Below are positions 1 to 38,278 of a DNA stretch of 38,278 nt, one piece after another. Location: IMG/VR virus record IMGVR_UViG_3300020195_000080, positions 1 through 38,278 of that record; one strand, given 5' to 3'. A program made the translations under genes and the position numbers. Source of the stretch: a virus. How positions within the stretch are numbered: position 1 is the first letter of the stretch; every line of letters begins with the position of its first letter. The notes below the pieces were generated by a model. The model was not told where the DNA came from, made no database searches, and worked only from the letters and a program-made list of their open reading frames with translations.

Positions 1-1
1 G

Positions 2-70
2 CTTGGTAGACAAGAGACGTTTGTCGTTTTCGCAAATGAACTATTGAAGCTCATACGTGGATGTAAATGA
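2..70 (+). CDS. possible C-terminal end of a gene cut by the window edge
   Basis: One frame is open from the left edge to a TGA at 68-70 and would encode 22 residues (LGRQETFVVFANELLKLIRG and two more). It has no visible start. It is too short to identify, and a frame of this length can be open by chance. Its first residues resemble the translation of the stretch just after the integrase stop codon (LGRKETFV, near 36512-36535), because both contain the 14-base string AAGAGACGTTTGTC. The rest of 71-99 shows nothing recognisable. Confidence 0.2.
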   Translation, partial: LGRQETFVVFANELLKLIRGCK

Positions 71-99
71 ACGAGGAAATTAAGAAAGCGATTGCTGCG

Positions 100-240
100 C
101 TATTGGCCAAAGTCCATCACGCGCCCCGAAGCGACGTCCATTTCTTTTCCCGCCTGGTTCTTTAACTTCCGCGCAAGACCACGTTGGGATAACCCAAGCC
201 GCAACATCTGCTCCTTAAACCAGTCACTATCCACAGCCAT
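100..240 (-). CDS. short helix-turn-helix protein, possible truncated repressor
   Basis: This reading frame of 46 residues is on the minus strand. It begins MAVDSDWFKEQMLRLGLSQR and continues GLARKLKN, which fits the first two helices of a Cro/CI-type helix-turn-helix (WF..Q...LGLSQRGLAR.L). The usual recognition helix and dimerisation part are not clear, and the protein ends with ASGRVMDFGQ, so it may be a truncated repressor or a natural mini-regulator. There is no good ribosome binding site before the ATG. It diverges from the regulator gene at 353, and three operator-like palindromes lie between them, which supports a regulatory role. The function as repressor is inference. Confidence 0.5.
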   Translation of the reverse strand: MAVDSDWFKEQMLRLGLSQRGLARKLKNQAGKEMDVASGRVMDFGQ

Positions 241-253
241 AATGTGGATAAGT

Positions 254-270
254 GTTGCGTATATCCCAAC
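254..270. promoter_or_regulatory. operator-like palindrome, left switch, site 1
   Basis: GTTGCGTATATCCCAAC is an imperfect 6-5-6 inverted repeat lying 13 bp before the minus-strand start at 240. Read on the minus strand it begins with GTTGGGATA, a string found in only a few other places in the window (183-191, 3221-3229, 3251-3259, 38153-38161). It shares the GTTG-N9-CAAC layout with the sites at 302, 322, 3288, 28520 and 32282. Confidence 0.55.
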
Positions 271-301
271 GCCTTACAAGCAAAGCAGTCCTTGACGAAG
301 C

Positions 302-318
302 GTTGAGATAAACTCAAC
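302..318. promoter_or_regulatory. operator-like palindrome, left switch, site 2
   Basis: GTTGAGATAAACTCAAC has perfect 6-base arms around a 5-base spacer. Its centre is 20 bp from the centre of the next palindrome (322-338), close to two helical turns, so proteins bound at both would sit on the same face of the DNA. It overlaps the candidate -35 region of the rightward gene at 353. Confidence 0.7.
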
Positions 319-330
319 ATTGTTGGTAAT
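303..330 (+). promoter_or_regulatory. candidate rightward promoter of the left switch
   Basis: TTGAGA (303-308) and GGTAAT (325-330) are separated by 16 bp and lie inside the two palindromes, so a bound repressor would cover both boxes. An alternative is TTGACG (292-297) with CAACAT (315-320) at 17 bp. Neither is close to consensus. The choice is inference from position. Confidence 0.3.
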
Positions 331-338
331 TAACCAAC
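322..338. promoter_or_regulatory. operator-like palindrome, left switch, site 3
   Basis: GTTGGTAATTAACCAAC has the same 6-5-6 geometry and GTTG/CAAC ends as the neighbouring site. It overlaps the candidate -10 region and lies 14 bp before the start codon at 353. The pairing with site 2 is what one expects of a divergent phage switch region. Confidence 0.65.
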
Positions 339-352
339 ATCCAAAGGCTTGA

Positions 353-586
353 ATGAAGTTCATGCGCCCTGCCGACTACGTCATACACGCATTTAAAGGT
401 GTAAGAGCCACAGCCAGAGCCATTGGCAGACACCCGTCGTCTGTGTCCAGATGGCAGGTTCCAAAAAATCGCAAAGGAACAGACGGGATGATCCCGCATC
501 GTGCCCAGCATTTAGTCTTAGAAGCGGCGCAGAATCTAGAACTCGATATCACCCCAACAGATCTAATCATTGGACGCCATCTGTGA
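353..586 (+). CDS. Cro/YdaS-type helix-turn-helix regulator
   Basis: This 77-residue protein has a helix-turn-helix at about residues 17-34 (VRATARAIGRHPSSVSRWQ), followed by MIPHRAQHLVLEAAQ and DITPTDLI. That order (HTH, basic loop, iP.e.a..i..a, then a short tail) is typical of YdaS/Cro-like phage regulators. An AAAGG ribosome binding site at about 341-346 supports the start at 353; an in-frame ATG at 362 is possible. The gene lies to the right of three operator-like palindromes and its stop overlaps the GTG of the terminase small-subunit gene, so it could lead the packaging transcript. Which operator it binds cannot be told from sequence. Confidence 0.75.
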   Translation: MKFMRPADYVIHAFKGVRATARAIGRHPSSVSRWQVPKNRKGTDGMIPHRAQHLVLEAAQNLELDITPTDLIIGRHL

Positions 587-1122
587 CCGATGCCGATGGG
601 TTAAATGAAATGCAAGCAAGGTTTTGCCGAGAGTTTCTAGTCGATCTCGTTGCAACAAAGGCAGCAGAACGCGCCGGGTACTCACCGCCAAGCGCCGCAA
701 GCCAAGCCTGCGAACTCCTAAAGCAGCCAAAGATTCAAGACAGAATCGCCGAGCTAAATGCCGGCCGCATGGCGAGAGTTCAGATAACGGCGGACATGGT
801 ACTCCAAGAGTTAATGAGAATTGGAACTTGCGATATCGGCGAAGCTTTCGATGATAACGGAAAGCTTCTAGCCATTCGAGATATGCCTGAGCTTGTTCGT
901 CGTGCGGTCTCATCGGTTGAGACCGAAGAACTCTTTGAGGGTGTTGGCAAAGATAGAGCTCAAGTCGGCGTCGTTCGAAAGATAAAATTCTGGGAGAAGA
1001 CAAAAGGGCTAGAACTTCTCGGCAAACACTTAAAACTATTCACCGACAGGGTTGAACACTCAGGAACGGTGACGCTTGAGGCGCTCGTTGCTGGGTCAAA
1101 CAAGAAGATAGAGGGGGATTGA
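583..1122 (+). CDS. terS: terminase small subunit
   Basis: The small terminase subunit recognises packaging-site DNA and loads the large subunit. The N-terminal part (LNEMQARFCREFLVDL, KAAERAGYS, ASQACELLKQPKIQDRI) matches the Terminase_2 family helix-turn-helix and its following helix. The GTG at 583 was chosen because it overlaps the previous TGA (GTGA) and begins just before the conserved domain, giving 179 residues. The frame stays open upstream to 451, but that extension would run through the regulator gene and is low-complexity. ATG at 610 is an alternative. The C-terminal half is helical and probably forms the oligomer and the contact to the large subunit. Confidence 0.88.
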   Translation: MTDADGLNEMQARFCREFLVDLVATKAAERAGYSPPSAASQACELLKQPKIQDRIAELNAGRMARVQITADMVLQELMRIGTCDIGEAFDDNGKLLAIRDMPELVRRAVSSVETEELFEGVGKDRAQVGVVRKIKFWEKTKGLELLGKHLKLFTDRVEHSGTVTLEALVAGSNKKIEGD

Positions 1123-1341
1123 TTGGCGAAGATCACAATAACGATAGAGGACACAGCTCAAAACAAAGTGAAGGTTGTCTGTAACCCAACATTTGAAACG
1201 ATGGCTAAGATGGTTGTCAGCGGTGGCGAAGACGTAACGTCGGCTCACGGTTATGCAATCAAATGCATAAACGCAGTGAGAGAAGAATCAAAGCTCGCTG
1301 ATCCAACAAAGATCTGGCTTCCGAAGGTAAAGCGTCTGTGA
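1123..1341 (+). CDS. small conserved phage protein of unknown function
   Basis: A TTG start preceded by GAGGGGG gives 72 residues (MAKITITIEDTAQNKVKVV...). The N-terminal part is beta-rich, followed by a predicted helix containing SAHGYAIKCINAVREES. I recognise the general type: small proteins of this pattern occur beside terminase genes in many phages of proteobacteria. I know of no assigned function. It directly follows the small terminase stop codon and overlaps the next gene by a few bases, so it is translated as part of the packaging operon. Confidence 0.65.
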   Translation: MAKITITIEDTAQNKVKVVCNPTFETMAKMVVSGGEDVTSAHGYAIKCINAVREESKLADPTKIWLPKVKRL

Positions 1342-1553
1342 CCATGTTTGATGTGGAGTTTGGATCCTTGCCACCTGAGCCATTTCTAATGCCGATCTCG
1401 CGGCGCGAGCGATATGCATTTGAGATCTTAAAGCTGATCCTTCCACTTGCAGCAATGCCAGATAGCAACCTGCCAAAAGCGCCACACGAGATGGCGGTTA
1501 AGATAGCCGACAAGTTCTTAGCTGAACTTGCGAAACCAATTGAGATCAAGTGA
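1338..1553 (+). CDS. small hypothetical protein between the terminase genes
   Basis: This 71-residue protein starts at GTG 1338, overlapping the previous stop; ATG 1344 is an in-frame alternative. The sequence is mainly helical (RRERYAFEILKLILPLAAM, then KAPHEMAVKIADKFLAELA). It has no motif that I recognise. Four-base overlaps on both sides place it firmly in the terminase operon, and coding is supported by this tight packing. It may be a packaging accessory factor, but that rests on location alone. Confidence 0.6.
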   Translation: MTMFDVEFGSLPPEPFLMPISRRERYAFEILKLILPLAAMPDSNLPKAPHEMAVKIADKFLAELAKPIEIK

Positions 1554-2998
1554 CTCCCGCTCAATCAAAGATCAGAGAGTGGAGGCATAGCCCGCTCCAG
1601 TTTGTTCGCGAGCTATTTAAAACAGAGCCTGATGAGTGGCAAAAGGATGCGCTTGATTCTGCTGGTGGAGAGATAAGCGCAAGACGCAGGCTTGGCATGA
1701 GGGCCTGTACTGGGCCAGGTAAATCGACAGTGCTTGCGTGGATTGGATGGCAAAGGCTTCTTTGTTTTGGTGATATTGGCCTTCATCCAAAAGGCATCGC
1801 GCTCTCTGGTCAAGGCCGGGATAACCTTCGCGACAACCTATGGTCAGAGCTTGCGAAGTGGCGAGCGCGCGCTGAAATATTAAGCGCAGCCTTTGACATG
1901 AACCAAGATGTCATTAGAGCAAGGGATCATAAAGAGACCTGGTTTCTATCGGCCAGATCTTACGCGAAAGATGCAAACGCTGAAGCCATCGGTCAGTCTC
2001 TCTCAGGACTTCACTCGCCCTATCCATTTGTATTATTGGATGAGATTGGCGACATGCCGCTCACCGTGGGGCAGAAGGCGACACAGATCTTTACTGGCGG
2101 AACAGTTGATGGACTCATCGCTGTTGCTGGAAACCCGACGTCAACGTCTGGCCTTCTCTATCATATATGCACATCGGAGCGAGAGCTGTGGAAGATCATC
2201 ACAATCACCGCAGATCCCGATGATCCAAAGCGCACCCCACGAGTCGACATTGAACATGCGCGTGAGCAGATCAGAATAAACGGGCGGACAAACCCCTGGG
2301 TCATGGCCACGATCTTAGGAGAGTTCCCAGAGCAAGGATTCAATACGCTGTTAAGCGTCGCCGAAGTTGAACTTGCAATGAATCGTAGAGCTGAAGGCGA
2401 CGCAGTCTCTCGAGCACAGAAGCGTCTTGGTGTAGACTGCGCAAGATTTGGGGATGATAGAACGGTCATCTTCCCACGCCAAGGGCTTATGGCATTTAAA
2501 CCAGTCGAGATGCGAGGTGCTCGAACCCATGAGATCGCCGCTCGCGTTGCGATGGCTAAGTCTAAATGGGATAGCGAGGCTGAGTTCGTTGATGGATCTG
2601 GTGGCTACGGAGCTGGAGTTATCGACTCACTCATTCAAGCAGGTCACAGTCCTGTTGAAGTGCAGTTTGGCGGTAAGGCTATTGATCCAAGGTATTATAA
2701 TAAGAGATCAGAGATGGCGTTTCTTACCGCTAATTGGATTAAGCGGGCGGGGTCTCTTCCAAAACTACCAGAGCTCGTGAAAGAACTGACAGCTCCAACA
2801 TACACCTTTCAAAACGGGAAGTTCATGCTTGAGCCAAAGGAACAGATCAAGAGTCGCTTGGGCTTTTCTCCTGACTATGCCGATGCACTTTACCTCACAT
2901 TCGCATGGCCTGAGATGCCGGGCCGATTTATATTTCCTGGTCAAGAGCATCAAGCCGGTAAGACTCTTCATGAGTGGGATCCATTTGCATCTTCGTGA
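1550..2998 (+). CDS. terL: terminase large subunit (ATPase and nuclease)
   Basis: The large terminase subunit drives DNA into the prohead and cuts it. At 482 residues it has the usual length. Walker A is at about residues 54-60 (TGPGKST) and Walker B at 159-168 (FVLLDEIGD), with the coupling motif near AGNPTST (193-199). The C-terminal RNase H-like nuclease shows its acidic residues in GVDCARFGDDRT (D296, D302), EFVDGSGGYG (D348) and SPDYADALYL. The GTG start overlaps the previous stop codon. All catalytic motifs are intact, so the enzyme should be active. Confidence 0.95.
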   Translation: MTPAQSKIREWRHSPLQFVRELFKTEPDEWQKDALDSAGGEISARRRLGMRACTGPGKSTVLAWIGWQRLLCFGDIGLHPKGIALSGQGRDNLRDNLWSELAKWRARAEILSAAFDMNQDVIRARDHKETWFLSARSYAKDANAEAIGQSLSGLHSPYPFVLLDEIGDMPLTVGQKATQIFTGGTVDGLIAVAGNPTSTSGLLYHICTSERELWKIITITADPDDPKRTPRVDIEHAREQIRINGRTNPWVMATILGEFPEQGFNTLLSVAEVELAMNRRAEGDAVSRAQKRLGVDCARFGDDRTVIFPRQGLMAFKPVEMRGARTHEIAARVAMAKSKWDSEAEFVDGSGGYGAGVIDSLIQAGHSPVEVQFGGKAIDPRYYNKRSEMAFLTANWIKRAGSLPKLPELVKELTAPTYTFQNGKFMLEPKEQIKSRLGFSPDYADALYLTFAWPEMPGRFIFPGQEHQAGKTLHEWDPFASS

Positions 2999-3032
2999 GA
3001 TGTTGTTAAGTTTAAATCAACAGGAGGTCACA

Positions 3033-3134
3033 ATGATGACTATGAAGAAGAAAGCAACACGATTGAAAGCGAAGACCGGTAAGAAGCTCAAAGCAAAAGC
3101 TAAGGTTTGGAAGAAGAAGACTACTAAGAAGTAG
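3033..3134 (+). CDS. very basic lysine-rich micro-protein
   Basis: A perfect AGGAGGT ribosome binding site at 3022-3028 precedes ATG codons at 3033 and 3036. The frame encodes at most 33 residues, roughly half of them lysine or arginine (KKKATRLKAK, KKLKAKAKVWKKK). Spacing from the ribosome binding site favours the ATG at 3036. I do not recognise a family. The composition suggests nucleic-acid or membrane binding. It follows the large terminase gene and precedes a large hairpin, so it may end the first transcript. The strong ribosome binding site is the best evidence that it is real. Confidence 0.6.
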   Translation: MMTMKKKATRLKAKTGKKLKAKAKVWKKKTTKK

Positions 3135-3145
3135 TGGCTTGAGGT

Positions 3146-3212
3146 GATCCTTCGATGAAACTTAACAGCCCTGCTCCATATGATCCTGCTTAGGAACCAC
3201 CATCGAAGGATC
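3146..3212 (+). terminator. long 12-bp stem-loop after the terminase operon
   Basis: GATCCTTCGATG (3146-3157) and CATCGAAGGATC (3201-3212) are perfect 12-base inverted repeats, followed by a short T run. The loop is 43 bases, which is unusually large for an intrinsic terminator. The loop side contains a possible 12-codon frame (3155-3193, MKLNSPAPYDPA) with GAGGTGAT upstream, whose start codon lies in the stem. Termination, attenuation or an RNA-processing signal are all possible. Confidence 0.5.
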
Positions 3213-3220
3213 TTTTGAAG

Positions 3221-3263
3221 TATCCCAACACCTCGAAAGTCTAATCAAACTATCCCAACACCT
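3221..3263. repeat. two direct copies of TATCCCAACACCT
   Basis: The 13-base string occurs at 3221-3233 and 3251-3263, exactly 30 bp apart. Its complement starts with GTTGGGATA, the half-site also seen at 183-191 and 262-270. With the palindrome at 3288-3304 this makes a cluster of operator-like elements in the gap before the acetyltransferase gene. Confidence 0.6.
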
Positions 3264-3287
3264 AGTCAATTAAAATAAACTTGCATT

Positions 3288-3304
3288 GTTGAGTTAATCT
3301 CAAC
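3288..3304. promoter_or_regulatory. operator-like palindrome before the acetyltransferase gene
   Basis: GTTGAGTTAATCTCAAC has perfect 6-base arms and a 5-base spacer, matching the sites at 302 and 28520. It ends 12 bp before the ATG at 3317. No good promoter boxes are visible beside it, so it could act on an unrecognised promoter, as a roadblock to elongating polymerase, or in DNA organisation. Confidence 0.65.
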
Positions 3305-3316
3305 ACGCTAAGTCAG

Positions 3317-3766
3317 ATGCAAATAAGAGTACGGCAGGCCACAGCGGAAGATATTCCGTGGCTCGTCATCGAGCTTAAGAAGTTCGCTGATTTCTTCGGC
3401 ACCCGGCTATCTCTATTTAATGAGGAGTATGCACCGTTGGGGTTGGCTGGGCTCATTGAAAACCACTGCTTCTATATCGCCGACAAAGAAGATGTCGGTC
3501 CTGTTGGTTTCATCACGGGCATTCTTCAACGGCATCCTTTCAATCCGAAGATCATGGCGCTCACTGAAGTTTTCTGGTGGGTGGCCGAAGAGCACCGCAT
3601 GAGTAGAGCGGCCCTCATGCTCTTTAATAAGTTCGTTGAGTTCGGCAAAGCCAATGCTGATTGGATCAACTTCTCACTAGAAACCGCAAGCCCGGTCAAA
3701 GATAACTTCATGCTGAAGCATGGGTTCAGACTTCAAGAACGATCCTTTATGTATGAGGTGAACTGA
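3317..3766 (+). CDS. GNAT-family acetyltransferase
   Basis: This protein of 149 residues has GNAT layout: N-terminal strand IRVRQATAEDIPWLV, a central strand with GFITG, the strand ALTEVFWWVAEEHRMSRAALML in the acetyl-CoA-binding region, and the closing FMLKHGFRLQERSFMYEV. The canonical Q/RxxGxG/A loop is degenerate (EEHRMSRAA). Proteins of this type sit between terminase and portal genes in many podoviruses, where their target is unknown. No convincing ribosome binding site precedes the ATG. The stop overlaps the next start (TGATG). An operator-like palindrome lies immediately upstream. Confidence 0.8.
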   Translation: MQIRVRQATAEDIPWLVIELKKFADFFGTRLSLFNEEYAPLGLAGLIENHCFYIADKEDVGPVGFITGILQRHPFNPKIMALTEVFWWVAEEHRMSRAALMLFNKFVEFGKANADWINFSLETASPVKDNFMLKHGFRLQERSFMYEVN

Positions 3767-4158
3767 TGGGAAGCACAGCGGTTGGCCGAGCGGTCTCAAA
3801 CACGTTTGACACTGTTAAGAATGACCCGCTCAGAGCTTACGCAGCGGTTGCCTCGTTCGGCGGTACTGAGGCCGGAGGCGCTGTAGACAACAAATTCTTC
3901 AACGATCCTAAAAACGCTGCTTACGATGCTGGCGTGAAATCAGACGCCGCTCAAAATAAACTCATCGACGAGCAGCAAGTGGCAATCAAAGGCCAAGACG
4001 CCATCAAACATAGAGACCTTCAGCGCGCAAGGCAGCGAGCCATGTCAGCCTATCGCGGCGGACGATCCTCCACTATTCTTACAGGACCAGGAGGACAGGG
4101 CGCCATTGGCGGCATCTCTGGATCCATGGGCGGTAAGAAGACGCTGCTGGGTCTTTAA
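3766..4158 (+). CDS. small conserved structural-region protein
   Basis: The 130-residue protein has an alanine-rich N-terminal half (AYAAVASFGGTEAGG), a charged helix (AIKHRDLQRARQRAMSAY), and a glycine-rich tail with SSTILTGPGGQGA and KKTLLGL. The tail pattern (STILT.P...KTLLG) recurs in small proteins next to the portal gene in podoviruses of this lineage. The function is not established; a role at the portal or in scaffold-like assembly is inference from position. It overlaps both neighbours by one base, indicating coupled translation. Confidence 0.65.
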   Translation: MGSTAVGRAVSNTFDTVKNDPLRAYAAVASFGGTEAGGAVDNKFFNDPKNAAYDAGVKSDAAQNKLIDEQQVAIKGQDAIKHRDLQRARQRAMSAYRGGRSSTILTGPGGQGAIGGISGSMGGKKTLLGL

Positions 4159-5906
4159 TGGCGGCGAAGAACTCAAACAGTTCAATTTCTAAACGAAAGA
4201 AGTTTGAGATCCTACGGTCTCAGCTTGAAACCGAGCGCGCATCGTTTCTCTCTGTCTGGCGAGAGCTTGGCGATCACATCCTTCCCATGCGTCCACGCTT
4301 TACAACTTCAGAGAACAATCGCGGAGAACGCAAGAATCAGAAGATCATAAACTCCACCGCAACACTCGCAGCTCGCACACTTCGTTCTGGAATGATGAGT
4401 GGAGTAACTTCACCAGCGCGCCCATGGTTCAGACTCGCGGTCCCTGATCCAAGTCTTATGGAAGCCGGTCCAATTAAAGACTGGCTCTACATTGTCAGCG
4501 AACGAATGAGCGCTGCTTTCTTAAAATCGAATCTCTATAACGTTCTTCCAATCATCTATGGCGACATGGGCGCATTCGGCACCGGCGCAATGATGGTTGA
4601 AGAAGATATTGATAACGTCCTGCACTTTTATGCGTTCCCGGTCGGCTCCTTTTCAATTGCGGCTAACGATAAGGGCAGAGTCGACGTCTTCACTCGCGAC
4701 TTTAGAATGACCGTGCGTCAACTTGTACAACGCTTTGGAAAACGAGATCCATCAGGCCAGATCATTTGGGACAACTTCTCGCCGCAAGTTCGAAACCAAT
4801 ATGATCGTGGTGAGTTAGAATCTTGGATTGAAGTCGCCCACGTTATCCAACCAAACGAAGATCACGACGATTCAAAGCTTCACTCTAAGTTCAAGAAGTA
4901 CCTCTCTTGCTATTATGAGCGCGGCCAAAGCCAGGGCTCTTCGTCATCTGATGATGACCGAGTTCTTAGAGAGATGGGGTACGACTATTTCCCAGTCCTT
5001 TGCCCGCGCTGGGAAGTAACGGGCGAAGATGTCTACGGGACTGAATGCCCGGGGATGATGTCGTTGGGCGACAACAAAGCCCTTCAGGTCATGGAAAAGC
5101 GGAAGATGCAGGCCGTTGAAAAGATGGTGAACCCACCGATGGTTGCGCCAACTTCAATGCGCAATGCGAAGACGTCACTGCTCCCCGGTGATGTGTCGTT
5201 CTCTGATGAACGTGAAGGCACTCGAGGCTTCAGACCAGCACACGAAATCAATCCAAGGGTTGTAGAATTAAACGACGATATCTCTCGATACGAGAACCGC
5301 ATACAGCGCTGCTTTTATGCAGACCTTTTCTTGATGCTGCAAAACGATTCTCGGTCAAACGTCACCGCTCGCGAGATCGAAGAGCGACATGAAGAAAAGC
5401 TCTTAGCTCTTGGCCCTGTACTTGAGCAGCTCAACCAAGATCTCTTGGATCCATTGATCGACATCGCCTTCATTATAATGGAGCGCCAAGGTCAATTGCC
5501 CGAACCACCTCCAGAGATTCAAGGCACAGCGCTTCGAGTTGAATACATATCAATCATGGCTCAAGCGCAGAAGCTTCAAGGCATCGCAAGCTTAGAGCGC
5601 TTTGTCGGTATCGTTGGACAGATCGCACAGTTTAAACCAGGCGCTCTCGATAAACTCGATGAAGATCAAACGATCGATGTGTTCGCTGATCGTCTCTCGA
5701 TTCAGCCGGGCATTGTTAAGAGTGACGATCTTGTTGCGCAGATTCGTCAAGCTCAGCAGCAAGCGCAACAAGCAGCCCAAGCGACTCAGACTATTCAAGC
5801 CGGGGCCTCGGCTATGAAAGACTTAAGCCAAGCCAATGTATCTGAAGACAACGCTTTAAACAGACTTATCGAAAACGCGAACGCTGGGCAGCTCGTCCAG
5901 CAGTGA
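4158..5906 (+). CDS. portal (head-to-tail connecting) protein
   Basis: The portal forms the dodecameric ring at the packaging vertex through which DNA enters and leaves. This protein of 582 residues matches the head-tail connecting family of T7 gp8-like portals. Evidence includes the N-terminal FEILRSQLETERASFLSVW, the motif SGMMSGVTSPARPWFRLAV, the stem-region sequence AFGTGAMMVEEDID, SNVTAREIEERHEEKLLALGP and a glutamine/alanine-rich C terminus (QIRQAQQQAQQAAQATQ). Length is normal for the family, and the position after terminase is standard. The stop is followed by a 5-base gap and a GAGGTAATTT ribosome binding site for the next gene. Confidence 0.93.
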   Translation: MAAKNSNSSISKRKKFEILRSQLETERASFLSVWRELGDHILPMRPRFTTSENNRGERKNQKIINSTATLAARTLRSGMMSGVTSPARPWFRLAVPDPSLMEAGPIKDWLYIVSERMSAAFLKSNLYNVLPIIYGDMGAFGTGAMMVEEDIDNVLHFYAFPVGSFSIAANDKGRVDVFTRDFRMTVRQLVQRFGKRDPSGQIIWDNFSPQVRNQYDRGELESWIEVAHVIQPNEDHDDSKLHSKFKKYLSCYYERGQSQGSSSSDDDRVLREMGYDYFPVLCPRWEVTGEDVYGTECPGMMSLGDNKALQVMEKRKMQAVEKMVNPPMVAPTSMRNAKTSLLPGDVSFSDEREGTRGFRPAHEINPRVVELNDDISRYENRIQRCFYADLFLMLQNDSRSNVTAREIEERHEEKLLALGPVLEQLNQDLLDPLIDIAFIIMERQGQLPEPPPEIQGTALRVEYISIMAQAQKLQGIASLERFVGIVGQIAQFKPGALDKLDEDQTIDVFADRLSIQPGIVKSDDLVAQIRQAQQQAQQAAQATQTIQAGASAMKDLSQANVSEDNALNRLIENANAGQLVQQ

Positions 5907-5914
5907 GGTAATTT

Positions 5915-6277
5915 ATGGCCGTAAGAACCGCAACCGTAACTTCAATCGACACGTTTGGCGATCATTGCCACATCGTCGCTTGGTCAGGACTCACCAGCGC
6001 AACCACCGACACGGGCTCTCCGCTTGAAATGGGCGGATCTGCTGATCGATCTATTCAAATCACTGGCACTTTTGGAGCTGGCGGAACACTTCTCTTTGAA
6101 GGTTCAAACGACGGCACCACCTACGCCACGCTTACTGATCCTCAAGGAAACGCACTGAGTATTACCGCAGCCAAGATCGAGACCGTGATGGAGCTTTGCC
6201 GCTTTGTCCGGCCACGAATCTCAGCCGGCGATGGCACCACCTCACTAGTCTGCACAATGTTCTTACGGAGGCCCTAA
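5915..6277 (+). CDS. small beta-rich phage protein
   Basis: This 120-residue, mostly beta-strand protein contains ADRSIQITGTFGAGG and TLLFEGSNDGTTYATLTDPQGNAL. The pattern D.(S/T)(I/V)Q..GTFG...G....GSNDGT......DPQGN is one I recognise from many uncharacterised phage structural-region proteins. It suggests a small beta-sandwich. It lies between the portal and capsid genes, so a virion or head-accessory role is likely but unproven. The stop TAA overlaps the next ATG (TAATG). Confidence 0.7.
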   Translation: MAVRTATVTSIDTFGDHCHIVAWSGLTSATTDTGSPLEMGGSADRSIQITGTFGAGGTLLFEGSNDGTTYATLTDPQGNALSITAAKIETVMELCRFVRPRISAGDGTTSLVCTMFLRRP

Positions 6278-6762
6278 TGTCTAACAGCAAACAACAAGCC
6301 GTCGAAGATATCCGAAAGCTTGCTCGTCAATTCAAAGGTCTCATCGAATTCGCAGACGAGATCGAATCGGTTGGCTCGTTAGAGCGAGCCGCCAACGAAG
6401 CAAGCAATCGCATTGAGAAATATAAGAGCGACGAAGAAGAAGCGGCGAAGTCTTATCTATTGGCTAAACAAAAGTCAGACGACCAGCAAGCTCACGCCGA
6501 CATGCAGATCGATGAGGCCAATGAGAAGGCTGAGAAGATCATTGCATTCGCAGGCGAGAAGGCCGCAAGCCACATGGCCGACGCTCAGATCAAAGCTCAA
6601 ACTGTGAAAGCAGAAGCCGAACTATATCGCGCGAAAGTTTTAGGGGAAGTGAAAGCCTTGGAGTCAGAGCGACTCGTGATGGTTCAAGAGAAGGCAGAGT
6701 TAGGGGCAGTTCTAAGCGGACTTAAATCAGAGCTAGAAGCGCTGAAGAAACGGATCAGCTAA
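6277..6762 (+). CDS. coiled-coil protein of unknown function
   Basis: The ATG at 6277, behind a GGAG ribosome binding site, gives 161 residues; the frame is open further upstream but inside the previous gene. Nearly the whole sequence is charged helix with heptad character (EDIRKLARQFKGLIEFADEI, NEKAEKIIAFAGEKAASHM, SLKSE-like tail with SELEALKKR). There are no cysteines and no catalytic motif. Coiled-coil proteins between portal and scaffold genes are common in phages, but this one is not identified. It overlaps the next start by one base. Confidence 0.65.
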   Translation: MSNSKQQAVEDIRKLARQFKGLIEFADEIESVGSLERAANEASNRIEKYKSDEEEAAKSYLLAKQKSDDQQAHADMQIDEANEKAEKIIAFAGEKAASHMADAQIKAQTVKAEAELYRAKVLGEVKALESERLVMVQEKAELGAVLSGLKSELEALKKRIS

Positions 6763-7169
6763 TGTCTTTTTCAAACGCTGCCGAAACGGCAATCAATAGC
6801 TACATCTTTGTTGGAACCGCAGTCGGTTGGAACGCGAACACTGACCTTTGGTTATCGCTCCACACGGCTGACCCAGGTGAGGCCGGAACTGCTGTAACGA
6901 GCGAGGCGACCTATACGAGCTACGCTCGAGTCGCAGTCGAAAGAGCGACGGCTTTTACTGTCGCAGGCGCAACGGTTACAAACGCAGCGCTCGTGCAGTT
7001 TCCAACGTCGACGGGCGGCTCAAACATCGTGACCCACGTCGGGATTGTTTCAACAACATCCGGCGCGGGGACTCTCATTTTATCAGGCGCTTTGAACGCG
7101 TCACAGACAATCTCCTCAGGAAATCAGCCGCAGTTTGCTGCGACGACTTTGGTCTTCACACTCGATTAA
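6762..7169 (+). CDS. virion-type protein of the Gp80-like kind
   Basis: The 135-residue protein is beta-rich and starts with SFSNAAETAINSYIFVGTA, followed by LWLSLHTADPGEAGTAVTSE, SYARVAVERATAF, and VTHVGIVSTTSGAGTLILSG. The signature L.LHT.DPGE.G....E....YAR......F and the ITH.GI....G G..L..G continuation recur in small phage tail or decoration-type proteins (often labelled Gp80-like or putative tail fibre). The exact location in the virion is not known. TAATG overlap with the previous gene shows coupled translation. Confidence 0.7.
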   Translation: MSFSNAAETAINSYIFVGTAVGWNANTDLWLSLHTADPGEAGTAVTSEATYTSYARVAVERATAFTVAGATVTNAALVQFPTSTGGSNIVTHVGIVSTTSGAGTLILSGALNASQTISSGNQPQFAATTLVFTLD

Positions 7170-7180
7170 GGGGTTACGTT

Positions 7181-8026
7181 TTGGGCTTTGCGTCGTTCAA
7201 AGAATTCAGAGAAGCCGTTGTCGATGGTGGCAAAAACCACTTCGCATCGTTTCGTAAAACCTCCGCCATCGTTACGACGGCCGGGGTTTGGTGCGATCTC
7301 TCGACGACGCCAGGTCATCCGGTAACAAATTTCTATGCGAGCACGCCACTTGCTGCCGCAACACTTCTCGCGAGAGAAGGCATTCAACATGGATCTGATC
7401 AAACGCCCGATAAAAAGTTTTTAAAGCGTTTAACCGCAATGAGTTCGCTCGCGCGGGTCAATCTTTTACTCATGGACTATCTTCTTTATTATCCGTTTAT
7501 CGACGGCGACGCGGCTGAAGAACAACTCTTCGATAACACCGTAACACTTCCACGTTTTACAACTGGGGATGGTGTTCAAGCTTTTGTTGTATCGCAAGGC
7601 GCCTTCACTGGTGGCGCTCGGTTCTATATTCGCTATACGAATCAAGACGGCGTTACAAACAGAACAAGCGCTACTTGCACGAGTAATTCGACCGCTGTGT
7701 CTGGGGAACTTATCACGTCTGGTGTCGCGGCTGGGAACTTCGGCTGGAACATTCCGCTGCAACAAGGTGATTCCGGGATTCGATCGGTCGAGGGCTTCAC
7801 ATTCTTGACCGCCAATGGTGGCATTTTTGCGCTTGTGCTCGCTGTGCCGCTCGGCTCACTCGCAATTCGCGAAGCCAATGTACCCGCAGAAAAAGACTTC
7901 ATAACTGAAAACGGGCTAGCGCTGCCCGAAATTAAAGACGGCGCGTACTTAAATTTTTTGGCATTGCCGAGTGGCTCACTAGCCACTGTCCCAGTGTATG
8001 GGTCTATCGGCGTGGTATGGGGTTAA
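7181..8026 (+). CDS. probable virion protein, paralogue of the next gene
   Basis: A TTG start (7181) is supported by an AAGGGG ribosome binding site and by the match of its first residues MGFASFKEF to MGFSSADDM of the following protein. The 281-residue product shares several blocks with its neighbour: LSTTPGHP versus LSTLPGSP, a YYPFID versus AYPYLN segment, TLPRFTTGDGVQAFVVS versus TLPRYTSGAGVKAFVVS, and QQGDSGIRSVEGFTFLTANG versus a matching later block. I do not recognise an enzyme motif. Two copies beside other beta-rich proteins suggest virion surface or tail components. Confidence 0.7.
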   Translation: MGFASFKEFREAVVDGGKNHFASFRKTSAIVTTAGVWCDLSTTPGHPVTNFYASTPLAAATLLAREGIQHGSDQTPDKKFLKRLTAMSSLARVNLLLMDYLLYYPFIDGDAAEEQLFDNTVTLPRFTTGDGVQAFVVSQGAFTGGARFYIRYTNQDGVTNRTSATCTSNSTAVSGELITSGVAAGNFGWNIPLQQGDSGIRSVEGFTFLTANGGIFALVLAVPLGSLAIREANVPAEKDFITENGLALPEIKDGAYLNFLALPSGSLATVPVYGSIGVVWG

Positions 8027-8029
8027 TGA

Positions 8030-9301
8030 ATGGGATTTTCTAGCGCAGACGACATGATTTCAGAGCTAACGACTGGCGGGAAAAAGTTTCGCACGAACTT
8101 AAATAAGATCACGCAAATTACGACAGCATATGCTGCTGGGCGCGCTTATGATCTTTCAACTCTCCCCGGTTCGCCGGATCGTCTCGGTTACGGTGAGCAC
8201 TTGATTAACTCATTTGCGCCAACATCACTTTTCAATTGGACAGCAGACGGCACAGGCTTCGCTGGCACTAGCGGTTTCGTTAAAACGTCCGGCTCGGCCA
8301 CGACTCTGACTGCTGACTCTCAAAACATTGCAATTGTTAGTGGTCGCTTTTACCGCGTGCAATTCACGGTGTCTGCCTACACTTCTTCAAACATATTCTT
8401 CACGTTAGGTGGCGTCACAGGAACAAACCGTGCGGCTACCGGCACCTTTGTTGAAATCATCACAGCAGCGTCGACTGCGGGCTTTGTTTTAAACGCGTCG
8501 GTCGCGACAGGCGTTTGGACTATAACCAACATCTCAATTGTTGAATGGGGTGCAAACGCAGGCGATCAGCCAATGTTTCAACCGCTTACGGCAAGCAATT
8601 CGCCTGCTGCATATCATGGCGGCGCTGTTGCGGCCGATACAAAGCACTTACTCACGGCAGGGATGATGACGACTGCTGCTACAGGCGTCGGTCAATTTCT
8701 TATCGTTGATCTTCTCGGAGCATATCCCTACTTAAATGCCAATCTTGCGACCATTCAAACTTGCTATAATACGAACACGCTCCCGCGATATACTTCGGGC
8801 GCTGGCGTAAAAGCGTTTGTTGTTTCCGCAGGCACTGGATACGTGAGCTCGACAACTCCCACTGCGGTTGGTGCAACGCCTCAAACCGTCTCGATGGTTT
8901 ATACAAATTCAGGCGACACTGGCTCACGGCAAATGCCGTTCACGGTTGCTTGTACAGCGTCGGCGATTCAAGGACACATTACTCACGCTGGTATCGCGGC
9001 AAACAACTACTTTCCCCTTCCAATGGCCAATGGCGACGCTGGTATAAAATCTATTCAGAGCATCACGTTTAGTGCGGGAAGCGGCACGGCAGGGACGTAT
9101 CATCATATGGTTCTATATAAAGAGCTTGCGATGATTCCAGTCCCCGCGGCGAACGTTTACTACGAGCGCGATTTTGTAAACATGATTCCAAGTTTAGAGC
9201 GCGTCGTTGACGGTGCAGTGCTTGGTCTAATCTATATCGCTGGCGGCGCAACCGTAGCGTCTACGACATTCCTCGGTCACATCGAAGTTGGCTGGGGCTG
9301 A
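8030..9301 (+). CDS. probable virion protein with an inserted domain, paralogue of the previous gene
   Basis: At 423 residues this protein is about 140 residues longer than its paralogue. The extra length is mainly a beta-rich insert near residues 60-175 (FNWTADGTGFAGTSGFVKTS, RFYRVQFTVSAYTSSN, GVWTITNISIVEWGA), which looks like a small carbohydrate-binding-type beta-sandwich. The shared core returns at AYPYLN and TLPRYTSGAGVKAFVVSAG and runs to the C terminus (both proteins end in GVVWG or VGWG). The stop overlaps the next start by one base. The carbohydrate-binding reading is inference from the strand pattern. Confidence 0.7.
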   Translation: MGFSSADDMISELTTGGKKFRTNLNKITQITTAYAAGRAYDLSTLPGSPDRLGYGEHLINSFAPTSLFNWTADGTGFAGTSGFVKTSGSATTLTADSQNIAIVSGRFYRVQFTVSAYTSSNIFFTLGGVTGTNRAATGTFVEIITAASTAGFVLNASVATGVWTITNISIVEWGANAGDQPMFQPLTASNSPAAYHGGAVAADTKHLLTAGMMTTAATGVGQFLIVDLLGAYPYLNANLATIQTCYNTNTLPRYTSGAGVKAFVVSAGTGYVSSTTPTAVGATPQTVSMVYTNSGDTGSRQMPFTVACTASAIQGHITHAGIAANNYFPLPMANGDAGIKSIQSITFSAGSGTAGTYHHMVLYKELAMIPVPAANVYYERDFVNMIPSLERVVDGAVLGLIYIAGGATVASTTFLGHIEVGWG

Positions 9302-10089
9302 TGGCTTTAATCGGTAATCACTCTCTAATCAACCGCGTGATCAATCGCCAGTTCGCTGGCGGTGTTTCATCGGGGTATAGCGAATGCTATGCCGAAGCAG
9401 GATGCCTACAGAACCGCACCTATGGAGGTTTCGATTCATTCGCTGCGACGCCCGTTGGCTACACACATCCGATCGCTTGGGTTCTGCCGAGAAAGTCGGG
9501 CGGACTTGCTTCGTTTCAACAATTAACGGCAAGCGGTACTGTTACTAATGCGCCTCTAGCGAGAGGCATCAACCTTATAGCGGACGCTTTAGCCGCTTCG
9601 GTTTCAACTACAAGTGCAGCTCTTGCGCTTATCGTTGGCCTTGAGGCAGCAATCACGGCAAGCGGAACAGTTACCTCTGCGGATCTAGCGCTTGCGCTTC
9701 AGCTTCAGGCTTCGATCACGGCAAGCGGAACAGTTACCTCTGCGGATCTAGGAAGTATTCTAAATCTAATAGCGTCCTTAAGCGCTTCGGGTGTTTTAAC
9801 AAACGCTGGAATCGTAACCCTTATCAACCTTTCAGCGGACATTTCATCAAACACCGCGCTTAGCCCTGAGACTCTTGCTACTTCTCTACTAGATAATAGC
9901 GACATTGAGACTGGATATTCGATGCGCGAATCTTTGCGCCTAGTCTTATCGTCGGCAGCCGGAAAGCTCTCGGGCGCTGCAACCACGACGGTTACTATTA
10001 GAAACGTGACGGACGACAAGAACCGAATCGTCGCGACAGTTGATGCAAGCGGTAACCGATCCGCTGTCGCTTACGATGTGAGCGAATAA
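9301..10089 (+). CDS. repeat-containing phage structural protein
   Basis: The 262-residue protein has three parts. Residues 1-75 include IAWVLPRKSGGLASFQ. Residues 76-190 carry about five imperfect repeats of roughly 21 residues built on (T/S)ASGTVTSADLALALQLQA. Residues 195-262 form a C-terminal domain (IETGYSMRESLRLVLSSAAG, TTTVTIRNVTDDKNRIVATV) that I recognise from many uncharacterised phage virion proteins. The repeats read as a hydrophobic, beta-helix-like or fibrous rod. It sits between accessory and head genes; the TAA overlaps the next ATG. Confidence 0.72.
   Translation: MALIGNHSLINRVINRQFAGGVSSGYSECYAEAGCLQNRTYGGFDSFAATPVGYTHPIAWVLPRKSGGLASFQQLTASGTVTNAPLARGINLIADALAASVSTTSAALALIVGLEAAITASGTVTSADLALALQLQASITASGTVTSADLGSILNLIASLSASGVLTNAGIVTLINLSADISSNTALSPETLATSLLDNSDIETGYSMRESLRLVLSSAAGKLSGAATTTVTIRNVTDDKNRIVATVDASGNRSAVAYDVSE
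9652..9751 (+). repeat. in-frame 63-bp tandem repeat with a 37-bp identical core
   Basis: Positions 9652-9688 and 9715-9751 are identical over 37 bases (starting ATCACGGCAAGCGG), a 63-bp period equal to 21 codons. This is the best conserved pair of the protein repeats and suggests recent duplication or gene conversion inside the gene. Confidence 0.85.
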
Positions 10090-10229
10090 TGTTTGCAGGA
10101 TCTTTCTTCCCTAAAACCATGTTTGCAGGATCCTTCTTCCCACCTGGCGGTGAGATAATTCCGATGGATCCAGAAGATCAAAGCGGTGGCTCGATCTATA
10201 TCGTGTATCGCAGAAGGCCTCGACGATGA
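10089..10229 (+). CDS. 46-residue protein with duplicated MFAGSFFP motif
   Basis: The frame starts at the ATG overlapping the previous TAA and ends at a TGA overlapping the next ATG (ATGA). The product contains MFAGSFFP twice (residues 1-8 and 11-18), encoded by near-identical 23-base copies at 10089-10111 and 10119-10141, then a short acidic middle and a basic end (VYRRRPRR). Small proteins starting with M(F)xGSFFP occur in other phages next to repeat-type structural genes. Tight overlaps on both sides support coding. Function unknown. Confidence 0.65.
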   Translation: MFAGSFFPKTMFAGSFFPPGGEIIPMDPEDQSGGSIYIVYRRRPRR

Positions 10230-10549
10230 GTCAGAAAGTAAACGCTTCAGATGAGAAGCAAGTAAAAGATCGCGATAGCAAAGAGCGCATGAAGCGGGAT
10301 GAATCCGTTGAAGATGTGCGCTTTCTGCTCGATCGACAGCAGGGCCGTAGGTTCATGTGGAGCCTTATCTCTTATTGCGGAGTTTATCAAGAGACGTTCT
10401 CTGGATCAGGGAACGCAGAAGTCACGGCGTTTAAAGAAGGCACTAGAAAAGTTGGGTTAAAGCTCATCGCTGACATCATCGATGCTAACCCGAACGCATA
10501 TTTACAAATGATGAAAGAAAACAATAAAGGAGAAGAAGCCAATGTCTGA
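10226..10549 (+). CDS. Bbp19-like phage protein
   Basis: This 107-residue protein has a charged N-terminal helix followed by RRFMWSLISYCGVYQETFSG, AFKEGTRKVGLKLIADII and a final helix. The pattern RRF.W.L...CGV...SF.....T.F.EG.R.VG..L....... matches the Bbp19 family of BPP-1-type phages, a small protein always found near scaffold and capsid genes. Its role in head assembly is presumed. The end overlaps the scaffold gene by 8 bases. Confidence 0.8.
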   Translation: MSQKVNASDEKQVKDRDSKERMKRDESVEDVRFLLDRQQGRRFMWSLISYCGVYQETFSGSGNAEVTAFKEGTRKVGLKLIADIIDANPNAYLQMMKENNKGEEANV

Positions 10550-11171
10550 AGTTACCCAATCCACACCAGCGGCCCCGGTCGCGACTGCGGAGCAAGCGAC
10601 ACCTGCACCCGTTAACCCAGCGGTGAGTACACCCGCGAAGGTTGAAGGACAGCCCGAGGCAACGGCAGCAGTAGCAACAACAGGTGAAATCCCATCGCTA
10701 GTTGCGCCCGAACCACAGAGGTTTGAGCTTAAACTTCCCGAGGGATCCATTCTAGACCAAAGCGCGGTTGAGCGTGTTTCAGCTTTTGCAAAAGAGATGA
10801 AGCTAACTCCAGAGGCAGCGCAAAAGGTTCTAGAGCAGGAGCACATGGTTCTAGAGGGTTATGCAAAAACTCTTGATGAGCAGTTCGCTGCAAAGAAGCA
10901 AGAATGGGCGACGCAGGCGTTTAGCGACAAGGAGTTAGGCGGGCCGCAGTTCAAAGAGAACATCGAGCTCGCTCACCGAGTTATAAAACGATTTGCTCCC
11001 CAAGAATTCATACAAGACTTAGAGAGTTCAGGGCTCGGGAATCACCCCGGTCTCTTAAAGACTTTCAATCGTCTTGGAAAAGCTATGTCGGAAGACAAGC
11101 TTGTTCAGCCAGGCGCTCAAGCTGGCGGGCAAAAATCTATAGAGGAACACCTCTATGGAAAACAAACATAA
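10542..11171 (+). CDS. capsid scaffolding protein
   Basis: The scaffold guides assembly of the prohead and is later removed. The 209-residue product has a proline/alanine/threonine-rich, probably unstructured N-terminal third (AAPVATAEQATPAPVNPAV), then helices with ERVSAFAKEMKLTPEAAQKVLEQE, a conserved block EWATQAFSDKELGG, and a C-terminal LLKTFNRLGKAMSEDKLV. This order is typical of scaffolds located immediately before the major capsid gene. An AGGAGAA ribosome binding site precedes the ATG. The assignment rests on composition, motif pattern and position. Confidence 0.85.
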   Translation: MSEVTQSTPAAPVATAEQATPAPVNPAVSTPAKVEGQPEATAAVATTGEIPSLVAPEPQRFELKLPEGSILDQSAVERVSAFAKEMKLTPEAAQKVLEQEHMVLEGYAKTLDEQFAAKKQEWATQAFSDKELGGPQFKENIELAHRVIKRFAPQEFIQDLESSGLGNHPGLLKTFNRLGKAMSEDKLVQPGAQAGGQKSIEEHLYGKQT

Positions 11172-11185
11172 AAGGAGAATTTTAA

Positions 11186-12184
11186 ATGGCTTTACTTAGT
11201 GCAGGAGCCGCAACGCTTTCGGATATGGCAAAACGGGTTGACCCAGATGGAAAGATCTCGGCAATCGTAGAACTTTTAGGTCAGTCAAACGAGATGCTTC
11301 TCGACATGCAGTTCATGGAAGGCAACCTGCCAACCGGACACCGCACGACAGTACGCACTGGTCTGCCGGCAGTCGCATGGCGTCTGCTCAACCAAGGCGT
11401 TGCAACATCGAAGAGCACAACGGCTCAAATCGATGAGCAGTGTGGAATGCTGGAAGCATGGTCAGAAGTCGATAAAGACTTGGCCGAGCTTAACGGCAAC
11501 ACTTCTTCGTTCAGACTCTCTGAAGGCCAGGCCTACATTGAATCAATGAACCAAGAGATGCAGCAAACTGTTATTTACGGAAACTCTGGAGTTGCACCAG
11601 AAGAGTTCACTGGTCTTTCGATCCGTTACTCGTTGGCGTCGGCAACAAGTGGACAGAACCTCATCAAAGCTGGTGGCTCGGGATCAGACAACTCTTCGAT
11701 CTGGCTCATCGGCTGGGGCGCGAACACTGTTGCCGGTATCTTTCCGAAAGGATCGAAAGCGGGTCTCGTGCATGAAGATCTCGGTCTTCAAACGGTTGAG
11801 GTTACTGCTGGTGTTGGCGGCAGTCGAATGCGCGCTTACCAAGATCACTGGCAGTGGAAGTGCGGTATTGCAGTAAAAGACTGGCGCTACGCAGTCCGTA
11901 TCTGCAACATCGATATTTCTAACCTCGTTGCGAAATCGTCGGCTGCTGACTTGGTCGATAAGATGATCATGGCAATGCACCGTATTCCGAACATCGCAAT
12001 GTGCAAACCAGCGTTCTACATGAACCGCACTTGCATTGAGATGTTAGACATCCAACGTCGTGACGACGCTCTGGGCGCTGGCATGTCTTACGGTGAAGTG
12101 GACGGCAAACGAACGATGTCATTCCGTGGCGTCCCAATTCGTTTGGTCGATCAACTTCTCGAGACAGAAGCAACCGTTTCGTAA
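11186..12184 (+). CDS. major capsid protein, BPP-1/epsilon15 GP7 type
   Basis: This protein of 332 residues begins ALLSAGAATLSDMAKRVDPDG and contains GHRTTVRTGLPAVAWRLLNQG, NQEMQQTVIYGNSGVAPEEFTGL and a long loop with SIWLIGWGANTVAGIFPKGS. The order matches the HK97-fold GP7-type major capsid proteins of BPP-1 and epsilon15-like phages. A strong AAGGAGA ribosome binding site lies 8 bases upstream, consistent with very high expression. It should form the icosahedral shell and be stabilised by the decoration protein encoded next. All expected parts are present. Confidence 0.93.
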   Translation: MALLSAGAATLSDMAKRVDPDGKISAIVELLGQSNEMLLDMQFMEGNLPTGHRTTVRTGLPAVAWRLLNQGVATSKSTTAQIDEQCGMLEAWSEVDKDLAELNGNTSSFRLSEGQAYIESMNQEMQQTVIYGNSGVAPEEFTGLSIRYSLASATSGQNLIKAGGSGSDNSSIWLIGWGANTVAGIFPKGSKAGLVHEDLGLQTVEVTAGVGGSRMRAYQDHWQWKCGIAVKDWRYAVRICNIDISNLVAKSSAADLVDKMIMAMHRIPNIAMCKPAFYMNRTCIEMLDIQRRDDALGAGMSYGEVDGKRTMSFRGVPIRLVDQLLETEATVS

Positions 12185-12190
12185 CCCATG

Positions 12191-12230
12191 CTAACAGGCA
12201 TTGGTTTTCTGTTTTGTTAGTTAACTTTTT
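12191..12230 (+). terminator. possible weak terminator or attenuator after the capsid gene
   Basis: CTAACA (12191-12196) can pair with TGTTAG (12215-12220), and an inner AACAG/CTGTT pairing is also possible. The stem is followed by TTAACTTTTT. The stem is short and AT-rich, so termination would be inefficient at best. Confidence 0.3.
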
Positions 12231-12244
12231 ATAGGAGCTTTAAA

Positions 12245-12682
12245 ATGTATATTGATGCACTTTTGCTACTTTCCGACGCGCAGGCTGTAACAGTCGACGC
12301 GAACTCAACGAACACGTTCGATAGTGGTCTTTCGACAAACGAAATTGGAACAGGCGAGCCACTTTGCTTAGTCCTCCAAGTTGATGTTGCTGCGGACTTC
12401 ACGTCGACTGATGAGACTTACGAGTTTCAAATCATCCAATCAACCGCTGCGGCTTTGACTTCGCCAGACATCTTGGTTCAGCGTTCGATCTTGGCGGCAG
12501 ATTTGACAATTGGATCGCTTCACTATCTTCCGATCCCCCCGGGGGCGAAGTCGAAGCGGTATCTCGGCGCCTACTACAATGTTGGCGGAACAACTCCGAC
12601 AATCACTGTGACCGCGTTCTTGCAGCCGATGTCGATGATCCAGCGTGATGTTGTTTATCCAGATGGTTTCACCATCTCTTAA
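12245..12682 (+). CDS. capsid decoration protein, Bbp16 type
   Basis: The 145-residue beta-rich protein begins MYIDALLLLSDAQAVTVDAN and contains GEPLCLVLQVDVAAD and GSLHYLPIPPGAKSKRYLGAYYNVGG. This pattern (MYID....LS..Q........S.N..D) matches the Bbp16 family, which forms the cementing or decoration layer on BPP-1-type heads. Position directly after the major capsid gene and a TAGGAGC ribosome binding site 9 bases upstream agree. Length is normal for the family. Confidence 0.88.
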   Translation: MYIDALLLLSDAQAVTVDANSTNTFDSGLSTNEIGTGEPLCLVLQVDVAADFTSTDETYEFQIIQSTAAALTSPDILVQRSILAADLTIGSLHYLPIPPGAKSKRYLGAYYNVGGTTPTITVTAFLQPMSMIQRDVVYPDGFTIS

Positions 12683-12696
12683 TAAGGAGTGAATGA

Positions 12697-12987
12697 ATGC
12701 AGGTCAAAGCGTTACGTCTAGGTTACTACAACCATATCCGAATCAAGCCGGGCGTCGTCTTCATTATGAGAGATGAAGACTATCGCCCCAAAGGTAAGGA
12801 TGGACAACCCCTCCTCGATCGCGAAGGGAAGCCTCGCGTTTGTTCTTGGGTGCAACCCTTTGATGCGCAGGCACCTCCGCAAAAGAAGAAAGCGACTAAG
12901 GGAAAGCGTGATCCAGATGTGATCAACGGGCCCGAAGAAGTGGAATCTTTTGAAGATCAAAAAGACGAATCAGACGATGTGATCTGA
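12697..12987 (+). CDS. small acidic-tailed protein of the head gene cluster
   Basis: This 96-residue protein starts MQVKALRLGYYNHIRIKPG, a short beta-strand region with FIMRDEDYRPKG, then a lysine-rich segment (PPQKKKATKGKRDP) and an acidic tail (EEVESFEDQKDESDD). The N-terminal pattern (V.A...GYY...RI.PG..F) is one I know from small phage proteins behind capsid genes; its role is unknown. An AAGGAGT site precedes it. A strong hairpin follows the stop, so it probably ends the head transcript. Confidence 0.65.
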   Translation: MQVKALRLGYYNHIRIKPGVVFIMRDEDYRPKGKDGQPLLDREGKPRVCSWVQPFDAQAPPQKKKATKGKRDPDVINGPEEVESFEDQKDESDDVI

Positions 12988-12993
12988 GTCGTT

Positions 12994-13022
12994 AGGGCGG
13001 GGCGCTTAGTTGGCCCCGCCCT
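12994..13022 (+). terminator. strong GC-rich hairpin between head and tail genes
   Basis: AGGGCGGGGC (12994-13003) and GCCCCGCCCT (13013-13022) form a perfect 10-bp stem with a 9-base loop, followed by CTATTTAGTTT. The T run is imperfect, so partial termination, RNA processing or 3'-end protection of the abundant capsid message are all plausible. Confidence 0.65.
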
Positions 13023-13043
13023 CTATTTAGTTTGGGGGCATGG

Positions 13044-13652
13044 ATGGCTTCATCAGATACTGTGATCGCTAACATGGCACTAGGCCATCTTGGCGTTGGG
13101 AAAGAGATTGCAAACTTAGAGACTGAGCGAAGCGCCGAAGCAGCTTCGTGTCGCAGGTATTATGAAGAAGCAAGGGACACAGTCCTTCGTTCTTTCAATT
13201 GGCCGTTTGCAACGAAGATCGAAGCCCTGGCACTTGTCGAAGAAGATCCCAACGATGACTGGGGTTACTCATATCAGTATCCATCTGGCTGCGTGAACCT
13301 TCGCCGCATCTTAAGCGGCATTCAACCAGAATCGCCGACCGATAGAATCGTTTATAGAATTGCGCAAGGCACATCTGGTCGATTGATATTTACGAATCAA
13401 CTAGACGCTCAAGTTGAATTTACGGTGAAGGTGACTGCGGCTGAAGAGTTCACCAACGATTTCACAATGGCGCTTTCATACCTTTTGGCCTCGCTTGTGG
13501 CGCCAACGCTTACAAAAGGTGACCCGTTTAAAATTAAAGCCGAGTGCTACAACTTCTTTCTAGCGTTCGTGAGCACTGCTCAAGCCAATGCTGTAAACGA
13601 AGAACAGCCAGATCTAGCGCCTGATTCTGAATTCATAAGGGCCAGACTGTGA
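13044..13652 (+). CDS. tail adaptor, tubular protein A type
   Basis: This 202-residue protein corresponds to T7 gp11-like adaptor proteins that join portal and nozzle. Evidence is the N-terminal ANMALGHLGVGKEIANLE, the sequence CRRYYEEARDTVLRSFNWPFAT, and YQYPSGCVNLRRI, all typical of the family. ATG 13044 fits the conserved N terminus and has GGGGG upstream; a TTG at 13032 would add four residues. The last bases overlap the next GTG. Length is normal. Confidence 0.88.
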   Translation: MASSDTVIANMALGHLGVGKEIANLETERSAEAASCRRYYEEARDTVLRSFNWPFATKIEALALVEEDPNDDWGYSYQYPSGCVNLRRILSGIQPESPTDRIVYRIAQGTSGRLIFTNQLDAQVEFTVKVTAAEEFTNDFTMALSYLLASLVAPTLTKGDPFKIKAECYNFFLAFVSTAQANAVNEEQPDLAPDSEFIRARL

Positions 13653-16270
13653 GCACGATAACTCAGCGTAGGTTCTCAGCCGGCGAGATTGCACCAACGC
13701 TTTACGCTGGCGTGGATCTTGTAAAGTATTCGACTGGTCTGCGCACGCTGAGAAATGCGTACGTTAAGCGACATGGAGGTTTGGATAACCGGCCTGGGAC
13801 GGCCTTTGTTGGTGAAGTTAAAGACTCCACCAAAGCGGTTCGTCTTATTCCTTTCGTCTTCAATAGCAACAACACCTACATGCTTGAGTTCGGCAACCTC
13901 TACATTCGTTTCATTAAAGACGGCGCGTATATCACTCTCACGTCTCAGGCGATCACCGCCGCTACTAATGCTAGCCCATGCGTTGTTACCTATACAGGTG
14001 CCGACAATTACGCCAATGGTGACATTGTTCAGATCGCAGGAATCACTGGGGCGATTGGCACATACTTAAACGGACGTGATTTCAAAGTGGCTGGCGTGGA
14101 CGCTGGCGCCAACACCTTTCAATTAAATTATCTTGACGGCACTGCTGTAAACAGCACGAGCTTTGGATCGTACACGTCGGGCGGAACTGTTGCCGAAGTT
14201 TATACATTAACGACGACATATCTCGAGGCAGATCTTCCGCTTCTAAAGTTCGCGCAGTCTGCTGACTATCTTTATATCGTCCATACTGGATACGTTCCAA
14301 GAACGCTTGCAAGAACATCAGACACGAGCTGGGCGATTGATAACTTCACAACTGGATCGCCGGTCACATTAAACGGCATCGTTCAAACATTTACGACTTC
14401 TGGAGCTAATGGTTCCGCGGTGTCCTACGCGCTCACAGCGCTTGATGAAAACGGTCAAGAGTGCGAGGTCATAATGTCGGTCGGGACTGCGACGGTTGCC
14501 ACTACGGGTGCGCCGGTAACCGTGAGTTGGAGTCTAAAAGCTGGGTCAGCATCTCCTTATCAGTGGGCAGTCTATAAGAAGACAACATCGAGTGGCGTTT
14601 TTGGCTTTATGGCGCTGATTGATGGCGGCGACAGTCAGATTGTCGATAACGGGATCCCGCCCGATGTTTCCTCTATTCCTCCTCAGTATCGAATTTTGTT
14701 TGATGCGACTGGCGAATATCCTGCGTGCGTTACTATCTCACAGCAGCGGCTTATCCTTGCGAGCTCTGTCGATGAGCCTGAAAAAGTCTGGGCTTCACAG
14801 GTAGGCTCATATCGGAACTTCAACGTGAGCACACCACTAGAAAACTCTGACTCAATTATCTTCTCCGTAGCCGGGAAGAAAGTGACCGACATTAGAAACC
14901 TTCTTGATCTCGATAAGCTTATTCTTCTCTCAAGCGAGTATGAGAGCACCTGCCTTGGTGACCAAAATGGATCAATCACGCCATTTGATATTAACCTCAA
15001 AACCAGTTCTCAAAATGGCTGCTCAACTCTTGCGCCACTCGTTATCGATAACACTGCGCTTTATGTTCAAGCCCGAGGCTCTGTCGTTCGAGACTTAGGT
15101 TTCGACTATCAAGCTGATGGCTATAAAGGAAACGAAGTCTCTTTGTTTTCTTCTCATTTAGTCGATGGGTACACGCTTGATGACTGGTCCTATCAGACGA
15201 TCCCACACTCGATTGCATGGATGGTTCGCGGGGACGGCGTGCTGCTATCGCTTACCTATGTTCGAGACCAACAGATTCTGGGCTGGGCTACTCACGACTT
15301 CGATGGCGGCCTAGTTGAAAACGTGTGCGTTGTTCCAGAGGGAGAGGAAGACGCGGTCTATGTTGTAGTTAAAAGGACAGTCAATTCTAGATCTGTTCGC
15401 TACATTGAGCGCCTCACTCAGCGAAGAGTGGATGCAATTGAAGACATGATCTTCATGGATTCATCGCTTACATATGATGGAACCAACACGAGTGTTATGA
15501 CTATGGATCTCTCTGGCGGCACCACATGGGCCTACGATGAGACCCTTACTCTCACGGCATCGGCTGCTTATTTTGTCGCGGGCGATGTTGGCAATCAAAT
15601 CATACTGACTGATGCAGCGACTGGCGATGTGGTTCGCTTTACGATCGTCGCATATTCAAGCTCGACTGTTGTGACAGGTAGACCAGACATCACTGTTCCG
15701 ACAGCGCTTCGTTTGGCCATTACCAACTGGTCAAAGGCTGTTGATGAAGTCACTGGGCTTTGGCACTTAGAAGGTAAAACCGTATCGGTCTTAGGTGATG
15801 GCAACGTTGTCGGCTCTCCCTACAATGAGCAGTACGATATTCACACAATCACGAATGGAACGCTGTTGTTATCAAACAGCTATTCTGTTTTAAAGGTTGG
15901 CCTTCCTTACATTTCTGACATCGAGTCCTTAGACATCGATACCGACCAGGGCGAAACGCTTGCCGATAAAGCAATGCTAATCGATCAAGTTACATTTCAC
16001 ATTGAGGAATCAGGCGGCATTTTTGTCGGCGGCGCTCCGCCAACAGACGACGCGGTTGATCCGCTTCAAGGGCTCTACGAACTAAAGATAAGACAGTACG
16101 AAGATGTTGATGATCCGACCGCGCTTCAAACTGGCAAGGCCTCGATAAATATCGATAACTCTTGGAACTCAAACGGCAGGGTCTTTATTCGACAAGTGGA
16201 CCCGCTTCCAATGTCAATCTCGGCAATCTCTCCTTCGGGAAAGATTCCATACAGAAAGATGGGGTCTTAG
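13649..16270 (+). CDS. tail nozzle, tubular protein B type
   Basis: The 873-residue protein begins with ITQRRFSAGEIAPTLYAGVD and LRTLRNAYVKRHGGLDNRPGT, the conserved opening of T7 gp12-like nozzle proteins. It forms the short tail tube through which DNA leaves. Later blocks include ECEVIMSVGTATVATTGAP, FPACV-like EYPACVTISQQRLILASS, KVWASQVGSYRNFN, and a C-terminal KIPYRKMGS. Beta structure dominates. The GTG start overlaps the adaptor stop, and the next gene starts directly after the stop. Length is within the family range. Confidence 0.9.
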   Translation: MSTITQRRFSAGEIAPTLYAGVDLVKYSTGLRTLRNAYVKRHGGLDNRPGTAFVGEVKDSTKAVRLIPFVFNSNNTYMLEFGNLYIRFIKDGAYITLTSQAITAATNASPCVVTYTGADNYANGDIVQIAGITGAIGTYLNGRDFKVAGVDAGANTFQLNYLDGTAVNSTSFGSYTSGGTVAEVYTLTTTYLEADLPLLKFAQSADYLYIVHTGYVPRTLARTSDTSWAIDNFTTGSPVTLNGIVQTFTTSGANGSAVSYALTALDENGQECEVIMSVGTATVATTGAPVTVSWSLKAGSASPYQWAVYKKTTSSGVFGFMALIDGGDSQIVDNGIPPDVSSIPPQYRILFDATGEYPACVTISQQRLILASSVDEPEKVWASQVGSYRNFNVSTPLENSDSIIFSVAGKKVTDIRNLLDLDKLILLSSEYESTCLGDQNGSITPFDINLKTSSQNGCSTLAPLVIDNTALYVQARGSVVRDLGFDYQADGYKGNEVSLFSSHLVDGYTLDDWSYQTIPHSIAWMVRGDGVLLSLTYVRDQQILGWATHDFDGGLVENVCVVPEGEEDAVYVVVKRTVNSRSVRYIERLTQRRVDAIEDMIFMDSSLTYDGTNTSVMTMDLSGGTTWAYDETLTLTASAAYFVAGDVGNQIILTDAATGDVVRFTIVAYSSSTVVTGRPDITVPTALRLAITNWSKAVDEVTGLWHLEGKTVSVLGDGNVVGSPYNEQYDIHTITNGTLLLSNSYSVLKVGLPYISDIESLDIDTDQGETLADKAMLIDQVTFHIEESGGIFVGGAPPTDDAVDPLQGLYELKIRQYEDVDDPTALQTGKASINIDNSWNSNGRVFIRQVDPLPMSISAISPSGKIPYRKMGS

Positions 16271-16801
16271 ATGGCAGCGGTATCATCAATGATTGCTCTA
16301 AGTGTTGCTGCGGCAGCATCAATGCTCGCCGCTAAAAAACAGGCTGATGGCATGGAGGCTCAGGGCGAATTCGCCGAGCGACAGGGAAAAGTAAACGCTC
16401 GCCTCGCCGAGATGCAGTCAGACGACGCGCTTGCTCGAGGGGATGCGGCATCAAAGCAAGCGGCAGACAGGGCCAATCAAGTGCGCGGCGCACAGCGAGT
16501 TGGGTTTGCGGCTCAAGGCGTAGCTCTTGATTCAGGATCGGCCCAAGACGTACAGCAAGAAACTGCGAGACTGGGCGCTCTAGACGCATTGACGGTTAAG
16601 AACAATGCTCAGCGCGAGGCGTGGGGTTACCGCATTCAAGCCAATCAGTATCTCGCATCTGGCGAACAAGCAGTGATGGCCGGACGTAACTCAGCAGGCG
16701 CAACACTTCTTACTGGAGGCGCTCAGGCGGTCGGTCAAATAGCGAGCTATCAGCCTAGAGGTGCGGGCGCATCGACCCGTAATGTTTCGAATATAGCTTA
16801 A
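16271..16801 (+). CDS. internal virion protein, T7 gp14-like
   Basis: This 176-residue protein has a hydrophobic alanine-rich N-terminal segment (SSMIALSVAAAASMLAA), then helices with GEFAERQGKVNARLAEMQ and DRANQVRGAQRVGFAAQGVAL, a typical pattern of the smallest ejection protein of T7-like phages. In T7 the homologue inserts into the outer membrane during infection. Its place directly before two larger internal proteins matches the gp14-gp15-gp16 order. The assignment rests on this order, size and the GF.A.GV.L.SGS motif. Confidence 0.8.
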   Translation: MAAVSSMIALSVAAAASMLAAKKQADGMEAQGEFAERQGKVNARLAEMQSDDALARGDAASKQAADRANQVRGAQRVGFAAQGVALDSGSAQDVQQETARLGALDALTVKNNAQREAWGYRIQANQYLASGEQAVMAGRNSAGATLLTGGAQAVGQIASYQPRGAGASTRNVSNIA

Positions 16802-16811
16802 GGGGTGATCT

Positions 16812-18491
16812 GTGCCAGTAGTGCCAAGATATGAACAACAGGTCCAACAGTCAGGGCTTCCGAGCGTAAGAGTTCGGGAGTCTGCTCCTGTTGAAGCGTT
16901 CGGTGGAGGCCAAGCGGCGGCAGGCATTGCTGCCATTGGCGATCTTGCGATGAAGGCCAATAGCCTTATCATGCAAGAAAAGCAGAAGGCCGATGACATC
17001 GCGGCCTTTGATAGCATCACAAGACTCAAAGAAAAGAAGATGGATCTTCTCGTAAATGAAAAGACCGGGGCCTTAAATCAAAAAGGTAAGAACGCATTTG
17101 GTTTGCCTGACACCGTACCGCAAGAGTTCGATAAGTACGGCCAAGAAGTAATTGATGGCTTAGGTAACGATCAGCAGAGAGAGCTTGTGCGCAGGCATCT
17201 TGCAAACGAACATGCTGACATCAATGACAAGCTTCAGGTTCACGTCGCTCGCGAGCGTGAGAGCTATGACAAGCAAGTCACAACCGATGGTGTAAAGACA
17301 CTGCAAAACGAAGCGCTGTTAAACTATCAAGACGAACGGGTAGTCAAAAGCAATCTCGGTCTAATGCAGGCAGCGATCATGAAAGCTGGCGAGCGAAATG
17401 GCGTGCCGGTTGAGGCCGCTGTTCAAGAAGAAACCGCAAGAGTTCACGAGTCGATCATTGATCGGCACCTTGCACACGGGAACGATCTCGCGGCGAAAGC
17501 ATACTTTGAAAAAAATAAGACTCAGCTTGGCGCCCGATTAGAAGATGTCGAGAAGGTTCTTGAAGCCGAAGGAAGCCGGGGCGAAAGTCAGCGGCAAACA
17601 GCTTTGATTGTAAATCAGACGGGCGATCTAGGTCATGCTCTCGAGCTAGCAAGGAATATCGAGAATCCAAACATTCAAGACATGACGGTCTCGCGAGTAA
17701 AAGAACACTTTGGCGCCAAGAAAGCAGCGATCGAAGAGCGAAGCGAGAATCAATTAAACGGCGTGCTGAAACAGCTTGAACTATCTAAGGGACGCTATGA
17801 GTTTCCAAGTAAAATGCTTGGCACCATGAAGACTGAACACATCAAAGCATTTGAATTGAGAAAAAAGCAGCTTATGTCTGGTGAAGATGCTGCGCCAAAC
17901 GGCATGGACTTCTATGATCTGCGCACACGGGCCGCAACTCCTGAGCTCCAAGATGGTTTTAAAAATGAGTATCTTTTAAAGTACGCAGCAAAGATGCCGC
18001 CAAGCGAGCTGTCAAAACTCATCGAGATTCAAGCCGATCTGCGAAAAGGATCTGGAAAGTCCGACAAGATCCTAGGTCAGTTTAGAACTCAGAACGAAAC
18101 CATCAACTCAGTTCTAACTGCACACAAGATTGATGTGAGTCCAAAGCCAGGCTCTGCGGACTCAACTCTTGTTGAAAAGATGCGAACGCAAGTTGAACTT
18201 GATTCAGTTCAGTTCGCGAGCGATACCGGCAAAGCTCCAACTAATGCAGACATACAAAAAATGGCTGAGCGATATCTAGTTAAAGTAACTCTCAAAGAGC
18301 ACTGGTACGGCGACGAGAAGGCCCCCCGCCTGCTGCTTCGACTAAACCAATCAGGCACAATCAAGTTTGGCGATATCCCGTCTGGTGACCGAGATGAAGT
18401 TGAGGCGGCTCTCAGGCTCGAAAGAGCGCCGGTGTCGCCCGAGGCAATCGAGAAGCGGTACAATCTCTATATGAACAGGAAGCGGAAGTAG
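16812..18491 (+). CDS. internal virion protein, T7 gp15-like position
   Basis: A GTG start with AGGGGTGAT upstream gives 559 residues. The N terminus (VVPRYEQQVQQSGLPSVRV, EAFGGGQAA) is found in many ejection proteins; the remainder is long charged helices (ADDIAAFDSITRLKEKKMDL, HVARERESYDK, NQLNGVLKQLELSKGRYEF) with no enzymatic motif. Length is somewhat shorter than T7 gp15. It probably forms the periplasmic tube of the DNA-ejection complex. The stop overlaps the GTG of the giant protein, which supports co-translation and complex formation. Confidence 0.75.
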   Translation: MPVVPRYEQQVQQSGLPSVRVRESAPVEAFGGGQAAAGIAAIGDLAMKANSLIMQEKQKADDIAAFDSITRLKEKKMDLLVNEKTGALNQKGKNAFGLPDTVPQEFDKYGQEVIDGLGNDQQRELVRRHLANEHADINDKLQVHVARERESYDKQVTTDGVKTLQNEALLNYQDERVVKSNLGLMQAAIMKAGERNGVPVEAAVQEETARVHESIIDRHLAHGNDLAAKAYFEKNKTQLGARLEDVEKVLEAEGSRGESQRQTALIVNQTGDLGHALELARNIENPNIQDMTVSRVKEHFGAKKAAIEERSENQLNGVLKQLELSKGRYEFPSKMLGTMKTEHIKAFELRKKQLMSGEDAAPNGMDFYDLRTRAATPELQDGFKNEYLLKYAAKMPPSELSKLIEIQADLRKGSGKSDKILGQFRTQNETINSVLTAHKIDVSPKPGSADSTLVEKMRTQVELDSVQFASDTGKAPTNADIQKMAERYLVKVTLKEHWYGDEKAPRLLLRLNQSGTIKFGDIPSGDRDEVEAALRLERAPVSPEAIEKRYNLYMNRKRK

Positions 18492-21400
18492 TGGCGATTA
18501 ACGAGTACGAGCAGCAGGTTGAAGATATGGTTGTGCCTGATCCGAGGCCTAACCGCTTTCTTGGTTTAGATGACGAGCCTGCGCCAAACTTAGAGCGTGC
18601 CGTTCAAACTGCAATAACAGCGACAGCCGACACTCAGCCAGATCGATTTGCAGAAGTGCTGAAACTATCGAAACGCTATAAGCTTGCGCCCGAACTCGCT
18701 GAGCGAAATTACGATGAACTCAAAAAACACTCGGAAGCTGAGGCCGTTCAGCCAGGCCGAATGGCATCTGAACGCCAGAGCTTATCGGAGTGGCTTGCTA
18801 ACCCTGAGAATATGGGCGTTGCAAAAGATGATCTCGATCACGTCAACGATCTAAACGACACGTTGGAAGAGCATGGCCTTCTTGATTCCATGTACACAGC
18901 CCTTGACTCTGGCGCGGCTCGAATGAACTCAAATCTTTTGAAAACACCGGCATTCGTTCTTGATGCTTATAACAACTATCTTGTGAACCCACTTAATCGC
19001 GCGCTCGGCTACGGTGATGTGCAATCGCCCGAATGGCTTCGGAAGAACGCAGCGACCGAGTATTATGATAAAGCTTCCGAAGCTTATACGTCCCAGCTTC
19101 CTGAAATGAACACCTCAATCATTGATGAAATTGGAAAAGGAAACTTCGCAAAAGCGGGAAGAGCCCTTGCAATCCAGTTCACTGCGAATGCTCCACAGCA
19201 AGCTCTGACTGCGGCGTTTGCTGCGGCAGGGATGCCTTATGTCGGTTTAGGTTTAGCCGGGGCGACGACGGCTGCTGATGTCAATGCGCGCGGACGTGAG
19301 GCGGGCCAAGATCCAACGAGCGCCGTGAACAATGCGATCCTACAAGGCTCTGCTGAAATGCTTTTTGAAAGCTTGGGAACGATTCCGCTTATCAAGAAGT
19401 GGGAAGCCGTGATCACCAAGCAGCACGGTAAGGATGTTTGGCATAGTGTCGCGAAGGATTTCACTAAGACTCTCGCTGCTTCTGTTGCGCAAGAAGGCTC
19501 TGAAGAGATGGCAACCCAAGCCGTGCAAGACATGAGTGACTATACAACTGGTGCGAACCCAGATCTTACTTTGAAGCAAAGCTTCGAGAATATCGGAAAT
19601 GCAGGTGTTATCGGCGGGTTCTCTGGTGGAGCAATGACCGCACCCGTCGGTATGATCGGCGGCTATGCTCGCCTTCATCAGATGAACGAGTCAAAGCGCT
19701 CGGTCGATTTCATGACAGCGCTTGGTGAGAAGACTCAAGAATCAAAACTCAGGAAGCGACTACCGGAAGCGCATAAAAATCTTGTTGAGAAGCTCACCAA
19801 AGATGGACCTGTTGAAAATATTTTAATGCCGGTCGAAGCGGTTCAGGAATACTTTCAGTCTAAAAACCTTGATTCAGTTCAAGAGATGCAAAAGCTAGGG
19901 CTCACTAAAGAGTTCTCTGAAGCTGTGGCCACTGGCTCTGATGTGAAGGTTCCGCTTGCGACCTGGCTTCAGAGTGCTGTTGATACCGAGCATTTTAATG
20001 GTTTGAAAAATGATATAAAGTTTAAACCGGACAGTCTTACCGCAAACGAAGCCAAAGCCGAGCAGTCGCAAAACAAGGCTGACCTTGAGCTTCTATCCAA
20101 CGAAGACTTAGATACTAAGCCAGAGACTGAACTCACGCCTGGAGAAGTTAGAGCAAAGAGTGCGCGCGCTGTTGGCGAAAATGTCCGGCAACAGCTTCTG
20201 GCAATGAACAATCCTTTGATTGGACCAAACGAAGCAAAGCAAAACGCTGTGCTTTATACGAAGTTTTCGATGTCGATGGCGGCTAGAACAAATAAGACTC
20301 CAGAAGAAATCTTCAAGCGTTACGGTTTAAAGATCAATACGAGTGATGGTGCCGAGGTTATTATCCCTCCTACAGATGGCCGAGTAGCAGCGCAGTACAA
20401 TCAGGGATCGCGCGGCGATTGGAAAAAAGAAGGCTATTCGATTTCAAGCGAGACCGATGCTAGTGATCCAACACTTCACAGGGTCACGGCAAAAGACAAA
20501 GCCGGCAACATCGTTGGCTCGGCTGAATTCGTAACCCAAGAAGATGCACCTGACTTTATTCGTCCAGCGAAGGATTCGTTCTCGCTTGAACCTACGGTGC
20601 AGGTGAACGAAGCGCATCGGCGTAAAGGGATCGCAACAGCAATGTACGAAGCGGCGGAAGCGGCGACGGGTAAAAAGATCACCAATCGTCGGAAGCAAAC
20701 ACGCACCGCAAACGGCAACGCACTCTGGTCTCAGAACAACAGGCCGTTCGGATCTCGTCAACTCTTCCAATCCCAAGCCGCAGAGAATGTCGCGGAAGTT
20801 TATCCTGCGAAGCCCGCACCGCCGACATTCTCAAAACTAATTCAGACCGTCGAACAAAAGATGGGCGGCTCCGCTGATCCTGCGCAGATTCGCGGGATGC
20901 TCAAAGAGATCAAGCCAGAGGAAATTAAATGGCTTGGCGTTGATGGGTTCCTTGAAGGCAAAGAGCGCGTCACCAAGAAAGAGTTCTTAGACTTCCTCGG
21001 CGCCAATGATTTGCAGATTCAGGATGTGACTTCGGACGCGGCCGAGTTCAAAGAACAAACCCTTCCAGGCGGCAAGAACTACCGCGAGGTTTTGTTCACG
21101 CTTCCGATGAAGCCCGTTGATGTGCCAGCCGTCTACACGGCACGAGATGCGTGGAAAGCTGCAACAGATAAAATTAGCAAGGCGACGCTTAAGGTTATCC
21201 AGAATGGCGGTGGTTGGCAGAAGGCGAAAGAGATCGCCCTTGAAAAAGGTTACATCACGCAGGCTGATGTTGACGCCGAACGCGATTTGAAAACCGAGTA
21301 CGAGGCCGCTGCGCAGAGATCGGCGAATCAACAAAGGGCGAACTACACGTCTCGCCACTACAAAGAAAAGAATATCCTCGCGCACGTCAGGCTCAACGAC

Positions 21401-24400
21401 CGCACCGATGCTGATGGGAAGAAAGTTCTCTTCGTTGAAGAGATTCAAAGTGATTGGCATCAAGCGGGGCGGAAGAAGGGTTATACCGACGAGGCTTTGA
21501 CTGCTAGAAAAGCAGAAGTCCGAAAACAAGTCGAAGCCCTTCCGCTCAAGAATCTTTTCGAATACTCAAATGCCAGAGAGATATTGGCTGCCGGTGGTTC
21601 TCAAGAGTTAGCCGACGACTACATGAGTTTATTCATTGGCAAAAACTCGGACACAGTCCCCGACGCCCCACTTAAAAAAACCTGGCACGAGTACGCGATG
21701 AAACGCATTCTCCGCATGGCGGCTGAAGGCGGGTATGACCGCGTTGCGTGGACGACCGGCGAACAGCAAGCCGAGCGGTATGATATTTCAAAGCAAGTCG
21801 ATGAAGTTATTTCGAGCAAGAACGATGACGGGACCTGGGCGATTCGAGTGATTCGCGAGGGACGTGTGATCGAGAATGTCCCATCCGTTGCTGAAGCAAA
21901 GCTAGAAGATCAACTCGGCAAGGACCTAGCAAAGAAGATCATCGCAGACGAAGGCAAGAAAACATGGGTCGGTTCAAAGGCAGAATTCTCGTACACTGGC
22001 GTTGATCTCAAAGTCGGCGGCGAGGGCATGAAGGGTTTCTACGACAAGATCCTCGTCGACTACACCCGCAAGTTCGTGAAGAAATTCGGCGCGACGGTTG
22101 GGGAAACTGAGATCCAGTCCAACAATAACGACTTAGTTTACTATGTAAGCAAGAACACTCAGGGTAATTTTGGAGTATTTAAATCAGATCCAAATTCAAG
22201 TTCAATCCACTCGTTGGTGCAAGGGCGGGCATTCAAAACCAAGGCCGAGGCCGAGGCGTTTAGAGAAACTATCGGGTCGGGCACAAAAGTCCACTCAGTC
22301 GACATCACGCCGGAACTTAAGAAGACCGCGACAGAGGAAGGCTTCTCACTCTTTCAATCGAACAAAAGCACGCTTGGTTTTATCTCGCAGCTTGAGACCG
22401 AAGTTTCTAAAATGGATTTTAAAGAGATGCCGGCAGGCGACCTTGCCAACCGCATCAAGAATCTTCCCGGCATTAAGGGCGAGGAGCTTGAGCACACTGG
22501 TGTTTTGGACTGGCTCAAGGGCGTTGAAGGAAAGGTCTCGAAGACGGCGGTCGCTCAGTTCTTAAAAGATAACGGCGTGAAGATCGAGCAGGTCGTTCTT
22601 TCGGACGATTTCAAGCATGCCGATAAAAGCGAAATCTTGGGGGAAACCGACTGGCAGGAGCCCGAGCGGGATCACGAAAGCGACGATTACCACTTTAAAA
22701 ATGAGATGGAGTATTTCAGTGACGATTATTGGAACGAAGAAAGGTCGTCCGATCTTCGCGCGGAGCTTGTCGACGACCACACTGACGAAGACGGCAACGT
22801 CGACGAAAGCTCGCTCGACAGTGCGATAGAGAAAGAGAAAGAGGATCGCGCCAAAAATCTGGCGCTAGAGGCGGTCGAGTCCGATGACTATCCTAACGCC
22901 GTCTATACGGTAAAAGACGCTGCGACCGGCTGGACGCTCAGCGGCTCCGATGATAACGGGTGGTACTCGAGCGAGGTCGAGGACGGGATGGGCTACAATC
23001 TCGAAGAAGCTAAAGTAAAACTTTTGCCTCACATGATCGAGGCGGGAAAGCTCGGCGGGCTGGTCGCCGATTTCATAAAGCCATCTGACATCAGATGGGC
23101 CGCTGGTCGTTCTGAATCAGAGCCGAACGCGGGCGATCTCACGAAAAGAGGAAATGCGCTTTTCGAAAAAGACAAAGATCGATTCATAAAGGACGCAAGA
23201 GAAATACACGGCTGGCAGCTTGAAGACGAGAACTACACGAAGGCTAAATACGAAAAGGATGTTCTTGAAGAAGCGAAAAACGCCGCTCATCATGAGGCCC
23301 GCGAAACTTACAACGACCACACCAATGAAAAAAACAGCGTCATGTTTCCGATTAAGGCTAGACTTATAAGAGGCCGCGTCATCGGGAATGATGTCTCGGG
23401 ATATTTGTTTAAGATTGCCGGGGAATCAGTCCCGCTCGCGGCGAAAACTATCGACGCGGCCAAAGCCGAAGCGATCGAAGTTCTTATCGACAAAAAAATG
23501 ATCTCGCCAGAAAAGACCGCAGAGCTTGCCGTCGAAGGCGCAGCGCCAGACGTCAACGCGCCAACTGGAAAGACCAGGTTTAAGAAGTTTGTAAAGAAGG
23601 GCGGCGAGAACTACCGCGAGATTCTTCTCACGACGCCGAACCCTGAGGGCACAAAGCCTTACGTTTACGAGAGTCACTTTAGTAACCACGCGAATATCTT
23701 AGCGCACTTACGACTCACTGACCGTGTCGACCTAAACGGGCGAAAGACTCTGGTTGCCGACGAGATCCAATCCGACACGCATCAGCAAGGTCGCGAATTT
23801 GGTTACAATGGTGACGACAAGCTTTCGCCGGAAGAGCGCAAGGTGAAACTTCTGGAAATAGACGAAGCGCTTAATTTCACAAGCATCGAAATTGATAAAA
23901 CTATAGACAAAATGCGGATCGCTAACAGTGTCGCTCAAGCCGGGAAACTCGCAAAGGACTTAGCCGCCCTCCGCCTCAAGGCCGATGAACTGCTCGCCGA
24001 AAAGAATTCCGTCTCTGAAAATGACGCCGTCCCAAACTTCCCGTTTAAAAACACGGAAGCATGGTCCGCCCTCACTCTTAAGCGTCTGATCTTGATGGCT
24101 GTGGAACAAGGTTATGACGCCGTTGCATGGATGCCGGCATCGACCCACATCGAACGCTGGGGCACCGACAACATCTCTTGGAACAAAACCGATGACGGCA
24201 CGTTCAGCGTAGGCTCGCTTCGACAGCGCGGCGGTATGGCTGATGGCATCGACATCGAAGCGAGGGCTCGCGCGAGCGGCGAGCAGCTTGAGCGCAATGG
24301 CGAAACAGTCACTTCAAAAGAGGATCTCGCAAAAGTTATTACAGCCACTTTGCACCGCGAACGAAACGCTCGATCGCTCGGAAGCCTAACCGAATCGGTC

Positions 24401-27400
24401 TGGAAAGAGATGCAAGAAAAACCATCGGGCGAAAAGAATCCTCGCGCCGAAGGAATGAAGTTCTTTTACGACAAGCTTATTCCAAAAGTCGCGGGCCAGA
24501 TCATCAAGAAACTTGATCCGGCTGCGAAGATCGAAGTCGCGAAGTTTGACTTGAAGGACGACGGAGATATCGAAGCCCTTCAGATCGTTATCACGCCGGC
24601 GATGAAGGCGAAAGTCGAGCAGGGGATATCACTCTTTCAATCTGGCGACAAAGCCGACACCGCCAATGCCAGGATCGATATTAACTCCGATAAAACAATG
24701 AACATCGATCTCTTCAAGGGTAAGGCGAACCTAAGCACTTTCCTGCACGAGACCGGCCATTTTTATTTAGAGGTGATGCAGGATCTATCTAAAGATTCAT
24801 CAGCGTCTCAAAGTTTAAAAGATGACTACCAGAAAGTCCGCGAGTGGCTTGGCGCTAAAGACGGCGAGCTATTAAGTGTTGATCAGCACGAGCAGTTTGC
24901 GCGCGGCTTTGAGCTTTACTTAGCTAAAGGCGAAGCTCCAACTCCAGAGCTTCGAGCAGCGTTTGCGCACTTTAAAGTCTGGCTGATCAGCGTCTATAAG
25001 AACTTAGCTCGCCTCAAAGTCGAACTCACTCCTGAGATCAAGGAAGTGATGGACCGTCTCGTCGCAACAGACGAACAGTTAGCTGATGCGGTCAAAGGCC
25101 ACGCGCTGCCGCTTTACACAGATCCAATCGCAGCCGGGATGAATCCAGAGCGTGCAGAGAAGTACGCTGAGGCAATCAGAGAAGCGCACCTTGCGGCAGA
25201 AGAGCAGATCACTACGAAAGTGATGGCGCATGAAATGCGAAAGCGCCACGCGGCGTATCGAGAACAAGAAAAAGAAGTTGAAGCGCGAGTTGAGACTGAG
25301 GCCAATGGCCAAAAGATTTACCGCGCACTTTCAATTCTTCAGCGCGGGAAGATGCCTGATGGCTCAGAGCTTCCGGCTGGTGTTGGTGCGATTAAACTTG
25401 ATCGACAATCGATCGTTGATCAATACGGCAAAGAGTTTCTCGACAGGCTCCCGCGTCCATATTTATATGCGCGCGAGGGCGGCATTCATCCAGAGCAAGC
25501 AGCAGAGCTTTTAGGCTTTGAATCAGCCGACGATCTTCTTAATCAGATAGCGAACTCGCCTGATAAGAAGACTTACATTGAGCAGCAAACCAAAGCTCGA
25601 ATGGATGTTCTCTATCCTGATGCAGTGATGAACGAGACGCTCTCTCAAGATACAATCGACGCAGTTCTAAATGAAAAACAAGGGCGCGTTTTAGAGCTAG
25701 AACTTGAGCATCTATTTGAAAACAATAAGCCACTAGTTAAAGAAGCCATTCGCCACGTCGCTCGTAGACCCGTTAAGCGTGCAGACGTTAAAGTACAAGC
25801 CGTTGCGATGATTGCAAGTAAAACCATCGGCGAGATTAAGCCCTACACCTTTGAACGTGCGGCGGCGAAGGCCGCAAAACAAGCCGGCATATTACTCGCA
25901 AAAGGTGATGTTCGCGGAGCGTATGAAGCAAAACGAAAAGAGCTTCTAAACCTTGAACTCTTTAGAGCCGCTACTGATGCGCAGGAATTTGTTGAAAAGT
26001 CTCAGGAGAGATTTAATAAACTAAAAGGTAAAGACGCTGATCTTGCGAAGACTCGTGATATTGATCTGATTAATGTCGCTCGCGCGATCTTGGCTCAACA
26101 TGGCCTAGGACAATCAGAGAGGTCGGCTGTCGAGTACCTGTCGTCGATGCAGAAGTACGATCCAGACGCGTATCAATCAGCGATTGCGATCATCGAAAAC
26201 TCTGGGCTTCGTCCCGGTCCTTATAAAGAAATTAGCTTCGATGACTTTACTGTTATGGCCGATACCGTAGCCGCCCTTTGGGATCTCTCGCGATCGAGCC
26301 GCATGATGGTCATCGACGGTAAGAGAATGGAAAAAGATGAGATCATTGGACACCTCTCATCTCGCATTGATGCCGTTAAAGAACCGCATCAAAAACTCGG
26401 TTACGATAAAGCCGTGACCCAGTGGGAAAAGACTAAGCTTCAGATCTTGGGTGGCAGAGCTGCGCTGAGAAGGGTTGAGTCGTGGGTGCACGCAATCGAT
26501 GGCGAAGTGACGAACGGCACATTTAGAAAGTTCGTTTGGCAGCCGATTTCTGATGCCGTTGTGAAGTACCGACAAGAGAAAGTGCGCGTGCTTACGCAGT
26601 ATCAGGATCTGGTAAAGGCGTGGGCGCCGGGCGCTAGCACTGCTCCAATAAGAGCGGAAAACTTAGACTACACCTTTGCAGGAAAAGCGGAGCTCGTAGC
26701 TGCAATACTTCACACTGGGAACGAATCAAACAAACAAAAGCTTCTTCTTGGTCGCGAGTGGGGATCAAAGTTTGCTGATGGTTCACTTGATACATCTCGG
26801 TGGGATGCCTTCATCTTAAAGATGGTTCGAGATGGCGTGCTCACGAAAGCTGACTACGACTTTGCGCAAGGCGTTTGGGATTTACTCGAGACCATGAAGC
26901 CCGATGCGCAAAAAGCCCACAAGGCAATGTATGGGTTTTACTTTAATGAAGTGACGGCAAACGCTGTGCAAACACCATGGGGCGAGTACCGCGGCGGCTA
27001 TGTTCCGGCAATCGTTGATCAGACGATGGTTGAAGATGCCGCCATTCGCACCGAACAGGATAACCTTACTAAAGCAAATAACTCCTTTATGTTTCCAACT
27101 ACTGGCCGCGGCTTTACGAAGTCACGGGTTGAGCAGTATGTCGCTCCACTTGCGCTCGACATCCGAATGGTCGGGAGCCACCTAGATAAAGTATTGCGAT
27201 TCATCAACATCGAGCCGCGGGTTAAAGAAGTTGGCCGCATCATGATGGATAAGGGATTCAGAGGTAAGCTTGCGGAGGTCGATCCAACGATCGCAAGTGA
27301 GATGATTATCCCTTGGCTTCAGCGCGCAGCTCAACAGATGGTATCAACTCCTTCTCGCGGTCAGGCGGGAAAGCTCTTAGATCGGTTCGCCAAGAACCTT

Positions 27401-28483
27401 CGAAGCCGTGCTGGTCTTCAGACGATGTTAGGGAATGTCACCAACACCATCCAGCAGATCACTGGTTTCACGATTGCAGCAGTGCAAGTAAAGCCAAAGC
27501 ATTTGCGAAATGCGTTCGTGCAATACATTAAATCACCAGCGGCTTACGCAAAGATGGTGAATGAGAAATCGCCTTTCATGGTAACCCGCACCGCGACTCA
27601 GGTGATGGAAGTAAACAAGATCGTTGATGAGATCTCAATCAATCCATCGAAATTTGAAAAGCTCCAGGACTTCGTTAAAGAGCATGGTTACTTCCTGCAA
27701 AGTGCGGCGCAAGGCTTTGTTGATTTAAGTGTCTGGGGCGGCGCCTATGAGCAGGCAGTTGAAGCTGGTCACGATGAGGCGACGGCTGTTCGATCCGCAG
27801 ACGCTGCGGTCAGAGAGACCCAAGGCTCAATGAATCCAGAAGACGTTTCGCGTTTCGAGGCCGGCTCACCACTGTCGAGACTCTTTACGATGTTCTACTC
27901 TTACTTTAATATGCAGGCGAATTTGCTTGGCACTGAGTTCACGAAAACCATCAGGGACTCTGGACTCAGAAAAGGTGCTGGGCGCTTAGTCTACATCTAT
28001 ACAATGGGCTTCATGCTGCCGGCATTCCTGAGTGACCTGCTTGTTCAGTCGATGGGGAATGGCATCGATGAAGATGATGACGATCAGTATCTAGACGATC
28101 TCTTGGCCACGTTCTTCACTTCGCAGTTTAGTACGGCGACAGCAATGTTCCCGATCATAGGGCCATCGGTTAAAGCTAGCGTTAATGCGTTTAACGATAA
28201 AGCCTATGACGATAAGATCACGACAAGCCCAGCAATCTCTATGGTTGAGAGTGCGGTCTCTGCGCCGCATTCTGTTTACGAAGCGATTGCAAACGATGGA
28301 TCAAAGAAGAAAGCTGCGCGCGATGTCCTAACTGCAATTGGTTTAATGAGCGGAATCCCAACGGGTCCGATCTTAAAGCCGCTCTCTTACATGGCCGATG
28401 TTACAGAAGGCCGAGCAGAGCCGACAGGGCCAATTGACTATACCAGAGGATTAGTGACCGGAAAACCAGGAAGCGTCCAATAG
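18491..28483 (+). CDS. giant polyvalent ejection protein (3330 residues)
   Basis: This corresponds in position to T7 gp16, the largest injected protein, but is over twice as long and looks like a phage polyvalent protein. Visible parts: helical N-terminal region with an amphipathic or membrane-like stretch near residues 236-262; a GNAT-like segment with VNEAHRRKGIATAMYEAA (about 705-722); two related large modules (about 780-1290 and 1295-2051), each containing ENYREIL-like, NILAH.RL.DR, EIQSD.HQ.GR..GY and GYD.VAW blocks; a zincin motif HETGH (2086-2090) with HEQFARGFELYL at 2133-2144; long helices; and a C-terminal polyvalent-type domain from about 2963. No lytic transglycosylase motif was recognised. 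It is probably ejected into the host; the separate activities are inference. Confidence 0.85.
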   Translation: MAINEYEQQVEDMVVPDPRPNRFLGLDDEPAPNLERAVQTAITATADTQPDRFAEVLKLSKRYKLAPELAERNYDELKKHSEAEAVQPGRMASERQSLSEWLANPENMGVAKDDLDHVNDLNDTLEEHGLLDSMYTALDSGAARMNSNLLKTPAFVLDAYNNYLVNPLNRALGYGDVQSPEWLRKNAATEYYDKASEAYTSQLPEMNTSIIDEIGKGNFAKAGRALAIQFTANAPQQALTAAFAAAGMPYVGLGLAGATTAADVNARGREAGQDPTSAVNNAILQGSAEMLFESLGTIPLIKKWEAVITKQHGKDVWHSVAKDFTKTLAASVAQEGSEEMATQAVQDMSDYTTGANPDLTLKQSFENIGNAGVIGGFSGGAMTAPVGMIGGYARLHQMNESKRSVDFMTALGEKTQESKLRKRLPEAHKNLVEKLTKDGPVENILMPVEAVQEYFQSKNLDSVQEMQKLGLTKEFSEAVATGSDVKVPLATWLQSAVDTEHFNGLKNDIKFKPDSLTANEAKAEQSQNKADLELLSNEDLDTKPETELTPGEVRAKSARAVGENVRQQLLAMNNPLIGPNEAKQNAVLYTKFSMSMAARTNKTPEEIFKRYGLKINTSDGAEVIIPPTDGRVAAQYNQGSRGDWKKEGYSISSETDASDPTLHRVTAKDKAGNIVGSAEFVTQEDAPDFIRPAKDSFSLEPTVQVNEAHRRKGIATAMYEAAEAATGKKITNRRKQTRTANGNALWSQNNRPFGSRQLFQSQAAENVAEVYPAKPAPPTFSKLIQTVEQKMGGSADPAQIRGMLKEIKPEEIKWLGVDGFLEGKERVTKKEFLDFLGANDLQIQDVTSDAAEFKEQTLPGGKNYREVLFTLPMKPVDVPAVYTARDAWKAATDKISKATLKVIQNGGGWQKAKEIALEKGYITQADVDAERDLKTEYEAAAQRSANQQRANYTSRHYKEKNILAHVRLNDRTDADGKKVLFVEEIQSDWHQAGRKKGYTDEALTARKAEVRKQVEALPLKNLFEYSNAREILAAGGSQELADDYMSLFIGKNSDTVPDAPLKKTWHEYAMKRILRMAAEGGYDRVAWTTGEQQAERYDISKQVDEVISSKNDDGTWAIRVIREGRVIENVPSVAEAKLEDQLGKDLAKKIIADEGKKTWVGSKAEFSYTGVDLKVGGEGMKGFYDKILVDYTRKFVKKFGATVGETEIQSNNNDLVYYVSKNTQGNFGVFKSDPNSSSIHSLVQGRAFKTKAEAEAFRETIGSGTKVHSVDITPELKKTATEEGFSLFQSNKSTLGFISQLETEVSKMDFKEMPAGDLANRIKNLPGIKGEELEHTGVLDWLKGVEGKVSKTAVAQFLKDNGVKIEQVVLSDDFKHADKSEILGETDWQEPERDHESDDYHFKNEMEYFSDDYWNEERSSDLRAELVDDHTDEDGNVDESSLDSAIEKEKEDRAKNLALEAVESDDYPNAVYTVKDAATGWTLSGSDDNGWYSSEVEDGMGYNLEEAKVKLLPHMIEAGKLGGLVADFIKPSDIRWAAGRSESEPNAGDLTKRGNALFEKDKDRFIKDAREIHGWQLEDENYTKAKYEKDVLEEAKNAAHHEARETYNDHTNEKNSVMFPIKARLIRGRVIGNDVSGYLFKIAGESVPLAAKTIDAAKAEAIEVLIDKKMISPEKTAELAVEGAAPDVNAPTGKTRFKKFVKKGGENYREILLTTPNPEGTKPYVYESHFSNHANILAHLRLTDRVDLNGRKTLVADEIQSDTHQQGREFGYNGDDKLSPEERKVKLLEIDEALNFTSIEIDKTIDKMRIANSVAQAGKLAKDLAALRLKADELLAEKNSVSENDAVPNFPFKNTEAWSALTLKRLILMAVEQGYDAVAWMPASTHIERWGTDNISWNKTDDGTFSVGSLRQRGGMADGIDIEARARASGEQLERNGETVTSKEDLAKVITATLHRERNARSLGSLTESVWKEMQEKPSGEKNPRAEGMKFFYDKLIPKVAGQIIKKLDPAAKIEVAKFDLKDDGDIEALQIVITPAMKAKVEQGISLFQSGDKADTANARIDINSDKTMNIDLFKGKANLSTFLHETGHFYLEVMQDLSKDSSASQSLKDDYQKVREWLGAKDGELLSVDQHEQFARGFELYLAKGEAPTPELRAAFAHFKVWLISVYKNLARLKVELTPEIKEVMDRLVATDEQLADAVKGHALPLYTDPIAAGMNPERAEKYAEAIREAHLAAEEQITTKVMAHEMRKRHAAYREQEKEVEARVETEANGQKIYRALSILQRGKMPDGSELPAGVGAIKLDRQSIVDQYGKEFLDRLPRPYLYAREGGIHPEQAAELLGFESADDLLNQIANSPDKKTYIEQQTKARMDVLYPDAVMNETLSQDTIDAVLNEKQGRVLELELEHLFENNKPLVKEAIRHVARRPVKRADVKVQAVAMIASKTIGEIKPYTFERAAAKAAKQAGILLAKGDVRGAYEAKRKELLNLELFRAATDAQEFVEKSQERFNKLKGKDADLAKTRDIDLINVARAILAQHGLGQSERSAVEYLSSMQKYDPDAYQSAIAIIENSGLRPGPYKEISFDDFTVMADTVAALWDLSRSSRMMVIDGKRMEKDEIIGHLSSRIDAVKEPHQKLGYDKAVTQWEKTKLQILGGRAALRRVESWVHAIDGEVTNGTFRKFVWQPISDAVVKYRQEKVRVLTQYQDLVKAWAPGASTAPIRAENLDYTFAGKAELVAAILHTGNESNKQKLLLGREWGSKFADGSLDTSRWDAFILKMVRDGVLTKADYDFAQGVWDLLETMKPDAQKAHKAMYGFYFNEVTANAVQTPWGEYRGGYVPAIVDQTMVEDAAIRTEQDNLTKANNSFMFPTTGRGFTKSRVEQYVAPLALDIRMVGSHLDKVLRFINIEPRVKEVGRIMMDKGFRGKLAEVDPTIASEMIIPWLQRAAQQMVSTPSRGQAGKLLDRFAKNLRSRAGLQTMLGNVTNTIQQITGFTIAAVQVKPKHLRNAFVQYIKSPAAYAKMVNEKSPFMVTRTATQVMEVNKIVDEISINPSKFEKLQDFVKEHGYFLQSAAQGFVDLSVWGGAYEQAVEAGHDEATAVRSADAAVRETQGSMNPEDVSRFEAGSPLSRLFTMFYSYFNMQANLLGTEFTKTIRDSGLRKGAGRLVYIYTMGFMLPAFLSDLLVQSMGNGIDEDDDDQYLDDLLATFFTSQFSTATAMFPIIGPSVKASVNAFNDKAYDDKITTSPAISMVESAVSAPHSVYEAIANDGSKKKAARDVLTAIGLMSGIPTGPILKPLSYMADVTEGRAEPTGPIDYTRGLVTGKPGSVQ
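20829..24643 (+). repeat. tandem duplicated protein module within the giant gene
   Basis: Module A (about 20829-22360) and module B (about 22374-24643) share their block order. Each begins with a region ending in a short helical domain (KKEFLDFLGANDLQIQDV versus KTAVAQFLKDNGVKIEQVV) and each ends with (G)(F/I)SLFQS. Module B is longer because of an acidic insert (near 22620-23300). Identity is at protein level only, so the duplication is old or the modules were acquired separately. Confidence 0.75.
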
Positions 28484-28519
28484 ATGAGACGTTTCAACTT
28501 GAACTCGCACGTCGATGTT

Positions 28520-28536
28520 GTTGAGATTAACTCAAC
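28520..28536. promoter_or_regulatory. operator-like palindrome before the tail-fibre gene
   Basis: GTTGAGATTAACTCAAC has perfect 6-base arms with a 5-base spacer, the same class as 302-318 and 3288-3304. It lies in the 82-base gap between the giant gene and the fibre gene, 29 bp before the ATG. No consensus promoter is evident nearby. Confidence 0.65.
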
Positions 28537-28565
28537 TGAAACGACTGGAATATTAGGGGGAATCG

Positions 28566-30518
28566 ATGTCTCTATCATCAACAACCAGTCGTAATGACTA
28601 CGTTGGAAACAACACAACAGCCACTTACGCTTACGGGTTTAAGATCTTTCTCAACACCGAGCTCCTTGTCACTAAAGATGTGGCCGGAGTCTTAACTACC
28701 TTAGCACTAACCACCGACTACACGGTAACGGGTGTTGGTGAAACCGCTGGTGGAAACGTTGTTCTTGTTGCTGGAAACCTAGCGACCGGCTCGCTTCTCA
28801 CGATCAGACGTAAGCGGGCGATTAAGCAGCTCACAGACATTCGAAATGGTGGGGAGTATTACCGCTCAAACCAAGAAGATGATCTCGATAAAGTCATCAT
28901 GATCGATCTTCAGCAGCAAGACGAGATTGACCGCTCGATGAAGTTACCTGAGACCGTTGCGGCTTCTGGGTTTGATACTGCTCTGCCTGCTGATATTGCA
29001 GACAACCCAGGCGCATCATTCATTGTTAATGCTGCTGGCGATGGGCTTATCTTGGGACCTACAGCTGATGAGATTTCGGGAGCTGCGGCAAGTGCAACAG
29101 CGGCGGCGGGTTCAGCAACAGCCGCTGGTGTGTCTGCAACCGCGGCATCTGGCTCAGCAACGGCGGCGGGAACGAGCGCATCAAATGCGGCTGCTGCATT
29201 AGCGTCTGCATTCTTTCGCGATGTGGTTTACCTAACATCTGCGAGCAGTCCCTACACCGTGGCCCAAGCTGATAACGGAAAGCTGTTTGACATCAACTCG
29301 TCTGCTGGCGCTATCGCGATAACTCTTCCAGGGATCTCAGGCCTCTCACTCCCGTTTAACGTGGCGTTTAAACTTACAACCGCTGGCAACAACGTAACGA
29401 TCAGCCGAAGTGTAACTGACACGATCAACGGTGCAACGTCACTTGTATTAAGCGCCGCAGGAACCGGAGCACAGCTTGCCGCCGACACAGATGGATCTCC
29501 TGACAACTGGTCGGGACTTGATTTCGGAACACTTTCCAATGCCTCGGTTACGCAACTGACACTTGATAACACAACCACATCGTCATCATCGGCACCGCTG
29601 AACCTTTCGCTTGCGTGCTCGGTTGCATCAAACGCCCTTACCATCAACCTTAACGACGCTGCTGGATCAGGCGCCTCTGCCGCAGCTCCAGTGCGCATTC
29701 CATTTAGAAGTGCCACTGCCGCGACAGGCACCTACAGCATGGTCAGCATTACTGGTGCGCTGTCGGTTGTTGTTAGCTCGGGCTCAACGCTCGGCCACCG
29801 AAACGGTATCTCGCAATATATCTATGTCTATGCAATTAACAATGCCGGAACGGTAGAGCTTGCGGTCTCGTCTCGACTATACGATGACGGGTCAATCTTA
29901 TCGACTGTTGCCGAAGGCGGGGCGGGTGCTGCGGACGCGCCTGAAAGCATCTATTCGACAACTCTACGGGCTGGAGTAGCGGCCAGGCTCATCGGTCGCC
30001 TAACTGTGAATCAGACGACTGCGGGAACATGGGCTGCCTTACCTTCTGAAATTTCGCTATGGCCATTTCAAAAAGTGGGGGCCAACTCTGGATACGTTCG
30101 CCTTTATACTGGCAACGGCTTCGGCTCGACCAACACGAAGATCCGAAAATTCAGCACTGTGTCCATCTATTCCGGCGCCGAAATCACTTACGCTAACACC
30201 GCAGCGGATGGCGCCTCGTTTACGCTTAATACTCCTGGAGTTTATGCGATCAGCTATTCAGACGAGGGCACCTCGGGGGCGCCAGGGATTGGTATCACGC
30301 TGAATTCGGCAAACCTCACGACCGACGTGAATTTGGTGTCAGACGAGGAGCTCTTAATCATAACGAGCGTAGGAACAGGAAACGAGCGATCCGTGTGCTC
30401 GTACACGGGCCGGTTCTCAGCCGGCGATGTTATCCGTGCGCATACGAACACAGGCACGGCAGGATTTCAGAGCGCAGCGGCGGGCGCTCGTTTCGCAATA
30501 GTAAAAGTAAGTGAGTAA
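28566..30518 (+). CDS. tail fibre or spike protein
   Basis: This protein of 650 residues is the likely host-recognition protein. The N-terminal 130 residues (SRNDYVGNNTTATYAYGFKI, TTDYTVTGVGE, YYRSNQEDDLDKVIMIDLQQ) match the virion-attachment domain of T7 gp17-type fibres. An alanine/serine/threonine-rich linker follows (about 170-220, repeats of GSATAAG). The middle is beta-rich with a possible lectin or beta-helix part. The last about 120 residues (TVSIYSGAEITYANTAADGA to FAIVKVSE) have a C1q/TNF-like jelly-roll pattern. GGGGG precedes the ATG. Receptor specificity cannot be read from sequence. Confidence 0.85.
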   Translation: MSLSSTTSRNDYVGNNTTATYAYGFKIFLNTELLVTKDVAGVLTTLALTTDYTVTGVGETAGGNVVLVAGNLATGSLLTIRRKRAIKQLTDIRNGGEYYRSNQEDDLDKVIMIDLQQQDEIDRSMKLPETVAASGFDTALPADIADNPGASFIVNAAGDGLILGPTADEISGAAASATAAAGSATAAGVSATAASGSATAAGTSASNAAAALASAFFRDVVYLTSASSPYTVAQADNGKLFDINSSAGAIAITLPGISGLSLPFNVAFKLTTAGNNVTISRSVTDTINGATSLVLSAAGTGAQLAADTDGSPDNWSGLDFGTLSNASVTQLTLDNTTTSSSSAPLNLSLACSVASNALTINLNDAAGSGASAAAPVRIPFRSATAATGTYSMVSITGALSVVVSSGSTLGHRNGISQYIYVYAINNAGTVELAVSSRLYDDGSILSTVAEGGAGAADAPESIYSTTLRAGVAARLIGRLTVNQTTAGTWAALPSEISLWPFQKVGANSGYVRLYTGNGFGSTNTKIRKFSTVSIYSGAEITYANTAADGASFTLNTPGVYAISYSDEGTSGAPGIGITLNSANLTTDVNLVSDEELLIITSVGTGNERSVCSYTGRFSAGDVIRAHTNTGTAGFQSAAAGARFAIVKVSE

Positions 30519-30532
30519 ACAAAGGGGGATCT

Positions 30533-30694
30533 ATGGAAAGTCATGAATCATTAGCTCTTATCTTAGGCGCATTGCTGGCAATAAGCGAAGCGCTCGCTCT
30601 CATTCCAGGAATCAAAGCAAACAGTATCTTTCAGCTTGTTTTTAACGTGCTGAAAAAAGCAGCCGCGGTCTTTAAGAAGAAACCAGATGCGTGA
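30533..30694 (+). CDS. 53-residue membrane protein, holin candidate
   Basis: An AGGGGGAT site precedes the ATG. The product has a hydrophobic N-terminal helix (LALILGALLAISEALALIPG) and the sequence IKANSIFQLVFNVLKK, ending in a basic tail (FKKKPDA). The pattern SE.LALIP.IKANSIFQL is one I recognise from small proteins next to phage tail and lysis genes. A single or hairpin membrane helix with positive tail would fit a small holin, but no family is certain. It overlaps the next gene by 4 bases. Confidence 0.65.
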   Translation: MESHESLALILGALLAISEALALIPGIKANSIFQLVFNVLKKAAAVFKKKPDA

Positions 30695-30858
30695 TCTTAC
30701 TCGTAAGACTTCTTACTATATTGGCCGAGATCTATTTGAAGTCGCAGGACAAGGCTGACAATGAAAGGCTCGTCACTGCAATCGATGATGCGAAGGCAGC
30801 AAGAACGAGAGCTGAGGCGATTGCTGCGGCCAAAGGTCTTCGCGATGCGCTTAGATGA
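30691..30858 (+). CDS. small helical protein, possible membrane anchor
   Basis: The GTG start overlaps the previous stop and gives 55 residues: a short hydrophobic N terminus (MILLVRLLTILAEIYL) followed by a charged helix rich in alanine (NERLVTAIDDAKAARTRAEA). This N-terminal anchor plus helix layout resembles short spanin-like or lysis-accessory proteins. The stop overlaps the following ATG frame. No family recognised; coding is supported by the overlaps and by an unbroken frame in a compact cassette. Confidence 0.5.
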   Translation: MILLVRLLTILAEIYLKSQDKADNERLVTAIDDAKAARTRAEAIAAAKGLRDALR

Positions 30859-31096
30859 TTTGCTCTTGGCTTGTTTGATCTTCATCGCTTGCTGCGTGAT
30901 AGCGGCATCGGTTGGCTGTGTGTCGCTTGGCCAAAGAGCATCTTATGATCTCGACACCTTCGTCTACTCTCATGACGATAAGGGCTGTTCTTGGGCCAAC
31001 GGTGATGGCCACATCCTGCCGTGTGACGACTTGATCTTGCACGACTACACCCTTGTTCCATCGAGAGACTTACTCCCGCTGAAGAAGGGGCGATGA
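30845..31096 (+). CDS. small membrane or lipoprotein, spanin candidate
   Basis: The ATG at 30845 overlaps the previous gene and gives 83 residues. The N terminus is basic then hydrophobic (LLLACLIFIACCVIAASVGC), which could be a lipoprotein signal ending at the cysteine of SVGC or a membrane anchor. The rest is a short soluble region with CSWANGDGHILPCDD, whose two cysteines could form a disulphide outside the cytoplasm. A role as outer-membrane spanin subunit is inference from its position in the lysis cassette. The end overlaps the hydrolase start. Confidence 0.5.
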   Translation: MRLDDLLLACLIFIACCVIAASVGCVSLGQRASYDLDTFVYSHDDKGCSWANGDGHILPCDDLILHDYTLVPSRDLLPLKKGR

Positions 31097-31527
31097 TGAT
31101 TGAGCTCTTGCAAATGTACATGATGAGTTTTGTCGGTCTTCCCTATCGATGGGGTGGTGATGATCCGATCTTAGGTTATGATTGCTCTGGCCTTGTGCAA
31201 GAGTTCTTAGCTTCGGTCGACATGGATCCGCCTGGTGATCAAAACGCTCAGCAGCTATTTCAATATTTTGTTGGATTTGACAATCATATTGAGGGCAGGG
31301 TTCTTGGCTGCGGGGCGCTTTGCTTTTATGGAAAGTCGGTAAAAGAAATCACGCATGTTGCGATGATGATCGATGATACGTCGATCGTGGAGGCTGGCGG
31401 GGGCGGAAGCAAGACGACATCTCTTGAAGCAGCCGCCCAGCAAAACGCTTATGTGCGAATGCGCAGGTTTGATCGACGGAAGGATCTCGTCGCTGTTCTC
31501 ATGCCGAGATACGGGTACATGAAATGA
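31093..31527 (+). CDS. NlpC/P60-type cell-wall peptidase (lysin or tail hydrolase)
   Basis: This 144-residue protein has the NlpC/P60 fold signature: LPYRWGGDDPILGYDCSGLV with catalytic cysteine at residue 31, and the histidine motif ITHVAMMIDD with H88, followed by VEAGGGG. These enzymes cut peptide bonds in peptidoglycan stem peptides. The protein has no signal peptide or binding domain, so it would need a holin or an injection route. Position after a holin candidate favours endolysin; small NlpC/P60 proteins also act as tail-tip enzymes. Confidence 0.85.
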   Translation: MMIELLQMYMMSFVGLPYRWGGDDPILGYDCSGLVQEFLASVDMDPPGDQNAQQLFQYFVGFDNHIEGRVLGCGALCFYGKSVKEITHVAMMIDDTSIVEAGGGGSKTTSLEAAAQQNAYVRMRRFDRRKDLVAVLMPRYGYMK

Positions 31528-31826
31528 TTTTAGAAACCATCGCAGGATTAGGCGATAAAGCCATCGATACATTGATCACTACCGCAGCGGCTGCGATGCT
31601 TGGTCTTGCCGTTGCGATTGTCATGGCGCCACTTCAAATTAAGAAGTTGAGAAAAGATCTTAAGTCTCGAGACAAAAGAATCTTCCCAAAGATCAAGCGC
31701 ATCGAAGACTTTCTTCTTGATAGTGAAATCAAACAGCACGGCAAGCTTCAGGCAGATCTCTTGGTTGAGATGCGAGCAGACCAACGAGACGATGCCGATC
31801 AACGCGATGCAAGCGATGACGATTGA
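31524..31826 (+). CDS. membrane-anchored coiled-coil protein, holin or spanin candidate
   Basis: This 100-residue product has one membrane helix near the N terminus (TLITTAAAAMLGLAVAIVMA), then a basic helix (KKLRKDLKSRDKRIFPK) and a highly charged C terminus (EMRADQRDDADQRDASDD). N-terminal anchor plus long helix is the layout of inner-membrane spanins; a type III-like holin is also possible. The start overlaps the hydrolase gene by 4 bases, so it belongs to the lysis cassette. Confidence 0.6.
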   Translation: MILETIAGLGDKAIDTLITTAAAAMLGLAVAIVMAPLQIKKLRKDLKSRDKRIFPKIKRIEDFLLDSEIKQHGKLQADLLVEMRADQRDDADQRDASDDD

Positions 31827-32058
31827 GCAGCTTCGAAATCAAATTGAAGCGATTGGTGATCTGTATGATCTGGTTGATAAGCTAGATCAAAAAATCTTAC
31901 TTCAACTTCTTGATGACCGTGATCAGTTAAGGGCTGCAATGTCCAGGGCCGCAAGCAAACGAAGGCCCGATCACCCAATAGCTATTATACTTCGGACCGC
32001 AATAGACGAGAGCGACAGGCTTTGGACTAATGAATTTTCGGCGGGTTCATCATTGTAG
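31816..32058 (+). CDS. small helical protein with chorismate-mutase-like pattern
   Basis: The ATG at 31816 (alternatives at 31807 and 31792) gives 80 residues. The stretch YDLVDKLDQKILLQLLDDRDQLRAAM resembles the first helix of AroQ-type chorismate mutases (L...I..LD..LL.LL..R..L). The second catalytic arginine (R in DDRDQL) is present, but the first arginine and the lysine expected later are not at matching positions. It may therefore be only a similar helical dimer without activity. It overlaps the previous gene and converges with a minus-strand frame at its 3' end. Confidence 0.5.
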   Translation: MTIEQLRNQIEAIGDLYDLVDKLDQKILLQLLDDRDQLRAAMSRAASKRRPDHPIAIILRTAIDESDRLWTNEFSAGSSL

Positions 32059-32281
32059 CGAAATCATCGCCGCGATCTTCTGCTTCCCAGATCTTTGCGA
32101 CCTGCCGCCACTCATACTCGGTTGCTTCTTGAAAGCGCATCTTGGCACATGGAGGGGGGATCTTCTTCACCATATAGCGCGGGAAGAATTGAGCTACTCG
32201 CGGGTCACATCCGTTATCAACCTGCACCTTGGCTGAACCAACTGCACCTACATCCGGCCAATAACAGCCTCGTATCTTCAT
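32027..32281 (-). CDS. minus-strand small protein of unknown function
   Basis: This 84-residue frame starts MKIRGCYWPDVGAVG and contains FPRYMVKKIPPPCAKMRF and EYEWRQVAKIWEAEDRG. I do not recognise a family. A minus-strand promoter candidate (TTGACC, 17 bp, GACAAT) ends only 6 bases before its ATG and is overlapped by an operator-like palindrome, so the gene could be made without a leader and be repressor-controlled. It is the only minus-strand frame in this area with such signals. It overlaps the 3' end of the plus-strand gene at 31816-32058. Confidence 0.5.
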   Translation of the reverse strand: MKIRGCYWPDVGAVGSAKVQVDNGCDPRVAQFFPRYMVKKIPPPCAKMRFQEATEYEWRQVAKIWEAEDRGDDFATMMNPPKIH

Positions 32282-32298
32282 GTTGAGATTGTCACAAC
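32282..32298. promoter_or_regulatory. operator-like palindrome over the minus-strand promoter
   Basis: GTTGAGATTGTCACAAC keeps the GTTG-N9-CAAC frame of the other sites and sits inside the longer inverted repeat CATGTTG/CAACATG. It covers the -10 box of the minus-strand promoter at 32288-32293. The left half (GTTGAGATT) matches site 28520 exactly; the right half is degenerate. Confidence 0.55.
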
Positions 32299-32316
32299 AT
32301 GACAGATTCAGGTCAA
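32288..32316 (-). promoter_or_regulatory. candidate minus-strand promoter
   Basis: On the minus strand, TTGACC (32316-32311) and GACAAT (32293-32288) are separated by exactly 17 bp. The start codon at 32281 lies 6 bases after the -10 box, which would give a leaderless or nearly leaderless transcript. Confidence 0.45.
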
Positions 32317-32524
32317 CTCACCAGTATGTCGTACAGTCGTGGAAACAGGACGCTCGCCAGGGACTTAAGCGTGCCAAACCGGGGTTCGGACTTTCCAGTT
32401 TCTAGTCCTGGTATGTTCTAAGTGGAACCTTTGCCGCGCGCGCGACTTCGTCTTGGGTAAATCCCAATTTCTCGCGCCGCGCACGAATAATATTGCTGAC
32501 AGAATCTGGCGTCTTTCCCAACAC
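32313..32524 (-). pseudogene. frameshifted XRE-family repressor gene
   Basis: From GTG 32524 the minus strand reads SNIIRARREKLGFTQDEVAR and AAKVPLRTYQD, a clear XRE helix-turn-helix, and then meets TAG at 32404-32402 after 40 codons. One base back, the next frame continues LETGKSEPRFGTLKSLASVL and FPRLYDILVS to a TGA at 32315-32313. Together these make a complete XRE-type domain of about 70 residues (R.Y..LE.GKS.P....L..LA..L). The total is 212 bases, one short of a whole number of codons. No classical slippery heptamer is seen, so a one-base deletion or a sequencing error is more likely than programmed shifting. It faces the regulator at 32607. Confidence 0.8.
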
Positions 32525-32567
32525 TTAAAGCCTGAACCTATCTTTTTCACACTGCAACCATTGTTAA

Positions 32568-32584
32568 CCGTTGACAGCCAACGG
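32568..32584. promoter_or_regulatory. perfect palindrome over the -35 box, right switch
   Basis: CCGTTGACAGCCAACGG has 6-base perfect arms and a 5-base spacer. It contains the TTGACA -35 box of the promoter at 32571-32599. Its register differs from the GTTGRG-class sites, so a different protein probably binds it. Confidence 0.65.
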
Positions 32585-32599
32585 GAAGCCGTGTCTAAT
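32571..32599 (+). promoter_or_regulatory. near-consensus sigma-70 promoter, early rightward
   Basis: TTGACA (32571-32576) and TCTAAT (32594-32599) are separated by 17 bp; only one base differs from consensus. The expected transcription start is within a base or two of the ATG at 32607, so the first message would be leaderless. It probably drives the early genes to the right. Confidence 0.8.
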
Positions 32600-32605
32600 A
32601 GACAC
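32591..32605. promoter_or_regulatory. perfect palindrome over the -10 box, right switch
   Basis: GTGTCTAATAGACAC is a perfect inverted repeat with 7-base arms and one central base. It covers the -10 box and ends just before the start codon. With the palindrome at 32568 it could allow two-site repression of the early promoter. Confidence 0.65.
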
Positions 32606-32606
32606 C

Positions 32607-32840
32607 ATGAAAGACGAACGAAGCGTAGACCGGGACCTAATCGACGCATGGATTTACGAGAATCGCCCAGATGGCATTTCTCGCCTTGCCGTCGAAAGCG
32701 GAGTTCCATCAGACACGATCGCAAAGGCACGCAGGGGTAAAGCCCCAGCCAAGATACAACGTCAAAGGTTGGCAACCACACTCAACCAGCCGGAAGACGT
32801 TTTGTTTCCGCTTAGGAGTTCAAAAAGTGCGGTTTCTTAG
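32607..32840 (+). CDS. helix-turn-helix regulator, Cro-like position
   Basis: The 77-residue protein has a helix-turn-helix at about residues 24-42 (GISRLAVESGVPSDTIAKAR) followed by a basic loop (RRGKAPAKIQRQ) and LATTLNQPEDVLFPL, the typical end of small XRE/Cro regulators. No ribosome binding site precedes the ATG; the strong promoter starts transcription at or next to it, so translation is probably leaderless. It diverges from the frameshifted repressor gene, matching a cI/cro arrangement. It is likely to act at the palindromes in its own promoter (inference). Confidence 0.78.
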   Translation: MKDERSVDRDLIDAWIYENRPDGISRLAVESGVPSDTIAKARRGKAPAKIQRQRLATTLNQPEDVLFPLRSSKSAVS

Positions 32841-32859
32841 CGGTCTTTAACCGCCGCAC
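32827..32859 (+). terminator. hairpin at the end of the regulator gene
   Basis: GTGCGG (32827-32832) can pair with CCGCAC (32854-32859), with an inner CGGT/ACCG stem. No proper T run follows, so it is at most a weak terminator. A second small hairpin (CCGGC TACA GCCGG, 32898-32911) lies just before the next ribosome binding site. Confidence 0.35.
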
Positions 32860-32923
32860 GTTTAACAGAACTTAACAGATAGTCCAAGAAAAATGAACCG
32901 GCTACAGCCGGAAGGGCGTAGCT

Positions 32924-33217
32924 TTGTCTTTACTCAAGCTTAGAAATTTGAACACAGGCGAAGTCGTCGCCGACCTCGCCGGGCCTGATCCGATCGTGAC
33001 CTATCTCAATATTTGGATAGACGAGCATTTCGAATCTCGCCCGCCTATCGCGCAACCACCGCTTACCGCAACCTTCTATTCAGCCGCTGAGTGGGAACTC
33101 GAAGAGCGCAAGCGCGATGAAAACTACGAGTATGCAGCCGCAGGCTTTGACGACTTTGATGACGATGATGCTTTCGATGAGCCTGATGACGATGGGGAAA
33201 ACGATGAGGCGAATTGA
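32924..33217 (+). CDS. small protein with acidic tail
   Basis: A TTG start behind GGAAGGG gives 97 residues. The N-terminal half (LLKLRNLNTGEVVADLAGPD) is beta-rich; the last 25 residues are strongly acidic (FDDFDDDDAFDEPDDDGEND). Acidic tails are common in DNA-mimic and single-strand-DNA-binding proteins, but no family is recognised. It is the first gene after the right-switch regulator and overlaps the next small gene. Confidence 0.55.
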   Translation: MSLLKLRNLNTGEVVADLAGPDPIVTYLNIWIDEHFESRPPIAQPPLTATFYSAAEWELEERKRDENYEYAAAGFDDFDDDDAFDEPDDDGENDEAN

Positions 33218-33332
33218 TGCTGAAACAGTTTTCGCGATCTTGGCATTGGTTGCCTTGCTGATAGGCGCAGCGGTCTCAACTGTTTCCGCTGAACTGAAAT
33301 CTCAAACGGAGGCTCAAAGTGTCAGACGATAA
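33204..33332 (+). CDS. small single-span membrane protein
   Basis: The ATG at 33204 lies inside the end of the previous gene and gives 42 residues, with one membrane helix (ETVFAILALVALLIGAAVST) and a short polar tail. The longer upstream frame overlaps the previous gene fully and has no natural start. The end overlaps the Gp157-like gene by 14 bases. Small membrane proteins in early operons are common; the role is unknown. Confidence 0.5.
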   Translation: MRRIDAETVFAILALVALLIGAAVSTVSAELKSQTEAQSVRR

Positions 33333-33849
33333 GAAGTCACTGGTTATCCTAGCTCAAGAGTCTGCTCGTATCGAGATGATGCTGGCTGAGAGCGGCGGCG
33401 AATTAACCCCGCAGCTCGAGGAAATGCTGGCTGAAATCGATATCAAGCTACCGCAGAAGGTGGAGAATTATTCTCTTTTAATGGAGAGGATGGACGCCCT
33501 TGCGCTCCATTATAATGAACGTGCGTCGATGTTACTGAAGATGTCGACTGCCGCAAAGAGCGTGATCGAGCGCTGCAAACAAAACTTAAAGCAGGCGATG
33601 ATCAATATGCAGGCTGAAGAAATCTATGGCGTGGATGTTAGGTTCAAGCTTCAGAACAATCCGCCATCTGTCTTCATCGAAGACGAAAAGGCTATCGATG
33701 GCGCGTACACTGTCGTCGTTCCTCAGACAATTAAGATCGACAAGAATCGGATCAAAGAAGATTTAAAGATGGGCATGACGGTTAAGGGCGCAAGACTTGA
33801 AGTCGGTCAATCGATTCGACAATACGCCAACACGCCAGGGAGAAAGTAA
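33319..33849 (+). CDS. Gp157-like early protein
   Basis: The GTG start behind a perfect GGAGG site gives 176 residues. The pattern (LTPQLEEMLAEIDIKLPQKV, YSLLMERMDA, AAKSVIERCKQNLKQAM, VRFKLQNNPPSVFIEDE) is that of the siphovirus Gp157 family. These proteins are coiled-coil, found beside recombination genes, and have been linked to phage resistance or recombination; the precise function is not settled. It directly precedes the RecT-like gene. Confidence 0.85.
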   Translation: MSDDKKSLVILAQESARIEMMLAESGGELTPQLEEMLAEIDIKLPQKVENYSLLMERMDALALHYNERASMLLKMSTAAKSVIERCKQNLKQAMINMQAEEIYGVDVRFKLQNNPPSVFIEDEKAIDGAYTVVVPQTIKIDKNRIKEDLKMGMTVKGARLEVGQSIRQYANTPGRK

Positions 33850-34701
33850 ATGAGTAACCTGACCGTTCAACAAACAACTATGCCCACAGTCCAAGAGTTT
33901 CAAACTATGAAAGAACTTGGCAAGATGGCAGTAGGCTCAGGCTTCTTGCCTGCGGGGATACGCAACTCTGACCAGGCCGTTATTATAATGCTAAAGGGCC
34001 GAGAGCTTGGCATCCCTGCGATGCAGGCGTTTTCGTCGATAGCTGTGATCAACGGTAAACCAACGATGAGTGCAGAACTAATGCTATCAATGATTTACCG
34101 GAACGTGCCTGGCGCTGTTGTTAATTTCTTAAAGACTGATGAGACGACGTGCGAAATCTCAGCGAAAAGACCTAGCGGAACAGCGACGACGTTTAAGTTT
34201 TCAATGGAAGATGCTAGGCGTGCGAACCTCACGGGCAAGGGACCGTGGGTCACTTACCCTGCTGCGATGCTTAGAGCTCGGTGCATTTCCTCGATGGCGC
34301 GCGCTATGTTTCCCGATGCTTTGTCTGGTGTTGTGTACACAGCGGAAGAGCTCGGCGCTAACGTTGACGACGAAGGCGCTGTTATCGACACACCACTGCC
34401 GAAAGCAAATGAGATTGCAGTGGAACATGAGGAGCTACCGCCTGATGACCCGAGTGATATTGTCATCGATTTTGGCGACTCGTCCATCCGAGGCAAGCAT
34501 CTTAGTGAGATCGAGCTTCCTGTCTTGGCGGCAACGGTTGGGCGCGTGCTCAAAAAATTAAAGGACGATAACAAGAAACCAAACGCAAAGACGCAAAAAT
34601 TTCTTACAGCGGCCCAAAGCTTTATCGAAGAAGCTGAGTTCAGTGATCACTGTGAGAATAGACTTGAGCACGGCGGCATCGGCAATGCTGGTGATCGATG
34701 A
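33850..34701 (+). CDS. recT: RecT-family single-strand annealing protein
   Basis: Annealing proteins pair complementary single strands for phage recombination. The 283-residue product contains AVIIMLKGRELGIPAMQAFS, AVINGKPTMSAELMLSMI, GPWVTYPAAMLRARCISSMA and FPDALSGVVYTAEELG, a block order typical of RecT/Redbeta-like proteins in phages of proteobacteria. The C-terminal part is acidic and variable. I see no partner exonuclease nearby. It follows the Gp157-like gene without a gap. Confidence 0.85.
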   Translation: MSNLTVQQTTMPTVQEFQTMKELGKMAVGSGFLPAGIRNSDQAVIIMLKGRELGIPAMQAFSSIAVINGKPTMSAELMLSMIYRNVPGAVVNFLKTDETTCEISAKRPSGTATTFKFSMEDARRANLTGKGPWVTYPAAMLRARCISSMARAMFPDALSGVVYTAEELGANVDDEGAVIDTPLPKANEIAVEHEELPPDDPSDIVIDFGDSSIRGKHLSEIELPVLAATVGRVLKKLKDDNKKPNAKTQKFLTAAQSFIEEAEFSDHCENRLEHGGIGNAGDR

Positions 34702-34964
34702 ACAAGCTTCACGGCAACGAAGAAAACCGAGCGGCCATTGCGCTCCTTGGTCGTGCGATCGAAGAGTCGGCAAGAAACCTTCACCGCATCATCTTAGATC
34801 TGGGCGACCAGCGCGCGCGGCTTATGAGGGCGATGAATGAATTTAGATCTGAGTTCCCATACCACGCACAAGAGTTTGATAAGTATGGAGCCGAGGTCCT
34901 TCAACAACTTGAAGCTGTTAAAACTAAACGCGCGTTAGATCAACAGCCGCCAGAGGCCGAGTGA
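34698..34964 (+). CDS. small helical early protein
   Basis: This 88-residue protein is almost wholly helical and charged (EENRAAIALLGRAIEESARN, LILDLGDQ-type segment RIILDLGDQRARLMRAMNEF). It has no motif that I recognise. The start overlaps the RecT stop by 4 bases and the end overlaps the next gene, so it is co-translated in the early operon. Confidence 0.55.
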   Translation: MNKLHGNEENRAAIALLGRAIEESARNLHRIILDLGDQRARLMRAMNEFRSEFPYHAQEFDKYGAEVLQQLEAVKTKRALDQQPPEAE

Positions 34965-35194
34965 TGAAGAATCGTCCGACTCCAAAAGAGATCCGCGATC
35001 TCTGGGATAAGTACATAATTGAAGAAAAGCTCACGGAAGTGATGGCGTTTGCTCGTGCATGTAATGAGCTTGGTATCACGCAAGATCAGGGCGTTAGCAT
35101 CCTAATGTTTGAGACAGCAGATGAGGCAGCAAGTGGCATCAAGGAGAAAAAGCGAGAGACGAGTGGGACCAGTGAAAACAGCGGGGGAAGATAG
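34961..35194 (+). CDS. small helical early protein
   Basis: The product is 77 residues from GTG 34961, or 76 from ATG 34964. The core is helical (KEIRDLWDKYIIEEKLTEVM, AFARACNELGITQDQGVSIL), with a charged, low-complexity tail (KEKKRETSGTSENSGGR). No family recognised. It overlaps both neighbours by 1-4 bases, directly before the excisionase-like gene. Confidence 0.5.
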   Translation: MMKNRPTPKEIRDLWDKYIIEEKLTEVMAFARACNELGITQDQGVSILMFETADEAASGIKEKKRETSGTSENSGGR

Positions 35195-35385
35195 TGGGCG
35201 AAAAGAAAAACCGTGAGTTCATGACTTACGACGAATTGAAAGATCATGTTCTCAATTGGTCGTGGGACACGGTCAAGCGGCGCATTGAGAACGACGGCTT
35301 CCCGGCGATGAAGGTCGGTAACCGTTTTATGTTCGACCCTGAAAAGGTTCGGCTCTGGATGAAGAAGCGAGAAATTCAAAACTAG
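35194..35385 (+). CDS. xis: excisionase-like DNA-binding protein
   Basis: This 63-residue protein contains MTYDELKDHVLNWSWDTVKR, RIENDGFPAMKVGNRFMF and DPEKVRLWMKKRE, the classic winged-helix HTH_17/excisionase layout (helix-turn-helix, wing GFP..KVG.R..F, final helix). It lies immediately before the integrase gene, so a role as recombination directionality factor is likely. The GTG start overlaps the previous stop. Confidence 0.82.
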   Translation: MGEKKNREFMTYDELKDHVLNWSWDTVKRRIENDGFPAMKVGNRFMFDPEKVRLWMKKREIQN

Positions 35386-36501
35386 ATGGCTCAGTCCTTC
35401 GTTCCGTATGTGCATTCCGATGGTAAGACCTGGGAGTTCTACTTTGTGGACCCATCGTCGTCGGTCATCTATTTTATCAAGAGTCACAATGGGAAAAAGA
35501 TTAAGTTCACGACCAAAGAGAAAACACCGGACGGTGTTAAGGCCAAGCGTTACGCGAACGAAGAGTTTGATCGGCGCATCGGACGAAAGCAGCGCCACGT
35601 TCGCACGCTTGTTCAGGACGAAATCAAAGCCTGGCTCCTTTTAAAAGAGAGCGAGGGCCATAAGTACGACACGATGAACAACATCAGGCGCGCGGCAAAA
35701 CAGATCGAAGAGTTTTGGGGTAAGCAGTTCCCGAACGAGATCACTAGAGATTCGTTTGCGGAATGGTGTGCGTGGTGGAGAGTCAATCACCCGGACATTC
35801 AAATGGAAAACGCAATCAAATATTTCAATAACTTTTGCGCCTACCTGCACGAGAAGTTAGACGGCGACCGGCCGCTACTTCCGTCAAAGCTTAGGTTCAA
35901 AGATCCCAACCGCTTCGTGAATGAAGCCAAGCGCGATCTTAAAAAGGAACGGGTCTTTACATACGAAGAGTTCGTTCGCATCCATTCAACAGCCGTAAAT
36001 GACGTCGAGGCACTGCTCGTTCACTTCCTTTACACGATGGGTTCACGGGTCGATGAGACCTTAAAGCTCGACTTCAATCGTATCCTTTTGGACCGCGAGG
36101 TGCCGGCGTACCGTTGGTCATCGGGCACCAATAAGGCCAAGAAGGTTGGAGAAAACGCCATTCATTTGTCGCTGATTGAGCCGTTTCGAAAGCTCCGCGA
36201 ACGCCGAAAAGCGGAAGGAACAACGCTCTATTTCCCGCAACAAATGGACAATCAGAAGTCCCTTCGCGAGCAACAAGTTGATTGGTCGGATTGGCGTGTT
36301 CGGGCTGATCTTGGATGGCACTGGACCAGCCACACTTTTAAGCACACCTGTCTCACGAATCTATTTAATGACCCGAAGAATCCTCAGGCCGTGATCTGTA
36401 AGCTCTACCGAACGTCGCTTCAGACTGCCTTAAAACATTACGTGAAGGTGACCCAGGAGTCGGTGTTAGCGATGCGGGAATCGATCGAGGTTAAGCTATG
36501 A
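35386..36501 (+). CDS. int: tyrosine integrase with substitutions at two catalytic positions
   Basis: This 371-residue recombinase has an N-terminal arm-binding part, a core-binding domain (EIKAWLLLKESEGHKY to PFVNE-like region) and a catalytic domain from about residue 185. Box I arginine is R221 (MGSRVDETLKL). Box II should read HxxR but reads HTFKHT (H316, K319). The later H/W position is R342 (KLYRTSLQTALKHY), and the nucleophile is Y352. A lysine candidate lies near 250-253. It follows the excisionase-like gene and is followed by a probable attP. K319 and R342 are unusual, so activity should not be taken for granted. Confidence 0.9.
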   Translation: MAQSFVPYVHSDGKTWEFYFVDPSSSVIYFIKSHNGKKIKFTTKEKTPDGVKAKRYANEEFDRRIGRKQRHVRTLVQDEIKAWLLLKESEGHKYDTMNNIRRAAKQIEEFWGKQFPNEITRDSFAEWCAWWRVNHPDIQMENAIKYFNNFCAYLHEKLDGDRPLLPSKLRFKDPNRFVNEAKRDLKKERVFTYEEFVRIHSTAVNDVEALLVHFLYTMGSRVDETLKLDFNRILLDREVPAYRWSSGTNKAKKVGENAIHLSLIEPFRKLRERRKAEGTTLYFPQQMDNQKSLREQQVDWSDWRVRADLGWHWTSHTFKHTCLTNLFNDPKNPQAVICKLYRTSLQTALKHYVKVTQESVLAMRESIEVKL

Positions 36502-36859
36502 TCGGGTCGGAATTGGGTCGGAAAGAGACGTTTGTCTGTGGTTTCATAGCGAGGAATAAACGAAGTGGCGTCCCCAATCGGATTACAACGCCACCATTAT
36601 TGCTTAGCAGAAAACCGCATGTTTCCCTAGGGGAATCGAATAGTTATCCTGGTTATACTTCACTCACGATGCGGTGCTCTCATCCGCAAATGAACGCAAA
36701 TAGAAGCACATCGACGCAACCATCGGTCGCGGAATTGGGTCGGAAATCGAGCCGAGATTCATCTCCGAATCTGTTCGCTCGTCACCGTCTTCTCATCGAC
36801 ATCATATCAGCATTTCTAAATCACGCACCAAGAATTCAACAGGGGTCCGGGGGGACTAT
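36502..36859. other. probable attP region, non-coding
   Basis: This stretch lies between the integrase and the replication gene. It holds a 16-base direct repeat GGAATTGGGTCGGAAA at 36509-36524 and 36731-36746, possible integrase arm sites flanking the core, within a longer imperfect similarity. Between them is an inverted repeat GTGGCGT/ACGCCAC (36565-36571 and 36588-36594). A frame of 127 codons is open across it but lacks protein character. Confidence 0.6.
36566..36584 (-). other. candidate att core resembling the 3' end of tRNA-Glu
   Basis: The minus strand reads AATCCGATTGGGGACGCCA. This fits the 3' half of a tRNA-Glu gene: end of T-loop, T-stem strand CCGAT, acceptor strand TGGGGAC, discriminator G and CCA. 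Sequence upstream of it does not complete the tRNA, as expected for an attP carrying only the shared 3' end. Confidence 0.5.
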
Positions 36860-37738
36860 ATGGTCAGAATCAGAACAGTAAAGCCAGAGGTGTATCGGCA
36901 CGAGAAACTCTACGATCTAGAAAAGAAAACCGGGCTTCCTGTGCGTCTCTTTTGGATCGGACTCTTTGCCGTCTGCGACCGCGAGGGCCGCTTTAAGTGG
37001 CGACCAGGCTCGATCAAGCTGGACATCCTTCCGTTCGATATCGTCGATGTCTCTTTGATCTTGGATGAGCTTTGGGGCGCGGGTTTTATCACTCGTTACC
37101 GTTCCAAGACTGACGAATTTGGCTGCATCCCGACGTTTCGCGATCATCAAGTGATCAACGGACGCGAAGCCCAATCAAAATTGCCGGCGTGGTCAGATCA
37201 AAACTGTGAGGTTCTGACGTGTGGCCCACGCGTCACGGAAACGCACGTGCATGCACGTGGGGAACAGAAGGGAAGGGAAGGGAAGGGAACAGAAGGGAAG
37301 GGAACAGAAGGGAAGGGAAGGGAAGCACGCGTGGTCACGCTTGCACCCGTTCCCGATAAATCGGGAAGTGTGCCGACGGCGGGTCGGCCATTGAATCTTT
37401 CTGAACCAGTAAATCCACAGAACGAGATTGAACTCTTGAACCTTCTCCCTCGCCACGTTCTTGAAAAGTGGTCGAGGCTTCATCCAGATGCTGAGTTTTT
37501 GAACAGGGAGTTAATCAAGGCGTTTGGTTACTATCGACTCAACCCAAGGAAGTGCCCGCAGAATCGTCGAGGATGGGCCCAGGCGCTCTCAAGCTGGTTC
37601 GAGCGAGATTGGCCCAAGCATGCGGCTCGCGTTCCAGGGCAGCGCCCTGACGAGGCCAAACTCAACGACTGGATCAAGGCTGGCCAATCACCATCAACAT
37701 CCGGTCAGGGGTTTCTAGAAATCGGGGCGGGAACGTGA
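36860..37738 (+). CDS. phage replication initiator, O-like
   Basis: The 292-residue protein opens with VRIRTVKPEVYRHEKLYDLE and FWIGLFAVCDREGRFKWRPG, IKLDILPFD and LWGAGFITRY, the winged-helix N-terminal pattern common in phage replication proteins. A basic glycine-rich linker (about 133-156, KGREGKGTEGKG) encoded by iteron-like DNA follows, then a C-terminal domain with HPDAEFLNRELIKAFGYYRL and QNRRGWAQALSSWFERDW. Its layout resembles lambda O (DNA-binding domain, origin in the gene, C-terminal contact region). GGGGGG precedes the ATG. The stop overlaps the next gene's start. Confidence 0.78.
   Translation: MVRIRTVKPEVYRHEKLYDLEKKTGLPVRLFWIGLFAVCDREGRFKWRPGSIKLDILPFDIVDVSLILDELWGAGFITRYRSKTDEFGCIPTFRDHQVINGREAQSKLPAWSDQNCEVLTCGPRVTETHVHARGEQKGREGKGTEGKGTEGKGREARVVTLAPVPDKSGSVPTAGRPLNLSEPVNPQNEIELLNLLPRHVLEKWSRLHPDAEFLNRELIKAFGYYRLNPRKCPQNRRGWAQALSSWFERDWPKHAARVPGQRPDEAKLNDWIKAGQSPSTSGQGFLEIGAGT
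37244..37322 (+). other. candidate replication origin inside the initiator gene
   Basis: A perfect 16-bp palindrome CACGTGCATGCACGTG (37244-37259) is followed by three copies of a 20-base purine-rich unit starting GGGAACAGAAGGGAA (37260, 37285, 37300). CACGCGT elements lie on both sides. The tract contains at least nine GGG runs; 37270-37287 is G3A2G3A2G3A2G3, a quadruplex-capable pattern. Confidence 0.55.
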
Positions 37739-38259
37739 CGAGAGAAGACTTCGCACTCGCCATGAACCGGCTCAAATCGGTTTACGGCGAACGTTTTTAT
37801 CCGACCGAGCGCATCGCCATGATGTTCGAGCAGCTCCAACATACACCACTTCTTATTCTTGAAAAGGCGGTGAGCCGCGTTATTTGCGAACAGATGAATC
37901 CGCCAACTCTTTCTAAAATCAAGGAGTCGATGGTGCTCGTCCGCAACGAGTATCAAATTGAAGACCCGAACGACTCGGTTCGCTCAACCCTTGCGCTCGG
38001 GAAATATAACGATTGCCCACACTGTTACGGCATGGGGCTCATGAACATCCGCAAGAAGTCCGAGTTTCTTCGCTACTCCTACGTGCGGACCTGTTCCTGT
38101 TCGGCTGGCGCCGAGGCTGCAAAGCTTCCAGAAAACAAAAACAAACTTCTGCGTTGGGATAGCAATCCTGATCTCGTGTCTCACCACCAGCGCGACTACG
38201 ACCTATCCGTTCCCGAGGCGATGGTTAAGTTTAAAAAACCAGACGAGGTTCATCGATGA
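37735..38259 (+). CDS. zinc-ribbon protein, helicase-loader candidate
   Basis: A GTG start overlapping the previous stop gives 174 residues. The N-terminal part (EDFALAMNRLKSVYGERF, MMFEQLQHTPLLILEKAVSR) is helical; a central segment (RNEYQIEDP) is followed by a zinc-binding motif CPHC (94-97) and CSC (120-122). This layout resembles phage replication P-like proteins that follow an O-like initiator and deliver the host helicase. No Walker motif is visible, so it is not a DnaC-type ATPase. Assignment rests on layout and position. Confidence 0.6.
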   Translation: MTREDFALAMNRLKSVYGERFYPTERIAMMFEQLQHTPLLILEKAVSRVICEQMNPPTLSKIKESMVLVRNEYQIEDPNDSVRSTLALGKYNDCPHCYGMGLMNIRKKSEFLRYSYVRTCSCSAGAEAAKLPENKNKLLRWDSNPDLVSHHQRDYDLSVPEAMVKFKKPDEVHR

Positions 38260-38278
38260 GCCCAACCATCCTCGACCG
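38256..38278 (+). CDS. start of a gene cut by the window edge
   Basis: The ATG overlaps the previous stop (ATGA) and only MSPTILD plus part of the next codons are visible. By position the gene belongs to the replication operon. Nothing more can be said from these bases. Confidence 0.5.

What the first reader, a model, noticed from the sequence alone, without database searches (positions are those of the whole stretch)
254..338. Founding cluster of a dispersed operator (stoperator-like) network
Three 17-bp GTTG-N9-CAAC palindromes lie between two divergent regulator genes, and further copies occur at 3288, 28520 and 32282 outside coding sequence. The best copies have perfect 6-5-6 arms (GTTGAG...CTCAAC). 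A shared asymmetric half-site GTTGGGATA also recurs (183, 262, 3221, 3251, and one coding copy at 38153), against about 0.3 copies of any 9-mer expected on both strands of this window. Sites inside late-gene gaps resemble stoperators of mycobacteriophage L5, where repressor silences transcription at a distance. Here the binding protein and effect are inference.
Basis: partly seen in the sequence, partly recalled or inferred. Interest (0 to 1): 0.72.

Follow-up and report, generated by a model that had tools for sequence, protein, structure and literature searches.

The report
Scattered binding sites for phage Cro
A virus of bacteria carries about six copies of a 17-letter mirror-image DNA signal, three beside the gene for a small repressor (Cro) and three at other gene junctions; the same signal sits in front of the matching repressor gene in related viruses, so it is very probably where that repressor sits to hold genes off.

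Summary
The sites are real. GTTG-N9-CAAC occurs 8 times against 0.56 expected (0 of 100 shuffles) and is the most over-represented 4-base dyad of the window. A search that assumed no word picked this palindrome as the best noncoding-enriched word. The binding protein can now be named with fair confidence. The 77-aa product of 353-586 is a Cro homologue, with a Cro-like predicted fold. Upstream of 29 non-redundant related cro genes, GTTG-N9-CAAC is the commonest dyad: 12/29 exact and 29/29 with at most one mismatch, against 5 of 29 in random stretches. A matrix built only from those phages ranks window sites 3288, 28520, 302 and 32282 first to fourth. The dispersed-operator part of the finding is therefore supported. 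The stoperator (roadblock) part is not: the sites are few and palindromic, not numerous, asymmetric and oriented as in L5, and in relatives the extra site overlaps a clear promoter. The second 'regulator' (100-240) is a 46-aa ORF with no family match. Verdict: a dispersed Cro-operator regulon, ordinary in kind but unusual in reaching late-gene gaps and the terminase operon.

The parts
353..586 (+). cro-like gene (77 aa), proposed source of the binding protein; overlaps the terminase small subunit start at 583
   Evidence: tblastn to phage Cro proteins, 40% identity, E 2e-9; NCBIfam carph-isopro domain E 1e-6, below its curated cut-off; AlphaFold pLDDT 91.6; nearest PDB folds Xfaso1, N15 and P22 Cro
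254..270 (.). operator GTTGCGTATATCCCAAC
   Evidence: score 12.0
302..318 (.). operator GTTGAGATAAACTCAAC, perfect 6-5-6; overlaps candidate weak promoters TTGACG-N17-CAACAT and TTGAGA-N16-GGTAAT
   Evidence: (score 19.3)
322..338 (.). operator GTTGGTAATTAACCAAC, 20 bp from the 302 site
   Evidence: score 10.2
183..199 (.). degenerate site or half-site GTTGGGATAACCCAAGC, inside ORF 100-240
3221..3233 (+). half-site TATCCCAACACCT
3251..3263 (+). half-site TATCCCAACACCT, 30 bp from the previous one
3288..3304 (.). operator GTTGAGTTAATCTCAAC, perfect 6-5-6, in the gap between TerL and the acetyltransferase/portal genes
   Evidence: top hit, score 19.8
28520..28536 (.). operator GTTGAGATTAACTCAAC, perfect 6-5-6, in the gap before the tail-fibre gene 28566-30518; the reverse complement of the 3288 site
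   Evidence: score 19.6
32282..32298 (.). operator GTTGAGATTGTCACAAC directly upstream of the start of minus-strand ORF 32027-32281; overlaps a minus-strand promoter-like sequence TTGACC-N17-GACAAT
   Evidence: (score 16.1)
100..240 (-). 46-aa ORF that reads like the start of an XRE repressor; possibly a truncated remnant, doubtful as a functional regulator
   Evidence: no family match; no phage match

Best explanation
The GTTGAG-N5-CTCAAC palindromes are operators for a dimer of the Cro-like repressor encoded at 353-586. Three lie upstream of its own gene, at a promoter that would also serve the terminase small-subunit gene that overlaps cro by four bases. Further operators stand at the junction before the acetyltransferase/portal genes, before the tail-fibre gene and before a gene of the 32-kb switch region, so one repressor could hold down several transcription units together. 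Shown: the sites, their enrichment, their noncoding placement, and the match to Cro-family operators elsewhere. Inferred: binding by this protein, dimeric binding, repression of initiation as the main effect, and any silencing in a lysogen.
For: Enrichment and placement in the window. Cro homology and predicted fold. GTTG-N9-CAAC is the top dyad upstream of 29 non-redundant cro homologues, 29/29 with at most one mismatch against a mean of 5.2 and a maximum of 10 in 100 random draws. A matrix from those sites alone ranks 3288, 28520, 302 and 32282 first to fourth in the window, with 7 of 13 hits above 10 bits noncoding against 3.4% expected, p = 8e-8. Relatives carry a further operator 0.7-1.4 kb from cro in the divergent operon, overlapping TTGACA/TATAAT-like promoters in several of them. 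The residues where the recognition helix is expected are alike (HPSSVSRW here, DPAAVSRW in relatives).
Against: No binding or expression data. The closest Cro homologues are only about 40-47% identical, and phages sharing the window's terminase do not share the word. Clear promoters are not found at 3288 or 28520. Homologues at 32-38% identity in other phages and in genomes do not show the GTTG word at cro. A divergent gene product could in principle be the binder. A Cro can be very choosy: PY54 and phiKO2 Cro bind a single operator (PMC4488713, PMC4997575).
Confidence: 0.78

Rival explanations
1. Stoperators in the L5 sense: bound repressor blocks elongating polymerase at 3288 and 28520.
For: 3288 and 28520 lie in short gaps of the late operon without a convincing sigma-70 promoter.
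Against: About six palindromic sites, not more than twenty asymmetric oriented 13-mers (PMC9283540). The extra sites in relatives overlap promoter-like hexamers, and 32282 overlaps a promoter-like sequence.
Confidence: 0.2
2. The binder is a CI-type prophage repressor (the remnant at 100-240, or the XRE gene at 32.3-32.5 kb) that shares operators with Cro.
For: The window has an integrase, so a prophage repressor is expected; CI and Cro share operators in lambda (established knowledge).
Against: 100-240 has 46 codons and no family match. The XRE frame stops after about 40 codons, with the rest of its HTH in another frame. The XRE/cro2 junction holds different palindromes. Three relatives (DC33, ctEw122, Carin1) have no annotated repressor beside cro and still carry the operators.
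Confidence: 0.2
3. The sites are activator boxes of late promoters, as for P2 Ogr.
For: Three of the four locations stand at starts of late transcription units.
Against: The closest match of the neighbouring gene is a Cro, and in relatives the operators overlap promoter hexamers or lie right at the cro start, as repressor sites do.
Confidence: 0.1
4. Chance, or RNA hairpins/terminators.
For: One site (302) is scored as terminator-like.
Against: Enrichment tests, recovery by an independent matrix, and no T-run at the other sites.
Confidence: 0.02

Closest known systems
Cro operators of DC33/ctQRb9/ctEw122-like podophages (found here; I saw no mention of them in the passages read of the Limnohabitans phage paper, PMC12195039)
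   Same: Same word and geometry (GTTG-N9-CAAC, 17 bp) upstream of a homologous cro; an additional operator away from cro; shared genome features such as a giant late gene and an acetyltransferase next to the terminase
   Different: Relatives mostly have GTTGAT arms and cro heads an early operon; in the window the arms are GTTGAG and cro runs directly into the terminase small subunit
Lambda OR/OL and N15/phiKO2 immB operators
   Same: Small palindromic operators of a Cro/CI switch: six of 17 bp in lambda, five of 16 bp in N15/phiKO2 (PMC4997575)
   Different: Those lie in two clusters by the switch and the early or replication genes; here single sites lie about 3, 10 and 6 kb away around the circle, two of them in late-gene gaps
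Cluster A mycobacteriophage (L5) stoperators
   Same: Repressor-type sites scattered in short intergenic gaps, including late genes
   Different: L5: more than twenty asymmetric 13-mers bound by a monomer with two DNA-binding domains and oriented with transcription (PMC9283540); here about six palindromes and a single-HTH Cro
phiC31 conserved inverted repeats and phage P1 C1 operators (from memory, not tested)
   Same: Roughly 17-bp repressor sites scattered over a phage genome
   Different: More sites, and unrelated repressors as far as known

Membership tests
Phage Cro repressor and its operators | Small HTH protein related to known Cro proteins | tested here: met
   (Foldseek E-values are weak, best 0.02, probability 1.00)
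Phage Cro repressor and its operators | Palindromic operators in the region upstream of cro | tested here: met
   254, 302 and 322; 29/29 relatives with at most one mismatch
Phage Cro repressor and its operators | Divergent prophage repressor (CI) gene sharing the operators (usual, not universal) | tested here: inconclusive
   100-240 has 46 aa and no family match; three relatives also lack an annotated repressor there
Phage Cro repressor and its operators | Protein binds the sites and lowers transcription | not testable with these tools
   needs EMSA, footprint or reporter assays
L5-type stoperators | More than twenty sites across the genome | tested here: not met
   about six good sites
L5-type stoperators | Asymmetric 13-mer oriented with transcription | tested here: not met
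   17-bp palindromes; a 13-bp asymmetric repeat TATCCCAACRCCT occurs only three times
L5-type stoperators | Repressor with a second (stoperator) DNA-binding domain | tested here: not met
   77-aa protein with one HTH
L5-type stoperators | Blocks transcription elongation | not testable with these tools
   needs in vitro transcription or lysogen RNA-seq

The most novel reading that the evidence does not exclude
A one-domain Cro, rather than a prophage repressor, governs late structural genes genome-wide through scattered palindromes. It might act partly as a roadblock within the late operon, and the cro gene sits at the head of the terminase operon so that packaging genes fall under direct Cro feedback.
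Probability: 0.2. Interest if true: 0.65.

Novelty: new variant of a known kind. Interest (0 to 1): 0.45.

Why it matters
It assigns an operator word to a little-studied family of phage Cro proteins (related to NCBIfam carph-isopro), recoverable in dozens of uncultured podophages, so their regulons can be read from sequence. If the late-gap sites are used, a Cro protein would control late genes directly, which the lambda scheme leaves to an antiterminator, and a simple gel-shift would test it.

Tried and rejected
(1) The exact word in terminase relatives L001-L024: absent as a repeated feature, but L003 and L009 have other repeated palindromes upstream of the terminase genes. (2) Scans of viral and genome collections for the full 17-mer gave scattered single hits, not followed up and probably mostly chance. 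(3) A conserved late-gap operator downstream of the tail 'stabilization' gene in relatives: 17 of 31 loci scored, nominal p 7e-22, but inspection shows that in several loci the match is made of a ribosome-binding site plus an ATGTCAAC-like start, so I do not count it as evidence. It stays plausible only for the DC33-like and L314-like groups, where the site lies before the start region. My first attempt looked on the wrong side of the gene. (4) Promoters at 3288 and 28520: only weak hexamer pairs. (5) Bacterial-genome searches for closer homologues: none in 399 genomes of one order and weak ones in 5 of 385 of another class, none with the GTTG word. (6) Noncoding enrichment in full relative genomes is weaker than in the window: significant in ctEw122 and Carin1, marginal in DC33, absent in ctQRb9 and zth2-2; the latter two are affected by doubtful or missing gene annotation.

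Full report
Observation. GTTG-N9-CAAC occurs eight times against 0.56 expected, and none of 100 dinucleotide shuffles reaches eight. Because the word was chosen after reading the sequence, I repeated the test over every 4-, 5- and 6-base dyad with spacers 3-14: GTTG-N9-CAAC is the top 4-mer dyad (corrected E 5e-4) and GTTGAG-N5-CTCAAC the top 6-mer dyad (corrected E 2e-4). A further search that assumed no word, ranking every noncoding 17-mer by the noncoding share of its near matches, also put these palindromes first (p 2.6e-10; the best of 12 shifted-mask controls was 7e-6). Six of eight matches are noncoding where 3.4% is expected. The half-site GTTGGGATA occurs five times against 0.04, and three copies extend to TATCCCAACRCCT.

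Surroundings. The window reads as one tailed-phage genome: terminase small subunit 583-1122, terminase large subunit 1550-2998, acetyltransferase 3317, tail-fibre gene 28566, NlpC/P60 protein 31093, RecT-like 33850, integrase 35386-36501. An open frame runs across the joined ends, which suggests a circularly permuted genome (inference). The integrase suggests a temperate phage. A second switch-like region lies at 32.3-32.9 kb: an HTH frame on the minus strand and a small frame on the plus strand, with a strong promoter-like sequence TTGACA-N17-TCTAAT and its own perfect palindromes.

The binding protein. The 77-aa product of 353-586 matches Cro proteins of Limnohabitans phage DC33, podophages ctQRb9 and ctEw122, Paracoccus phage Pben1 and others (38-40% identity, E down to 2e-9) and the NCBIfam carph-isopro domain, below its curated cut-off. 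An AlphaFold model (pLDDT 91.6) is nearest in the PDB to Cro of Xfaso1, N15 and P22 (weak E-values, probability 1.00 for the best). The other 'regulator', 100-240, has 46 codons and no match in Pfam, PHROGs or NCBIfam.

Operators in relatives. With four of these Cro proteins as query I fetched 80 viral loci. In 29 non-redundant 300-bp cro-upstream regions GTTG-N9-CAAC is the most frequent of all 4-mer dyads (12 exact; 29 of 29 with at most one mismatch), clustering at about -22 to -34 and -110 to -155 from the start. Random stretches of the same loci give 0.85 exact and 5.2 near matches on average, maxima 4 and 10. A matrix built from those sites without the window ranks 3288, 28520, 302 and 32282 as the four best sites of the window, all noncoding. 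This is the strongest evidence: an independent source predicts the dispersed copies.

Dispersal and mode. In several relatives a further operator lies 0.7-1.4 kb from cro in the divergent operon, and in several of these its left arm supplies TTGAC(A/G) with a TATAAT-like hexamer 17-19 bases on. This is repression of initiation in form. In the window 32282 overlaps a minus-strand promoter-like sequence and 302 lies among weak hexamer pairs at the presumed cro promoter. At 3288 and 28520 no convincing promoter is seen, so a block to elongation is open there. A test for a conserved late-gap operator in relatives gave a very small nominal p, but part of that signal comes from ribosome-binding sites and start codons, so I set it aside.

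Comparison. L5 stoperators are defined by more than twenty asymmetric 13-mers, orientation with transcription and a monomeric two-domain repressor (PMC9283540); none of these is met. Lambda and N15/phiKO2 operators are sites of 16-17 bp in two clusters (PMC4997575); the window has that kind of site, but scattered. phiC31 and P1 also scatter repressor sites (from memory). So the thing works, most likely, like a Cro operator set with outlying members. It is a variant of a known kind.

Limits. No binding, expression or transcript-start data were available. The window's own closest phages by terminase do not share the word. The share of late-gene control exerted by the outlying sites is unknown.

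Noticed in passing
32315-32524, minus strand: An XRE-type HTH frame (Pfam HTH_3, profile 1-27) stops after about 40 codons, and the rest of the domain (profile 29-48, weak) continues in another frame: a broken repressor gene, an assembly error or programmed frameshifting.
   Followed up: partly
32568-32605: Strong promoter-like TTGACA-N17-TCTAAT overlapped by two perfect palindromes, CCGTTGACAGCCAACGG and GTGTCTAATAGACAC, each found perfectly only here, just before a small HTH-like frame that would be nearly leaderless.
   Followed up: partly
227-251: Inverted pair of DnaA-box-like sequences, TATCCACA-N7-TGTGGATA, beside the operator cluster.
   Followed up: no
L003 1997-2148; L009 831-1675: Terminase relatives carry other repeated palindromes (four GTGTCC...GGACAC; three TGTTCA...TGAACA) at the corresponding place upstream of the terminase genes: same layout, different word.
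   Followed up: partly
L283 1443-1459: ATTGCGATTAACGCAAT, a 17-bp 6-5-6 palindrome, lies about 58 bp upstream of the matched stretch of a distant cro homologue in a bacterial genome.
   Followed up: no
PQ492659 (L195): Limnohabitans phage DC33 is filed under Inoviridae in its record, although it is a 39-kb double-stranded DNA phage with head and short tail (PMC12195039).
   Followed up: no
window ends 38240-38278 and 1-66: An open frame (MSPTILDRLGRQETFVVFANELLKLIRGCK) runs across the joined ends, suggesting a circularly permuted complete genome.
   Followed up: no

Follow-up and report, generated by a model that had tools for sequence, protein, structure and literature searches.

A putative replication origin within the initiator gene of a phage family, built of iteron-type cores and a GGGAA tract

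Background

The replication origin of phage λ is established to lie within its initiator gene O (PMC7466680). In Pseudomonas phage MD8, too, repeats were noted in a gene whose product is O-like, and the origin was suggested to lie there (PMC8508860). The 13-mers of the RK2 DUE, the (G/A)ATCA repeats of Vibrio cholerae ori2 and the DnaA-trio are single-strand-binding repeats situated by initiator sites (PMC10797057).

We analysed a 38,278-bp virus record from IMG/VR without terminal repeats (the whole of this stretch is called the window here). Judging from its sequence and that of its relatives, positions 37227-37332 are most likely the replication origin of the phage, an intragenic origin of the λ-like iteron type with a GGGAA tract as its second module; we give this reading a probability of about 0.82.

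Results and discussion

The initiator gene and its surroundings

The initiator gene (Table 1) lies near the right end of the window, with an integrase gene, an excisionase-like gene and a RecT-like gene 5' of it. Its product matches PHROG replication-initiation families, the λ O family not being among these matches; a Pfam search with it found no family and a PDB sequence search no match. The N-terminal domain is predicted by AlphaFold2 with pLDDT mostly >90, and a Foldseek search of the PDB with the initiator returned ArsR-type winged helices as weak matches only. The downstream gene product likewise has weak matches only, to phrog_9804 (E 0.005) and phrog_2289 (helicase loader, E 0.037); in relatives, DnaC-like, P-like or DnaB-like genes adjoin the initiator gene. 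Elsewhere in the window, a single ORF of 3,330 aa (18491-28483), flanked by an endolysin-like gene and a tail-fibre-like gene, takes up about a quarter of the record.

Table 1. Features of the initiator region (positions in the window)
Feature	Position	Strand	Remarks
Replication initiator gene	36860..37738	+	292 aa; phrog_16167 (E 7e-37), phrog_1408 (E 1e-23)
N-terminal domain, residues 1-118	36860..37213	+	Predicted winged helix; candidate iteron-binding domain
Disordered-linker coding region, carries the element	37220..37414	+	Residues ~121-185; low pLDDT
Upstream iteron core CACGCGT	37227..37233	+	ACGCGT at 37228; core repeated in relatives
Palindrome CACGTGCATGCACGTG	37244..37259		Two CACGTG iteron-type cores, 10 bp apart
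Second module, GGGAA/CAGAA pentamer tract	37260..37325	+	66 bp, purine-rich on coding strand; candidate opening element
CACGCGT core 3' of the tract	37326..37332	+	ACGCGT at 37327
C-terminal helical domain, residues ~186-275	37415..37684	+	AlphaFold2
Downstream gene, 174 aa	37735..38259	+	Possible helicase-loader partner; weak PHROG matches

The element in the window

An earlier note on this DNA had drawn attention to a perfect 16-bp palindrome in the initiator gene, and it is exact; CACGTGCATGCACGTG is the only palindrome of at least 14 bp in the window. By itself it is weak evidence, because about 0.6 palindromes of at least 16 bp are expected in the window by chance. The window has two CACGTG sites, both here, and five ACGCGT sites, of which two flank the adjoining tract. 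The array upstream of the tract is degenerate, consisting of one CACGCGT and two CACGTG cores with spacings of 17 and 10 bp.

The tract itself is made up of 13 pentamers (10 GGGAA and three CAGAA) and has a GC content of 54–58%. The note had described three 20-base iterons here, spaced by 25 and 15 bp; the copies of GGGAACAGAAGGGAAGGGAA are indeed exact (at 37260, 37285 and 37300, and absent elsewhere on both strands of the window), but they are phases of one pentamer array of period 5, which is 0.80 identical to itself when shifted by 5 and 0.88 when shifted by 15. When up to three mismatches are allowed, GGGAAGGGAAGGGAA has 12 matches against 1.1 expected, 11 of them in this array. The tract encodes RGEQKGREGKGTEGKGTEGKGREA, a low-complexity linker as the note had it, with pLDDT mostly <50 in the AlphaFold2 model. 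Synonymous recoding of the window's linker gives an expectation of 2.6 GGGAA and 0.18 ACGCGT, against 11 and two present, and the GGGAA count was reached in none of 300 recodings. The tract is far above chance in its near-matches and, by the recodings, above what the encoded peptide requires.

Relatives and selection at the DNA level

Queries with single proteins against viral and genome contigs found no relatives, and alignment queries were needed. An alignment query of IMG/VR gave 80 loci and a tblastn search with the N-terminal domain gave 70 phage records, which together yielded 78 non-redundant genes (domain identity <85%). These were divided according to the residues that follow a conserved HQ, by a simple motif rule and not by a tree, into groups IN (48 genes, including that of the window), PH (23) and IGKE (6), with one other gene.

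The comparison with the linker DNA of relatives, proposed by the earlier note as a check, came out in its favour, with repeats present in the same linker. In the 48 IN genes this DNA typically has several ACGCGT-type cores 11 bp apart and then a GGGAA/GGAAA tract, which stands at the same place in nearly all of them; among 88 distinct elements there are mostly three or four cores with the tract after them. Successive ACGCG cores in the IN linkers are mostly 11 bp (86 cases) or 10 bp (13 cases) apart, and a repeat unit of 11 bp is not a multiple of three; the cores are spread equally over the three reading frames (45/47/47), where they encode TR, RV or DA. When each codon was redrawn from the synonyms used in the same gene, 19.5 ACGCGT were expected in the IN linkers against 139 observed (z ~30, a score which, like the other z-scores here, overstates independence, the relatives being linked by descent), and 77.5 GGGAA against 195. 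Because the element's own codons are part of the pool, this test is conservative. No excess of cores is seen in the C-terminal part of these genes. These comparisons show that it is the DNA repeats, rather than the encoded peptide, that evolution has kept. An array of initiator-site-like repeats that bears the marks of DNA-level selection is found in the relatives, the window's own array being reduced.

The 21-mer CACGTGCATGCACGTGGGGAA of the window (the palindrome and the GGGAA that follows it) is present in four other contigs encoding three distinct proteins, every time at the same place in the homologous gene. In L228 it is preceded by a full 11-bp ACGCGT array, and in L020, whose domain is 65% identical, it comes after an apparent HNH domain inserted in the linker. 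The likelier iterons are the upstream CACGYG cores, including the two within the palindrome (ACGYG cores recur about 11 bp apart in relatives), and the G-rich 20-mers that had been taken for iterons are probably the second module.

The HNH-like insert of L020 lies 5' of the element, and similar inserts appear to be present in L092 and L094; this may account for the annotation of some relatives as HNH endonucleases (phrog_5718). The p19 protein of Myxococcus phage Mx8 (L013) has an extra linker stretch, VYFVRAESGGPVKIGTA..., which we take to resemble a GIY-YIG/T5orf172-type domain.

In the other groups the layout is kept and the letters of the repeats are changed. Some members have GGGAAACATT- or GGGAAGCACCCG-type repeats with a GGAA tract, while Pseudomonas and enterobacterial phages have TGATTCC repeats (the complement of GGAATCA) preceded by GCAC/GTGC or CCTAGG motifs. 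In L053 the tract is on the opposite strand and encodes a different peptide; a search for this inverted form found one contig only, that of L053. Other, independent collections support the pattern. In a plasmid collection, all four of the IN-group relatives examined carry the element (Shinella, Paraburkholderia, Bradyrhizobium and Endozoicomonas). The loci from bacterial genomes gave z 5.0 for ACGCG and z 9.5 for GGRAA, values diluted by other sub-groups that the loose motif rule mixed in. The 6.2-kb "plasmid" NZ_CP081787 was a possible natural minireplicon, which we rejected because the record is linear and made up of phage genes, so that it is probably a phage fragment.

Quadruplex potential and duplex stability

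Could the G-rich tract aid origin opening by forming a DNA or RNA G-quadruplex or an R-loop on the coding strand? The window has overlapping canonical motifs on that strand (four runs of at least three G with short loops), as the earlier note had seen, and coding-strand G-clusters are present in the IN and IGKE groups. The canonical three-tetrad motif is not conserved, however, being found in 19 of 48 IN, two of six IGKE and none of 23 PH genes; what is near-constant in IN and IGKE is the purine-rich tract of GGGAA/GGAAA type. In addition, the L053 tract lies on the opposite strand and the PH group has repeats of the TGATTCC type. A quadruplex is thus possible in the window but is not the conserved feature, and we consider this explanation unlikely. 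The comparisons bear out the earlier note on the kind of element, which is origin-like, would act in cis and is located within the initiator gene where λ O has its origin; the note's choice of iterons was probably wrong, and it gave the quadruplex too much weight.

Averaged over 43 genes, the tract is the least stable stretch of duplex from -300 bp to +390 bp, close to the most stable stretch, the iterons; its mean GC content is >0.5 despite this relative minimum. In the window alone, no clear drop in stability sets the tract apart from the flanking DNA, and GC skew has no clear switch at the element; both points, like the degenerate array of the window, count against the origin reading. The single-strand folding of the element is not exceptional (z -1.5).

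A second cluster of cores and a displaced element

Half of the IN genes (24/48) have a second cluster of at least two ACGCG cores, 11 bp apart, in the sequence that encodes the winged helix, about 40 to 18 codons before the conserved HQ (for example in L023, L036 and L052). There are 69 such cores against 19.6 expected under synonymous recoding (z 13.7). In most carriers this sequence encodes DFSRVLDALxTRGF, within the folded domain; the IN members that lack the cluster, including the window, have other residues at that place. The second cluster may serve as an operator or a looping partner, or may extend the origin.

We also searched IMG/VR for the pattern ACGCGT-N5-ACGCGT-N15..45-GGGAAGGGAA with no use of protein information. 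This gave at least 112 pattern starts in at least 80 loci (starts within one array are not independent), and for 110 of the 112 among the matches listed the ORF through the element carries the initiator N-terminal domain, so that among these matches the two-module pattern is almost exclusive to the initiator gene family. The two remaining starts are in L173 and L170. In L173 (about position 7500, reverse strand) an initiator gene is seemingly frame-broken by two extra 11-bp iterons relative to L021, although an assembly error is possible. In L170 the element is at 4243 of an 8.1-kb contig (4190-4350), about 3.3 kb downstream of the initiator gene, in a stretch with only a mechanical ORF of 111 aa and no initiator homologue; L044, the initiator gene on this contig (236-895), is followed by a DnaB-like gene and lacks the element in its linker. 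The modules therefore stay together as a unit of DNA and are not needed in the protein linker, and this contig would be a natural separation of a putative origin from its initiator.

These findings bear on the idea that the cores serve mainly as an operator for autoregulation of the initiator gene, or as its copy-control site, and not as an origin. Many initiators have binding sites in or close to their own gene, and the second cluster, lying in the coding sequence of the DNA-binding domain in half of the group, would suit such a role. Autoregulation leaves unexplained, however, both the constant presence of a GGGAA tract beside the array and the displaced copy downstream of the initiator gene, and an operator so deep within a gene would be unusual, so we think it quite unlikely. 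That the tract is a product of microsatellite slippage, tolerated in a disordered linker where the peptide is a charged spacer, agrees with the period of 5, the low complexity of the peptide and its predicted disorder; this is very unlikely in view of the GGGAA-type tracts that adjoin iterons in distant relatives, the tract kept in the displaced copy outside the initiator gene, and the tract of L053 with its other strand and different peptide. Finally, another cis-acting self-recognition sequence like the aba of BstA, also a short repeat-bearing DNA element, which overlaps the gene whose product it controls (PMC8585504), is extremely improbable for a gene that belongs to initiator families, is neighboured in relatives by genes for a helicase or a loader and carries an element whose layout matches the λ origin.

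A proposed mechanism and its significance

If the element is a replication origin, we infer initiator binding, tract opening and helicase loading as its steps. The N-terminal winged-helix domain would bind the CACGYG cores, which in relatives are about one helical turn apart, and assemble there; this assembly would destabilise the neighbouring GGGAA tract, with one of its strands then kept single-stranded; and the C-terminal domain and the downstream gene product would help to deliver the replicative helicase. At odds somewhat short of even, we tentatively suggest that these phages represent a widespread type of origin, opened at tandem GGGAA/GGAA repeats that serve as a single-strand signal in place of an AT-rich element. 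In half of the group this would be combined with a second array of iterons within the coding sequence of the initiator's folded DNA-binding domain, whose amino-acid sequence would there be set in part by the site that it binds.

We found no description of a GGGAA or ACGCGT element of this kind in the open-licence literature, nor, in open-licence papers, of a family-wide two-module rule, of GGGAA in the place of an AT-rich region, of a displaced copy or of the second cluster; earlier accounts may exist elsewhere. The VvAW1 genome paper mentions neither an origin nor repeats. The pattern offers a sequence rule for locating the origins of many uncultured temperate phages and prophages of Proteobacteria and other phyla, natural initiator-iteron pairs for tests of recognition, and a case in which a repeat that is not AT-rich may act as an opening element. 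It would also explain low-complexity peptides in phage proteins, such as GREGKGREGK and SLIPDSLIPDS, as by-products of DNA signals.

Comparison with known origins

With MD8 the likeness is in the repeats that its authors noted in the O-like gene; their paper describes neither a rule for the sequence nor an array of iterons nor a tract of GGGAA (PMC8508860). With RK2, ori2 and the DnaA-trio the locus shares a short tandem motif that adjoins the double-strand sites of the initiator, and the V. cholerae ori2 motif is contained in GGAATCA, the repeat of the PH group; those elements, however, lie in AT-rich DNA outside the initiator gene, whereas GGGAA, for which a single-strand role is proposed here, is not AT-rich. 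The λ iterons are 18-mers about 20–24 bp apart, whereas the cores here are of 5–6 bp at 10–11 bp, and the λ tract is A-rich where this one is GGGAA. In layout, nevertheless, the origins of λ and the Stx phages are like the present element, lying in the middle of the initiator gene with tandem iterons followed by a tract that is purine-rich on the coding strand (PMC7466680), a comparison which rests on the arrangement of the DNA, kinship of the proteins being no part of it.
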